Virus record (IMG/VR): IMGVR_UViG_3300015202_000028
Span: 1 to 37,047 of that record
Direction: 5' to 3' (one strand)
Source: a virus
Length of the DNA stretch: 37,047 nucleotides
In this document: positions 1 to 37,047 of the stretch, piece after piece
Layout: each line of letters begins with the position of its first letter
Position numbering within the stretch: position 1 is the first letter of the stretch
Translations under genes and position numbers: made by a program
Notes under the pieces: generated by a model
The model's input: the letters and a program-made list of their open reading frames with translations, nothing else
The model's database searches: none
Told to the model about the DNA's origin: nothing

Positions 1-133
1 AAACCAGCAGCAGCATTATGATGTTTGCTGCAGCGGCTCGAAAGTCTTGGCGGACTATCAATTAAATGGTAAATTCCTGACGCTGCTTCTTTCAAGAATT
101 CCATACTATCATTCATTTCATATTTTTTATCAT
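1..133. repeat. Terminal direct repeat, left copy (assembly overlap of a circular genome)
   Basis: Bases 8-133 are identical to 36922-37047, and 1-133 match 36915-37047 with a single G/T difference at base 7. The repeat lies inside one open reading frame that becomes intact when the ends are joined. That fits a circular or circularly permuted genome of 36914 bp closed by an assembly overlap better than a biological terminal repeat. Confidence 0.9.
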
Positions 134-257
134 CAACATCAAAAAGATTATCCTCGATTTGATGGATCATATTCATAGCTTGTCTCGTCCATAAATCCAT
201 TTCATCTAAATGGATTTTCATATTCATAAGTTGTTTTCTAATATCTTGGGTTCTCAC
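1..257 (-). CDS. Hypothetical acidic protein, first gene of the leftward recombination operon (5' part; continues at 36887-37047)
   Basis: The GTG start at 257 has AAAGGA about 6 nt upstream and is the first start after the leftward promoter at 367-395. The frame runs off the left edge. Joining the ends at the duplicated 133 bp gives a 94-residue protein (285 nt with stop) ending at 36887, 20 bp before the bet start, so it leads the bet-exonuclease operon. It is rich in Met, Asp, Glu and Lys with no cysteine cluster until its C-terminal part, and looks helical (MNMKIHLDEMDLW near the start). I do not recognise a family. The two copies of the overlap differ by one base, giving Ala or Asp near the C-terminus. 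Function is unknown; the position suggests an early accessory to recombination. Confidence 0.7.
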   Translation of the reverse strand, partial: MRTQDIRKQLMNMKIHLDEMDLWTRQAMNMIHQIEDNLFDVDDKKYEMNDSMEFLKEAASGIYHLIDSPPRLSSRCSKHHNAAAG

Positions 258-366
258 TTAAAATCCTTTTTTTTACTTTTTCTATGTACTTAAGCGTTTT
301 TCCTACTTTAGCAACCGTCTTCTAGAGTATCGGCGTTAATCGTGTACTTTGCTTCTTTATGGTTAA

Positions 367-395
367 AATATAACAGAATGTGAAATTTAACGCAA
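367..395 (-). promoter_or_regulatory. Leftward sigma70-type promoter of the recombination operon
   Basis: On the minus strand TTGCGT (390-395) and TATATT (367-372) are separated by exactly 17 bp. Transcription would start near 360 and run into the GTG at 257. It faces away from the rightward promoter at 428-456. Confidence 0.65.
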
Positions 396-430
396 CATAA
401 AAAACAACACAGCAACAACAAAAAATGTTG
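393..430. promoter_or_regulatory. Inverted repeat CAACAT...ATGTTG between divergent promoters, candidate operator
   Basis: CAACAT at 393-398 overlaps the leftward -35 box and its inverse ATGTTG at 425-430 overlaps the rightward -35 box. The 26 bp between them is A-rich with CAACA repeats. A dimeric regulator bound here would cover both promoters. The Cro-like protein at 484-717 is the obvious candidate, but this is inference from position. Confidence 0.4.
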
Positions 431-456
431 ATTAAAATTATGTATTGTGTTATATA
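428..456 (+). promoter_or_regulatory. Rightward sigma70-type promoter for the regulator and replication region
   Basis: TTGATT (428-433) and TATATA (451-456) are spaced by 17 bp, giving a predicted start near 463, just ahead of the AAAGGGGAA ribosome binding site of the gene at 484. Confidence 0.65.
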
Positions 457-483
457 TACAGTCGTAATAAAAAAGGGGAATAT

Positions 484-717
484 ATGAAATTAAAAGTATA
501 TATGGCAATTCATGATATTGAGATCGAAGATTTTGTTAAAAGTTTTCCTCACTACGAACCCTCTTATATTTCTAGGGTTGCACGAGGTAAAACAAAACCT
601 GGTAAAAAACTATGGCGTGAAATTGTGAAATTCACAGGTGGTATAGTTACACATTTAGTAACTATAAAAGAACCGATACAGGAAGAAGATAACGAAGAAA
701 ACAGCCATGCAGCATAA
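484..717 (+). CDS. Cro/Cl-like helix-turn-helix regulator
   Basis: This 77-residue protein begins at ATG 484 behind AAAGGGGAA; a longer in-frame start at 445 would lie inside the promoter -10 region and is rejected. Residues about 5-50 read as a small helix-turn-helix domain (a turn with PSYISRVARGKTKPGKKLWREI, typical of XRE/Cro proteins), followed by an acidic tail rich in Glu and Asp. It is the first gene after the rightward promoter and lies next to the inverted repeat at 393-430. By analogy with Cro of lambdoid phages it may repress the divergent early promoters. No CI-type repressor with a peptidase domain is visible in the window, so how lysogeny would be controlled, if it happens, is open. 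Confidence 0.7.
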   Translation: MKLKVYMAIHDIEIEDFVKSFPHYEPSYISRVARGKTKPGKKLWREIVKFTGGIVTHLVTIKEPIQEEDNEENSHAA

Positions 718-810
718 AAACATATCAGATTTAGGAATTTGAGGCGGAATCATTACGTATAAATAAATTATTGGAAACTTTTTAAAAATTCCATTCCATA
801 AATTTTTCAT
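655..810 (-). CDS. Possible small membrane protein, doubtful
   Basis: ATG at 810 has AGAGGAAC just upstream and, further up, TTGTCA and TATCGA spaced by 17 bp. The 51-residue product ends in a hydrophobic stretch rich in Phe and Cys that could span a membrane. However, the hydrophobic part is antisense to the acidic tail of the regulator at 484-717, and antisense of Glu/Asp codons gives Phe/Leu by chance. It is listed because the interval 718-950 holds nothing else. Confidence 0.25.
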   Translation of the reverse strand: MKNLWNGIFKKFPIIYLYVMIPPQIPKSDMFLCCMAVFFVIFFLYRFFYSY

Positions 811-861
811 TAAGTTCCTCTCGTATATATGTATCCTATTCGATAAATGATTGAACACTTA

Positions 862-889
862 TTGACAAGTAATTTTTTTAAATTAAAAT
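862..889 (+). promoter_or_regulatory. Sigma70-type promoter upstream of the 951 gene
   Basis: Consensus TTGACA (862-867), 16 bp spacer and TAAAAT (884-889). The predicted start near 896 leaves a leader of about 55 nt before ATG 951. It probably drives the replication genes as well. Confidence 0.65.
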
Positions 890-950
890 TGTTCTTGCTA
901 CTATCTATTTTGTAAGATAAACAGGTTGTGTTCTACGGGAGAAAATAATT

Positions 951-1226
951 ATGATTATCCGCCAAGATTTTGATAGCCTACCTCCTAAAATGTTCATGCT
1001 TCAAATTATGGACGACTTATCAAAGACATATTGTTTTTTATGGGATAAAAAGGATGAGCTAAACAGGATTCATCTGACTTGGAAAGACTTATCCAAATAT
1101 TATAATAAAAATTCCTTTCGAACCAGCTTGAGAAAGCTCAATAATGAAGGACTTTTAAACTACAACGAATTGGATGATAGCATCGCCATTGAGTTAATCG
1201 GATGGGATGAAATGATGGAAGAATAA
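951..1226 (+). CDS. Small winged-helix-like protein, unknown function
   Basis: A 91-residue protein with start ATG 951 behind GGGAG. The middle (residues about 35-75) has the pattern of a winged helix: a helix containing WKDLSKYYNKNSFRTSLRKL, then LNNEGLLNYNELDD as a recognition helix end and wing. This resembles N-terminal domains of phage replication regulators. It stands alone between a promoter at 862-889 and the initiator gene at 1358. It may be an early regulator or replication accessory protein; no specific family is recognised. Confidence 0.6.
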   Translation: MIIRQDFDSLPPKMFMLQIMDDLSKTYCFLWDKKDELNRIHLTWKDLSKYYNKNSFRTSLRKLNNEGLLNYNELDDSIAIELIGWDEMMEE

Positions 1227-1265
1227 AAAAAAGGACTACGACCTTGAACACCGTAGTCCAAAAAA
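1226..1265 (-). terminator. Hairpin with a U-tract on the minus strand
   Basis: GGACTACG (1233-1240) pairs with CGTAGTCC (1252-1259), an 8-bp perfect stem with an 11-nt loop. Read on the minus strand the stem is followed by eight T residues, as in a Rho-independent terminator; read on the plus strand it is followed by A residues. No minus-strand gene precedes it, so it may block antisense transcripts from the replication region, or be an RNA element in the leader of the initiator gene. Confidence 0.45.
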
Positions 1266-1357
1266 TACACATCAGGTAGTCACATCTTATCACTTGATCA
1301 GATTTATTTCTAGCCCTTTTGTGTATTAAATTAAAAATTATACAACAGGAACCTTTC

Positions 1358-2248
1358 ATGACACATTCAGAAAACCTTTCGCTTATAGATTTTTTAGACA
1401 GTGATTCCTATCAAACTTACAACAGAAACATAGCTCGTTATTGCAAAAGCGTTAATGCTGCTATCATTTTGGCTGAACTTGCCAATCGTTTCAAATATCA
1501 TAGTAAAAATAAAGAATTGACCGATTCATCGGCAAAATATGGAGCTGGCTGGTTTTATTATACGTTTGAACATTGTGAAGAACGCACATGCTTAGCAGAA
1601 ACTGAGCAAAAAAATGCAATAAAAATTCTGGAGGAGTTGGGTTTTATTAGCAAATGTCAAATGGCAATGCCTGCAAAAAGATATTTTAAAATACATCTTC
1701 AAAAAATCTCGGAAGTTTTTCTTTTTTCAAATAATTTTTCTAGAACGGACGTTTCATCCGAACTAGAACGGACGTTTCATCCGAACAAGAACGGACGAAA
1801 CGTCCGAACTGCACATATATATAAGAACCCCATAGAAGAACCTAATAAGAACACCACCACCAAACCTCCTCCTGAAAAAAAAGAAGATAATCCCAAAAGT
1901 GTGATTGCTGCTGCCAAGGATATTTCTTTAACTTATAAAAATATTAAGGGAGAGGCAAAGCAAGTTTCTCAAAGCGATGTCTTCACATACTTTTTAAAAT
2001 TACCTTATTCCACCGAAGAAATTCAGCTTGCCATTGAACAAGTTCGTACTTGTAATGATTTTATAGGAAACATTTTCAAATATCTAGAAGCAATATGTTT
2101 AAGAATTCATAATAGTAAATCTTTAAAAATTAACGACTTGCGTAAAAAAACTGAATGTGTTAAAAAAGAATACCCACCACAAAAAACAGTGACAATGGCA
2201 GAGTTTATTAAAAGAAAATCAGAAGAAGATCAGGAAAAAAATGTTTGA
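1358..2248 (+). CDS. Phage replication initiator (O-like / replisome organizer)
   Basis: This 296-residue protein is assigned the ATG at 1358 because AGGAA lies 7 nt upstream; the upstream ATG at 1319 has no site. Residues about 20-120 form a winged-helix domain (WFYYTFEHCEERTCLAETEQ, then ILEELGFI and an AKRYFKI strand) of the kind found in phage initiators. A low-complexity linker rich in Thr, Pro and Lys follows near residues 165-185, then a helical C-terminal domain. Three iterons lie inside the gene (1741-1809), exactly as the origin lies inside gene O of lambda, so the protein very probably binds its own coding sequence. It overlaps the helicase-loader gene by 8 bp, giving an initiator-loader pair. 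Assignment rests on domain pattern, context and iterons. Confidence 0.8.
   Translation: MTHSENLSLIDFLDSDSYQTYNRNIARYCKSVNAAIILAELANRFKYHSKNKELTDSSAKYGAGWFYYTFEHCEERTCLAETEQKNAIKILEELGFISKCQMAMPAKRYFKIHLQKISEVFLFSNNFSRTDVSSELERTFHPNKNGRNVRTAHIYKNPIEEPNKNTTTKPPPEKKEDNPKSVIAAAKDISLTYKNIKGEAKQVSQSDVFTYFLKLPYSTEEIQLAIEQVRTCNDFIGNIFKYLEAICLRIHNSKSLKINDLRKKTECVKKEYPPQKTVTMAEFIKRKSEEDQEKNV
1741..1809 (+). repeat. Three tandem 23-bp iterons, candidate replication origin
   Basis: Three head-to-tail 23-bp units lie at 1741-1763, 1764-1786 and 1787-1809. Units 1 and 2 are identical. Unit 3 differs at its first base and in its centre, where CGGACGAAACGTCCG is a perfect palindrome (6+3+6); in units 1 and 2 the palindrome has one mismatch. 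Because 23 is not a multiple of 3, the repeat is not preserved in the protein, so selection acts on DNA. An AT stretch (ACATATATATA) and a purine-rich run follow at once, as in lambdoid origins where an unwinding region lies beside the iterons. Confidence 0.8.
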
Positions 2249-2789
2249 TAATTACGAATTTGGTTTAGATTTGAGAGATGCTCACGTCTCGAGAATAGAG
2301 CAATCTGAAGAAAATATGATAAAAATCCTTGAATGGACAAAAAACCCAAAAAATATTTTATTTATGGGTGGTTCAGTGGGTACAGGGAAAAGTTATCTAG
2401 CTTCTTCTTTTTACAATTACTTTAAAGAAAATAATAAAAATATTAGAGTTTATTCAGAAACGCATCTTTTTGCGGAATTAAAATTGTGTATGCATCTACC
2501 TTCTTACACTCCTGAATATCGAATGAAAAATATTGCAGAAGCAGAGTATTTTATCCTTGATGATTTTGGAGCTAATTTATCCGAAGATCCTGCAAAAAGT
2601 GAATGGTGCAAAAATATGCTATTTCAATTTTTGGATTCAAGATATAGTAATTCACTCCCAACATTGATAACATCAAATTTAGGAAAAAACGAGATTGACA
2701 AAATATTTCATGATAGATTTTCGTCTAGACTTTACGCTAGAAAAAATACGATTATAAACACAAATGGCCCAGATAGAAGACAGCAATGA
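2241..2789 (+). CDS. DnaC/DnaI-like helicase-loader ATPase
   Basis: A 182-residue AAA+ protein. Walker A is GGSVGTGKS at residues 43-51 and Walker B is YFILDDFG near 107-114; a sensor-type TLITSN follows, and an arginine-rich DRFSSRLY box lies near the end. The length is short, like phage loaders that keep only the ATPase domain. It would load the host replicative helicase at the origin marked by the initiator encoded just upstream, with which it overlaps by 8 bp. Its 3' end overlaps the next gene by 4 bp (ATGA). No phage helicase or polymerase is present, so dependence on host replication enzymes is expected. Confidence 0.85.
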   Translation: MFDNYEFGLDLRDAHVSRIEQSEENMIKILEWTKNPKNILFMGGSVGTGKSYLASSFYNYFKENNKNIRVYSETHLFAELKLCMHLPSYTPEYRMKNIAEAEYFILDDFGANLSEDPAKSEWCKNMLFQFLDSRYSNSLPTLITSNLGKNEIDKIFHDRFSSRLYARKNTIINTNGPDRRQQ

Positions 2790-3178
2790 ACAAATCATGG
2801 GAATTGCCAATCAAAACCGTAAGCGAAGCGAATTGCTCGGAACATTGGACTATAAAGGCTAAACGGCATAAATACCAGAAACGCATAATTTGGCTTTGGA
2901 GCTTGCAAAACAACATTAAAGCTATCACCCTACCAGTCACCATAAGATTGACTCGCCTTGCGCCAGGAAATGGCCTTGACGAGGAAGATAATTTACGAAT
3001 GGCTTTCAAATGGATTAAAGATTACGTTGCCGATCAAATATTACCAGGACTTGCGCCTGGTCGAGCTGATGGAGATAAAAGAATCAAATGGGAATATGCA
3101 CAAGAAAAAAGCAATATCATGAAAATCAGGATTGAAATAAGACATGAAGGAAGCCGAGAAAAATCCAGGGGAAAATAA
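2786..3178 (+). CDS. RusA-like Holliday junction resolvase
   Basis: A 130-residue protein. The second half has the RusA pattern: acidic residues followed by DNL (DEEDNLRMAFKWIKD), a second acidic patch (RADGDKRIKWEYAQEK) and a final strand containing IRIEI. In RusA, aspartates at these places bind the metal and cut four-way junctions. It closes the rightward replication operon by a 4-bp overlap with the loader, and complements the Bet/YqaJ pair encoded leftward. The short motif LAPG occurs twice, in line with related phage proteins. I recognise the fold by motif order and not by strong identity. Confidence 0.65.
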   Translation: MNKSWELPIKTVSEANCSEHWTIKAKRHKYQKRIIWLWSLQNNIKAITLPVTIRLTRLAPGNGLDEEDNLRMAFKWIKDYVADQILPGLAPGRADGDKRIKWEYAQEKSNIMKIRIEIRHEGSREKSRGK

Positions 3179-3188
3179 GGGGTAAGGT

Positions 3189-3608
3189 ATGGAATTAGAA
3201 AGTAAAGTTTGGAAAAATAAAAAACATTGGCTTGTTGAAGTGTCTTCTTTGAATATTATGACTCAAGGAGAAACTCGAGAAGAAGCCCTGTTTATGATTA
3301 AAGATGCCATCATGGAATACATGAAATATTATTTCGAATCCGATATTGAGGATTTTGAAATAAGTATCAATGACTATAAAAAATCTGTGATTGGAATAAC
3401 AGCGAACAATAATAAACTATTGTTGGCGTTATCTCTTAGAAAACAGCGAGAGAAGAGCGGTTCAACGGTTCGAGAAGCTTCCGAGCGTTTAGGCTCAAAT
3501 TCACCAAATTCCTACGCTCAATATGAAAAGGGGAAGACTAGAATCTCTTTAGATCAATACGAGCGTTTATTACATGCTGTAAATCCTAAGCAGAATTTTC
3601 AGTTTTGA
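3189..3608 (+). CDS. HicB-like protein with C-terminal helix-turn-helix
   Basis: A 139-residue protein with start ATG 3189 behind GGGGTAAGG. Residues 1-70 match the HicB pattern: strands around WLVEVSSLNIMTQGET, then a helix EEALFMIKDAIMEYM. Residues about 75-135 form an XRE-type helix-turn-helix (LRKQREKSGSTVREASERLG). HicB proteins are antitoxins and autoregulators paired with the small RNA-cleaving toxin HicA, but no HicA-like gene with its catalytic His is visible on either side. It is either an orphan regulator or the survivor of a pair lost when the adjacent insertion element entered. Confidence 0.7.
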   Translation: MELESKVWKNKKHWLVEVSSLNIMTQGETREEALFMIKDAIMEYMKYYFESDIEDFEISINDYKKSVIGITANNNKLLLALSLRKQREKSGSTVREASERLGSNSPNSYAQYEKGKTRISLDQYERLLHAVNPKQNFQF

Positions 3609-3695
3609 TATTTCCATCATAGCTTGAAATTTCGACATGTTCACCGTTTCTACTCCGCAATTTTTAAGAAAATATTTCTGTTTGTCGGTGATCGG
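3570..3695 (-). pseudogene. C-terminal gene fragment next to the insertion element
   Basis: The minus strand reads ITDKQKYFLKNCGVETVNMS and about 19 further residues to a stop at 3570. This resembles the small C-terminal helical domain (TxKQ...L...G...M...A) seen at the end of many phage and plasmid nucleases and helicases. It begins exactly at the element boundary near 3695 with no start codon of its own, and overlaps the 3' end of the HicB-like gene in antisense. It looks like the tail of a gene whose front part is gone. Confidence 0.35.
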
Positions 3696-3800
3696 TTGAA
3701 CCTCCCCACACCTAAAGGCGGGGGATTCCTGAAGGGGCTCACGCACACCTCTCGAGGCTCGTTCCGAGCCCGACAATTAGAGTGTTGATCGCAGCGTTTA
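3695..3800 (-). ncRNA. Candidate omega (right-end) guide RNA of TnpB
   Basis: In IS200/IS605 elements the right end overlapping the 3' part of tnpB yields an RNA whose last part copies the flanking DNA and guides TnpB. Here the minus strand from about 3800 holds a GC-rich hairpin (GGGCTCGGAACGAGCC), then the CCCC/GGGG hairpin and the terminal GGTTCAAC at 3695. The guide would start with CGATCACCGACAAACAG. Limits are estimated and expression is not shown. Confidence 0.4.
3704..3733 (+). repeat. 30-bp subterminal direct repeat of the IS (copy at 3704-3733 and 5232-5261)
   Basis: The two copies are identical over 30 bp, beginning CCCCACACC and ending GATTCCTGAA. Each folds into a short hairpin with a CCCC/GGGG stem. 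The flanking bases differ on both sides. Confidence 0.85.
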
Positions 3801-4782
3801 TATCGCGATCATGTTGGACTCCACAGTCCGAACACTCCCATTGTCTTACCTGTAAGCCTGAAATACCTGTAGGTCCATTTTTGGACAAACAGGCATGACA
3901 AGTCATAGTGGAATATTTAGAATCAACTTCGATGTATTTCCTATTGCTAATACTGCATTTATAGGACAACATTTGCCTTAGTTGATAGTGGCCAGCTTCT
4001 GCCACTGATTTGCCGTATTTCTTTGCTATACCTTTTATGTTATCTTTAGAAAACACAATAGTATCATATTCTTGTACAAGTTTGTGAGAAAGTTTGTGAT
4101 TTTCATCTTTACGTCTATTTTTAATTCTTTCTTGTAAACGAGCAGTTAATTTCTTGTCCTTACCTCTTTGCGCTTGAGCTAATCTATTTTGCCTTTTTTT
4201 AAAATGCTTTATAGTGTCTATTTTTACGCCATTTGAAAGTGTTAAGTTAGTTTTATATCCGGGATCGATTCCAACTTTACCTTCCCCGTTTGGTAAGATT
4301 ACATTCGACTTGGAATCTATAAACAAACAAAGATACCAACCTGAAGCTCTTTTAACTATACGTCCGCACTTAATTTTTCCTTGAGGGATGTCTTGCTTAT
4401 GATACCGAATTAAACCCAGCATTGGAATTCTGACACGGCCTTCTGTAGGGTATTTTATAGAGTCAGGAAAAGGAATTGATGCTAATTTATTTCTAACACC
4501 CTTAAATCTAGGTTTTTTTCCAATTTTTTTGAAGCAACGTTGCCAAGCTGTATGTCCCATTTTTAAAATAGCTTGTAAAGTATGTGATGGAATTTCCAAT
4601 TTTTTTGAGTGATTGGCTAATAGATTAACAAAATCAAATTCTTTGTGGTAAATTCCATGTTTAGCATCATACCCTATTTTAGATATACCCCAGTTCCATA
4701 CGCGAGTAAGCGATAACAACCACGAATTAAGTTTAACTTCCTGTTTTTTGTTGATGCGTAGTTTAATTTGCGTCTGTATCAT
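3739..4782 (-). CDS. tnpB: TnpB (IS605 OrfB) RNA-guided nuclease-like protein
   Basis: A 347-residue TnpB: N-terminal wedge/recognition region, RuvC-I with GIDPGYK (Asp173), a long basic helix, RuvC-II, a four-cysteine zinc knuckle (Cys295, 298, 317, 320) and RuvC-III with HDRDINAA (Asp327). The RuvC-II segment reads TIVFSKDNIKG at 241-251, where most TnpB proteins have a catalytic Glu (pattern vvEdLnvkgM); Ser245 sits there. Glu262 in the following helix might replace it, as catalytic rearrangements are known among TnpB/Cas12 relatives, or the nuclease may be inactive. The gene overlaps tnpA by 4 bp (ATGA). TnpB normally cuts the empty donor site to help the element persist. Confidence 0.93.
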   Translation of the reverse strand: MIQTQIKLRINKKQEVKLNSWLLSLTRVWNWGISKIGYDAKHGIYHKEFDFVNLLANHSKKLEIPSHTLQAILKMGHTAWQRCFKKIGKKPRFKGVRNKLASIPFPDSIKYPTEGRVRIPMLGLIRYHKQDIPQGKIKCGRIVKRASGWYLCLFIDSKSNVILPNGEGKVGIDPGYKTNLTLSNGVKIDTIKHFKKRQNRLAQAQRGKDKKLTARLQERIKNRRKDENHKLSHKLVQEYDTIVFSKDNIKGIAKKYGKSVAEAGHYQLRQMLSYKCSISNRKYIEVDSKYSTMTCHACLSKNGPTGISGLQVRQWECSDCGVQHDRDINAAINTLIVGLGTSLERCA

Positions 4783-5174
4783 ATTTTTTGCTGATCTTCT
4801 ACGTATTTTTTAATGACATCTAAAGAAGCCCCACCAACAGTGGACACAAAATACGAGTTAGTCCAAAGACTCGGTAAACGTGATTTGACGGATTTGTAAG
4901 TTTTTCTTAATGTATGAGAACTTAAACATTTAATTTCTTTAATTAATCTATGTATTCCGTATTGCGGATCTACTTCTACAAGTAAATGGACATGATCGAG
5001 CATTAATTCTAATGCTATAATATCACATTTTCTTTTAGAACAAACGTCATGAATAATTAATTTTAAATGAGCTTGTATTGGATCATCCAGCACTTTTCTT
5101 CTGTATTTTGTACACCACACCACATGATATTTACACGAATAAACTATATTATTGTTAGATTTAAATTTAGGCAT
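4779..5174 (-). CDS. tnpA: TnpA, Y1 HUH transposase of IS200/IS605
   Basis: This 131-residue protein has the usual length of IS200 TnpA. It begins with the typical YSCKYHVVWCTKYRRKVL segment, carries the metal-binding HVH at 61-63 (LDHVHLLVEV) and the nucleophilic Tyr124 in the C-terminal helix (DVIKKYVEDQQ). All key residues are present, so it could be active. It moves the element as single-stranded DNA by cutting near the hairpins at the ends. No strong ribosome site is seen ahead of ATG 5174. Confidence 0.93.
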   Translation of the reverse strand: MPKFKSNNNIVYSCKYHVVWCTKYRRKVLDDPIQAHLKLIIHDVCSKRKCDIIALELMLDHVHLLVEVDPQYGIHRLIKEIKCLSSHTLRKTYKSVKSRLPSLWTNSYFVSTVGGASLDVIKKYVEDQQKI

Positions 5175-5275
5175 ATCAACATTATATATGAGAGTCTAAT
5201 ATAATGAAACAATAAAATTGTTGCTCCTAGACCCCACACCTAAAGGCGGGGGATTCCTGAACAAAATTTCTCCGC

Positions 5276-5337
5276 AATCCCCTAGCTTTAGCTATGGGGA
5301 GGTTCAACTTTTGAACTCTATTGGACTAGTTCAAAAG
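5276..5337 (+). repeat. Second, inverted IS605-like end plus an adjoining hairpin
   Basis: Bases 5276-5308 on the plus strand hold an AATCCCC...GGGGAGGTTCAAC structure, the mirror of the element's own right end: GTTGAACCTCCCC at 3695-3707 is the exact inverse of 5296-5308. It points the opposite way from tnpA/tnpB and has a different loop, so it is probably the remnant right end of a related element. Directly after it, CTTTTGAACT (5308-5317) and AGTTCAAAAG (5328-5337) form a perfect 10-bp stem. Confidence 0.55.
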
Positions 5338-5421
5338 ATAGAAGGCGGTAAACGATGGCGTAAATTTCCGAGCATTGAAGAATGCCTAAAATCTTTGCAT
5401 GGGATTGGTAAAAAATCATGA
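5309..5421 (+). pseudogene. C-terminal fragment of a gene cut by the insertion element
   Basis: The open frame after the element end encodes LLNSIGLVQKIEGG then KRWRKFPSIEECLKSLHG and stops at 5421. The motif W-x-FPSxEEC near a C-terminus is what I would expect at the end of phage primase or VapE-like helicase proteins with a terminal winged helix, though that identification is tentative. No start lies outside the element, so only the tail remains. Confidence 0.4.
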
Positions 5422-5432
5422 GGGGATCAACA

Positions 5433-5703
5433 GTCTACAGACTCTACACACCAAAACAGCTCCACAGAAAAATTCCCACAGATTTTACAGAAAACACAGG
5501 AAAACACGAGAAAAACAATAAAAAACACGAAAGTTTTATCAACACGAAAAAGTGTGTAGAGTCTGTAGAGTCTGTAGAATCCATAGGGATATTGCATCTA
5601 CACACCAATATATTTTTTTATAAAGTCTGTAGAGTCTGTAGTGAAAAAGTCTACAGACTCTACACACTCTCTACACACTCAACTCTATTCTCTACACACT
5701 CAA
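5433..5703 (+). repeat. Array of TCTACAGAC / GTCTGTAGA direct and inverted short repeats
   Basis: The 9-bp word GTCTGTAGA and its inverse occur many times: inverse at 5433-5452, direct in tandem at 5551-5580, inverse-type at 5597-5606, direct at 5625-5642, and inverse plus CTCTACACA copies at 5650-5702. A perfect 14-bp stem joins 5628-5641 with 5651-5664 around a 9-nt loop. Spacing is irregular, so this is not a CRISPR. A 96-codon frame crosses it, but its translation is only repeated Val-Glu-Ser and is not credited as a gene. It may be protein-binding sites, an old origin or a hairpin regulator ahead of the 5725 gene. Confidence 0.65.
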
Positions 5704-5724
5704 TTTGAGAAAAAAAGGAGGTTA

Positions 5725-5964
5725 ATGAATTTCATGGCTAAGAAAAAAAACAAGGATTTAGAAGAGATCTATTACCCAGTTCCAGCTAATTTTTCCATTG
5801 AATCGAAAAGCAAACCAACGATGAATAATGATGTTATCAGGCAAATCATCACAGGTGCGGTAAAGGGAGCGTACAAACTCAAAAACCCATCGAATTATGA
5901 TTTGAAATATGGACATGCCAAAGGCAAGCCTAAAGCCATAGCAACAGAAGAACAAATGAAATAG
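5725..5964 (+). CDS. Small hypothetical protein
   Basis: A 79-residue protein after AAAGGAGG (5714-5721). The ATG at 5725 is rather close to that site and the in-frame ATG at 5734 rather far, so the start is uncertain by three codons. It has a basic N-terminus (MAKKKNKDLEE), a tyrosine-proline motif EEIYYPVP, and ends about one turn after GHAKGKPKAI. The stop TAG shares its last base with the GTG start of the next gene, so the two are probably translated together. No family recognised. Confidence 0.5.
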   Translation: MNFMAKKKNKDLEEIYYPVPANFSIESKSKPTMNNDVIRQIITGAVKGAYKLKNPSNYDLKYGHAKGKPKAIATEEQMK

Positions 5965-6278
5965 TGCAGCAACTTGCTGCATTAATTCCGTGGGTTGAAA
6001 TTACGAAACAGCCTGTTTCGCAAATTCCTTGGGGACATAACATTCTTATCCTGCAAAAGATCTCAAGCCAAAAAGAGCGACTCTGGTATGCTGAAAAGAC
6101 TATCGAAAATGGTTGGAGTCGGAGCCTGTTAACGGTTTGGATTGAAAACAACCTCCACAATCGAGAAGGCAAAGCAATCACTAACTTTAAAGACACGTTG
6201 CCACTGCCCCAGTCGGATCTAGCCCAACAAATAACAAAAGACCCTTATATATTCGACTTTTTGACAATGGATGAATAA
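5964..6278 (+). CDS. DUF1016 (YhcG-like) N-terminal domain, stand-alone and truncated
   Basis: A 104-residue product (GTG start) with the well-known DUF1016 N-terminal signature: QIPWGHNILILQKI, ERLWYAEKTIENGWSRS, LLTVWIE, GKAITNFKDTLPLPQSDLAQ and DPYIFDFLT. Full YhcG proteins are about 300-350 residues and continue into a PD-(D/E)XK nuclease domain. Here the frame ends directly after the N-terminal domain with DFLTMDE, so the nuclease half is missing. An unusual insert after LAALIPW repeats the IPW motif. It may be a remnant captured from a bacterium, or a domain working alone as an inhibitor or DNA-binding unit. Confidence 0.75.
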   Translation: MQQLAALIPWVEITKQPVSQIPWGHNILILQKISSQKERLWYAEKTIENGWSRSLLTVWIENNLHNREGKAITNFKDTLPLPQSDLAQQITKDPYIFDFLTMDE

Positions 6279-6299
6279 AATTAAAGGATTAGAATAATT

Positions 6300-6644
6300 A
6301 TGCATTTTGTAAAAAAAATAAACTATATTGATGCTAATAAGATAAGCTTAACTTTTGACGATAAGAAAACAAAAGTTGTTGATATCGAACCTTATCTTGA
6401 TAAGGGAATTTTTTTGGCTTTAAGAGATCCCGATTATTTTAATCTAGTAAAAGTAAAATACGATACCATTGTATGGCCTAATAAAGCTGATTTTTGCCCG
6501 GATGTATTGTATGAAATTGGAAAAGAAATTCAAGAGAAAGAAACGCCGATAAAATCTTTACCGAAACGCCGTAAACAAAATACCGTTAGAAGTGTTCGAG
6601 TTAAAGCAAATGCAATGACGAAAAACCGCTCAAAGAAAGTTTAA
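6300..6644 (+). CDS. DUF2442-domain protein
   Basis: A 114-residue protein beginning at ATG 6300 after AAAGGATTAG. Residues about 20-75 carry the DUF2442 pattern: VVDIEPYLDKGIFLALRDP, then YDTIVWPNKADFCPDVLYE. The C-terminal 40 residues are strongly basic (LPKRRKQNTVRSVRVKANA) and could bind nucleic acid. In bacteria DUF2442 proteins often pair with DUF4160 in toxin-antitoxin-like pairs; no DUF4160 partner is seen. Together with the DUF1016 piece it looks like bacterial cargo near the insertion element. Confidence 0.75.
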   Translation: MHFVKKINYIDANKISLTFDDKKTKVVDIEPYLDKGIFLALRDPDYFNLVKVKYDTIVWPNKADFCPDVLYEIGKEIQEKETPIKSLPKRRKQNTVRSVRVKANAMTKNRSKKV

Positions 6645-6761
6645 AACTGGCAGCGAAAAGCAACCACATACGCAACATGCAAACCTTGTTTTCAGCCAGG
6701 AAATTTGATCGCCGGAATGAAACTAACAGCAGCAGCATTTTTTAAAACTATTGCATCAACG

Positions 6762-7049
6762 TCAACCGAAAGCTTCTTGATGTTCTCGTACATCAAAAAG
6801 ATAACCTTCTTTTGTGTAGACCCATTCTGTTTTTTCATTTCTCATTTTTCTTAATTTCAGTTTAAGTTCTTCGTTTTCATTTTTTAGAGAAATGTATAAT
6901 TTTTTCATTTCACCCATTTCAGAAAAAAGCTTACGTCTAACCTTTCCCATACTATCACTCATTTCGTCAAGTTGATTTTGCATTGTAAAAAGTTTTAAAT
7001 CTGAACCTGATTCATTGTTAAGATTTAGTTCTAACTGTATTGTGTTCAT
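6762..7049 (-). CDS. Coiled-coil hypothetical protein
   Basis: A 95-residue protein started at ATG 7049, behind GAGGTGG; the longer frame back to 7142 has a hydrophobic, Phe-rich leader without a site and is rejected. From residue 30 to 80 it is a clear coiled coil (MKKLYISLKNENEELKLKLRKM). It ends in a short TEWVYTKEGYLFDVREHQEAF segment. It is transcribed against its neighbours and is flanked by a 117-bp gap on the left and the methyltransferase locus on the right. Function unknown. Confidence 0.55.
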   Translation of the reverse strand: MNTIQLELNLNNESGSDLKLFTMQNQLDEMSDSMGKVRRKLFSEMGEMKKLYISLKNENEELKLKLRKMRNEKTEWVYTKEGYLFDVREHQEAFG

Positions 7050-7173
7050 CGCCACCTCGTTTGGCGCATAGTGTGATTTACTCAATACAAAAAAACAAGT
7101 AAATAAAAAACTATAGATGTGAAAACAGACATCGCATAACATGTAGCACTGAATGTTTTAAAAAGAGGTGGGC

Positions 7174-7905
7174 ATGTGGGTCGGCTTAATGGAATGTCGC
7201 TCTTCTCGGGAATTGGAGGGATCGACCTTGCTCTCAAAGACTGGGTGCGGACATGTATTTATTGCGAATTGGACACATATTGTCAAAGTGTGCTTTTGTC
7301 CAGAATGCAAGATGGAAATCTTGATAGAGCACCAATATGGAATGACATCAAAACCCTTAGAACAGGAGAGCCGGAACTCACCGAGGATGTCGATATCATC
7401 TTCGGCGGGTTCCCTTGACCTTGCCAGGATATCAGTCTTGCAGGACTTGGAAAAGGATTGGCAGGACTCCGAAGCTCGTTATGTTATGACATCTTTAGAA
7501 TCGCTAATGAAATACGACCAAAATTCATCTTCTTGGAAAATGTCCCAGCTATTACATGCAGAGGAGGCATTGAAGTGGTCACAGAAATTACCAAAATGGG
7601 GTATGATTGTAGATGGATTACTATCACAGCTTCTTCCCTGGGCGCGTTACATAAAAGGGAACGATGGTTTCTCCTTGCCAACTCCAAAGGCGAGCGATTC
7701 AAAGAGGAACGACAGCCCATGCGAGAGAAAGAGAGACAACCCGGATCTAACAACGAAATTAAACATGATTCACAATACCAAAGGAAAGAAAGTCCATCCC
7801 CATTTTATAGAGTGGATGATGACGTATCCTTTAGGGTGGACCGAGCTAAAGCCTTGGGAAATGCAGTGGTTCCTCAGCAAGCAAAAAAAGCGTTTAAAAT
7901 CTTAA
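7174..7905 (+). CDS. Overlapping +1-frame protein laid over the methyltransferase gene
   Basis: This 243-codon frame starts at ATG 7174, two bases before the methyltransferase GTG 7176 and using the same GAGGTG site, and stays open to 7905. Its second half carries motifs I associate with a phage protein family often found beside cytosine methyltransferases: NSSSWKMSQ, LPKWGMI, SLPTPKASDSKRND, and HPHFIEWMMTYPLGWTELKP. The same DNA in the other frame encodes unmistakable methyltransferase motifs VI-X, so both frames appear to be meaningful. The first 80 residues show no family features, and the real start may be internal. Function of the family is unknown to me. This is either true dual coding or a conserved shadow. 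Confidence 0.5.
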   Translation: MWVGLMECRSSRELEGSTLLSKTGCGHVFIANWTHIVKVCFCPECKMEILIEHQYGMTSKPLEQESRNSPRMSISSSAGSLDLARISVLQDLEKDWQDSEARYVMTSLESLMKYDQNSSSWKMSQLLHAEEALKWSQKLPKWGMIVDGLLSQLLPWARYIKGNDGFSLPTPKASDSKRNDSPCERKRDNPDLTTKLNMIHNTKGKKVHPHFIEWMMTYPLGWTELKPWEMQWFLSKQKKRLKS

Positions 7906-7919
7906 TGGGAATAATATGA
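7176..7919 (+). pseudogene. C5-cytosine DNA methyltransferase with an in-frame TGA before the catalytic motif
   Basis: The frame begins at GTG 7176 behind GAGGTG. Motif I is SLFSGIGGIDLAL, motif IV reads GGFP-stop-PCQDIS, motif VI is FLENVPAI, motif VIII is HKRERWFLLA and motif X is KALGNAVVPQQA. The stop at 7416-7418 falls immediately before the catalytic Pro-Cys. Normal enzymes have GGFPCQDIS; here CCTTGACCTTGC replaces CCTTGC, which is a 6-bp duplication or insertion that brings the TGA. All motifs on both sides are otherwise intact, so the damage is recent, or the stop is read through, or the assembly has an error. The enzyme would methylate cytosine at C5 to evade restriction. It overlaps the ParB-like gene by 4 bp. 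Confidence 0.8.
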
Positions 7920-8380
7920 TTCAATGGCATCTAGAAGTTCATCCAATAAATACTTTGAAAAGTCACCCGAAAAATCCTAGACAGATTAGCAAAGAACAGT
8001 TCCAGCACTTGAGCGATTTGATTGCTAAGTTTGGATTTATCGACCGGCCGATAATTAATTGCGACAAAACAATCATCTGTGGACACCAACGTATTCGCGT
8101 TCTAAAGAAAATGAAGGCTAAAACGGTTGAGTGCTGGGTTCCTGATGAGCAGTTATCCGATGAAGATGTTGAAGAGCTTTTGATCCGGCATAATTTGAAT
8201 CAGGGAAATTGGAGTTACGATATTTTAGGAAATTTGTTTGAACCATTAGATTTATTGAAATATGGTTTTACAGAAGATCAGTTGCTAGGTTCATATAAAG
8301 AAGATCAAGAGGAATCCAAAGAAGAAAACAGCAGCAGCAAAAAAAAGAAAGAATGCCCATCTTGTGGGTTTGAGTTTTGA
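7916..8380 (+). CDS. ParB/sulfiredoxin-fold N-terminal-domain protein
   Basis: A 154-residue protein. The ParB-type signature is clear: SHPKNPRQISKEQFQHLSDL, FGFIDRPIINCDKTIICGHQRI, then a helical stretch ELLIRHNLNQGNWSYDILG. The tail is a Ser/Lys linker and a CPSCGFEF zinc-ribbon half. Phage proteins with this domain commonly sit beside DNA methyltransferases just ahead of the terminase genes, as here. The GHQR segment is the nucleotide-binding box of the fold. It starts with ATG 7916 inside the methyltransferase stop (ATGA). A role in DNA modification, nicking or packaging is likely but not shown; it lacks the full ParB DNA-binding and dimer domains needed for partition. Confidence 0.8.
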   Translation: MIQWHLEVHPINTLKSHPKNPRQISKEQFQHLSDLIAKFGFIDRPIINCDKTIICGHQRIRVLKKMKAKTVECWVPDEQLSDEDVEELLIRHNLNQGNWSYDILGNLFEPLDLLKYGFTEDQLLGSYKEDQEESKEENSSSKKKKECPSCGFEF

Positions 8381-8401
8381 AAATTGACCTTTAATTTGAT
8401 T

Positions 8402-8493
8402 ATACCCTTTTTTTTGTTTCTTACCAAAAGAGGTTGGAGCAATCGGGAATCGCCTTTATCGGCGAAACCTGTTTTACTGTCACAATAGGGTAT
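8402..8493 (+). ncRNA. Candidate structured RNA element in the 8381-8613 gap
   Basis: Three nested pairings can be drawn: ATACCC (8402-8407) with GGGTAT (8488-8493), AGGTT (8431-8435) with AACCT (8466-8470), and TCGCC (8450-8454) with GGCGA (8461-8465), the last two stacking directly on the 3' side. A run of eight or more T lies just inside the outer stem. It is not a tRNA: no TTC loop and no acceptor stem. It could be a terminator region, a leader or a small RNA. No other coding frame is seen in this gap except the promoter at its right end. Confidence 0.3.
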
Positions 8494-8554
8494 TCCCTAA
8501 CAAACATAAAATTAATTTTTTAATTATGTAATTCTATAATTCTTTTTTGCTTTA

Positions 8555-8583
8555 TTGACATAATGTAACTGGATGTGTATGAT
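8555..8583 (+). promoter_or_regulatory. Near-consensus sigma70 promoter
   Basis: TTGACA (8555-8560), 17-bp spacer, TATGAT (8578-8583): the best promoter in the window. Transcription would start near 8590, leaving a short leader to ATG 8614. It serves the three-gene set of a 59-residue protein, a membrane-anchored protein and the serine recombinase, suggesting expression independent of phage late control, for instance in a carried prophage. Confidence 0.75.
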
Positions 8584-8613
8584 TAAATTCACACAAACAC
8601 TAGGTATTTAAAA

Positions 8614-8793
8614 ATGCAACAACAACAACATGTAACGGTTAGTAAATTTTTATCTTCTTTGGATACCGATATTCCAATGATTGAACATTTTCGAAATGTC
8701 ATGAGAGATGCTATGAATTATAAATGGAGTTCATCCATTGTTGTTTCGATCATGATTGGAGTTGAAGATGCATATAAAAAAAAGGAAAATTAA
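8614..8793 (+). CDS. Small hypothetical protein, Gln-rich start
   Basis: A 59-residue frame directly after a near-consensus promoter, opening with MQQQQHVTVSKFLSSLDTD. AGGT lies about 8 nt upstream of the ATG. The middle (IEHFRNVMRDAMNYKWSS) looks helical and amphipathic, and the end is basic. Two bases separate its stop from the next start. No family recognised; the promoter and tight spacing support it as a gene. Confidence 0.55.
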   Translation: MQQQQHVTVSKFLSSLDTDIPMIEHFRNVMRDAMNYKWSSSIVVSIMIGVEDAYKKKEN

Positions 8794-8795
8794 AA

Positions 8796-9038
8796 ATGGA
8801 TATAGGAATTGTAATAACAGCGGCAGGAACAATAGTTGCTGTCGTCGGTTCAAACATAGCTTTAATTTCTTGGCTAAGAGCTGACATGAAATCTTTTGAA
8901 ACAAAGGTTGACGGTTGGAAAGAAGAAATTCAAAAAGAATCAAAGGATTTTCACGGAAGACTTGAAAGACAGGATGCTGAATTTAAATCGCATATCATGC
9001 ATTTCTACGAAGAAAGGTCAAAAAATGACCAAAGGTAA
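8796..9038 (+). CDS. Membrane-anchored coiled-coil protein of the FHGRL family
   Basis: An 80-residue protein. Residues 5-27 form one hydrophobic segment (VITAAGTIVAVVGSNIALIS), followed by a charged coiled coil ending in KDFHGRLERQDAEFK. The same KxFHGRL motif recurs in the two minus-strand proteins at 28352-28543 and 28540-28761, so the phage carries three related copies. The topology (one helix in the membrane, rod in the cytoplasm) is compatible with a holin-like, antiholin or superinfection-exclusion role, but none is proven. It overlaps the recombinase start by 14 bp and shares its promoter. Confidence 0.65.
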   Translation: MDIGIVITAAGTIVAVVGSNIALISWLRADMKSFETKVDGWKEEIQKESKDFHGRLERQDAEFKSHIMHFYEERSKNDQR

Positions 9039-9600
9039 AAAAATAGGTTACATAAGGGTAAGCACAGTTGATCAAAACCCAGATCGGCAATTAGTAGATA
9101 TAATATTAGATAAAAAATTTATTGAATATTCTTCTGGTAAAAACATAAAAAGACCGCAATTAGAATTATTGATAGATTACGTACGAGAGGATGACGAACT
9201 TTTTGTTCATTCAATTGATAGGATGGCTAGAAATGTTAAAGATCTTCTTTATTTGGTTGACCTTTTCGTTAGCAAAAATGTAACGGTGCATTTCGTAAAA
9301 CAAAACTTAACATTTAATGGAAATGATTCTGCGGTATTTAAATTTCAATTGTCAATTTTAGGTGCAGTATCTGAACTTGAAAGAGAAATAATTTTGGACA
9401 ACCAAAGAGAAGGGATAGCAGAAGCCAAGAAACGAGGAAAATATAAAGGAAGAAAAAGTCAATTTACAGAAGATATGAAACGAAAGATTATATCAGCACT
9501 TGAGACTCGTGACTCAAAAACTAAAATAGCTGAAGACTTAGGCATATGTAGATTTACATTATATAAATATTTAGAAAAAATACAGACACAAACCAATTAA
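9025..9600 (+). CDS. Serine recombinase (resolvase/invertase family)
   Basis: A 191-residue protein from ATG 9025, with AGAAAGG 7 nt upstream; the longer frame from 8896 is out-of-frame shadow of the preceding gene. GKKIGYIRVSTVDQNPDRQL holds the catalytic Ser13, the arginines of the active site follow (DRMARNVKDLL), then LSILGAVSELEREIILDNQREGI forms the long E-helix, and residues about 145-190 are a Hin-type helix-turn-helix. Size matches resolvases and invertases, not large serine integrases. It may resolve multimers of a circular prophage or invert a segment; no paired inverted crossover sites were recognised. It is the only recombinase besides the IS transposase. Confidence 0.9.
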   Translation: MTKGKKIGYIRVSTVDQNPDRQLVDIILDKKFIEYSSGKNIKRPQLELLIDYVREDDELFVHSIDRMARNVKDLLYLVDLFVSKNVTVHFVKQNLTFNGNDSAVFKFQLSILGAVSELEREIILDNQREGIAEAKKRGKYKGRKSQFTEDMKRKIISALETRDSKTKIAEDLGICRFTLYKYLEKIQTQTN

Positions 9601-9736
9601 AAATGAACTTCATCTAACGGCCATAGGTGAGTAAATGATTAATATTTAATATAAATAGACTAGACTATAAGTATAATTTTCTTGAAACATGTGTACCATT
9701 CGAGTATATATTAAAATAAAATATGTGAATATACCT

Positions 9737-10135
9737 ATGGCAAGACCGCTAAAAGCAATCAATTGGGATTTAGTAGAATTATATGCTAAATCAGGATGTA
9801 CACAAAAAGAAATCGCAGATAGTTTACATATCCACAGAGAAACATTAGCTGATAGAGTAAAAGAAAAATACGGAATGGATTACTCGACCTTCTCGACTTA
9901 TTTTTATAGTGAGGGAGATATTTTATTAAAAGCACAGCAATTTCAGAAAGCTATGAAGGGTTATTGGCAAGCTTTGATGTGGTTAGGTAAAGTAAGATTA
10001 GGACAAAAAGAACCCGAAAGCGTCATGAATTTAGCAGCTAATCAGACTCAATTAGATCAATCGCATCGCATCATGGAATTAGAACATCAACTTTCAGAGT
10101 TAAAAGCTAATGCCAACCAGCCCAAAACAGAATAA
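9737..10135 (+). CDS. terS: Small terminase subunit (TerS)
   Basis: A 132-residue protein. I place the start at ATG 9737 (MARPLKAINWDLVELYAKSG) because it matches small terminase N-termini; the frame is open back to 9689 but that leader is not conserved in type, and neither start has a good ribosome site. Residues 5-45 are the DNA-binding helix-turn-helix (GCTQKEIADSLHIHRETLADRV). The centre has KAQQFQKAMKGYWQALMWLGKVRLGQKEPE, the usual oligomerisation core, and the tail is a short coiled coil. It recognises the packaging site and feeds DNA to TerL, whose gene overlaps it by 26 bp. A TATAAT lies at 9672-9677 without a good -35 box. Confidence 0.8.
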   Translation: MARPLKAINWDLVELYAKSGCTQKEIADSLHIHRETLADRVKEKYGMDYSTFSTYFYSEGDILLKAQQFQKAMKGYWQALMWLGKVRLGQKEPESVMNLAANQTQLDQSHRIMELEHQLSELKANANQPKTE

Positions 10136-11819
10136 ATCATTTTGTGAAGCTACTCATAGATTCAATATCTGGGTGGGAGCCGTATCATCTGGAAAGACAT
10201 ATTCAAGCATCGAAAGACTTATCTACGATCTAAAGAATGGCCCTCGCAATGAAGATGGTGGTGGCGATGCTATGATTATTGGCGTTAACCGTACATCAAT
10301 ACAACGTAATTTGCTCACACACTTATACAGAAGGCTAGGTTTCCCATGTCCGACAGAGAAAGCCCAAATGTCCCGTTTGTATGGTCGCGATGTGTGGTTT
10401 GTGGGTGCCCCCGATGTCTCGGCCGTCTCGACGATCCAAGGGTCGACTCTCGCTCTTGCTTATGTGGACGAAGCTACAAATCTACCAGAACCATTTTGGA
10501 AGATGCTGGAATCTCGTTTGAGAGTCCCTGGAGCAAAACTATTAGCGACCTGCAACCCTGAAGGTCCAGCCCATTGGCTTAAGAAAGACTATATTGATAA
10601 ACCGGGCTTAGACCTTGCTTGCTGGAACTTCAATCTTGAAGATAACCCCATACTTGATGATAAGTATAAACAGCAGCTGAAAGCCTCGTATACAGGTATG
10701 TGGTACAACAGATATATATTAGGAGAATGGGCACTTGCTCATGGGGCTATTTATGATAACTATGACAAAGACAACGAATATGAAAATCCATTCCCTGCCC
10801 CTAACTATTATGTCGTTGGTGTCGATTATGGGACTACCAATGCAACAGCTGCGGTACTTTGTGCCGTTACACCCAATAAGTGGCCACAGATCAGAGTCGA
10901 AGCGGAATATTACTATGATTCAACTAAGAAAGGACGTAGCAAAACCGATCAAGAACTTGTTAGAGATATCAAAGATTTTATTGGTTATAAGAACGTATCT
11001 GCTATTTATGTGGACCCTGCAGCCGCGTCCTTCAAAATTGCTCTTAGACAATCTGAACTCCCGGTATTGGATGCAAATAACGATGTTTTACTTGGAATTA
11101 AAATATGCTCAAAGTTTATTGGAGGGAAAAATATAGTCATTCAAAAAGGATGCACTGTCTTAAGAGAACACTTACAATCATATTCTTGGGATTCTAAGGC
11201 AGCCGATCGAGGCGAAGATAAGCCAGTGAAGAAGAACGATCATATCTGTGTCACAGGTGATACAAAAGTTATGCTTGGTTGTGGAAATGTTGAAATAAAA
11301 CATCTTGTCGGTGATCTTAAAGGTTTAGTAGTAGCCTATAAACATGAATATGGATTTCTGCTTGCTCCTTTATTTCTAGGAAAAAAAACTGGAGAGAATA
11401 AAAAGATTCTTAAACTTACTCTTGAAAATGGTAAAACCTTGAAAGCAACACCCGATCATAAAGTAATGACAAAACGCGGATTCATTGAGATACAATTTCT
11501 ACTGACTAGCGATGAGGTTTTGTGTTATGAAAAACAAGGTGTTGTAGCAGGTCATGCGGGTGTATACTCCGCAGTCAAAAGCATTGAAGAATGCGAACCT
11601 GAAGATGTTTACTGTATTTCTGTTCCTTCAACCGGAAACTTTGTTGCTAATGGAATGGTGATAGCGAATTGCGACGCATTAAGATATGCCATTGTTTCAG
11701 CCTTTCCCCGAGGAGAATTCAGTCATCCCGATGAAAATATTTCTTATGATCAATTACGAAAACAAGTTTTTGGATCAAATGATATGTACGATCAATTTAA
11801 TTCAAGTTTAGGACTATGA
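10110..11819 (+). CDS. terL: Large terminase subunit (TerL) interrupted by a mini-intein
   Basis: The 569-residue precursor holds a 428-residue terminase and a 141-residue intein. The ATPase half has Walker A GAVSSGKT (23-30) and Walker B ALAYVDEATN; the RNase H-like nuclease has Asp239 (VGVDYGTT), Asp302 (YVDPAA) and Asp522 (CDALRY). Residues 380-520 are the intein, cutting the usual DHxxDALRY nuclease motif between Ile379 and Cys521. Without splicing the nuclease site cannot form, so packaging should depend on it. After splicing the motif reads DHICDALRYA. TerL drives DNA into the procapsid and cuts it. It overlaps terS by 26 bp. Confidence 0.92.
   Translation: MPTSPKQNKSFCEATHRFNIWVGAVSSGKTYSSIERLIYDLKNGPRNEDGGGDAMIIGVNRTSIQRNLLTHLYRRLGFPCPTEKAQMSRLYGRDVWFVGAPDVSAVSTIQGSTLALAYVDEATNLPEPFWKMLESRLRVPGAKLLATCNPEGPAHWLKKDYIDKPGLDLACWNFNLEDNPILDDKYKQQLKASYTGMWYNRYILGEWALAHGAIYDNYDKDNEYENPFPAPNYYVVGVDYGTTNATAAVLCAVTPNKWPQIRVEAEYYYDSTKKGRSKTDQELVRDIKDFIGYKNVSAIYVDPAAASFKIALRQSELPVLDANNDVLLGIKICSKFIGGKNIVIQKGCTVLREHLQSYSWDSKAADRGEDKPVKKNDHICVTGDTKVMLGCGNVEIKHLVGDLKGLVVAYKHEYGFLLAPLFLGKKTGENKKILKLTLENGKTLKATPDHKVMTKRGFIEIQFLLTSDEVLCYEKQGVVAGHAGVYSAVKSIEECEPEDVYCISVPSTGNFVANGMVIANCDALRYAIVSAFPRGEFSHPDENISYDQLRKQVFGSNDMYDQFNSSLGL
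11247..11669 (+). other. Mini-intein (141 residues) inside TerL
   Basis: Splicing block A is CVTGDTKVML with Cys1; block B is GKTLKATPDHKVMT with the conserved Thr and His; block F is VYCISVPSTGNFVANG; block G is MVIAN followed by extein Cys+1. Between B and F there is no LAGLIDADG or HNH domain, and the length of 141 residues equals minimal inteins. The penultimate residue is Ala instead of the usual His, a variation seen in some active inteins. The insertion point is the catalytic third-aspartate motif of the nuclease, a typical highly conserved intein site. Confidence 0.92.
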
Positions 11820-11878
11820 TAAATTTCTTTCATTATCAAATGAAAATAAAGAAAAAACTATAGAATAATAGATCCAAA

Positions 11879-11908
11879 TGTGGTAGTTTAAATTTTAAAT
11901 TTACCACA
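11879..11908 (+). promoter_or_regulatory. Hairpin directly ahead of the portal gene
   Basis: TGTGGTA (11879-11885) pairs with TACCACA (11902-11908); the AT loop can extend the pairing. It ends 8 nt before ATG 11917 and the only purine-rich site lies between, so it may affect portal translation or mark an RNA processing site between terminase and portal. Confidence 0.4.
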
Positions 11909-11916
11909 GAGATTAC

Positions 11917-13938
11917 ATGGGTTCATACGAGTCTAGCAATTTTAGTCTTGGTTTCATAGATCCTTCAGATCGTTCAGCAAAAGATATTAAGCAAATGATG
12001 GATTGGTTTTACCAATCTCATTATACTGCAAACGCTGCCTTGTGGTTACAGGGATCGATAGATAAGCGTTTTAAAGTGGGAGATCAACAACTTTATAACC
12101 AAGTCTACGGTCAAAATTCACAAGGCGCTCAAAAATTCTTTTTCAATTTGATTCGTAGACATATCAATATGGTATGTGGTTTCCAACGTAAAAACAGAAA
12201 ATCTACTGCTACAATTCCCTTAAGTGATAACGGCGATCCATTAGCAGATGACAACAACAAAGTTATGCGTTGGTGTGATGATAGAGATGGTTTTCAAGAA
12301 TATCTATCACAAAGTTTCGAAGGTGCATGCGACACAGGAGAGACACTATTACATCTCTATCCAGACTACACCTTCGACCCTATATCAGGAGATCTTTTTA
12401 CAGATTCTGTAAGTTATAATAATTATTTAATTGATCAATATACTCGTAAACAAGATCTTTCTGATTGCAATGGAATATGGAGAAGAAGGTGGACATCTAA
12501 AGAAATGGCCAAAGTTTTGCTACCTGGTTATTCCGAAGAAATAGATAAAATGAGTCCGGGTGGAATGAAAGACGGACGGTTTCCTTTACAAGCGGAATTG
12601 CAAAATATTTCAATTAATAATTTATTTACTTACGATGAATTTTATTACCGTTCAACAAGACGGGGAAAAATAATTTTAGATCCTAAGTCGGGTGAAGCTG
12701 TTGAATGGGAAGAGGATGAAGCTGAAGAAGAAGGAATGATAGAAAAAGTTCTTTATCAACAACCTTGGTTAAAAGTTAAAGAAATTGACATTCCTACTGT
12801 AAAACTAGCTATATGTCTTTCAGGAAAAACCGTTTATCATGGTAAAAATCTACTTGGGATAGATCAATATCCATTTGTTCCCACCCAATGTTATATAGAG
12901 AATGATATCCCCGCATATGCTTGGAGAAAACAAGGCATTATTCGAAATCTTCGTGATAGTCAATTCCTTTACAACATGAGAAAAGTAATAGAACTTCAGC
13001 TCTTACAGAGTTCTTTAAATGCTGGATGGATTTATCCGGTAGATGTAGTTCCAGATCCTAAATGTTTTAGACAGACAAGTGGTGGAGATGGGTTTTTAAT
13101 CCCACTAAAAGCAGGAAGGCTACCTAGTGAAATACAAAGGATCGAGCCTGTAGCTATTCCACAATCTTTACTTGAGCTTTCTAATAGTCTAGCCGAAGAT
13201 ATAACTAAAATATCAGGTGTAAATGAGGAATTACTCGGTTCTGCCACAGATGATAAATCTGGAATACTTTCAATGTTGCGACAAGGAGCAGGTCTTACAA
13301 CACTGCAAACAATATTTGATAAACTCGACTATACACAACGCCTATATGGGAAGATCAGATTACAAGCCATTAGAAAGAACTTCAGTAAGGGTAAGATTCG
13401 CAATATACTTGGCCATGAGGCAGACCCAAGATTCTTCACAAGTCATAGCCAAAAATATGCCATCGCTGTTGAAGAGGGAAATTATAGTGCAAGTCAAAGG
13501 CAAACTGAGTTGCAACAACTTCTCTATTTTAAAGAACTCGGTTTGGGAATTTCAGATAAATCCATTATACGTGCAGCATTTATCACCAACAAACAGCAAG
13601 TTATCGCTGATATGGAAGAACAGAATAAACAACAAATGCAACAGCAGCAATCAGAATCCCAACAGCAAGAAAAGATTGATAATGCCAAAATCATGCAAGC
13701 ATTTTCTAAGTCTCGTTTGGATATGGCTAAAATTGAAGAAACTAAGGCTAAGATACAAGATATTGAAGCTTCAGCACACCATAAACAAGCTCAAACTGAA
13801 TTGGATATTGTTAAGTCTATGTTGGAATTGGAGACCATGGATTTGGAAATGATTCACCGATCTTATGAAATTGCAATGGCTATAAAACAACAAAATACAG
13901 AAACAACACAAATCGAGCAGGCTTATACAGCAGCTTAA
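11917..13938 (+). CDS. Portal protein
   Basis: A 673-residue protein in the expected place after terL. Residues 50-110 (WLQGSIDKRFKVGDQQLYNQVYG, then FFFNLIRRHINMVCGFQRKNR) match the start of large podophage-type portals; the middle contains YPFVPTQCYIENDIPAYAWR and RNLRDSQFLYNMRK, and KISGVNEELLG marks the clip/stem helix region typical of portals. The last 90 residues are Gln-rich and coiled coil (QQQQSESQQQEK), resembling the barrel or crown. It forms the twelve-part ring through which DNA enters. No intron or intein is seen here. A long frame on another phase at 13223-13852 is a shadow. Confidence 0.85.
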   Translation: MGSYESSNFSLGFIDPSDRSAKDIKQMMDWFYQSHYTANAALWLQGSIDKRFKVGDQQLYNQVYGQNSQGAQKFFFNLIRRHINMVCGFQRKNRKSTATIPLSDNGDPLADDNNKVMRWCDDRDGFQEYLSQSFEGACDTGETLLHLYPDYTFDPISGDLFTDSVSYNNYLIDQYTRKQDLSDCNGIWRRRWTSKEMAKVLLPGYSEEIDKMSPGGMKDGRFPLQAELQNISINNLFTYDEFYYRSTRRGKIILDPKSGEAVEWEEDEAEEEGMIEKVLYQQPWLKVKEIDIPTVKLAICLSGKTVYHGKNLLGIDQYPFVPTQCYIENDIPAYAWRKQGIIRNLRDSQFLYNMRKVIELQLLQSSLNAGWIYPVDVVPDPKCFRQTSGGDGFLIPLKAGRLPSEIQRIEPVAIPQSLLELSNSLAEDITKISGVNEELLGSATDDKSGILSMLRQGAGLTTLQTIFDKLDYTQRLYGKIRLQAIRKNFSKGKIRNILGHEADPRFFTSHSQKYAIAVEEGNYSASQRQTELQQLLYFKELGLGISDKSIIRAAFITNKQQVIADMEEQNKQQMQQQQSESQQQEKIDNAKIMQAFSKSRLDMAKIEETKAKIQDIEASAHHKQAQTELDIVKSMLELETMDLEMIHRSYEIAMAIKQQNTETTQIEQAYTAA

Positions 13939-13996
13939 AATATATTATGGGTAGAAAAAATAAATCAGCCTAAAACATAGGCACAAGGAGTACAAA

Positions 13997-14194
13997 ATGG
14001 CACACAGCAAAGAAGCTCATGGTAAAATCAATGCTATGAAGCAATTTAATGATGGACATCATGAAAAGAAAATGTCGGATATCACTACAGCTGATGGAAA
14101 ATATTCAGGTGGAGAAATGAGTCAATCAGAAGAGTATAAGAAATCTGTTGATGCATTAGCTTCGTACGCAAAGAAGCACAAAGCTAAACATTAA
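13997..14194 (+). CDS. Small hypothetical virion-region protein
   Basis: A 65-residue hydrophilic protein with an AAGGAG site 7 nt before ATG 13997. It is rich in His, Lys and Ser (GHHEKKMSDITTADGKYSGG, ending KKHKAKH). It is the first of four small genes between portal and scaffold. No family recognised; it may be a minor head or DNA-bound protein. Confidence 0.6.
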   Translation: MAHSKEAHGKINAMKQFNDGHHEKKMSDITTADGKYSGGEMSQSEEYKKSVDALASYAKKHKAKH

Positions 14195-14224
14195 TCGCAG
14201 GATAGTCGCCTTAATGACTGGACA

Positions 14225-14267
14225 GGCAGATTAAAAATAAGTCCTAAAAATATTCTGCCAATTTTTT
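14225..14267 (+). terminator. Weak terminator-like hairpin
   Basis: GGCAGA (14225-14230) pairs with TCTGCC (14254-14259), followed by AATTTTTT. The loop is long (23 nt), so it may act as a partial terminator or RNA processing site inside the late operon. It lies in the 89-bp gap between two small genes. Confidence 0.4.
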
Positions 14268-14283
14268 AAATTTACGAGGTATT

Positions 14284-14499
14284 ATGACTAAAAAAGTTCA
14301 CCATAATCCAGATTATTTGAAGAACAAGACGGCAGACGTTATTAAACACGGAAGCGGTAGAGCTGTTCCAAATGATCAATGGGAAATAAATAGAGATCTT
14401 ACTCCAAAAGGATCTAGCGATGGATATGGAGCTTTCTTACCAAGACCAGGTAAAGAAAGACCAACCACATATACTAAAACTAACGAATGTGATCATTAA
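14284..14499 (+). CDS. Small hypothetical protein
   Basis: A 71-residue protein; ATG 14284 follows GAGGT. It is basic at first and Pro/Gly-rich later (LTPKGSSDGYGAFLPRPGKERP), with few hydrophobics, so it is probably extended and disordered. Its stop overlaps the next start (TAATG), showing translational coupling. No family recognised. Confidence 0.6.
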   Translation: MTKKVHHNPDYLKNKTADVIKHGSGRAVPNDQWEINRDLTPKGSSDGYGAFLPRPGKERPTTYTKTNECDH

Positions 14500-14804
14500 T
14501 GAGCAAATTTGAAAGATATCACATTCAAGATCCTCTGAGGGAAAAAGTAGAATCTATCGAGAAATCTGCTGAAGATTATTATCATGTTGAAAGACATGGG
14601 GATAATCAATCATGGATCACGCCTATTCTTGATGAAAATTCAGCTATATTAGTTCATCTAAAGACAGCAGAAGAAAAAGAAATGTGCAAAGAAACAATCA
14701 CCATAGCATTAGGTCCAGATGAGAAAAGTAAGAGTAAAACTACTAAGAGAGAGCCTAAAAAAAATAATTCCAAATCCAACGCAGCAGCAATGGAGAAGAT
14801 GTAA
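14499..14804 (+). CDS. Hypothetical protein
   Basis: A 101-residue protein coupled to the gene before it. Residues 1-70 look folded (VESIEKSAEDYYHVERHGDN, ILDENSAILVHLKTAEEKE) and the last 30 are a Lys/Ser/Asn tail that probably contacts nucleic acid. It belongs to the set of small proteins between portal and scaffold; function unknown. Confidence 0.6.
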   Translation: MSKFERYHIQDPLREKVESIEKSAEDYYHVERHGDNQSWITPILDENSAILVHLKTAEEKEMCKETITIALGPDEKSKSKTTKREPKKNNSKSNAAAMEKM

Positions 14805-14831
14805 AACTAATTATAAGTTAGGATTGTTCTT

Positions 14832-15440
14832 ATGATTCAAAGAAAAACAGCAGGCGAACTATCTAAAAAAGCTCTTTCAGATAAGACAGATTACAATTGC
14901 TTAGAATTAGGTCACGCAATAGTTGATACAATCCCTGAAGAACTTCGAACATGTAGAACAAAGCACAATCCAATAATTGATGAAGATGAATATTGCATCG
15001 TACGTGTAATTGCAGATGATTGTTTGATAACAACACTTACTCGTTATAAATATTATGCATGGCCATATTTACCTTCTCCGAGACCAAATCAAACAGTTTT
15101 TCTTTATAATAAACCTTTAGATATGTTCCAAAAGCGCTTATGGTCTCTTCCTTCTCCTGCTAGAATGGCTCAATTAGCTAGCACAAATTGTATAGTTCCT
15201 AAAGATTATGAAGAAATGCAAGGGTGGTCAGTAGCATTTTTTAAAGGTACTTTTTGGGAATATATTCGTCATCAACATAATATAACTATGCTTTCTGAAC
15301 ACGAATATTTTCTAAAGCATAGAGAAGAACTTATCCAGGCAGGTTGTAAGATCCCTGATGCGAACTATTCCGAGGCCTTTGACTTTAGTAAAATCGAGAT
15401 CAAACAAATCGTAGATACGGAAACATCCATGATTGCTTAA
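14832..15440 (+). CDS. Hypothetical protein, likely minor structural
   Basis: A 202-residue protein starting at ATG 14832. The first 125 residues are mixed alpha/beta with PYLPSPRPNQTVFLYNKPLD and LWSLPSPARMAQLA segments that look like a structured virion or assembly protein; cysteines are at 23, 40 and 57. The last 43 codons lie antisense to the minus-strand gene at 15312-15629, which also looks real. No family recognised. Confidence 0.6.
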   Translation: MIQRKTAGELSKKALSDKTDYNCLELGHAIVDTIPEELRTCRTKHNPIIDEDEYCIVRVIADDCLITTLTRYKYYAWPYLPSPRPNQTVFLYNKPLDMFQKRLWSLPSPARMAQLASTNCIVPKDYEEMQGWSVAFFKGTFWEYIRHQHNITMLSEHEYFLKHREELIQAGCKIPDANYSEAFDFSKIEIKQIVDTETSMIA

Positions 15441-15629
15441 AGCTTTTTCTATAATAAGCGGTAAACATAATATTGAAAGAGGTGCATCCGTTATCATAAA
15501 ATTCATAGTTTTTCTATATTCATCAAATTTTTTAAAAACTTCTTCTTTAATAAAACGCATTCTTTCATCATTTTCAAAATTTTCCTTTACAGACTCTGGA
15601 TTTTCAATTAATTTATTTATATCAGACAT
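15312..15629 (-). CDS. Minus-strand protein with helix-hairpin-helix-like C-terminus
   Basis: A 105-residue protein; ATG 15629 follows GAGG at 7 nt. The N-terminal half is helical and charged (ENDERMRFIKEEVFKKFDEY). The C-terminal part (YDLFDLDFTKVKGLGIVRIR) resembles the helix-hairpin-helix unit of the RNA polymerase alpha C-terminal domain, where KGLG contacts DNA. It runs opposite to the late operon, and its final 129 nt overlap the 3' end of the plus-strand gene at 14832-15440. The interval 15441-15629 has no other gene. It may be a DNA-binding regulator acting against late transcription; that is inference. Confidence 0.6.
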   Translation of the reverse strand: MSDINKLIENPESVKENFENDERMRFIKEEVFKKFDEYRKTMNFMITDAPLSILCLPLIIEKALSNHGCFRIYDLFDLDFTKVKGLGIVRIRDLTTCLDKFFSML

Positions 15630-15643
15630 AAGGAGACCTCAAT

Positions 15644-16414
15644 ATGACGGTTAATATAGATGAAAATAAAGTAGAAAATACTTTAATTCAAGATAAAGTT
15701 GACACTCAAATGTCACAACAAAAACCTGATATAAATCAAATACAAGAAAATAAATCAAATGATGGTTCACAAGAAGATCCAAATTGGAGAGCATTTAGAG
15801 AAGCAAGAAAAAAAGATAGATCTGAAAAAGAAGCGGCAGAAAGAAAATCAGCAGAAAAACAAGCAGAGATTGTAGCTCTTAAAGCAGCTATGGAAGCTGC
15901 TTTCTCAAAATCTAATCCTCCTCAACAACAATATTATTCTGAGCCAGGAAGCTATCAACAAGAAGAAACAGAAGATGAACGTATAGAAAAGAAAGTTCAA
16001 GCTGTTATGGCTATCAGGGATGCAGCATCAGAAAAGGCTAGAGCTGAAAGAGAACATCAAGAATATCCAAATAAACTAACTAAATCTTTTCCAGACTTCC
16101 ATCAAACAATATCCCAAGATAATCTAGATTATTTAGATTACCATTACCCTGAAGTTTCAAGACCATTACAAAGACTCGGTGATGGATTTGATAAATGGTC
16201 AGATATCTATCAAGCGATTAAAAAATTTGTGCCAAACAGCACATCATCAAAAAGAGAAGCAAACAAGGCTGATATTAATCACAATAAGCCTAAATCCATT
16301 TCTAGCTCTAGTATGACTAATACCGGAGAATCTACAACGATCTCAAGATTAACCGAAGAAAAAAGAGCTTCAAATTGGGAAAGAATGCAAAGAATACTTA
16401 AAGGAGTTTCATAA
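15644..16414 (+). CDS. Capsid scaffolding protein (probable)
   Basis: A 256-residue, highly charged protein with an AGGAG site. It is Gln/Glu/Lys-rich, with a long helical stretch (ARKKDRSEKEAAERKSAEKQ, AEIVALKAAMEAAF), a second helix KKVQAVMAIRDAASEKARAE, and a basic Ser-rich tail ending in WERMQRILKGVS. Lack of a globular core, coiled-coil content, and position directly before the major capsid gene are the marks of a scaffold that shapes the procapsid and then leaves. Sequence alone does not prove the role. Confidence 0.7.
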   Translation: MTVNIDENKVENTLIQDKVDTQMSQQKPDINQIQENKSNDGSQEDPNWRAFREARKKDRSEKEAAERKSAEKQAEIVALKAAMEAAFSKSNPPQQQYYSEPGSYQQEETEDERIEKKVQAVMAIRDAASEKARAEREHQEYPNKLTKSFPDFHQTISQDNLDYLDYHYPEVSRPLQRLGDGFDKWSDIYQAIKKFVPNSTSSKREANKADINHNKPKSISSSSMTNTGESTTISRLTEEKRASNWERMQRILKGVS

Positions 16415-16659
16415 TGGAACAAATATACTCTCTAGAATTTCTAGTTTTAGATTTCGATAATCATGCAAAATTAGCAGATGAACATCTTAAATTTGCAATT
16501 GAGAAATATAAAGAAAACTTTCCCGATCAGGATCTCCCTCTTTCTTTTTCGGAAAACTTTAATATTTCAACAGCTTTATCGTTTATCTGTACAGAAATAC
16601 AAAAAATAAAAACTTTAATGTCAAAATGCAACGAAAAAACTCATAACCGTTGTATGTAA
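16414..16659 (+). CDS. Small hypothetical protein
   Basis: An 81-residue protein whose ATG overlaps the scaffold stop (TAATG). It appears all-helical (LADEHLKFAIEKYKENFPDQ, LSFICTEIQKIKTLMSKC). It lies between scaffold and capsid and may assist head assembly; no family recognised. Confidence 0.6.
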   Translation: MEQIYSLEFLVLDFDNHAKLADEHLKFAIEKYKENFPDQDLPLSFSENFNISTALSFICTEIQKIKTLMSKCNEKTHNRCM

Positions 16660-16728
16660 ACAAAAATAATAGTAATTAAATATTTAATTTGATAAATTCC
16701 CATTAGGCAGAAAAAAGAATTCGCCTAT

Positions 16729-16797
16729 CTACTCTTAGACTGTAAAACACCTCGTCAGTGTAGCTGATTTTAGTCTCTTCGCAAGAGATGCAAATAT
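16729..16797 (+). promoter_or_regulatory. Structured leader of the major capsid gene
   Basis: The 162-bp gap before the capsid gene can fold: AGACT (about 16736-16740) with AGTCT after a run of matching A and T, and CTCTT/AAGAG around a CGC loop at 16777-16789. A further TAGGC/GCCTA hairpin lies near 16705-16726. No convincing -35/-10 pair is visible. The folds may stabilise the abundant capsid mRNA or end upstream transcripts. Confidence 0.35.
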
Positions 16798-16821
16798 TAA
16801 CTACAATTCACGAGGTGAATT

Positions 16822-17123
16822 ATGTCATTCTCTACCGGTATTACCGGCATTCAGAATATGGCTCCCGAGCTGCCAGTACAAGCATCGGAAGACTTACTTT
16901 CCACGCCCATGTTCAATTTAATTCATTCTTTTGGAGTCGATCTTCATCATTCTGAAAGTTATATCGGTAAAACAACTCGTATGAGTCGTTTTGAGCGTTT
17001 ATCTACAGATGGTGGACAGTTAGATGGTTCTGGAATAGATCCAGCATCTGAAGTGCCAGTTCGTACAGACATTGATGCGACCATGGAGATTTATGCTAAG
17101 TCTATTGTTACAAACGAGCAGGT
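16822..17123 (+). CDS. Major capsid protein (N4-gp56-like), exon 1
   Basis: ATG 16822 follows GAGGTG. Exon 1 codes for 100 residues and two bases of codon 101, ending EIYAKSIVTNEQ plus GT. Joined to exon 2 at 17912 it gives a 322-residue protein reading TNEQVVLYENSKTLTKFTAL across the junction, which is the expected pattern of the N4-gp56 capsid family. Without splicing, the frame runs into the intron and stops at 17190 after 22 foreign residues (ICTACFKFSVNN and others). The protein builds the head shell. Exon end was set by the U-G pair of the P1 helix. Confidence 0.9.
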
Positions 17124-17911
17124 TAAAATATGCACAGCCTGCTTTAAATTTTCGGTAAATAACTTGGAAAGCCTAAGGATTGCTGCTTAAGCAATTTATG
17201 GTAACCAGAGGCAAGACTTAATTATCTAAGGAGCCACGGCGAGCATGAAGAGATCTAAGTTCAGAAACAAGTTTGACACGAAGTTCAGTGACCTCAGGAA
17301 GGACACTTGGGCCACGTTGTCCAATTTTATAAAATTTGAGCTTAGAGGTTTTAATCATTTCCATAACGATTTCAATCTGTCTCTTTTTTATGATCGCGAA
17401 GGGCAATATGAGTTCGCAAATATGAAAAAGAAGTTCACCAGTGCACTGCCATTTATAGACTTTTTTAAGACTATTTATAGGAGTTTGTTTTCTGGTGTAA
17501 GTATATTTTTTGCTTCCAAAAGTATTGACAAGCCAATCAATAAGGCATTCGTCAGTACTGCTAATGATCAAATAGGTGGTATATTGAGGAGTTCCAGTTT
17601 TACCAGAGGCATAATTGCCACTAGTCAAAGCCCCTTCACCATCAACGATTCCAGCCATATAAGCAATAACAGTATCTGGGTAAGACTTTCTAACATATTT
17701 GAATCTCATATAAATCCTATTGTAAACGTTGGTATATACGTTAATGATAACATAATTAAGGTTTAGCCGCAACGACTAACCCCGAAAACACTAGAAATAG
17801 TGAAGTGATAGTCTGAACAGTGGTGAAAGCCATTGAGTGGGGATTAACAAGACCCACCGCCTGAAAAGGTCAGTAGGCCCAGCTATGGGACCGAAAGTAA
17901 CAGTCGTAATG
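17124..17911 (+). ncRNA. Group I self-splicing intron (788 nt) in the capsid gene
   Basis: P1: exon end GAGCAGGT (17116-17123) pairs with GCCTGCTT (17137-17144), with the required U-G wobble at the 5' splice site. P10: the first exon-2 bases TGTGC (17912-17916) pair with GCACA (17132-17136), directly next to the P1 guide. P7: GACTA (17774-17778) pairs with TAGTC (17809-17813), enclosing P8 CACTA-GAAA-TAGTG (17789-17802). P9-type hairpins follow (GTGGG/CCCAC and GGTC/GGACC). The intron ends in G (17911), as required. It contains a homing endonuclease gene on the opposite strand. Confidence 0.92.
17218..17709 (-). CDS. LAGLIDADG homing endonuclease, antisense within the group I intron
   Basis: A 163-residue protein. 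ATG 17709 is chosen over 17772 because AGGA lies 7 nt upstream and the longer leader is hydrophobic and asparagine-rich without a site. Residues 15-30 hold the motif IAYMAGIVDGEGALTSG, with the catalytic acidic residue; one motif means it should act as a homodimer. A second part (WLVNTFGSKKYTYTRKQT, YKWQCTGELLFHICELILPF) is typical of the family's beta-sheet saddle. The enzyme would cut intronless capsid genes and spread the intron. Placement on the strand opposite to the intron is unusual: it cannot be translated from the spliced precursor and needs its own promoter. Confidence 0.9.
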   Translation of the reverse strand: MRFKYVRKSYPDTVIAYMAGIVDGEGALTSGNYASGKTGTPQYTTYLIISSTDECLIDWLVNTFGSKKYTYTRKQTPINSLKKVYKWQCTGELLFHICELILPFAIIKKRQIEIVMEMIKTSKLKFYKIGQRGPSVLPEVTELRVKLVSELRSLHARRGSLDN

Positions 17912-18578
17912 TGTGCTTTACGAGAATAGTAAGACGTTAACAAAGTTCACAGCATTGCTAGGACAATGGTTAAGAGAAAAAGAAGATCTTTTAATGAGAG
18001 ACTTATTTTCAAGTTCTGTAAGTTATATAAACGCTACAGGTGGTTTGAACGGCGATCAGCCAAGTAATATCAGCTTAAACGACGTAAATAACATTGAAAA
18101 CATCCTACTAGGCAATGATGCTCGTAGTATGCTTACAAACCTAGAAGCGACTTTAAAATTCGCAACAGGTGGTGTTAGGGATGCGTTTATTGCGCTTGCA
18201 AATACAAACTTGTGCGCTGACCTTCAAAAAGTTCAAGGCGTCCTTTTGAAATCTGCATATCCAACGCAAGAAGGGATCAGACCAGAAGAATATTGTTCTA
18301 TCTCTAGATTCAGATTTTTTGTTTCATCTAAAGCTGCAAAGACTCCTGGAATATCTATGAAAGGGAACACTGTCTATACAATACCTATGTATGGATTGGA
18401 AGCTGCTTCGAAAATCGAGCAGAACAATTATACCGCAGTTATTGGTTATCGTCCTCCTTGGGTCGTTTCTGCCGTAGCTCAAAACAGCCAGCTTTACGCC
18501 AAGTTTGCGATTGCAAGAGCAATCACTAACCAAAACTGGATATCTGGTTTGAATGTAACAACCTTCCAACCATCATAA
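17912..18578 (+). CDS. Major capsid protein (N4-gp56-like), exon 2
   Basis: Exon 2 completes codon 101 and adds 221 residues. It holds LGQWLREKEDLLMRDLFSS, NATGGLNGDQPS, ILLGNDARSMLTNLEATLKF, RPEEYCSISRFRFFVSS and the C-terminal GYRPPWVVSAVAQNSQLYAK, in the order expected of N4-gp56-type capsid proteins (HK97 fold). A GTG at 17913 could begin a separate frame but has no ribosome site, and the protein would lack its N-arm. The gene is followed by an AAGGAG site for the next head protein. Confidence 0.9.
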
Positions 18579-18591
18579 GGAGATAGAGATT

Positions 18592-19632
18592 ATGTTTACT
18601 ATCGTCACTCAAGGAACTTTTACACAACCTACACCAGCAGTAAATCAACCGATTCCTCTGCCTAGTGGAGCTGATTATTTTGTTTCTACTAACCTTACTC
18701 AAATGAGCTTGGCACCGAATCCAGGTGTAGTCATAAGAGGTGAATGGTATGGAGGAGGATTAACAGCAAATAACGATGGTTTACGCTGGAAGAAAACTCT
18801 AAGCACAAATGCCATAAATATTGATAAATTCTCTACAGCAACAGCATCAAATGGATTTACTTATGTAACTGCTCAACCACAACCGGAAGCGGCTGTGATT
18901 GGTACTGCTATAACAAATGCTAATCCTGCTGTAGTTACTATGACAAATACATACTCGGAAGGAGATGTTGTTCAATTATATGGTACAACTGGAATGCTGC
19001 AAATTGCTGGAATGGCATTCACCATTTCTTCAGTTTCTGGCTCAGGATTTACCCTTTTAGGTCTTGATGCTTCTGGATTTGCAGCACCTGCAACGGCTGT
19101 TATTGCACGTAGAATTTCAAAACTTATGCCTGTTGAACCTAGATTCCTTTATGTAACAGGAATCACTAAAGCAGTTCAAGGCGTAGTAACAGTTTCTGAA
19201 AAACATCAATATGTAGTAGGTCAAAAAATTGAGTTCACTATCCCAGGTTCTCTTGGTATGGTTCAACTTAATAATTATTATCTATCACAAAACATACCTC
19301 CAGTTATTACAGCGGTTACGGACTATACATTTACAATAAATGTAAACACCACAAATTTTAGTACTTTTGCATTTCCTGCAAGTTCAGGATCACCAACAAC
19401 TCAGCTTTTTGCAACTGTTGCATCTGCTGGACAAAGTACTCAATTTAACCCAATAACAGGTGTACAAACTGGTTATAATTTTCAATATGTACCTTTCCAT
19501 TCAGGTAACTTTATCCCATTCATGTATTTACCAGCTGGCGCACAAAGCCCTGGTGGATCTGCTGGAGATGTTATCGTATGGCAGGCGTACAAGATGGAGA
19601 CCGGAACCATCAACGCTCCAGTTCCAAGTTAA
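18592..19632 (+). CDS. Head decoration / FCCH-like beta-domain structural protein
   Basis: A 346-residue protein; AAGGAG lies before ATG 18592. It is low in charge, rich in Thr, Ser, Gly and Val, and contains two modules of the type AVIGTAITNANPAVVTMTN then YSEGDVVQLYGTTGM, and GVVTVSEKHQYVVGQKIEFT then a TDYTFTINVNTTNFSTF strand pair. These resemble the FCCH-like beta-barrel modules that occur in phage structural proteins. Position directly after the capsid gene and before a hairpin terminator suggests high expression as a capsid decoration or vertex protein. The N-terminal 80 residues (WYGGGLTANNDGLRWKKTLS) may bind the shell. Confidence 0.65.
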   Translation: MFTIVTQGTFTQPTPAVNQPIPLPSGADYFVSTNLTQMSLAPNPGVVIRGEWYGGGLTANNDGLRWKKTLSTNAINIDKFSTATASNGFTYVTAQPQPEAAVIGTAITNANPAVVTMTNTYSEGDVVQLYGTTGMLQIAGMAFTISSVSGSGFTLLGLDASGFAAPATAVIARRISKLMPVEPRFLYVTGITKAVQGVVTVSEKHQYVVGQKIEFTIPGSLGMVQLNNYYLSQNIPPVITAVTDYTFTINVNTTNFSTFAFPASSGSPTTQLFATVASAGQSTQFNPITGVQTGYNFQYVPFHSGNFIPFMYLPAGAQSPGGSAGDVIVWQAYKMETGTINAPVPS

Positions 19633-19639
19633 TAAAAGT

Positions 19640-19672
19640 ATGGGTGAGGGAAATAATCCTCACCCATTTATT
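19640..19672 (+). terminator. Hairpin after the capsid/decoration genes
   Basis: ATGGGTGAGG (19640-19649) pairs with CCTCACCCAT (19658-19667), a perfect 10-bp stem with an 8-nt loop, followed by TTATTA. The U-tract is poor, so it may attenuate rather than stop transcription, lowering expression of the tail genes compared with the head genes. Confidence 0.6.
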
Positions 19673-19682
19673 AAGGAAAATA

Positions 19683-20072
19683 ATGTCAAACCAATACTTA
19701 AAGCCAATAATCACAACACCGAGTTCATTAGTGATAACAGCTATTACGCAATCATCCCCGATGACTGTCACTGTAAATATAGGAAATGTAAGTACTGAAT
19801 CAAATACATACATTATTGGTATGGCTATACGTTTAAGAGTTCCTCAAACATATCTCATGTACCAGGCAAATAATTTGGTTGGAACGATTATAGGGGTTAT
19901 AGGTAACAATTTAACATTAAACATTGACTCATCAAAATTTGATGCATTTGTTGTTCCATCTGGAAATGTAGAGCAGCCAGCCACTATATCTCCAAATGGG
20001 TCAAGAAATTATGAATATAACAATAACTCAGGCTCTGTCCCTTTTAAAAGCCTGAATAATCAAGGAAATTAA
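19683..20072 (+). CDS. FCCH-like single-module structural protein, paralogue of the decoration protein
   Basis: A 129-residue protein; ATG 19683 follows AAGGA, and the longer frame from 19578 overlaps the previous gene and is rejected. One module (TAITQSSPMTVTVNIGNV, then IGMAIRLRVPQTYLMYQANN and LTLNIDSSKFDAFVVPS) matches the second module of the 18592-19632 protein in strand order and spacing, so the two are probably duplicates. The tail is Asn/Ser-rich. Likely a minor head or connector component. Confidence 0.6.
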   Translation: MSNQYLKPIITTPSSLVITAITQSSPMTVTVNIGNVSTESNTYIIGMAIRLRVPQTYLMYQANNLVGTIIGVIGNNLTLNIDSSKFDAFVVPSGNVEQPATISPNGSRNYEYNNNSGSVPFKSLNNQGN

Positions 20073-20074
20073 AT

Positions 20075-20500
20075 ATGGTTTTAATGGCAACAGCATCAGG
20101 CGAACAACACGGCTTGATTAACACATTAACTAATAGCGTTCCATTTGATGAATTTAAAAACTTCAAGCCCGAACATAAAAAAGAAATGGAAAGACTAAGA
20201 AAAGAAGATTCTAAAATTGTAAAAGCTGAATACATGAATTCACGTGGACGTCACGAAAGATTGACAAAACCATATTGTAAATACGCTGGAGATCCTATTT
20301 TAGTTTTTCACCTAATTCCTGGGAAAACTTATGAATTGCCTTTAGGTCTTATTAAAGAAGTTAATGATGCCTCTAAATACATACCTAAACGAAGCGGTCT
20401 AGTAAGCATTGATGGAGAATCAATTAAAAAAGATGAATCTCCATTAGATAAAGATGAGCAAGGTGATTGGCTTCATAGATTAGTCCCAGCTGGATTTTAA
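20075..20500 (+). CDS. Hypothetical virion-region protein
   Basis: A 141-residue protein beginning two bases after the previous stop. N-terminal helices are charged (FDEFKNFKPEHKKEMERLRK). The C-terminal half has a small beta-fold (GDPILVFHLIPGKTYELPLG) that resembles head-completion or capsid-associated proteins with a PGKTYELP loop. No family name can be given with confidence. Confidence 0.6.
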   Translation: MVLMATASGEQHGLINTLTNSVPFDEFKNFKPEHKKEMERLRKEDSKIVKAEYMNSRGRHERLTKPYCKYAGDPILVFHLIPGKTYELPLGLIKEVNDASKYIPKRSGLVSIDGESIKKDESPLDKDEQGDWLHRLVPAGF

Positions 20501-20516
20501 AAAAAAGTAGGTAAAA

Positions 20517-21665
20517 ATGTCTGTAGTAGCACAAGCCGATTCGACTTACACTTTCATTGAAAAGAAAGTTAGACGATTGACCGCTTCCGCAAGTGAAGCG
20601 GCTCTATCAAGCTTTGATATTCAGCAGGCGGTAAATACATTCTACAACTCAGATTTTTCCTACTCGATTAAGATCGATCAACAACGTTCGGTGTACAAAT
20701 TTCTAACTATACCGAACGTTGATAGATACCCAGTTGATGTTAATAATATGCAAGGGTTCCGTGCTCCTGTATATTTTGAAGGAATTCAAGGAAACTTATT
20801 CAAAAATCGTGATCAACTTTTTAACCTATACCCTAGATATCCAACTCAATTTCAGCCAATTGGGGGAGATGGAGTAAAAACGAACTTCACTTTTACTTTA
20901 TTAGGAAATAATCAAAACCCTTTTCCGCAGCCTAATTTCGGCATATTAAGCACTCAACTTGTTATTGGTGGTATTGATAGTAATGACAATCCTATTAGAA
21001 TTATTGATGACGGTGGAGCGGTCGTTAATTCATTCGGAATCGGCTCTAATACAACCAAAGGACAACTTTTATTTATTAATCAAAATAACGTTGGAAATAA
21101 TGTATATTTGGATTCTTTAAACGTACAGCATTCTGCAATTCCGCCACTGTCTCCACTTCCAATTCCGTCACCTCCATTGGTTTTGACACCTCAATATTGT
21201 GGAACTGTAAATTATGTGACTACACAAATAACAGTAAATTTTCCTGTAGCTCCAGCAGCAGGAAGCATGATTAATGTTTGGGCAGCTACTTATCAAGTAG
21301 GACGTCCCTATAATATGCTCTTTTGGAATAATGAAATCACAATTAGACCTGTTCCAGATAATGTTTACCTTGCTGAGGTTGAAGTTTTTCAAACGCCTTC
21401 ACAATTTATGAGCACTACAGATAACCCAACTCTAAACCAATGGAGCCAATATATTGCATTTGGAGCCGCATGTGAAATACTAAGAGATCGCCAAGATATG
21501 GAAGGAGTTCAAAACCTACAAGAAGGATTTAAAAGACAGGAAGCCTTAGTTCTTGAAAGGCAAGCTGTTGAGGAGATCGGCCAGAGCAATATAACTTTAT
21601 TCAATTCAACTCAAAGAGGTTTTGGTGTTGGTTCAGGAAACGGTTATGGAGCGGGAGGTTTTTAA
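20517..21665 (+). CDS. Head-tail connector or tail structural protein
   Basis: A 382-residue protein. It starts with YTFIEKKVRRLTASASEAAL and FDIQQAVNTFYNSDFSYSIK, a segment I associate with neck/tail proteins of podophages with N4-gp56-like capsids. The middle is beta-rich (NFTFTLLGNNQNPFPQPN), and the end is an all-helical unit (AFGAACEILRDRQDMEGVQN) with a Gly-rich tail. It overlaps the next gene by one base. The exact place in the virion is not known. Confidence 0.65.
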   Translation: MSVVAQADSTYTFIEKKVRRLTASASEAALSSFDIQQAVNTFYNSDFSYSIKIDQQRSVYKFLTIPNVDRYPVDVNNMQGFRAPVYFEGIQGNLFKNRDQLFNLYPRYPTQFQPIGGDGVKTNFTFTLLGNNQNPFPQPNFGILSTQLVIGGIDSNDNPIRIIDDGGAVVNSFGIGSNTTKGQLLFINQNNVGNNVYLDSLNVQHSAIPPLSPLPIPSPPLVLTPQYCGTVNYVTTQITVNFPVAPAAGSMINVWAATYQVGRPYNMLFWNNEITIRPVPDNVYLAEVEVFQTPSQFMSTTDNPTLNQWSQYIAFGAACEILRDRQDMEGVQNLQEGFKRQEALVLERQAVEEIGQSNITLFNSTQRGFGVGSGNGYGAGGF

Positions 21666-23989
21666 TGGGATCTTATTCGCCTTTAAAAATCACTGGAAAC
21701 TCGACTGGATTAGTCCAGGAAAGAGAGAACTTTCTTTTGCCGGATGATGCATATCCTGTTTTACGAAATGCCTATGTATGGCGTGAAAAAATTAAAAGAA
21801 AGAAAGGTTATCAACTTCTTGGAAGACTTCAAAGAAATATTGGCACTACTAGTGCGTTAGGAAACTTAACTGTTACGATAATACCAAATCTAATTCAACC
21901 AGGAATAGCTTCATTTGCCATAGGAACAGATATATTTCAAGATCCAGGTGGAGCTAGCCCTATCACCCTTTTAACTAATAGCACTGGCTCTGCTGTGTTA
22001 AATCGCACTACTGGTGTTTTAACTATTACCGGATCGCAAATAAATACAGCGGTTCAATATTTTCCAGGTCTGCCGGTAATGGGAATTCGAGTTAGAGAAC
22101 TTCAAAACAGTGCAAATAATGAAACGGTAGTTTTTGATCAAAATTACGCATATGATTTCAATGATACCATAAAACAATTTGAAGAATTTATCCCAGGAAC
22201 AACATGGAATGCTGCAAATTTGGGTATTAATTCAATAGATTTTTTTTGGTCAACTAATTATTGGGTGAGTGCTAATCCTCCATTTACTACAACAAATAGA
22301 AAGCTCTTTTGGGTAACAAATAATAGCGGACATTCTGGAGCTACAGCGGACCCGCCTCGTATTACGGATGGAGTAACTTGGGTTGATTTTGACTCATCGA
22401 CATGGAATCAAATCGATGCTACTAATTTCCTTTATAATTGGCTTTGCAACCTTCCTTATCGTGGTAGAATGGTTACATTTAATACATGGGAAGGAACTAC
22501 TAAAGGAGGAGCACTAAACTTCTCTAATAGAATTAGATGGTCGACAATTGGAAATCCTTTTATTACTTATTCCGCTGGACCACCTGCGAAAGGATCATGG
22601 AGAGATGACATAAGAGGTCAAGGAGGATTTCTTGATATACCCACTAGCGAAGATATTATTTCGATTGGTTTTGTTCGTGACAATCTTGTTATATATTGTG
22701 AACGTAGCACTTGGCAATTGCGATATACAGGGCGTGCGATTGCACCCTTCCAAATCGAAAAGGTCAATTCTGAACTTGGAGCACAAGGAACTTTCTCAGC
22801 AGTTCAATTCGACACATCTCTTGTTGGTATTGGTGATAAAGGTATTGTAGAGTGTGATAGTTATAAATCTGAACGTATTGATATTAAGATCCCTGATTAT
22901 GTATGGAGTTTTCAGAATCTTAATAATGGCGTTGCGAGAGTCCATGGAATTAGAGATTTTGAAAATCGGTTAGCGTTCTGGACTGTATCTATCGCTAATG
23001 AATATGATGCTAGAATATCATCCGCATCAAGAATATTTCCTAATCAACGATTAATTTATAATTATGAAAATGATTCATGGGCATTATTCACGGATTCACT
23101 TACTTCTCTCGGAAATTATCAACCACAATCTAGTAGAACATGGTTAAATACTAAATTACCTTGGATTAAATGTAATTTTCCTTGGATTAACCAGCCTGCG
23201 CAAGTAGCAGAAATTATCGGTGGAAATCAACAGGGATTTGTTGAGTATTTAGATTATAATACCGTGAATGATGTCAGCCTTTTCATATCTAATATTACTC
23301 AAGGACCGACTGTTTTAATAACTTCACCTAATCATAACATGTCTACAGGATTTGTTATCGGAATAAGTGGAATACCGAATACGACGCCATTTTCAAGTTT
23401 AAATGGTGGAGTGTATGGGATTATCGTTTCTAATGCAAACCCAGCAAATTCATTTAGTATATACAAATATAATCCCGTAAGCGATGCGTTTGGTGACAAT
23501 GTAATAGCAACTCCTGTAGGTGTTTATGCTGGTGGTGGATTAATAAACATTAGAGATAATTTTTCAATTGTTAGTAAGAAATTCAATTTCCTAGATGAAG
23601 GACAAAGCATTCAGTTAGGGTATTTAGATATTTTAATGGAAGCGACAGGTAACGATAATCCGGGTGCGATATCATTAAAAGTTTATCTTGATTATGACGA
23701 TATTAATGCTTCAAATATTTTACCACAAAATCAAGTGACAGGAATATTCCCTAGAGTCCCAGATACTTTCTTTAATTCAATTATACCAACAACACCATCA
23801 AATCTTGCAGCAGCACCATTAGGGACAAAGTTTTGGCAACGAGTGTTTTGTGCAACAAGAGCTAATTTCTTAACCATACAATACACATTTAATAACTCTC
23901 AAATGTCAGGAAAAGAACAACTGCTAGATGTTCAAATAGATGCGCAAATTTTATGGATAAGGCGAGCAGGTAGAAATTGCCAGCTCTAA
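21665..23989 (+). CDS. Large tail (tubular/stabilisation-like) protein
   Basis: A 774-residue protein. The start (NSTGLVQERENFLLPDDAYP, VLRNAYVWREKIKRKKGYQL) is that of a phage tail-hub family in which the tail tube or stabilising protein binds the connector. The centre has repeated WxxxYT/beta-propeller-like strands (RDNLVIYCERSTWQLRYTGR, VGIGDKGIVECDS). Around residues 535-630 an inserted module (VLITSPNHNMSTGFVIGISG) matches the FCCH-like pattern of the decoration proteins. It is the largest protein in the genome and probably forms the short tail tube. Confidence 0.65.
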   Translation: MGSYSPLKITGNSTGLVQERENFLLPDDAYPVLRNAYVWREKIKRKKGYQLLGRLQRNIGTTSALGNLTVTIIPNLIQPGIASFAIGTDIFQDPGGASPITLLTNSTGSAVLNRTTGVLTITGSQINTAVQYFPGLPVMGIRVRELQNSANNETVVFDQNYAYDFNDTIKQFEEFIPGTTWNAANLGINSIDFFWSTNYWVSANPPFTTTNRKLFWVTNNSGHSGATADPPRITDGVTWVDFDSSTWNQIDATNFLYNWLCNLPYRGRMVTFNTWEGTTKGGALNFSNRIRWSTIGNPFITYSAGPPAKGSWRDDIRGQGGFLDIPTSEDIISIGFVRDNLVIYCERSTWQLRYTGRAIAPFQIEKVNSELGAQGTFSAVQFDTSLVGIGDKGIVECDSYKSERIDIKIPDYVWSFQNLNNGVARVHGIRDFENRLAFWTVSIANEYDARISSASRIFPNQRLIYNYENDSWALFTDSLTSLGNYQPQSSRTWLNTKLPWIKCNFPWINQPAQVAEIIGGNQQGFVEYLDYNTVNDVSLFISNITQGPTVLITSPNHNMSTGFVIGISGIPNTTPFSSLNGGVYGIIVSNANPANSFSIYKYNPVSDAFGDNVIATPVGVYAGGGLINIRDNFSIVSKKFNFLDEGQSIQLGYLDILMEATGNDNPGAISLKVYLDYDDINASNILPQNQVTGIFPRVPDTFFNSIIPTTPSNLAAAPLGTKFWQRVFCATRANFLTIQYTFNNSQMSGKEQLLDVQIDAQILWIRRAGRNCQL

Positions 23990-24009
23990 TAAAACTTTAG
24001 GAGATATTT

Positions 24010-24594
24010 ATGAGTTTATACCAGCCAACTATACCCACGGGTTTTGTAGACCTAGATGTAGACTATCAAAATATACAAGATAATTTTCAACAACTTGATA
24101 CTACTTATGCAGTAGATCATTTTGCTTTTTCTGATCAATCAAGTCAAAATGGAATACATAAACAAGTAAGATTGTTAAATCAGGCAGCCCCAGGGGTTGG
24201 TTTTGGAAATGCAGCATTATATGCAAACTCATTAAGTGGGAATTCATGGCCAGTATGGCAAAACGCTTTAGGATCAACTCAAATACTTGGAGCTCCTACT
24301 AATAATTCAGGAAATGGTTTTGCTTCTTTACCAGGTGGAATTTTATTTCAATGGGGTAAAGTAATTAATCCTAATTCTACATCTGGAACACAAAATTTCA
24401 ACACGCCTTTTTTAAATCCTACAAGCGTAATTAACGTTTCATTTACATTAGCACGAAATTCTTCTTCTTCTGATAGTATATGGATTAATACGTCAGGAAG
24501 TAATACAGAAGCACATTTTTCTTGGAGATCATCAACATCTTTAACTGCAGCAACAGATTTTTTTTATTGGACTGCGATCGGAAGGATTTTATAA
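24010..24594 (+). CDS. Tail fibre-like protein with gp53-type C-terminal domain
   Basis: A 194-residue protein; GGAGA precedes ATG 24010. Residues 1-30 (PTGFVDLDVDYQNIQDNFQQ) form a tail-attachment segment. From 105 on the protein reads LPGGILFQWGKVINPNST, NFNTPFLNPTSVINVSF and DFFYWTAIGRIL, the pattern of the small receptor-binding domain at the C-terminus of many tail fibres (gp53-like). Probably an adhesin or short fibre that works with the spike encoded at 30645. Confidence 0.7.
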   Translation: MSLYQPTIPTGFVDLDVDYQNIQDNFQQLDTTYAVDHFAFSDQSSQNGIHKQVRLLNQAAPGVGFGNAALYANSLSGNSWPVWQNALGSTQILGAPTNNSGNGFASLPGGILFQWGKVINPNSTSGTQNFNTPFLNPTSVINVSFTLARNSSSSDSIWINTSGSNTEAHFSWRSSTSLTAATDFFYWTAIGRIL

Positions 24595-24595
24595 G

Positions 24596-25117
24596 ATGAC
24601 AATTCCAATTGATAGCCAAAATTTAGAAAGTTATGTACCTGTCTATGATGCATCTCCGAGTACATGGGAAGAAGGAATGCCTTTTATTGTGGAACAATTA
24701 AAAAAGATTGCTAATGCTGTAAACGTACGAGAAATAGGATTTTTCTTAGATCAAGAGCTCCTTACAGGAAAATCATTTATTCCTGGTGTGAGCATTGTAA
24801 GCGATGGGGGATCATCACAACAATTTAGAACAATTTTAAGAAAAGTTATTGATTTTGGCCCATTGCCAGCAGCAGGAACTAAATCAATCCCTCATGGAAT
24901 AACTTTCGATGCAAACTTTACGTTAATTCAGATGTGGGCATCCGCAACAGATCCAGTCGCTTTAGTTGCTTTCCCTATTCCTTATGCTGATCCTATAGCT
25001 TTAATCAATGCAGTGTCTTTAACGATAGACGCAACGAATGTTAATATTACTGTTGGAATAAATAGATCTAGTTTCACAAGATGCTTTGTTTTTATAGAAT
25101 ATATCCAAGAACTTTAA
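24596..25117 (+). CDS. Tail-associated hypothetical protein
   Basis: A 173-residue protein beginning one base after the fibre stop. An N-terminal helix (STWEEGMPFIVEQLKKIANA) is followed by a beta-domain with ELLTGKSFIP, FRTILRKVIDFGPLPAAGTK and SIPHGITFDANFTLIQMWAS. I recall the KVVDFGxLPxxGTKSxxHGI pattern from phage tail gene clusters, where its function is unknown. Likely a fibre accessory or baseplate subunit. Confidence 0.6.
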   Translation: MTIPIDSQNLESYVPVYDASPSTWEEGMPFIVEQLKKIANAVNVREIGFFLDQELLTGKSFIPGVSIVSDGGSSQQFRTILRKVIDFGPLPAAGTKSIPHGITFDANFTLIQMWASATDPVALVAFPIPYADPIALINAVSLTIDATNVNITVGINRSSFTRCFVFIEYIQEL

Positions 25118-25129
25118 GGGAGATTTGAC

Positions 25130-25879
25130 ATGGGATTTTTTGATTATTTAAAACCTTTAGGTATGGGAAATCCAATTTTAGGAAAATACAAAAATTTTGG
25201 AACTGATCTCTTAATGGGAACGCCTGAAAAAAGAGAAAACGTATCAACTTTAAGACCTGAGCAAGAAGGTCTTTATCAACAATCTATAAATGCAGGTATG
25301 GGTAGGGGAGCCGGAGGAGCATTTGGTCAATCAGCTGATTATTATAGAAATAATTTAAGCGATGATCCGGCTGACTTTGATTCTTTTGCAGCACCTCAAA
25401 TGAGACAATTTAACGAGCAAACAATACCGGAACTATCCGAACAATTTGCAGGTATGGGATCAGGTGGATTATCTAGTTCAGGATTTAGAAATGCTGCGAT
25501 AGGAGCAGGAACGGATCTTAGCGAACGTTTAGGAGCTATTAGAGCAAATCTAAGACAGAATTCAGCGCAAGGTTTACAAAATATAGGTCAAGTTGGTTTA
25601 CAGAACTATAGCCAAAACATGGTGACACAGCCAGGAAGTCAAGGTTTATTAGCCCCAGCATTAGGAGCTTTAGGAACAGCTGTCGGAGGCCCAGCATTAG
25701 AAGCTTTAGGATCATATGGAGGAAACGCTGCTAAAGGTTTTTTACAAAATTCTTTTGGAGCAAATAAAGTAGGTGCTAATTCAAGTCCTTATGGTCAAAG
25801 TCCACAAGCAAGCCCTCAGATTCAATCTTCTAGTAAAGCATCATCACCTAACTTTATGCAAGGTCAGAGGGGGTTTTAA
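25130..25879 (+). CDS. Probable internal virion (DNA ejection) protein
   Basis: A 249-residue protein; GGGAG precedes ATG 25130. It is rich in Gly, Ala and Gln, with TLRPEQEGLYQQSINAGMGR, then APQMRQFNEQTIPELSEQFA and GMGSGGLSSSGFRNAAIGAG, a pattern I associate with small virion proteins of podophages. A Gly/Ala stretch (LGALGTAVGGPALEALGSYG) could insert in a membrane, which fits ejection proteins that form the channel for DNA. It heads a run of four tightly coupled genes. Confidence 0.55.
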   Translation: MGFFDYLKPLGMGNPILGKYKNFGTDLLMGTPEKRENVSTLRPEQEGLYQQSINAGMGRGAGGAFGQSADYYRNNLSDDPADFDSFAAPQMRQFNEQTIPELSEQFAGMGSGGLSSSGFRNAAIGAGTDLSERLGAIRANLRQNSAQGLQNIGQVGLQNYSQNMVTQPGSQGLLAPALGALGTAVGGPALEALGSYGGNAAKGFLQNSFGANKVGANSSPYGQSPQASPQIQSSSKASSPNFMQGQRGF

Positions 25880-27151
25880 ATGGTTCAGTACATTAAACAA
25901 GGAAATATTTTCGGAAGAATAGGTTCTAGCATAGGTCAAGGATTAGCTGAACAAATTCCTAAAGAGGTTGAAAGAAATAGACTTTCATCTGGTTTAAAGG
26001 CTATTGGTGAAAATAAAGATCTTGACCCATATCAAAGATTTGCTGAAACAGTAGGCGTAGCTCACGAATATCCTCAGATTATACAAAGTGCAGGAGAGTT
26101 ATCTAGACAACAGGCAAGAGGACAAGCTCTTTCTAAATTTGGAGAAACACAAAATCAGCCTAAACCGAATCCATTTAAACAAGAAAAACCTAACGTTAAT
26201 GTAAATGTTGAAAATAAACCTCCTTCCCTAACAAAAGAAGAAACTTTTGCTAAAGCACAAGAAGGTTTTGTTCCTCGTACAGAAGAACAAAAAATGCAAT
26301 CAGCTGGGGAGAGATTTAATGCTAACCCTGAAATATATGCCAATGACCCCCAGAAAGCTCTTGATTATGAAGATAAAGTAGATGCAACAAATTCAAATAT
26401 TGCAAAAACCAATCAGACAAAGCATGCTAATTTAACAACATTACAAGACAATGTTGTTAACAGATTACAAGGTCAATATGAAAAATTAGGTGCTAATGTA
26501 CCATCTAACGTTTATAGCGATATAGAGGATGAAGCTGTTCAAGCCACTAAGCCGAAAAGTGAAGGGGGGCAAGGCTTAACAGAGGATCAAGCCAAGAAAG
26601 TATATGGTAAAAAACTTGATGAAATTTCTAGAGAATATCAGGAAATAGAATCAATTGGAAATTGGGGAATTACGGGAAGAAAAGCCAAAGATACGTTACA
26701 GACTTATAAAGCATTACAAAAAAAATTCGAATTTCGTGACGATACCAAGAATCTTGCAGATAAAATAGTTGCTACAAATAAAACCTCTTACCCTTTTGCT
26801 TATTCTGTTGCTCAGCCAATTTCAAACGAACCAAAATTAGCCCATAACCTAAGATCAATTCCTAAAGTACCCAGTAAATTTGAACAAGGGTATTATCAAC
26901 ATGTAGAGAAAAAAGATATATCAAATAAATTTCCTGAATTAGCTAAATCACTAGGCGAAAAAGGAAGTCCCTTAGCGGTAGGTTATGAATTAAAAAAAAA
27001 AGGATACGACTCTATTCCTTGGTATGATTATCTATTGAAAAATAGCGACAACTTAAAGAAGTTTCAAGTCGACCAGTTAGAAAAAACTCGCAATGAATTT
27101 TCACCGTTAAACGATTACTGGCTATCTGAATGGTCAGGATTGGAGGATTAA
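25880..27151 (+). CDS. Probable internal virion / ejection protein
   Basis: A 423-residue hydrophilic protein starting directly after the previous stop. It is helical and rich in Gln, Lys and Glu, opening with a glycine-containing amphipathic stretch (IFGRIGSSIGQGLAEQIPKE), then a disordered Asn/Pro region (NQPKPNPFKQEKPNVNVNVE) and a long helical half. Context suggests a second ejection protein; no enzyme motif such as a lysozyme or transglycosylase is visible. Its stop shares a base with the next start. Confidence 0.5.
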   Translation: MVQYIKQGNIFGRIGSSIGQGLAEQIPKEVERNRLSSGLKAIGENKDLDPYQRFAETVGVAHEYPQIIQSAGELSRQQARGQALSKFGETQNQPKPNPFKQEKPNVNVNVENKPPSLTKEETFAKAQEGFVPRTEEQKMQSAGERFNANPEIYANDPQKALDYEDKVDATNSNIAKTNQTKHANLTTLQDNVVNRLQGQYEKLGANVPSNVYSDIEDEAVQATKPKSEGGQGLTEDQAKKVYGKKLDEISREYQEIESIGNWGITGRKAKDTLQTYKALQKKFEFRDDTKNLADKIVATNKTSYPFAYSVAQPISNEPKLAHNLRSIPKVPSKFEQGYYQHVEKKDISNKFPELAKSLGEKGSPLAVGYELKKKGYDSIPWYDYLLKNSDNLKKFQVDQLEKTRNEFSPLNDYWLSEWSGLED

Positions 27152-27843
27152 TGCAACCATATCAAGAAGCTTCTCAAGAAATAAGAAGACAAGGCGAATT
27201 GCCAATAAAAGCTTTAAAAACAGCTGCTTCTATTGCAGCGACGGCAGGAGGAGCAAAAATAGGTGGATTAGCCTTAAATAAAGTTATGCCATTTTTAAGC
27301 AAATATATCCCTGAAGATCTAGCTATAAAGGGATTAAGCAAAGTTGATCCTAGGTTTGGTAAATTTATCAATAAGGCTCTTGGCGAAGGATTTGATTTTA
27401 ATGAAGTTAAAGACTTTATAGGTGGAAAAGCGGAAGAAGGACAAGAAAATAAAAAAGAACCTGCCAAGCAATCTAAGAACATCATCGAGCAAGAATCACC
27501 TGAATTACATCAGTTCATAGATCAAGAGATTAGAAAAGGGAGAAAACCTATTGAAGCGGCAGCGTTAGCTCAAAATGATAAACGATTTTCCGGCGCAATT
27601 CAAAAACTAATGAAAGCACATAAGACACCATGGTCTAGTATTATTGAAAGCATTTTTGGTAAAGGGAATATGGGGTTACCTCAACAACAATCATCAACAG
27701 AAGAGGCAATGAATCCCCCTGGATCACAACTATCAAAAGATCCGCAAGCGGCACAGACAGGTCAGCAACAAGGGAATGGAGCAAATGCTATAATGCAAGC
27801 TATTCAAATGGCTGCTGAATCAAGAAAAAGAAGACAGCAATGA
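27151..27843 (+). CDS. Probable internal virion protein
   Basis: A 230-residue protein assigned ATG 27151, behind GGAGG; the in-frame ATG at 27130 lies inside the previous gene. An Ala/Gly-rich hydrophobic run near residues 20-45 (LKTAASIAATAGGAKIGGLA) could enter a membrane. The C-terminus is Gln-rich. Coupled by overlap on both sides with the neighbouring virion genes. Confidence 0.5.
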   Translation: MQPYQEASQEIRRQGELPIKALKTAASIAATAGGAKIGGLALNKVMPFLSKYIPEDLAIKGLSKVDPRFGKFINKALGEGFDFNEVKDFIGGKAEEGQENKKEPAKQSKNIIEQESPELHQFIDQEIRKGRKPIEAAALAQNDKRFSGAIQKLMKAHKTPWSSIIESIFGKGNMGLPQQQSSTEEAMNPPGSQLSKDPQAAQTGQQQGNGANAIMQAIQMAAESRKRRQQ

Positions 27844-28343
27844 ATCCAGAAATTGAAGAGTTAGAAGACATTTTGGATACTATTCTTAGAGGGGTTCAAG
27901 AAGCATTGCAAAACGGAGAAATCTTAAGCGAAGAATTTCAATTACAGATTGCTCAAGAAATAACACTTCTAACTCAAGAAATTGATGATCTTTACGAACA
28001 AAACCCACAAGACCCATTAGAAGGATTGGGGTCAACACCAACCGGAGATAATTTAACCACTGCAATGCCAAGCAGCAACGTGGAAGGCTTCGCATATGAT
28101 GATAAATCCGGTAAACTTCTAGTAAGATTCTTAGGCGATCATCCAAATAAACACGGAGATGTCTATGCTTATGGTGGTGTTCCAAAACAAATATTCGACT
28201 TATTCCAGAAAGGTGCTGTCCCTGCTAGAACCAACGGAAGCAATAAATGGGGCAAATGGTGGAAGGGGAAAAATCCAAGCATGGGAGCTTCATTACATAC
28301 TTTAATTAAAGGTGGTGGATATCCTTATCAGAAATTAAATTAG
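27840..28343 (+). CDS. KTSC-like domain protein
   Basis: A 167-residue protein starting in ATGA of the previous gene. An N-terminal coiled helix (LEDILDTILRGVQEALQNGE) is followed at residues 80-130 by the KTSC pattern: SNVEGFAYDDKSGKLLVRFL and VYAYGGVPKQIFDLFQKGA. KTSC domains are small folds found at the ends of varied phage and bacterial proteins, of unclear role, sometimes linked to RNA or lysyl-tRNA synthetase proteins. The last 35 residues are Lys/Trp/Gly-rich. It ends 8 bp from the convergent minus-strand pair. Confidence 0.65.
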   Translation: MNPEIEELEDILDTILRGVQEALQNGEILSEEFQLQIAQEITLLTQEIDDLYEQNPQDPLEGLGSTPTGDNLTTAMPSSNVEGFAYDDKSGKLLVRFLGDHPNKHGDVYAYGGVPKQIFDLFQKGAVPARTNGSNKWGKWWKGKNPSMGASLHTLIKGGGYPYQKLN

Positions 28344-28351
28344 TAACTTCA

Positions 28352-28543
28352 TTATTTCCTATTCCTTTTATTTCTTTCTTCAATTCGACAAAGTCTTCCA
28401 TGAAAACTTTTTATCTCGTGTTGAATAGCTCTAATTTCTTCTCTCATTCCATTATGTAAAGATATACTAACACCAAAAAAAGTAAGCATAATCACTAAGT
28501 TAGATCCGATTATAGCAAGTACCTGCATCCAAGTTTCATTCAT
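28352..28543 (-). CDS. Small membrane protein, FHGRL family, copy 2
   Basis: A 63-residue protein with one membrane helix at residues 7-29 (VLAIIGSNLVIMLTFFGVSI), then a coiled coil ending in HEIKSFHGRLCRIEERNKRN. It overlaps the preceding minus-strand paralogue by 4 bp (ATGA), so the two are made together, perhaps as partners. Orientation against the late operon marks the pair as an extra module. Holin/antiholin, or blocking of a second infection, are possible roles. Confidence 0.6.
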   Translation of the reverse strand: MNETWMQVLAIIGSNLVIMLTFFGVSISLHNGMREEIRAIQHEIKSFHGRLCRIEERNKRNRK

Positions 28544-28761
28544 TTCCTATTCCTTTCTTCGATTGCGCATAATCTCATTTTAAATTCACAATCCATTCTT
28601 TCCAATCTTCCATGGAAATCTTTTGTCTCTTTTTGCATAGCATCTTTAAAACCATCTATAGATCTTTGACAATGAAGATAATCTGATCTACTTTGTCTAA
28701 CTGTCCATAAGAATAATCCTAGATTTGCAGCTACGATAGTTCCTACTTGATACCAATCCAT
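28540..28761 (-). CDS. Small membrane protein, FHGRL family, copy 3
   Basis: A 73-residue protein; ATG 28761 follows AAGGAG at 6 nt. It has a membrane helix (VGTIVAANLGLFLWTV) and a cytoplasmic rod with QKETKDFHGRLERMDCEFKM and RLCAIEERNRK. Over KxTKDFHGRLERxDxEFK it closely matches the protein at 8796-9038, so one arose by copying of the other or of a shared source. Confidence 0.65.
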   Translation of the reverse strand: MDWYQVGTIVAANLGLFLWTVRQSRSDYLHCQRSIDGFKDAMQKETKDFHGRLERMDCEFKMRLCAIEERNRK

Positions 28762-28790
28762 ATTTATCTCCTTATTTCCCTTATTTTAGC

Positions 28791-28819
28791 ACATTATCGG
28801 TTATGAATAAATACGACAA
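28791..28819 (-). promoter_or_regulatory. Possible promoter for the minus-strand membrane-protein pair
   Basis: On the minus strand TTGTCG (28814-28819) and TAATGT (28791-28796) are spaced by 17 bp, followed by the AAGGAG of the 28761 gene. The -10 match is only fair. A TGC-TAAAAT extended -10 slightly downstream is an alternative but leaves almost no leader. Confidence 0.35.
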
Positions 28820-28891
28820 ATTTATTTAATTTGCATGGATATTAAAATATTTTCTTGATAGATTATGGATAATTTAACCAGGAGTCAAATC

Positions 28892-29590
28892 ATGACAGCA
28901 GCTCTAGGAAACACAACAGGCGGGACGCCTTTTGCGACGGGGGTCGACGCATTTGTTTATCCTCAATTTATTGGATATGCTTTAAGAGTACCCACAACAC
29001 AAGATATATACAACCCTGGAACTAGATGGCAGGACAATTCTGTTAATCCTGCGGTTCAATATTACACTATTGGGTCTGGGATATGGTATCAGCTACCAAG
29101 CATTTCTTTTGGTGTTTCTTCTGTCTCAGGAACGACTAACCAAGTAACAGCAGCACCAACAGTAGGAGCGGTAATTTTAAGCATTCCTGCAACATTTGTT
29201 GCTCCTGGGTCTATTACAGCTACAACATCTATTACAGCTACTTTAGGAAATATCACAGCTACAAATGGAAATCTTGTTTTAGGAACTGCAGGAAATAAAA
29301 TTATATCTACAAGTGTTGGAACAACAGCATCGGCCGGAGCTAATTCTTTTGGATCAGCTACCCTAGTGTTAGGAACTGTTACTATAGCAACAACAGCTGT
29401 AACAGCATCCTCACTTATAAAACTAAGCAGACAATCTATTGGTGCAACAAATGCGAATCCCTTGGGTTCTCTCGTTGCAGGTACAATAACACCTGGAACA
29501 TCATTTGTTATTAACGCAGCTTCATCAACAGTAGCGACCTCACTTGCTACAACTGATTTATCTGTTGTTAATTGGGAAATCGTAAACTAA
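28892..29590 (+). CDS. Tail fibre/spike-associated protein
   Basis: A 232-residue protein; ATG 28892 is chosen since AGGAG lies 7 nt upstream, while ATG 28865 has none. It starts with FVYPQFIGYALRVPTTQDIY, then a run of Thr/Ala/Gly repeats (ITATTSITATLGNITATNGN) typical of beta-structured trimeric fibres, and ends in a compact domain (SLVAGTITPGTSFVINAASS). Probably part of the host-binding apparatus, with the three genes that follow. Confidence 0.6.
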   Translation: MTAALGNTTGGTPFATGVDAFVYPQFIGYALRVPTTQDIYNPGTRWQDNSVNPAVQYYTIGSGIWYQLPSISFGVSSVSGTTNQVTAAPTVGAVILSIPATFVAPGSITATTSITATLGNITATNGNLVLGTAGNKIISTSVGTTASAGANSFGSATLVLGTVTIATTAVTASSLIKLSRQSIGATNANPLGSLVAGTITPGTSFVINAASSTVATSLATTDLSVVNWEIVN

Positions 29591-29605
29591 AAATCCAGGT
29601 AAAAA

Positions 29606-29926
29606 ATGTCAGATTTTATTTTATATCAACAAATGCTTCCAGCTCCTGAGATTATAACAGCTATGACAGGAACAAACGTTTTGATAGGAAAACTTTTATA
29701 TACACCTGTGAAAATTATTCTAGATAATCAAAGCACAACTTCTGTTGTGCTTTTTATTTCTTTAGATGGTGGGGGATCTCAAATCCAATGGAAAACATTT
29801 TCATCAGGAGAAGCTATAGTATTAGATGATGATCTATACACCTTTCCACGAGGAACTATTTTCTATGGAACTGGAGCTGCAAATGGTAATTTTTCTATTG
29901 CTTACACCTACATAAATAATTTTTAG
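29606..29926 (+). CDS. Small tail-region protein
   Basis: A 106-residue beta-rich protein: APEIITAMTGTNVLIGKLLY, then ILDNQSTTSVVLFISLDGGG and LYTFPRGTIFYGTGAANGNF. The pattern is that of small fibre-tip or baseplate proteins found in phage tail clusters, of unknown function. Start ATG 29606 follows CAGGT. Confidence 0.55.
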   Translation: MSDFILYQQMLPAPEIITAMTGTNVLIGKLLYTPVKIILDNQSTTSVVLFISLDGGGSQIQWKTFSSGEAIVLDDDLYTFPRGTIFYGTGAANGNFSIAYTYINNF

Positions 29927-29933
29927 GGGAAAG

Positions 29934-30482
29934 ATGAGTCAAATTTATAAAAGTATATTAGGTGGTGGTGGTCCCGGAACTCCGATTCTTTCAGTAACAG
30001 GGGATTCCGGAGGAGCTGTATTTCCAACTGCAAATAATATATTTTTGATAGGTGGTTCATCTACTACTAATAATATTAAAGGTATAACTGTCATAGGAAA
30101 TCCAGGTACAAGCACTGAAACCTTTACTTTAACAAATAGAATTTCAGGTTCAGGAACCACAGCAAATGCAACACCGCTTAATATAGCAACATTCTCTTTA
30201 GGTGCAACTCCAGGTGTATATAATTTTGATATTCAAATTGTAGGTTATGATTTAACAGATTTAGCAGGTTGTGGTTATTTTATTTCTGGATCAGTAAGAA
30301 CTACAGGGGCAGCAGCAATTTTAGTAGGAACTCCAGATAAAATTACAAATGAAGAAGCAGCAACAGTTGCTTGTGATGCTAATTTAGTCGTTTCGGGGAA
30401 TAATGCAATAATTCAAGTTACAGGGATTGCTGCAAAAAATATAAATTGGGTTTCACTTTCACAATATATTTTTATAAGTTAG
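29934..30482 (+). CDS. Tail fibre-like protein
   Basis: A 182-residue protein; GGGGAAAG precedes ATG 29934. A Gly-rich N-terminus (ILGGGGPGTPILSVTGDSGG) and Asn/Thr/Gly-rich strands suggest a fibre subunit. Its LTGDTGG-like opening motif recurs in the spike at 30645 (QHLTGDTGGQL), hinting at a shared attachment segment. The C-terminal 100 residues form a likely beta-sandwich. Confidence 0.55.
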   Translation: MSQIYKSILGGGGPGTPILSVTGDSGGAVFPTANNIFLIGGSSTTNNIKGITVIGNPGTSTETFTLTNRISGSGTTANATPLNIATFSLGATPGVYNFDIQIVGYDLTDLAGCGYFISGSVRTTGAAAILVGTPDKITNEEAATVACDANLVVSGNNAIIQVTGIAAKNINWVSLSQYIFIS

Positions 30483-30484
30483 TT

Positions 30485-30625
30485 GGAAAAGACATTGTAG
30501 AAACAAGACATATATATGATAATCCAAAGCATTTATATGCCGGGACTTCAAAAGAAAATTATCATGATATGGTTAATCGTGGAAGAAATCGAACACGAGG
30601 AAAAACTAAAAAGGAAATGACGTAA
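30485..30625 (+). pseudogene. Remnant of an HNH homing endonuclease
   Basis: In the 162-bp gap between two tail genes the plus strand reads DIVETRHIYDNPKHLYAGTS then KENYHDMVNRGRNRTRG to a stop at 30625, with no start codon. This is the C-terminal part of an HNH endonuclease: compare CDNRKCVNPEHLFLGTHKDN in the intact enzyme at 35250-35840. The segment CxNP between DNP and HL is missing here, so it is deleted as well as truncated. It marks a past invasion of the tail region. Confidence 0.65.
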
Positions 30626-30644
30626 GTCATTAAAGGTGATCTAG

Positions 30645-32348
30645 TTGGCAGGATTTGACAATGACGTAGTCTACTCGAATAATGTAGATTTTAGCGGGGC
30701 TGGTGGTGGACGTGGTGGTAATGCTACCATGTTGCTAGATGGTCAATTACTTATTGGAAGAACTTCTTTAAATGCTGGTGGAACCAATATTGATGTAGGT
30801 ACATTAACGGCAGGATCTGGGGTTACAATTACTAATGGACCTGGAAGTATAACTTTAGGTCTAACAGGTGGTGCCGTAGCTGTTCAGCATTTAACAGGTG
30901 ATACAGGTGGTCAACTTAATCCAGATGGATCTAATAACTTTAATCTATTAGGTCAAAAAGCTGGGACAATACCTGTTTTTGATACAATAGGATCAGCTAG
31001 TACTATAAGTTTAGAAGATAGAGCTTGGTTAACTCAATTTGTAGTTGATCCTTCAGCAGTAGTCGGTCTAAGAGCAACTTTTACAACAATTCAAGCAGCT
31101 ATAACAGCTTCCGTTAGTGGTCAAACAATTTTTATTCGTCCAGGGACTTATACTGAAAATCTAACATTAAAAGCCGGTGTCAATTTAACAGCTTTTTTAG
31201 GTGACAGCTTAGTACCAAATGTTATAATAATTGGAAAAGCGACTTTTAACACAGCTGGCACTTGTTCTATTAGTAATATTCAATTACAGACGAATGCAGA
31301 TTTCTTTTTAGCAGTGACTGGAACACTTGCTTCAATCGTTCAAGTGAATAATTGTAATTTAATTTGCTCAAATAACACAGGAATTTCGCATACCGTATCA
31401 AATACGCTATCTGTTATTGGAATAAATAATTGTTTAGGAAACATAACAACTACAGGTATTGCACTGTTTTCTTCGTCAAGCACAGGTACAATAAATATTG
31501 ATTATTCGATCATTTCAAATACAGGTTCAAGCACCACAGCAAGCACAATGAGTGCTGGTACAATTAATCTCTTCTATACCACTTTGAATATCCCTATCAC
31601 GACAAGTTCTACTGGAGCATTGGGAATATTAAACTCAACCGTTGATACTTCTTTAATGAATACAACTTCGTTAACATTAAATGGATCAGGAAGCAATTTT
31701 ATCGTTTCATCATATATTAATTCCAATACTGCTTCGGCAATTTCTATTAATGGAATAAGTAATAACATATCTAATTCTGTCGTTAACAGTACAAATACCA
31801 ATGCCATTACAGGAACAGGCACATTAACCTATTCAGGAATATCTTTTAACAATACCTCTTCAAAAATAAATACTACAACATTGGTTGCTAGAAATACTGA
31901 TACGGGAGGGATTTCTTTTGATGGTGGGACAAATACCTTAAATGTATTTACTCAAGGAACTTTCACTCCTACTATTGTTGGATCAACTGCAGCCGGAGCA
32001 ATAACTTATACAATTCAAATAGGTAGATATCAACGTGTGGGTCGAATAGTCAGTCTATATATTCATGTTGCTTATTCAGGTAATACAGGCGGAACTGGAA
32101 ATATTCAAATACAGGGACTTCCTTTCATTAGTGCTAATATTGCTAACTTAAATTCTGATACTCCAATTAGCGCTGGTTCAACTCAATTATCTATTTTTAC
32201 CAATACTTTTCCTTTGGTCACTGTTGTTAATAATACTTCACAATATATTGTACAGTCTTTTTCTCCAACAACAGGTTCTAGAACCATTGAAAGTTTAACT
32301 GGTCGAACAACCGGTGATTACATAATTAATAGTCAATACGAGGTCTAA
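30645..32348 (+). CDS. Tail spike with right-handed beta-helix
   Basis: A 567-residue protein with a TTG start behind AAGGTGA. The N-terminal 110 residues carry attachment motifs (VQHLTGDTGGQLNPDGSNNF). Residues about 140-440 show the repeated short strands and Asn/Ser/Thr turns of a pectin-lyase-like parallel beta-helix (SGQTIFIRPGTYTENLTLKA at the start). The last 110 residues (FTQGTFTPTIVGSTAAGAIT, then IGRYQRVGRIVSLYIHVAYS) are a C-terminal receptor-binding or trimerisation domain common in fibres. Spikes of this type bind and often cut surface glycans; no catalytic residues can be named here. Confidence 0.8.
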   Translation: MAGFDNDVVYSNNVDFSGAGGGRGGNATMLLDGQLLIGRTSLNAGGTNIDVGTLTAGSGVTITNGPGSITLGLTGGAVAVQHLTGDTGGQLNPDGSNNFNLLGQKAGTIPVFDTIGSASTISLEDRAWLTQFVVDPSAVVGLRATFTTIQAAITASVSGQTIFIRPGTYTENLTLKAGVNLTAFLGDSLVPNVIIIGKATFNTAGTCSISNIQLQTNADFFLAVTGTLASIVQVNNCNLICSNNTGISHTVSNTLSVIGINNCLGNITTTGIALFSSSSTGTINIDYSIISNTGSSTTASTMSAGTINLFYTTLNIPITTSSTGALGILNSTVDTSLMNTTSLTLNGSGSNFIVSSYINSNTASAISINGISNNISNSVVNSTNTNAITGTGTLTYSGISFNNTSSKINTTTLVARNTDTGGISFDGGTNTLNVFTQGTFTPTIVGSTAAGAITYTIQIGRYQRVGRIVSLYIHVAYSGNTGGTGNIQIQGLPFISANIANLNSDTPISAGSTQLSIFTNTFPLVTVVNNTSQYIVQSFSPTTGSRTIESLTGRTTGDYIINSQYEV

Positions 32349-32349
32349 A

Positions 32350-32616
32350 ATGGATTTATTTGAATCTAAAAATTTATTTAGAAATATGCATCCTGATAAA
32401 AATTTGACTTTTTCTTTCGATGATAAATGTATTCGAAAATGCGAAATAGTTTTTACAGATGGAAAGCCTAATGAAATAAATCATGTAGAAAATGATAAGG
32501 TAAAAATTTTTATTGAAGATCAAGAAGCCTTTTATGTTCCTATTGATTCTCATCGAGAATGTTGTGATATTGAATTTATTCTGAGTAAAATTCAAAATAA
32601 TGCATCGATTTCATGA
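32350..32616 (+). CDS. Small hypothetical protein after the spike
   Basis: An 88-residue protein starting one base after the spike stop, so it is co-translated. It is acidic with beta character (LTFSFDDKCIRKCEIVFTDG, VKIFIEDQEAFYVPIDSHRE). Position suggests a spike or fibre assembly chaperone, but no family is recognised. Its end overlaps the convergent glycosyltransferase gene by 25 bp. Confidence 0.6.
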   Translation: MDLFESKNLFRNMHPDKNLTFSFDDKCIRKCEIVFTDGKPNEINHVENDKVKIFIEDQEAFYVPIDSHRECCDIEFILSKIQNNASIS

Positions 32617-33413
32617 TTCATATCATGACCTGCTTTTATAATATCTTCTGGATTTACCCCCCATTTTTCATATCTGGGGGCTTTTATATTAAGTAAAAAC
32701 CATTCATCCCGAGCCCAATAATGATTTATTCTTAATATATCAATATATACGCCTGTATTTTGCATTCCTATAGCTTCATTATTTGTATTTACATGATAAA
32801 ATCCTGGTAAATATAAACAATAATGGGGATTTACGCATTTTTCCACACAATCAAGCCTAACAATTGATTTATAATATAAATTTCTAGAATGATCGAACGG
32901 TAATTTATATATTAATGATTTTAACAAAGATTGTCCCGGCTTTAAAAAAATTGATGATGTTCCATAGCATTGCCAATTTACACAAACACCAGAAGCTTTA
33001 GGGAAATACTTTTCTAAAGTCAAATAAATAGACTTATCTTTCATTGAAATCAAAAATTCATCGGTATCAATAATGGCAAGCCATTTTGTTTTTTCTTTTA
33101 AGAGTTCTATTGCATGATTATAAGCACCTGGTTGAACGGTAAAAGAAAAATATTCAAATTCATTTTTTTGTGTTTCTGATGGCCAATCAATCAAATCAAC
33201 AATATTTCTTTGAATGTAAGGTTTTAAAATTAATTCATAATCATCTGTGCTATTGTTATTATATAAAACAAAGTGTTCCACACCAACAGATAGGTGATGA
33301 TCAATCCATTCTTTGAGATAGGGTGATTCATTTTGAAATATAGTGGTAACACATACATTATAATTTGCTTCCAAAGACATAAATGTAAGCATAAATAAAA
33401 TTATTTTTAGCAT
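32592..33413 (-). CDS. Secreted GT92-type glycosyltransferase
   Basis: A 273-residue protein. ATG 33413 follows CAGGT and opens a signal peptide (MLKIILFMLTFMSLEA); the longer frame would overlap the lipoprotein gene and is rejected. The mature start NYNVCVTTIFQNESPYLKEW and HHLSVGVEHFVLYNNNSTDD is the hallmark of family 92 glycosyltransferases; the metal-binding DxD is DTDEF at 116-120. Cysteines in the C-terminal half (CVEKCVNPHYCLYLPGF) may form disulfides. It would act outside the cytoplasm, perhaps changing surface glycans to block other phages. It is cargo, transcribed against the late genes. Confidence 0.8.
   Translation of the reverse strand: MLKIILFMLTFMSLEANYNVCVTTIFQNESPYLKEWIDHHLSVGVEHFVLYNNNSTDDYELILKPYIQRNIVDLIDWPSETQKNEFEYFSFTVQPGAYNHAIELLKEKTKWLAIIDTDEFLISMKDKSIYLTLEKYFPKASGVCVNWQCYGTSSIFLKPGQSLLKSLIYKLPFDHSRNLYYKSIVRLDCVEKCVNPHYCLYLPGFYHVNTNNEAIGMQNTGVYIDILRINHYWARDEWFLLNIKAPRYEKWGVNPEDIIKAGHDMNHEIDALF
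32657..32685 (+). terminator. Possible terminator for the tail operon, inside the convergent gene
   Basis: CCCCC and GGGGG (within 32657-32680) form a stem with a 13-nt loop, followed by CTTTTAT on the plus strand, 40 bp after the stop of the 32350 gene. It sits in the coding end of the glycosyltransferase, so the match may be incidental. Confidence 0.35.
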
Positions 33414-33497
33414 TATATTACCTGTTAAATAAAAAAATTTTCTTGTAAAATTAAATTTAAAATATATAGTTTTTATCAAAATTTTTAAAGGTGATTT

Positions 33498-33692
33498 ATG
33501 AAACATATTTTTATAATTCCAATTTTGATTATGTTGGTTTCTTGCAATACCCTTCCACAATTATACCAAGCAGCAGAAGATATAGCAAATGATGATGCTT
33601 TGCAAGTTATAATCAGTCGTGAGGCTATTCAGAAGCAAACCGATGTAAATATTACGGTGGAAGTAAAAAATAACCAAATGACGATTAAGTAA
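33498..33692 (+). CDS. Small lipoprotein
   Basis: A 64-residue protein; AAAGGTGA precedes ATG 33498. The signal peptide MKHIFIIPILIMLVSCN has a lipobox LVSC with the acylated cysteine at 16, leaving a 49-residue chain (LPQLYQAAEDIANDDALQVI and a basic end). Small phage lipoproteins are often outer spanins that fuse membranes at lysis, but no inner spanin overlaps it. Surface exclusion is another option. Confidence 0.7.
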   Translation: MKHIFIIPILIMLVSCNTLPQLYQAAEDIANDDALQVIISREAIQKQTDVNITVEVKNNQMTIK

Positions 33693-33700
33693 CGTAGGAT

Positions 33701-33940
33701 TCACCAAATCCAGACGCCTTTGGCTTTCAATGATTCGTATGCTTTCATTTCTTTTTCTGAAAATTCAGGCACATGATTATCATATTCAATTTGATCGTAA
33801 TATTTTACGTTTTGAACTTTATAAGGCACTTCAAGCGGTTTTCCAAATTGATCAACATTATATTTGCTTCCATCCGGAGACATTTGAACTGATCCAACAC
33901 ATGGTAATGAAATAGACATCACAAAAATAAAATATTTCAT
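33701..33940 (-). CDS. Small secreted protein
   Basis: A 79-residue protein; AAAGG lies upstream of ATG 33940. The signal peptide is MKYFIFVMSISLPCVGS, after which SPDGSKYNVDQFGKPLEVPY and FSEKEMKAYESLKAKGVWIW follow. No cysteine remains after the predicted cleavage, so it is probably periplasmic. It ends 8 bp from the convergent lipoprotein gene. Function unknown. Confidence 0.6.
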   Translation of the reverse strand: MKYFIFVMSISLPCVGSVQMSPDGSKYNVDQFGKPLEVPYKVQNVKYYDQIEYDNHVPEFSEKEMKAYESLKAKGVWIW

Positions 33941-34008
33941 ATGATTTACCTTTAAATTAAAATTTTTTTTGGTTAATTTTAAATTGAATATCACGAAAAA
34001 GGAATTTT

Positions 34009-34161
34009 ATGCCAATGATTAAATCGAAAAGTAAAAAAGCCATCGGAGAAAACATAGCAACAGAAATGAAAGCAGGAAAGCCAAAAAATCAAAGTATAGC
34101 AATAGCACTTGATGTTGCGAGAAAAGCAGGCGAAAAAATAACAAAAAAAGGTAAGAAATAA
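34009..34161 (+). CDS. Small basic protein (DUF6496-like)
   Basis: A 50-residue basic protein after GGAA. The pattern KSKSKKAIGENIATEMKAGK followed by PKNQSIAIALDVARKAG matches a family of tiny phage proteins of unknown function (I recall DUF6496). Its TAA stop shares a base with the next ATG. Confidence 0.6.
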   Translation: MPMIKSKSKKAIGENIATEMKAGKPKNQSIAIALDVARKAGEKITKKGKK

Positions 34162-34295
34162 TGGATGCTAAAATTAAAAAAATTGAAAAAGGGACTGCTA
34201 AATTGATGAAAGAAGAAAAATCTTTACTCAAAGCAGACCAAAAAAGAGATAAGCTTGTTGAAAAAGGTAGTAAAATGAAAAAGAAAGGTTGCTAG
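34161..34295 (+). CDS. Small Lys-rich protein
   Basis: A 44-residue protein coupled to the gene before it (TAATG). It is almost all Lys, Glu and Leu in a helical pattern (MKEEKSLLKADQKRDKLVEK) and ends KKKGC. Possibly DNA-bound or a minor virion component. It is the last gene before the terminator at 34368. Confidence 0.55.
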   Translation: MDAKIKKIEKGTAKLMKEEKSLLKADQKRDKLVEKGSKMKKKGC

Positions 34296-34367
34296 ACTTT
34301 CTTACTTATGTTAAAAAATATTTGAAACCAGTTTTTCATATAGACTTGTTCTTGTTAAGTAAGGTCT

Positions 34368-34405
34368 AGGGTAAGGATTAGCGTTGATCCTTACCCTTTT
34401 TTTTT
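34368..34405 (+). terminator. Strong Rho-independent terminator of the late operon
   Basis: AGGGTAAGGAT (34368-34378) and ATCCTTACCCT (34387-34397) form a perfect 11-bp stem with an 8-nt loop, followed by nine T residues. It closes rightward transcription just before the end of the convergent exonuclease gene. Confidence 0.93.
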
Positions 34406-34413
34406 ACATAAAT

Positions 34414-35265
34414 TTAACTTGTAGTTATTCTCCAACTATTTATCGAGCCTTTTCTATAATTATCAAGATCTACATTTATTAATTCTGGAATCCTAGCATA
34501 TTCAACATTGCCTTTTCTATTAACCAGGCACAACGAAATACCGGCCCCCTTCGTATTTGACTCTCCACTTAAAAACACTAGCTGTTTTCGGATCTCCTCT
34601 TCTTCCTTTTCTAATTCTTTTATAGAATTTGTTAGGGACTTCCATTTCAAAGCACATTGTTGCCATAAATCATCATTCCTTTCAATATAGTCTCCTTCAT
34701 TAAGTTCAGGAGGTGTTTTGTTAATTAGACACTGATAAAATTTCTTTTCTTCGATAATCATTTTTTGTATGTATTCTTCATTTCTTAAAACTTCAACAAC
34801 AACACCATCTGCACCATCAAAGCTAAAATAATAAGCTGACTCTACATCACAAACATACATTTGATGTTGTAGTTGAGGGTAATAATGATCTGGAACCTTA
34901 CCTAAAAGAGCAATTGCATGGTCTTTAGATCCCGGACATTTTATTTCAACAATATGATTGCCACAATCGCTAATTCCATCTAATGAAGCCATAGCCCAAT
35001 CATTAATTACGACTTTTGGACTAACCTTTAGACCTGTTTTAATTTCAAATAAATCTCTTGCTATTGGTTCAAGATCAATACCTCTTTGCATTGCATCGTT
35101 TTTAAAGGTATTATTTTCCTCTGAAATCTTTTCATTATATAGCTGAAACCTTGTTTTCCAATGAGAAGCACCTAAAATCACAGCAGCATCAGTTGCAGTA
35201 ATTTTTGTTTTACGTAAGGCTAACCATTCAAGTGTGCCTTGCTCAATATCTAAACATGCGCCCAT
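34414..35265 (-). CDS. YqaJ-type viral recombinase (lambda exonuclease fold)
   Basis: A 283-residue protein; ATG 35265 follows AGGAGG. Motifs of the YqaJ/exonuclease family are complete: ITATDAAVILGAS, RGIDLEPIARDLFE, SLDG with Asp96, VEIKCPG with Glu107 and Lys109, and YYPQLQHQMYV. The last third is helical (LTNSIKELEKEEEEIRKQLV). It degrades one strand of linear DNA 5'-3' to give the single strand loaded by the Bet protein. Its ribosome site lies inside the end of the HNH gene, with a 16-bp overlap, so the HNH gene has settled tightly in this operon. Confidence 0.88.
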   Translation of the reverse strand: MGACLDIEQGTLEWLALRKTKITATDAAVILGASHWKTRFQLYNEKISEENNTFKNDAMQRGIDLEPIARDLFEIKTGLKVSPKVVINDWAMASLDGISDCGNHIVEIKCPGSKDHAIALLGKVPDHYYPQLQHQMYVCDVESAYYFSFDGADGVVVEVLRNEEYIQKMIIEEKKFYQCLINKTPPELNEGDYIERNDDLWQQCALKWKSLTNSIKELEKEEEEIRKQLVFLSGESNTKGAGISLCLVNRKGNVEYARIPELINVDLDNYRKGSINSWRITTS

Positions 35266-35840
35266 CTTTCCCTCCTAATAATCCTGCGAATGGTTTCTGG
35301 ATTCACTTGATAAATTTTTGCAATTTGTAAAAAAGTTACTTTTCCAGGAACATACATTGATCTAATTTCTTTAATTTGATTTTCGTTAAAAATCGATCCA
35401 TTTGCGGTTTCCCCTTTTAGAATTTTTGCAGGGATTTTTTTTCTTATAATGTCCTGAATGGCTCCTTGAGAAACGGAATATTTTTTTGCAATATTCCGTT
35501 GAGTTTCTCCTGAAAGATATGAGTTTATTATTTCTTCGTGAAATTCTTCTTTTATTTTTGTTTGTCCGTGAGAATTTCCATGGACATGTCTTTTTTTGTT
35601 TTTAGAATCTTGATAGTTGTCTTTGTGAGTTCCTAAAAATAAATGTTCTGGATTCACACATTTTCTATTGTCACACGAATGACAAACAAGAATTGCATTT
35701 GGAATGTTACCTTTATGTATTATCCATGAATACCTATGAGCAAAAAAAGTTTTATAGTTTGAGGAATATCTTCCATATCCATCGGGATTAACATATCCTT
35801 TCCAAATCCAACAGGAATTTGTTTTTTCAATTTTTGACAT
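35250..35840 (-). CDS. Free-standing HNH homing endonuclease
   Basis: A 196-residue protein; ATG 35840 (after GGAAAAATTT) is preferred, though ATG 35855 is possible. It opens with the zinc-type HNH_3 domain: CWIWKGYVNPDGYGRY, FAHRYSWIIHKGNIP, and LVCHSCDNRKCVNPEHLFLG with catalytic His pair and metal cysteines. Two helix-turn-helix units follow (GETQRNIAKKYSVSQGAIQD and TFLQIAKIYQVNPETIRRII) for DNA binding. It parts the bet operon between a small gene and the exonuclease gene, the usual habit of phage homing endonucleases, and overlaps both neighbours. Confidence 0.88.
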   Translation of the reverse strand: MSKIEKTNSCWIWKGYVNPDGYGRYSSNYKTFFAHRYSWIIHKGNIPNAILVCHSCDNRKCVNPEHLFLGTHKDNYQDSKNKKRHVHGNSHGQTKIKEEFHEEIINSYLSGETQRNIAKKYSVSQGAIQDIIRKKIPAKILKGETANGSIFNENQIKEIRSMYVPGKVTFLQIAKIYQVNPETIRRIIRRERWAHV

Positions 35841-36018
35841 AAATTTTTCCAGCATGATCTATTCTTTTTTTTAGATAATCTATTGTTTCAAATGACTGAG
35901 AAAGCTTCTGTGCTAAGATATTCATGACAAACAAATGCTTGTCATGAATATTAGGGACTTCGTCTAGCCATTCTGAGGCGTTTTCTTGAACTTCTCTAAT
36001 AATGTCTTCTGCAGTCAT
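35827..36018 (-). CDS. Small hypothetical protein in the recombination operon
   Basis: A 63-residue helical acidic protein (MTAEDIIREVQENASEWLDE, then HLFVMNILAQKLSQSFETID). It overlaps the bet stop by 4 bp (ATGA), so it was an original operon member. Its 3' end overlaps the HNH start, which could mean that the HNH insertion replaced some of its tail. Function unknown. Confidence 0.6.
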   Translation of the reverse strand: MTAEDIIREVQENASEWLDEVPNIHDKHLFVMNILAQKLSQSFETIDYLKKRIDHAGKIYVKN

Positions 36019-36866
36019 TGGACTTGCTCCAAAAGAAGTTCAGGTTTAATTTGTTCCGAACGCTGACGTGCATAATTAGACTCCATATTCTTAACAGCAG
36101 CATCTTTCATACGTTGGTATATGTCAGCAGGTAAATTTGACAAATTATCGGTGTCATATTGTTTTTTTAAATAACTATAAACCCATTCTTTATACTTTTG
36201 ATCACATTCATCTAAAATCATATCGAGTTCAGATGCTTGCTCCAAAGTTATCTTTGATACCAAATCAATGGGATCAGCTTGTTGCATCTCTTCTTTAGTA
36301 TAAACACCGCTCATCTCAGCAGGAAAAGCCTTTCGCAGGGCCTGAGCTTCTGCGCATTTAGCTAACATCGTTCTGGGCATATTACCCCACATTCCAGTAG
36401 CTTTTTTCTCTCCAGTAGACTTATCCGTAAATGTTTGCATATACTCATCAGAATATGCGCTAGCTGAAACTGTGTGCCATGTGCCATCTCTAGTTTGCTT
36501 TTTGATATAAGCCGTTGCGGAGGTTAAATTACCTTGTTGATCCATTACGTAAGTTGGCTCAGGTCCTGGCGCATAACAACCGGTTCTTTCAGCAATTAAA
36601 CGGTATCCGTCAATACCAGTTTGAATAGTCATAGTTTCACCCCATGAGCCATCGGGTTTCTTAGCTTTGCGTTTCACTGCGTAAATTTGTCTCATAAAAG
36701 GGTCTAGTTGAGTTTTAACACATGCCATCATGAAAATCTCAAATTCCTCATTGCTAATTCCTTTGCATAATGAGTTTTTAAGAATTTCAATTTGTTTAGA
36801 ATTAAAATGTATTGCTGGTATGTGGTGATGTTCTTCGGCTGTAGTTAGTGCCATAACCTTATTCAT
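36015..36866 (-). CDS. bet: Bet-type single-strand annealing protein (RecT/Redbeta superfamily)
   Basis: A 283-residue protein; AAGGAG precedes ATG 36866. The N-terminal core has FNSKQIEILKNSLCKGISNE, EFEIFMMACVKTQLDPFMRQ, IQTGIDGYRLIAERTGCYAP and MLAKCAEAQALRKAFPAEMS, the signature of phage recombination protein Bet. The C-terminal 90 residues are a variable helical tail. It coats single strands made by the exonuclease and anneals them to complementary DNA, supporting replication and repair. Confidence 0.93.
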   Translation of the reverse strand: MNKVMALTTAEEHHHIPAIHFNSKQIEILKNSLCKGISNEEFEIFMMACVKTQLDPFMRQIYAVKRKAKKPDGSWGETMTIQTGIDGYRLIAERTGCYAPGPEPTYVMDQQGNLTSATAYIKKQTRDGTWHTVSASAYSDEYMQTFTDKSTGEKKATGMWGNMPRTMLAKCAEAQALRKAFPAEMSGVYTKEEMQQADPIDLVSKITLEQASELDMILDECDQKYKEWVYSYLKKQYDTDNLSNLPADIYQRMKDAAVKNMESNYARQRSEQIKPELLLEQVQ

Positions 36867-36886
36867 AAATGCTCCTTATAGTTTTG

Positions 36887-37047
36887 TTATATAATTTTTT
36901 CTTCATATTGATAAAAACCATCAGCAGCATTATGATGTTTGCTGCAGCGGCTCGAAAGTCTTGGCGGACTATCAATTAAATGGTAAATTCCTGACGCTGC
37001 TTCTTTCAAGAATTCCATACTATCATTCATTTCATATTTTTTATCAT
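36887..37047 (-). CDS. Hypothetical protein (3' part of the gene starting at 257)
   Basis: Across the circular joint this is the C-terminal half of the 94-residue protein begun at 257, ending HHNAADGFYQYEEKII and a stop at 36887-36889, 20 bp before bet. In the copy at 1-133 one codon differs (GCT for GAT). See the entry at 1-257 for the rest. Confidence 0.7.
   Translation of the reverse strand, partial: DKKYEMNDSMEFLKEAASGIYHLIDSPPRLSSRCSKHHNAADGFYQYEEKII
36915..37047. repeat. Terminal direct repeat, right copy
   Basis: This copy matches 1-133 except for T at 36921 against G at 7. Exact identity covers the last 126 bases. The differing base is near the contig edge in the left copy and the right copy keeps a natural reading frame, so the right copy is likely the true sequence. 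Confidence 0.9.

Follow-up and report, generated by a model that had tools for sequence, protein, structure and literature searches.

The small subunit of the split DNA methyltransferase M.EcoHK31I is encoded out of frame inside the large one. In M.EcoHK31I (YGGCCR), the large subunit carries motifs I to VIII and X, with a recognition domain predicted in the same subunit, and the small subunit carries motif IX (PMC3404938). M.AquI is split after motif VIII, and its second subunit holds the distal variable region together with motifs IX and X (PMC3404938).

Programmed translational bypass has been described in T4 gene 60 and in one yeast mitochondrial lineage (PMC5009743). In gene 60, the take-off codon is followed by a stop, a 5' stem-loop adjoins this site, and the insert lies in a conserved phage gene; the HNH homing endonuclease MobA invaded the host gene beside the bypass (PMC5009743, PMC2988022). 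Synthetic "stop-hops" in E. coli reporters, built from a sense codon, a stop, and a landing codon, allow nine nucleotides to be translated into one amino acid, and a 2016 review listed natural in-frame stop hopping as unknown (PMC5009743). HNH homing endonucleases are also found within phage methylase genes, as in ShiLan/Pacc40, where the HNH lies in another frame and the methylase is without a stop (PMC11855218).

The window analyzed here is the whole 37,047-nucleotide stretch of the viral record IMGVR_UViG_3300015202_000028. It holds a locus with likenesses to both kinds of system: a C5-methyltransferase frame (alpha, frame 0) that is interrupted within a catalytic motif and overlapped by a second open frame (beta, frame +1).

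Organization of the locus

The features of the locus are as follows.

7176..7415, plus strand: alpha N-terminal stretch, from motif I (LFSGIGG) to the GGFP of motif IV; PF00145, E = 4.9e-7
GTG 7176 or ATG 7194, plus strand: alpha start
7189..7905, plus strand: beta, in the +1 frame; probable target-recognition/motif IX subunit; phrog_1008, E = 5.5e-17; supported by a profile test
Conserved ATG 7189, open upstream to GTG 7168, plus strand: limits of the beta frame
7362..7415, plus strand: 54 nt identical to allele L120, which bears an HNH; the two diverge sharply upstream, the signature of a conversion tract
7373..7413, plus strand: predicted 16-bp hairpin in the mRNA (pairs 7373-7379/7407-7413 and 7381-7389/7397-7405); the 3' arm is the GG-F-P coding sequence
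7416..7421, plus strand: inserted hexamer TGA CCT, an in-frame alpha stop and one more codon, which separate the Pro of motif IV from its catalytic Cys
7422..7919, plus strand: alpha C-terminal stretch, with CQDIS and motifs VI, VIII, and X; PF00145, E = 3.8e-20 (7422-7916)
7916..8380, plus strand: ParB_N-like ORF overlapping the alpha stop; PF02195, E = 3.4e-4, below the PF02195 cut-off

An initial annotation read frame 0 as a methyltransferase, and the C5-methyltransferase (PF00145) motifs are indeed present in the order I, IV (PCQ), VI (ENV), VIII, and X. The frame is not uninterrupted, a point that this annotation missed: an in-frame TGA at 7416 to 7418 splits it into two open stretches, 7176 to 7415 and 7422 to 7919, each with its own PF00145 match. 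The sequence at the break, GGC GGG TTC CCT TGA CCT TGC CAG (GFP*PCQDIS), places the stop within motif IV, and the codon that follows the insert (7422) encodes the catalytic Cys, which aligns to M.HhaI residue 81. This overlooked stop is a more surprising feature than the overlap itself.

An alpha/beta unit that is 99% identical, and that has the same TGA, is present in contig IMGVR_3300011249_000002. The DNA upstream of about position 7160 is unrelated between the window and this contig. Because a nearly identical unit lies next to unrelated DNA in the two contigs, the unit appears to move between contigs as a block. An ORF whose translation is similar to the ParB_N-like ORF lies directly 3' of alpha in another locus, L025.

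Frame +1 as a coding sequence

The initial annotation had also noticed that frame +1 is long and open and carries SSSWKMSQ, LPKWGM, LPTPKASD, and FIEWMMTYPLGWTEL. All four are present, in a frame of 245 codons that runs from GTG 7168 to the stop at 7903-7905. It had further proposed that the two frames start two bases apart (ATGTG) behind one ribosome site, and GTG 7176 (frame 0) and ATG 7174 (frame +1) do share one ribosome-site-like sequence, but the start conserved in relatives of beta is an ATG over the alpha "N-G" codons, found here at 7189. Most beta ORFs begin at such an ATG, made by an alpha Asn AAT codon and the next G; the Asn codon that forms it is AAT in 26 of 30 cases (26:4), versus 128:120 elsewhere in these genes.

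The product of frame +1 is detected by tblastn in 103 phage records, and in the ten loci examined, including isolated phages, a C5-methyltransferase lies one frame away beneath beta. First described as uncharacterized, this product belongs to the phrog_1008 "DNA methyltransferase" family (E = 5.5e-17). Searches of Pfam and NCBIfam with beta gave no match, nor did a PDB sequence search with the beta of locus L119, and an AlphaFold model of beta alone, built from 22 relatives, had a pLDDT of 56, too poor for a fold search. Gene callers annotate one frame or the other depending on the record (beta only in L005 and L011), and the annotation of phage Shelly reads "internal gene." Overlapping alpha/beta methyltransferases are widespread in phages, so that one subunit is often annotated and the other missed.

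A frame that lies over a conserved gene could be a noncoding shadow, with motifs forced by the alpha sequence. We therefore compared frame +1 with expectations obtained by permuting synonymous codons in 50 loci such that alpha was unchanged. Across about 50 phage loci, the +1 frame contains 72 stops versus 279 expected with alpha preserved, a depletion of about fourfold, whereas the +2 control frame of the same loci contains 582 versus 573 expected. On a beta profile built from isolated phages only, the beta of the window scores 119 bits, compared with 43 +/- 12 bits for 200 alpha-preserving re-codings (z = 6.4), and z exceeds 4 in all 22 loci tested. The 43 bits that the re-codings keep indicate that part of the likeness is forced, but the best of them reaches only 88 bits, the stops are depleted in +1 and not in the control, and the beta start codon is conserved. 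This was the refutation named by the initial annotation for its overlapping gene pair; run on the profile and on stop counts, it left the overlap standing, with frame +1 homologues kept beyond the constraint of frame 0. At the level of sequence statistics the shadow reading is already refuted, and we regard it as highly improbable.

Beta as the motif IX subunit

The C-terminal consensus of beta, LNPxFVEWLMGYPxGWTxL, has the position and pattern of motif IX and is preceded by LPTPxASD. In L119 and L051, the beta frame continues through motif X (RVxRLKAIGNGQVP), and alpha stops after motif VIII. The beta of L119 matches phrog_1008 over residues 47 to 321 of 329, and its residues 245 to 313 match the C terminus of an ordinary C5-methyltransferase family, phrog_363. 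Motif IX was assigned by its pattern and by these phrog_1008 and phrog_363 matches. Since the L119 chain runs through motif X and matches the C terminus of phrog_363, beta is almost certainly the target-recognition/motif IX subunit. The locus thus almost certainly encodes one C5-cytosine methyltransferase as two overlapping polypeptides, alpha (motifs I to VIII and X) and beta, which would be expected to form a complex.

This architecture is of the kind known from M.EcoHK31I and M.AquI. As in M.EcoHK31I, the catalytic subunit in the window has motifs I to VIII and X and motif IX resides in a second polypeptide, a likeness known from sequence; the second subunit is likewise encoded in an overlapping frame, under its own constraint. 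Unlike M.EcoHK31I, the unit is in a phage and no restriction partner was noticed, the LPTPxASD recognition region is in beta as well, and alpha is interrupted by a hairpin and stop. The layout of L051 and L119, with motif X in the second subunit, resembles that of M.AquI, whereas motif X of the window is in alpha (frame 0) rather than beta and the overlap spans most of alpha. Both layouts therefore occur within the phage alpha/beta family.

A stop-containing insert in motif IV

Among 2.9 million viral contigs, 33 matched the pattern GGNTTYCC-N7-TGYCARGAYATH, which set no condition on the inserted bases. Eleven of these were not methyltransferases, and the 22 methyltransferase contigs held 19 distinct alleles, the family of the window included. 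The first inserted codon is a stop in all 19 of these six-nucleotide alleles, with TGA, TAA, and TAG all used, and no six-nucleotide insert made of sense codons was found in true methyltransferases among the 2.9 million contigs. The second inserted codon is CCT, CCA, CCC, CTG, CTT, TCA, TTA, or ACA (the last in L120 and L122); it fits YYN in 17 of the 19 and encodes Pro in 8. In the window, it is CCU and matches the take-off codon, also CCU. Inserts of 7, 9, and 15 nt in L050, L058, and L014, which came from stop-requiring patterns, bring the stop alleles examined to 22; that of L014 differs from the insert of the window but likewise contains a stop and lies at the same junction between codons. 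In all 22 the stop lies directly 3' of the take-off codon, a count that includes the three found by requiring a stop.

The insert is absent from 111 intact relatives, and the share of loci that bear it is low (1 of 31 loci with the alpha query, and 2 of 78). A narrower pattern, inserted codon plus CCN, gave six matches in 85k bacterial genomes, none of them methyltransferases, and no DNA match with the insert was found in isolated phages for three hairpin types. Duplication of CCN-TGY as the origin of the hexamer was rejected, because a stop always comes first in the insert and the codon after it is Pro in some alleles only; exact Pro-to-Pro landing was likewise rejected as a general rule.

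When one gene of a metagenome contig has a single in-frame stop, an error of sequencing or assembly may be to blame. We consider this vanishingly improbable here, as the same allele occurs in the second contig with a different upstream flank and 21 other alleles, in other contigs, have stops at the same codon junction, each with a hairpin.

Alpha shows few signs of decay behind the stop. Intact alpha sequences agree at 21 positions (conservation of at least 95%), and 20 stop alleles together have 4 changes there; L048, a decayed gene, is the sole exception to an undecayed downstream frame. Three alleles, L070, L121, and L123, are 66 to 75% identical downstream of the stop with a dN/dS of about 0.2 to 0.3. 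An open beta frame is absent from all three, and the stops are not the same (TGA, TAA, and TAA). The nearest intact sequences found in phage and plasmid collections are less than 60% identical to them. Together, these features suggest that the stop in these three may be ancestral and maintained.

A covarying hairpin adjoining the stop

In the window, positions 7346 to 7415 fold with a minimum free energy of -27.5 kcal/mol (z = -3.64 versus dinucleotide shuffles). The 70 nt before the stop have a mean z of -3.7 in the 22 stop alleles, compared with 0.04 at 111 intact ones. Every stop allele (22 of 22) has a hairpin of 10 to 18 bp that ends 1 to 2 nt 5' of the stop, with the GG-F-P coding sequence as its 3' arm. 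Its stability exceeds that of nearly all synonymous re-codings of the same peptide; the weakest case is L132, for which 40 of 300 re-codings are equally stable. This stop allele lies on a GC-rich contig, comes from a different methyltransferase lineage, and has an open +1 frame containing WVEWLMGFPLGWT.

The outer seven pairs of the stem, compared across 11 distinct pairs of arms, show 98.7% pairing, with 8 cells changed on both sides. The covariation score is 0.509 versus 0.309 for shuffles, with none of 500 shuffles reaching 0.509, in an alignment whose arms were entered by hand from the folds and in which a fixed AAAA spacer replaces the inner stem and loop. Synonymous third-base changes of the Gly and Phe codons are mirrored by the 5' arm (C-G, G-C, and U-A; G-C and A-U). 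In a 5-Mb scan of 4,616 stop codons with open frames on either side, 19 had a hairpin of this kind, and the majority of the 19 were at the methyltransferase site described here. Taken together, the hairpin appears clearly to be under selection.

The structures, which come from RNA folding and so favor mRNA, contain 45 G-U pairs versus 7 A.C mismatches, and in 17 of 22 alleles the sense strand folds more stably. On these two grounds, the hairpin probably forms in mRNA rather than in DNA; a DNA cruciform is less likely, given the same RNA-derived ratio.

Such a hairpin and stop could be a functional RNA of another kind, acting in readthrough, in termination-reinitiation, or in the control of message stability or processing, since selection on the hairpin is clear and its position alone leaves the mechanism unfixed. 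Readthrough, however, would leave two extra residues inside motif IV, and it could not bring the 7-nt insert of L050 back into frame. For termination-reinitiation, there is no in-frame start codon at the Cys, an intrinsic terminator would lack a U-run 3' of the hairpin, and Rfam gave no convincing match in four loci. We consider an RNA function of these kinds quite unlikely.

Association with HNH homing endonucleases

In nine stop alleles, an HTH-HNH ORF lies inside alpha, upstream of motif IV, shares the alpha frame, and runs to the inserted stop. This ORF has signals of its own, namely TTGACA...TATAAT-like sequences and a ribosome site, AGGAG. An HNH profile matched stop loci and none of 41 intact loci. 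At L119, an HNH relative of the cassette (78-489) is found directly upstream of alpha, not inside it. There is no HNH gene beside the insert of the window; at a distance, an HNH_3 ORF with helix-turn-helix repeats (35253-35855, minus strand) weakly matches the stop-allele HNH profile. ShiLan/Pacc40 also have an HNH homing endonuclease within a phage methylase gene, whereas in the related alleles described here the HNH shares the reading frame of alpha and terminates at the hairpin and stop.

The tract of the window that is identical to L120 (7362 to 7415) has a sharp left edge, and past 7415 the likeness between the two weakens beyond about 45 nt. For the sequence 3' of the stop, the nearest relative of the window is the intact locus L018 (73%, 100/98 support). 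Stop alleles are scattered among intact ones in the tree, which does not support a single ancestral stop clade. The L120-identical tract and the scattered tree would be expected from gene conversion around a cut made by a homing endonuclease.

These observations could also mean that the hexamer is the tail of a selfish HNH homing cassette, with the HNH frame ending at the stop and alpha inactivated on invasion. Stop-only alleles such as that of the window would then be partial conversion products, resistant but with methyltransferase activity lost. The promoter-like signals of the HNH ORF, its end at the inserted stop in 9 of 9 HNH alleles, the profile matches to stop loci and to none of 41 intact loci, the sharp-edged identity to L120, and the scatter in the tree all favor this reading. 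It leaves unexplained a covarying mRNA hairpin that abuts the stop in HNH-free alleles as well, alpha frames that are undecayed on both sides of the stop in nearly all alleles, and the fact that alpha is in frame with the HNH across three different junctions. We regard it as unlikely.

A possible minimal translational bypass

We favor instead a translational bypass in which the hairpin with its GGFP-coding 3' arm, the last Pro codon, the stop, one further codon, and the catalytic Cys codon would constitute a mobile RNA element. The ribosome would stall when tRNA-Pro occupies the P site and the stop has entered the A site, and it would slide 6 nt forward while the hairpin, which can refold only as the ribosome advances, re-forms behind it. 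The tRNA-Pro would then re-pair on the inserted YYN codon (CCU in the window), with G-U wobbles allowed, and translation would resume at the Cys to give a normal GGFP-CQDIS. The YYN preference of the inserted codon fits such re-pairing. The element would spread by gene conversion and, in related phages, would be linked to the HNH homing endonuclease cassette.

That the bypass is functional is close to an even call, tilting slightly in its favor. Since stop alleles are scattered, many lineages may have acquired the insert recently; for this reason, intact downstream frames need not mean function, and low dN/dS could predate the insertion. The landing codon is Pro in only 8 of 19 alleles, and the ACA of L120 and L122 is unable to pair with tRNA-Pro at all three positions. 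L048 is decayed, and hopping in synthetic constructs is usually inefficient. To the complete account, a split overlapping enzyme with a mobile hairpin and stop whose most likely role is a minimal bypass ("stop-hop"), we give slightly better than even credence. A broader reading, which we see as evenly poised, is that these alleles form a natural class of minimal mobile bypass elements, with a hop of about 6 nt in the catalytic motif of phage DNA methyltransferases. Conversion would spread such elements, their linked HNH would have its target destroyed by the insert, and in the window the element would sit inside a gene overprinted by its partner subunit.

Like T4 gene 60, the stop alleles have a stop right after the take-off codon and an adjoining 5' stem-loop (22 of 22), the insert is likewise in a conserved phage gene, and an HNH homing endonuclease is nearby in related alleles. 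They differ from it in the length of the gap (6 nt, or 7, 9, and 15 nt in three alleles, versus 50), in take-off and landing codons that are often mismatched, and in that the arrangement recurs in many different phages. The order of sense codon, stop, and landing codon is the same as in synthetic stop-hops, but those are constructs. The 22 covarying-hairpin alleles would give a compact natural series for testing both ribosome hopping and the ways in which selfish inserts stay harmless in essential motifs.

Other features of the window

The terminase large subunit ORF (10110-11819, plus strand) has, following its terminase domain, an intein splicing domain (PF14890, E = 4.6e-12). A DUF1016 N-terminal domain fragment (5964-6278) adjoins a DUF2442 ORF (6300-6644). 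On the minus strand, a transposase gene (3739-4782; phrog_506, E = 3e-75) and an overlapping small ORF (4779-5174) likely represent an insertion sequence in the phage.

What the first reader, a model, noticed from the sequence alone, without database searches (positions are those of the whole stretch)
11247..11669. Mini-intein inserted in the nuclease active-site motif of the large terminase
A 141-residue intein with blocks A, B, F and G splits DHI|CDALRY at the third catalytic Asp of TerL. It has no endonuclease, so it is fixed, and its penultimate residue is Ala instead of His. Packaging therefore depends on protein splicing. Terminase and capsid, two successive steps of head assembly, are each under a splicing event.
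Basis: partly seen in the sequence, partly recalled or inferred. Interest (0 to 1): 0.75.

Follow-up and report, generated by a model that had tools for sequence, protein, structure and literature searches.

The report
Re-fused split intein in phage terminase
A self-splicing protein insert sits inside the DNA-cutting motif of this phage's packaging enzyme, and relatives show it is probably a split insert that lost the homing endonuclease gene once lying between its halves and became one piece again, one state of a largely undescribed family in which that gene is read in a different frame from the insert.

Summary
TerL (10110-11819, 569 aa) carries a 141-aa class-1-type mini-intein at 11247-11669, splitting NDHI|CDALRY; HMMs and a confident HINT-fold model agree. 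Of 80 close viral relatives, 72 have the empty site, so the element is not fixed.

The relatives change its meaning. At the same site six related contigs carry a split version: TerL-N + IntN + stop; in four of them an intact HNH homing endonuclease gene (HEG) follows, and in two the HEG is mostly deleted; then IntC + TerL-C in a frame overlapping the HEG's 3' end. The sister phage (L002, 99/99 support) is ~100% identical from the junction on; the window lacks exactly the HEG. Best reading: the window's mini-intein is a split intein re-fused by HEG deletion.

Across 53 HEG-bearing loci IntC always lies one frame from the HEG; in 17 the intein ORF runs unbroken through it in the other frame (1.8 expected). 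Isolates show the same. I found no description of this TerL site family; nearest precedents are 'fractured genes' and the ShiLan out-of-frame HNH. Splicing and homing are inferred.

The parts
10110..11246 (+). TerL N-extein (ATPase domain and most of the nuclease domain), 379 aa, ending NDHI
   Evidence: TIGR01547 16-380; 83-97% identical to the same part of the insert-bearing relatives
11247..11669 (+). Mini-intein, 141 aa, Cys1 ... Asn141 followed by Cys+1
   Evidence: PF14890, TIGR01445, TIGR01443; HINT fold model; empty site in 72 of 80 relatives
11247..11530 (+). IntN-equivalent part (blocks A, B), homologous to the separate ~93-94 aa IntN of L002, L005, L006, L007
11525..11535 (+). Junction where the relatives carry about 532 nt of HEG; TTATGAAAAAC, compare IntN end TGTTATGATTAG (L005, L006) and IntC start AAATATGAAAAAAC (L002); short TATGA homology and one A fewer
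11531..11587 (+). Out-of-frame sequence KTRCCSRSCGCILRSQKH*, identical to the end and stop of the HEG of L002 (HEG 3' end overlapping the IntC frame)
   Evidence: shuffle test of this peptide was inconclusive
11532..11669 (+). IntC-equivalent part (blocks F, G); 100% identical to L002's separate IntC
11670..11819 (+). TerL C-extein CDALRY..., 49 aa plus stop, with the third acidic nuclease residue
9689..10135 (+). Small terminase, overlapping the TerL start
   Evidence: PHROG 309 terminase small subunit E 7.9e-7
11917..13938 (+). Portal protein, next gene
   Evidence: PHROG 156 E 1.4e-66

Best explanation
The 141 residues are a cis-splicing mini-intein lodged in the nuclease motif NDHI|CDALRY of the large terminase. 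It descends from a mobile split intein whose two halves were separated by an HNH homing endonuclease gene; here a deletion removed the endonuclease gene and joined the halves in frame, so TerL is again made as one precursor. After translation the intein excises itself (Cys1 acyl shift, Cys+1 transesterification, Asn cyclisation) and restores NDHICDALRY and thus the nuclease active site. Shown: the intein, the exact site, empty alleles, split HEG-bearing and HEG-eroded alleles in relatives, the sister relation to a HEG-bearing phage. Inferred: the direction split to fused, actual splicing, dependence of packaging on it, and past homing by the HNH enzyme.
For: Intein signatures and fold. Six contigs with inserts at the same base: L002, L005, L006, L007 have IntN-stop, an intact 195-aa HNH_3 gene (PF13392 E 6e-14 to 2e-17) and IntC in the next frame; L003 and L004 keep only the HEG's 3' part and are still split. 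Window and L002 are sisters (99/99) and ~97-100% identical from the junction through window 14000, differing at the junction by ~532 nt of HEG. The HEG 3' end/IntC overlap is in the same relative frame in 53 of 53 HEG-bearing loci, so the overlap is an old shared feature that the window's IntC still carries. The HEG's zinc-ribbon end, which the overlap encodes, also occurs in free-standing HEGs beside uninterrupted TerL (L161, L034), so it came with the HEG. Intein under purifying selection: dN/dS 0.20-0.49 (IntN), 0.07-0.11 (IntC, against L003, L005, L006, L007). No Rfam intron at the site.
Against: No splicing experiment. The shifted-frame relic peptide alone does not clearly exceed synonymous shuffles, because the intein's own residues dictate it. 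The first half of IntN differs strongly between window and L002 (47% nt over 11300-11399), so the locus is a recombinant mosaic and the deletion may have happened in another lineage. Contiguous mini-inteins also exist at this site in distant TerLs (L086-L088), so a contiguous ancestor is possible in principle. The window is a metagenomic contig.
Confidence: 0.8

Rival explanations
1. The contiguous mini-intein is ancestral in this clade, and an HNH gene invaded it in the relatives, splitting it.
For: Contiguous inteins occur at the same site in more distant TerLs (L086, L087, L088); free-standing HEGs lie just downstream of intact TerL in the same clade (L034, L068) as a possible source.
Against: The HEG's conserved zinc-ribbon C-terminus is encoded by the IntC overlap, so an invading HEG would have had to find its own end already in the intein; IntC is +1 to the HEG in 53 of 53 loci, pointing to one old junction; L003/L004 show HEG erosion in progress; the window is nested next to a split allele.
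Confidence: 0.13
2. The insert is dead: it no longer splices, or TerL is inactive in this phage.
For: Penultimate Ala instead of His; no HEG; metagenomic contig.
Against: Non-His penultimate residues are normal in the family; all other catalytic positions kept; dN/dS well under 1; the HINT model is confident; TerL frame intact over 569 codons.
Confidence: 0.07
3. The segment is a normal TerL domain or linker, not an intein.
For: None found beyond its being in frame.
Against: 72 of 80 relatives lack it entirely with the motif joined; intein HMMs and fold.
Confidence: 0.01
4. In the relatives the HNH gene is a packaging cofactor of terminase (as in HK97) rather than a homing endonuclease.
For: HNH proteins beside terminases that help cos cleavage are known, as discussed in PMC10448857.
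Against: Sporadic presence: absent in the window and most close relatives; lodged between intein halves or beside TerL; HNH_3 plus zinc-ribbon make-up.
Confidence: 0.1

Closest known systems
TerL inteins of mycobacteriophages (Kelley et al. 2016, PMC5050341)
   Same: Inteins in the large terminase near active-site motifs; five tested ones spliced and two tested ones had endonuclease activity
   Different: All seven sites there are in the ATPase domain; here the site is in the nuclease motif; those are contiguous, not split with an out-of-frame HNH gene
Fractured genes with split inteins and an intervening HEG (Dassa et al. 2009; text not held, own knowledge; cited in PMC10448857)
   Same: The relatives' layout: N-extein-IntN, HEG, IntC-C-extein
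   Different: Their HEG belongs to another nuclease family (own knowledge), here HNH_3; here the HEG overlaps IntC in a fixed frame, and fused, eroded and re-fused states occur at one site
[quoted passage not shown]
   Same: An HNH gene hidden in another frame of an uninterrupted host ORF
   Different: ShiLan has no splicing domain and is thought to stay in the protein; here the host-frame ORF has complete intein halves (PF14890 in L276, L102, L108)
AceL-TerL naturally split intein (own knowledge)
   Same: Split intein in a TerL
   Different: Very short IntN and another TerL site, as far as I recall; not tested here
ICP1 terL intron with neighbouring HEG, collaborative homing (PMC10448857)
   Same: A HEG beside the gene it exploits, comparable to L034/L161 with a HEG just after an intact TerL
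   Different: There the gene is rejoined by RNA splicing; here by protein splicing, and the HEG can lie inside

Membership tests
Class 1 intein (mini-intein) | Cys/Ser at position 1 and Cys/Ser/Thr at +1 | tested here: met
   C380 and C521 of the precursor
Class 1 intein (mini-intein) | Block B TxxH and blocks F/G with terminal Asn | tested here: met
   TPDH, EDVYCISV...NGMVIAN; TIGR01445 and TIGR01443 above cut-off. Penultimate His absent, also in many relatives
Class 1 intein (mini-intein) | HINT fold | tested here: met
   Predicted only: pLDDT 92, TM 0.91 to 4o1r
Class 1 intein (mini-intein) | No endonuclease domain | tested here: met
   141 aa, no HNH/LAGLIDADG match
Class 1 intein (mini-intein) | Empty alleles at the same point | tested here: met
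   72 of 80 relatives
Class 1 intein (mini-intein) | Self-excision and extein ligation | not testable with these tools
   Needs expression
Fractured gene / split intein (the window itself) | Intein halves on separate ORFs | tested here: not met
   Window: one uninterrupted ORF of 569 aa; derived from such, not a member
Fractured gene / split intein (relatives L002, L005-L007, L160, CL2) | IntN ends in a stop, HEG between, IntC on a separate ORF | tested here: met
Fractured gene / split intein (relatives) | Trans-splicing | not testable with these tools
   Needs expression of both halves
Group I/II intron (rival for the TerL insert) | Intron RNA structure at the insert | tested here: not met
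   No Rfam match in the window at gathering threshold nor at the TerL insert of L002, L007, L160, L275-L277

The most novel reading that the evidence does not exclude
The TerL nuclease motif hosts a widespread, largely undescribed intein family that carries its HNH homing endonuclease in a different reading frame from the intein: in some phages the intein ORF stays open straight through the overprinted endonuclease gene (one protein precursor, hidden HEG), in others it has broken into a split intein, and in still others the HEG is lost and the halves are joined again, as in the window. One site thus shows the full cycle between overprinted, split and re-fused inteins.
Probability: 0.7. Interest if true: 0.8.

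Novelty: new variant of a known kind. Interest (0 to 1): 0.62.

Why it matters
How split inteins arise, and whether they can become whole again, has been argued from scattered examples. Here one site in one gene family offers empty alleles, empty alleles with the endonuclease gene next door, intact split alleles, eroded ones, a re-fused one and alleles with the endonuclease overprinted on a contiguous intein, in phages that include cultured isolates (Lactobacillus phage CL2, Acinetobacter phage Highwayman, Tetrasphaera phage TJE1, Vibrio phage 1.238.B). The origin of split inteins, the translation of hidden homing endonucleases and the dependence of DNA packaging on splicing become directly testable. 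The natural pairs (about 95 + 46 residues, and their natural fusion) are also candidate tools for protein ligation.

Tried and rejected
1) HEG relic test: compared the window's shifted-frame peptide with HEG HMMs against 500 synonymous shuffles of the intein. With HMMs from distant HEGs it did not stand out, because the intein residues fix most of the shifted peptide; inconclusive and not used as proof. 2) A Fisher combination over only the zero-stop loci was biased by selection; replaced by an expectation over all 53 distinct HEG-bearing loci (17 seen, 1.8 expected). 3) RNA intron at TerL: no Rfam match. 4) IntN-only protein scan found only two loci; the A1 profile scan was dominated by empty TerLs. 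5) L173/L174, found by intein similarity, are not at the NDH...DALRY site (an intein before CDFACH); set aside. 6) AlphaFold2 of an overprinted intein (L108): splicing halves confident (about 83-94 and 71-90), the 200-residue middle mostly under 50; suits a disordered linker but, with 14 sequences, is weak evidence. 7) Literature: no paper on this TerL-site family found in the held library; Dassa 2009 itself was not found there.

Full report
WHAT WAS CLAIMED AND WHAT IS THERE. The ORF 10110-11819 (+) translates to 569 aa; residues 380-520 begin CVTGD and end VIAN, preceded by NDHI and followed by CDALRY, exactly at the coordinates given, and the exteins join to 428 aa. Pfam Intein_splicing (E 4.6e-12), NCBIfam intein N- and C-terminal regions, and PBSX-type TerL (TIGR01547, E 1.2e-38) all match above their cut-offs. 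AlphaFold2 on the intein, with unmodified relatives as alignment, gives pLDDT 92 and pTM 0.87, and Foldseek's best match is the NpuDnaB mini-intein, TM 0.91.

THE SITE. The best solved relatives of an uninterrupted TerL from the clade (L016) are the chains 5oe8/5oea, which I take to be the D6E large terminase (entry codes from own knowledge; paper PMC5727402); the alignment runs through KPVKKNDHICDSLRY / KPVKQNDHQLDADRY. The intein separates the His of NDH from the following Asp; that this Asp is one of the metal-binding acidic residues of the RNase H-like nuclease is established knowledge of TerL (own knowledge). Packaging needing splicing is therefore likely but inferred.

EMPTY ALLELES. A scan of viral contigs gave 80 TerL relatives. 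Aligned by exteins, 72 have the motif joined with a gap of 0 nt, two are truncated, and six (L002-L007) have an insert at exactly the same base. The nucleotide flanks of empty and filled alleles correspond. The element is thus polymorphic; 'fixed' is wrong.

THE RELATIVES ARE SPLIT. The six inserts are 497, 955 or 958 nt, none a multiple of three. In L002, L005, L006 and L007 the TerL frame runs through IntN (93-94 aa) to a stop (TGA, TAG, TAG, TAA), one codon later an ATG opens a 195-aa ORF, and IntC-TerL-C follows in the next frame from an ATG inside the 3' end of that ORF. The ORF is an HNH_3 protein (PF13392, E 6e-14 to 2e-17) with zinc-ribbon cysteines. In L003 and L004 most of the HNH gene is gone, but IntN and IntC remain in different frames: a HEG being eroded. 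This is the 'fractured gene' layout (Dassa 2009, own knowledge).

THE WINDOW AS A RE-FUSED FORM. In the TerL tree the window is sister to L002 (99/99). The two are about 97-100% identical from the junction to window position 14000; the difference at the junction is the HEG, about 532 nt, and one A fewer in an A-run. The join lies at TATGA, present at the IntN end of L005 and L006 and at the IntC start of L002, as expected for a deletion between short homologies (inference). The window still carries, out of frame, the last 18 codons and stop of the HEG. On its own this relic is not statistically decisive, but the HEG's zinc-ribbon end is also found in free-standing HEGs (L161, L034), so that sequence came with the HEG. 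The 5' half of IntN differs between window and L002: the locus is a recombinant mosaic, as expected of a homing site. dN/dS between the window and L003, L005, L006 and L007 is 0.20-0.33 for IntN and 0.07-0.11 for IntC; against L002 it is 0.49 for IntN, while IntC is identical: the intein is kept under selection.

A LARGER FAMILY. Profile scans with the HEG found many more loci. Classified by HMMs for IntN, HEG and IntC, 53 distinct HEG-bearing loci have IntN, HEG and IntC in order; nearly all listed junctions show the TerL motif, NDH|C...N|C(x)DALRY or NDHI|C...N|CDALRY. In all 53 the IntC frame is +1 to the HEG frame. In 36 the gene is split, with IntN in any of the three frames (14, 13, 9). 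In 17 IntN and IntC share one frame with no stop across the whole HEG, which is read in another frame. Synonymous shuffling of the HEGs predicts 1.8 such loci; for single loci p is 0.0015-0.69 over the HEG core. Pfam recognises the intein across the overprinted HEG in L276, L102 and L108. Loci are not independent and relatedness was not corrected.

ISOLATES. The same layouts occur in named phages: Lactobacillus phage CL2 is split (deposited as TerL and HNH endonuclease, with the IntC-TerL-C piece unannotated); Acinetobacter phage Highwayman (TerL of 760 aa) and Tetrasphaera phage TJE1 (TerL of 728 aa) are contiguous with the HNH in another frame; Brochothrix phage BL3 has an eroded HEG; Vibrio phage 1.238.B is split and its pieces are annotated as hint-domain proteins; Pseudomonas phage PAE1 has an HNH gene right after TerL. 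The locus in Megasphaera cerevisiae DSM 20462 is split (L250).

HOW IT LIKELY WORKS. In HEG-bearing phages the HNH enzyme probably cuts the empty TerL site of a co-infecting phage and the repair copies the whole insert (inferred from the scattered distribution in the tree, and from HEG precedent). Split halves should rejoin TerL by trans-splicing. In the window the endonuclease gene is gone, the halves are one ORF and cis-splicing suffices; it can no longer home by itself and should persist or be lost with its TerL.

RELATION TO KNOWN SYSTEMS. Mycobacteriophage TerL inteins lie in the ATPase domain at seven sites (PMC5050341). The ShiLan element is an out-of-frame HNH in a methylase without splicing domains (PMC11855218). 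I found no description of a TerL nuclease-site intein with split, overprinted and re-fused states in the held library; papers outside it cannot be excluded.

CAPSID. The capsid gene (16822-17124 and about 17913-18578) is interrupted by about 788 nt holding a minus-strand endonuclease-like ORF; 77 of 80 relatives are uninterrupted, two share the insert, and the sister phage lacks it. A group I intron is likely but weakly supported.

VERDICT. The finding is a genuine mini-intein; its notable feature is its history and the family it reveals. Splicing, homing and direction are inferred.

Noticed in passing
window 17125-17912: Insert of about 788 nt in the major capsid gene, absent in 77 of 80 relatives and in the sister phage (L282), present in L360/L361; minus-strand ORF 17218-17772 matches PHROG 5046 (HNH endonuclease label) and shows a LAGLIDADG-like GIVDGEG motif; weak Rfam group I intron signal 17672-17835.
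   Followed up: partly
L100, L102, L108, L172, L190, L193, L196-L198, L220, L221, L226, L228, L230, L239, L240, L267; isolates L276 and L277: Contiguous TerL inteins whose HNH homing endonuclease is encoded in another frame of the same DNA.
   Followed up: partly
L034:6117-6698, L068:2220-2822, L161:1951-2544, L167:3001-3597; PAE1 (L278): Free-standing relatives of the HEG just downstream of uninterrupted TerL, including in the window's own clade: a possible collaborative-homing or pre-invasion state.
   Followed up: partly
window 3739-5174, minus strand: IS200/IS605-type pair: TnpA-like transposase 4779-5174 and TnpB (OrfB, PF07282/PF01385) 3739-4782.
   Followed up: no
window 8896-9600: Serine recombinase (PF00239) just upstream of the small terminase, outside the region shared with L002.
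   Followed up: no
window 11300-11399 versus L002: The 5' half of IntN is only 47% identical to L002 while both flanks are 95-100%: a recombination patch inside the intein.
   Followed up: partly
L275:1967-2760 (Lactobacillus phage CL2): The deposited annotation lacks the IntC-TerL-C piece that follows the HNH gene, so TerL appears truncated in the record.
   Followed up: yes
L002:12109-12171: Rfam int-alpA RNA (RF02996), E 2e-4.
   Followed up: no

Follow-up and report, generated by a model that had tools for sequence, protein, structure and literature searches.

The major capsid protein gene of a 37-kb IMG/VR phage record (37,047 nt, analysed at full length and termed here the window) is interrupted by an insert. 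This insert is, on sequence grounds, a group I intron, with self-splicing itself predicted. Its P6 loop accommodates a LAGLIDADG homing endonuclease gene read from the opposite strand, and a long stop-free frame faces this gene on the capsid-coding strand (Table 1). When the two exons are joined in silico, exact removal of the intron restores a continuous capsid protein of 323 aa. The gene is uninterrupted at the intron site in ~70 of its 80 closest relatives. Elsewhere, the window codes for a terminase large subunit with an intein (10110-11819; Pfam Intein_splicing, 5e-12), an IS200/IS605-type pair (TnpA Y1 and TnpB, 3739-5174, minus strand) lying within the phage record, a Family 92 glycosyltransferase adjoining the tail fibre region (32592-33560, minus strand), and an HNH endonuclease (35250-35855, minus strand) flanked by RecE-like and RecT-like genes.

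Rfam detects no intron in the window at gathering score, the group I match to the insert being weak and below threshold, and the core was therefore established through covariation. The P3-P8/P4-P6 core is backed by covariation, compensatory changes being found in P3, P6, P8, and P9 across 21 such introns (insert removed); P1, P7, and the terminal G of the intron (G17911) are read directly from the sequence. The first intron-bearing partners (L002-L004) have the insertion at the identical capsid codon (NEQ-V), with capsid proteins just 35-40% identical, and L226 and L227 possess at the same site an intron without any gene. Short group I introns (214-226 nt) devoid of nuclease genes occupy two other capsid-gene sites in L005, L011, L064, and L062.

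Table 1. Coordinates of the capsid gene, its intron, and the elements inside the intron (window numbering).
Feature	Position	Strand	Remarks
Major capsid protein gene, exon 1	16822..17123	+	Ends ...NEQ-V, phase 2; spliced product collinear with uninterrupted relatives
Group I intron	17124..17911	+	788 nt; nuclease gene in P6 loop
Major capsid protein gene, exon 2	17912..18578	+	Based on the spliced product
P1	17117..17143	+	Exon AGCAGGU (17117-17123) with GCCUGCU (17137-17143), u.G at splice site; from sequence
P3, 5' strand UUUUCGG	17149..17155	+	Partner CCGAAAA, 17782-17788; covarying helix
P6, 5' strand GGC	17210..17212	+	Partner GCC, 17766-17768; insert between the two strands
P7, GACUA/UAGUC	17774..17813	+	17774-17778 / 17809-17813; encloses P3 3' strand and P8
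P8	17789-17793 / 17798-17802	+	Enclosed by P7
LAGLIDADG homing endonuclease gene	17218..17709	-	163 aa; runs counter to the capsid gene and its intron
Shine-Dalgarno AGGA of endonuclease gene	17715..17718	-	
Promoter-like site	17744..17772	-	-35 TTGCGG (17772-17767), 17 nt, -10 TATCAT (17749-17744)
Stop-free sense frame	17245..17766	+	173 codons, in codon register with endonuclease gene; AAGGAG motif before; product unconstrained

A different insertion, of 28-48 nt, directly precedes the intron in L093, L098, L099, L100, L101, L102, and L103, and L096 is similar. It lies on the minus strand of these records (in L102, from ~5803 of the reverse complement), flanked in the capsid gene by TTTTACGG and ..AACGAGCAGGT, and its length is often no multiple of three. 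It pairs with both of its flanks (TACGG/CCGTA and GTTTAnnnn/nnnnTTAAAC); in ~30 other capsid genes, the spacer has a constant length of 16 nt. This insertion may act in translational bypass or be a tiny spliced remnant.

The endonuclease gene and its orientation

The first-pass annotation had proposed an opposite-strand LAGLIDADG gene of 163 residues with the motif MAGIVDGEG, which is confirmed by translation, by PHROG and profile matches, and by the AlphaFold2 fold. The motif occupies residues 18-26 of the translation, and its residues G20, G24, E25, and G26 are invariant in 43 nuclease sequences. PHROG_5046 (endonuclease) matches the window nuclease at 2e-21, and a profile from four relatives matches I-MsoI at 7e-10, as well as I-CreI; Pfam LAGLIDADG_1 matches two of four relatives and not the window nuclease (P0001). 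The AlphaFold2 model (pLDDT 88.9, pTM 0.83) has I-CreI, I-CvuI, and I-MsoI as top PDB matches, with TM values of ~0.7. By sequence and model, the gene encodes an I-CreI/I-MsoI-like LAGLIDADG endonuclease, with predicted cleavage activity. Matches in isolated phages are distant, at less than ~32% identity.

Relatives (L002-L004 and L085-L258) were gathered by using the nuclease and the intron core as scan queries. In the window clade, comprising ~95 distinct introns from uncultivated phages, the nuclease gene is antisense to the intron core wherever a core was found, whereas a related sister clade harbors a sense gene in the same P6 loop. On the tree, each orientation corresponds to a single clade, the two being separated by one change (support 98/88), so that a single orientation switch suffices. 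Dozens of divergent introns have this gene at the same place and in the same orientation, an arrangement that is thus not due to chance. Sequence comparison shows the nuclease to be under strong purifying selection, with dN/dS values of 0.07-0.24 in the compared pairs with estimable dS. The gene is hence not decaying, which excludes the decay across homologues that had been envisaged at first pass, together with a lack of minus-strand transcription, as an argument against a working antisense gene. The only clue to the hosts comes from two MAG contigs, assigned to different phyla.

The same annotation had credited the gene with a proper ribosome site and, by virtue of its orientation, with a promoter of its own, and both have found support. 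A Shine-Dalgarno sequence (SD) precedes the gene in 44 of 50 family members, 15 being expected. Of 45 non-redundant upstream regions, 23 contain a sigma70-like promoter with a score of 9/12 or more, compared to 3.9 expected, and shuffles (n=100) never gave more than 8. The window site, recognized by consensus and position, scores 8/12, which is below the cut-off of the general promoter scan, so that it was not listed there. Its position inside the intron is conserved across the family, and its -35 box overlaps the P6/P7 edge, abutting the ribozyme core. Given this ribosome site and the promoter recurring on the opposite strand, production of the nuclease would not require the capsid transcript.

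Stop-free sense frames and boxA elements

The sense frame lies in exact register with the nuclease gene, and its stops would therefore be TTA, CTA, and TCA codons of the nuclease. The window phage uses TTA/CTA for 57% of its Leu and TCA for 32% of its Ser; its nuclease gene has none of these codons inside the plus-strand ORF (0 stops, ~13 expected; probability ~1e-8). Among the 95 antisense introns, 79 ("open") possess a sense frame without internal stops, save two cases with 1-2, and the remaining 16 ("closed") have normal stop numbers. In 40 introns, the in-register frame has 0.00 stops per 100 codons. The corresponding densities are 5.6 and 10.0 for the remaining two sense frames, 5.97 for the control introns with boxA (see below), and 5.25 for those with sense nuclease genes. 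These densities disregard the first 5 and the last 25 nuclease codons, the latter because the sense frame begins within them. Stop avoidance is also absent from distant homologues without an intron core.

An SD followed by an ATG in register with the sense frame is present in 40 of 80 open introns, compared to 4 and 4 in the other two frames, a tenfold enrichment; half of the open introns have no SD before the frame. The frame usually remains open into the 3' core, with a median of 54 codons beyond the nuclease start, and extends over at least 200 codons, the length of capsid exon 2, in 17 of the 80. A frame read on from exon 1 was considered and rejected, the relative frame being 0, 1, or 2. 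In L111, L113, L116, L119, L129, L155, L185, and L247, the sense frame crosses the ribozyme 3' core and spans the length of exon 2, apparently in frame with it.

The many-stop antisense introns of the first set (L091, L093, L099, L100, L102, L103, L104, and L107) harbor GTTCTTTGAAATTTCTTGATTTTG or close variants in their 5' part, an element found in 8 of 8 closed introns versus none of 40 open and none of 17 sense ones. By sequence (GTTCTTTRANA, preceding untranslated RNA), it corresponds to the core of boxA, an element of rRNA antitermination; L107 also carries a boxC-like GTGTTGTG. Three later scans provided 47 further antisense introns as an out-of-sample test: 37 have neither internal stop nor boxA, 8 have at least three stops and all possess boxA, and two (L315 and L328) lack boxA despite 1-2 internal stops. 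Pooled, boxA is present in 16/16 closed and 0/79 open introns (Fisher p ~1e-16), with only three to six independent open/closed switches behind this correlation. L102 was assigned to the closed group (5 stops in total, 2 inner), and the second gene of L165 was left out of the boxA test for want of an adjacent intron core. The tree of the 95 genes displays six open/closed changes, boxA changing with each; just three open/closed pairs sit on well-supported branches, a number with which a sign test cannot reach significance.

The window intron itself has no boxA, and neither do the short introns without a long insert. A literature search for the TTCTTTGA form of boxA returned nothing useful, and the element was therefore checked on 16S loci: in fetched bacterial genomes, the GTTCTTTGA[AC]A core occurs in 16S-23S spacers as well as upstream of 16S genes, at a distance of 59-89 nt. 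The consensus GYTCTTTAANA is gamma-proteobacterial, and the Nus complex recruited to boxA prevents termination by Rho (PMC5725501). The intron element is, by its sequence, boxA antiterminator-like, with predicted NusB/NusE binding and a predicted block of Rho. A Rut-like C-richness was tried as a difference between open and closed introns and rejected: C over G is about equal in the sense RNA of both groups, and composition thus does not explain which device is used.

Transcription through the intron and alternative readings

The antisense gene would place ~500 nt of untranslated RNA in the capsid precursor, and Rho-type termination within this stretch would cut off exon 2 before splicing. Translation prevents Rho-dependent termination through covering the RNA. 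In open introns, ribosomes would traverse the meaningless sense frame, allowing RNA polymerase to reach the 3' core; in closed introns, a Nus complex recruited by boxA would carry the polymerase to the same point. Once past the insert, the polymerase would complete the 3' core and the intron could splice. Capsid genes without the intron would be cut by the nuclease at GAGCAGGT/TGTGC, and the intron would be copied into this junction. Since sense frame and boxA replace one another, they point to a single need, namely bringing the polymerase through the ~500 nt antisense gene. The antisense-nuclease intron quite probably escapes Rho-type termination via sense-frame translation or boxA, this need, the involvement of Rho, and homing all being inferred. 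In broader terms, these selfish phage introns with their antisense nuclease genes probably sustain host-gene transcription by two interchangeable devices, either a stop-free translated frame whose product is not selected or an rRNA-type boxA.

A long conserved ORF with a start site at the usual place of an intron protein could also signal dual coding, the sense frame giving a second functional protein such as a maturase. This is very improbable: the sense-frame dN/dS is ~1 in open and closed groups alike, codon agreement at conserved nuclease residues is no better than chance, AlphaFold2 yields no fold for the product with 29 relatives (pLDDT 59.6, pTM 0.27), and the introns lacking the frame have boxA instead. 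Stop avoidance and an enriched start site, combined with an unconserved product, indicate that translatability is selected rather than the product. The common ancestry of the open groups would fit a frame left as a by-product of codon bias or of nuclease gene history. However, only TTA, CTA, and TCA are avoided in a phage that itself favors TTA/CTA, and other A-ending codons are in use, so that the avoidance is not codon bias; furthermore, synonymous sites are saturated (dS mostly >1) yet stops have not returned to the open frames, and lineages that lose the frame are rich in stops. Such a by-product is extremely improbable.

The anatomy of the locus implies two RNAs complementary over ~500 nt, which ribosomes would separate. 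Sense translation or boxA might then mainly prevent duplexes between the precursor and the antisense nuclease mRNA, or shield the precursor from RNases, instead of countering Rho; this is unlikely, as boxA targets RNA polymerase and not duplex formation, yet exactly replaces the sense frame. The first-pass annotation had suggested that the antisense transcript could interfere with ribozyme folding. Since the promoter-like site is internal to the intron, base pairing of this transcript with the P6 insert is possible, and would extend to the 5' core if termination failed. However, the transcript would start in the P6 loop, beyond the 3' core, and conserved signals for regulation of this kind were not detected, making regulation or disturbance of folding as its main role quite improbable.

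Relation to known systems

Antisense nuclease genes have been described in slime-mould rDNA introns (PMC9548176, PMC3073962, PMC3679873). Those of Didymium (Dir.S956-2/I-DirII and Dsq.L2066/I-DsqI) resemble the window intron in having an opposite-strand gene with its own promoter (PMC9548176, PMC3073962). They differ by residing in eukaryotic nuclear rDNA and by their His-Cys nuclease, Pol II promoter, spliceosomal introns, and P9.2 insertion (Dsq.L2066), whereas the window family combines a phage protein gene, a LAGLIDADG nuclease, a sigma70-like promoter, a P6 insertion, and a sense-frame or boxA device. The I-CreI, I-MsoI, and I-CvuI genes are located in organelle rRNA introns. These enzymes share with the window nuclease the single-motif LAGLIDADG fold of ~160 aa, at 15-19% identity in structural alignments. 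In the td intron of phage T4, I-TevI is a GIY-YIG nuclease encoded in sense orientation, and the conflict opposes ribosomes to ribozyme folding. As in the window, td is a phage group I intron with a nuclease gene in the P6 region, and its expression is regulated (PMC3073962). The ShiLan element, an HNH gene hidden in a phage methylase gene, also combines a homing gene in another frame with an open host-facing frame (PMC11855218), but it lies on the same strand, no intron was found, and the host frame is read through into protein. The intron boxA shares its core with the rRNA leaders and spacers and differs from rrn boxA in its setting, a mobile intron in which an untranslated antisense gene follows.

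No antisense homing gene of a phage was found in the open literature, to which the search extended, nor among those examined of 50,697 annotated phages. For introns, the pair of alternative devices (boxA or a translated frame without a product) seems undescribed in the literature searched.

The stop-free sense frame and its boxA alternative, neither of them recognized at first pass, point to transcription through the intron as the actual conflict. The proposed mechanism would explain how an antisense gene persists inside an essential, highly expressed gene of bacterial type. Evolution would have repeatedly exchanged a product-less frame for boxA, a natural experiment on transcription-translation coupling, and this set of introns lends itself to phage experiments on Rho polarity and Nus antitermination. 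The mechanism further suggests that an ORF can be conserved opposite an antisense gene without specifying a functional protein.
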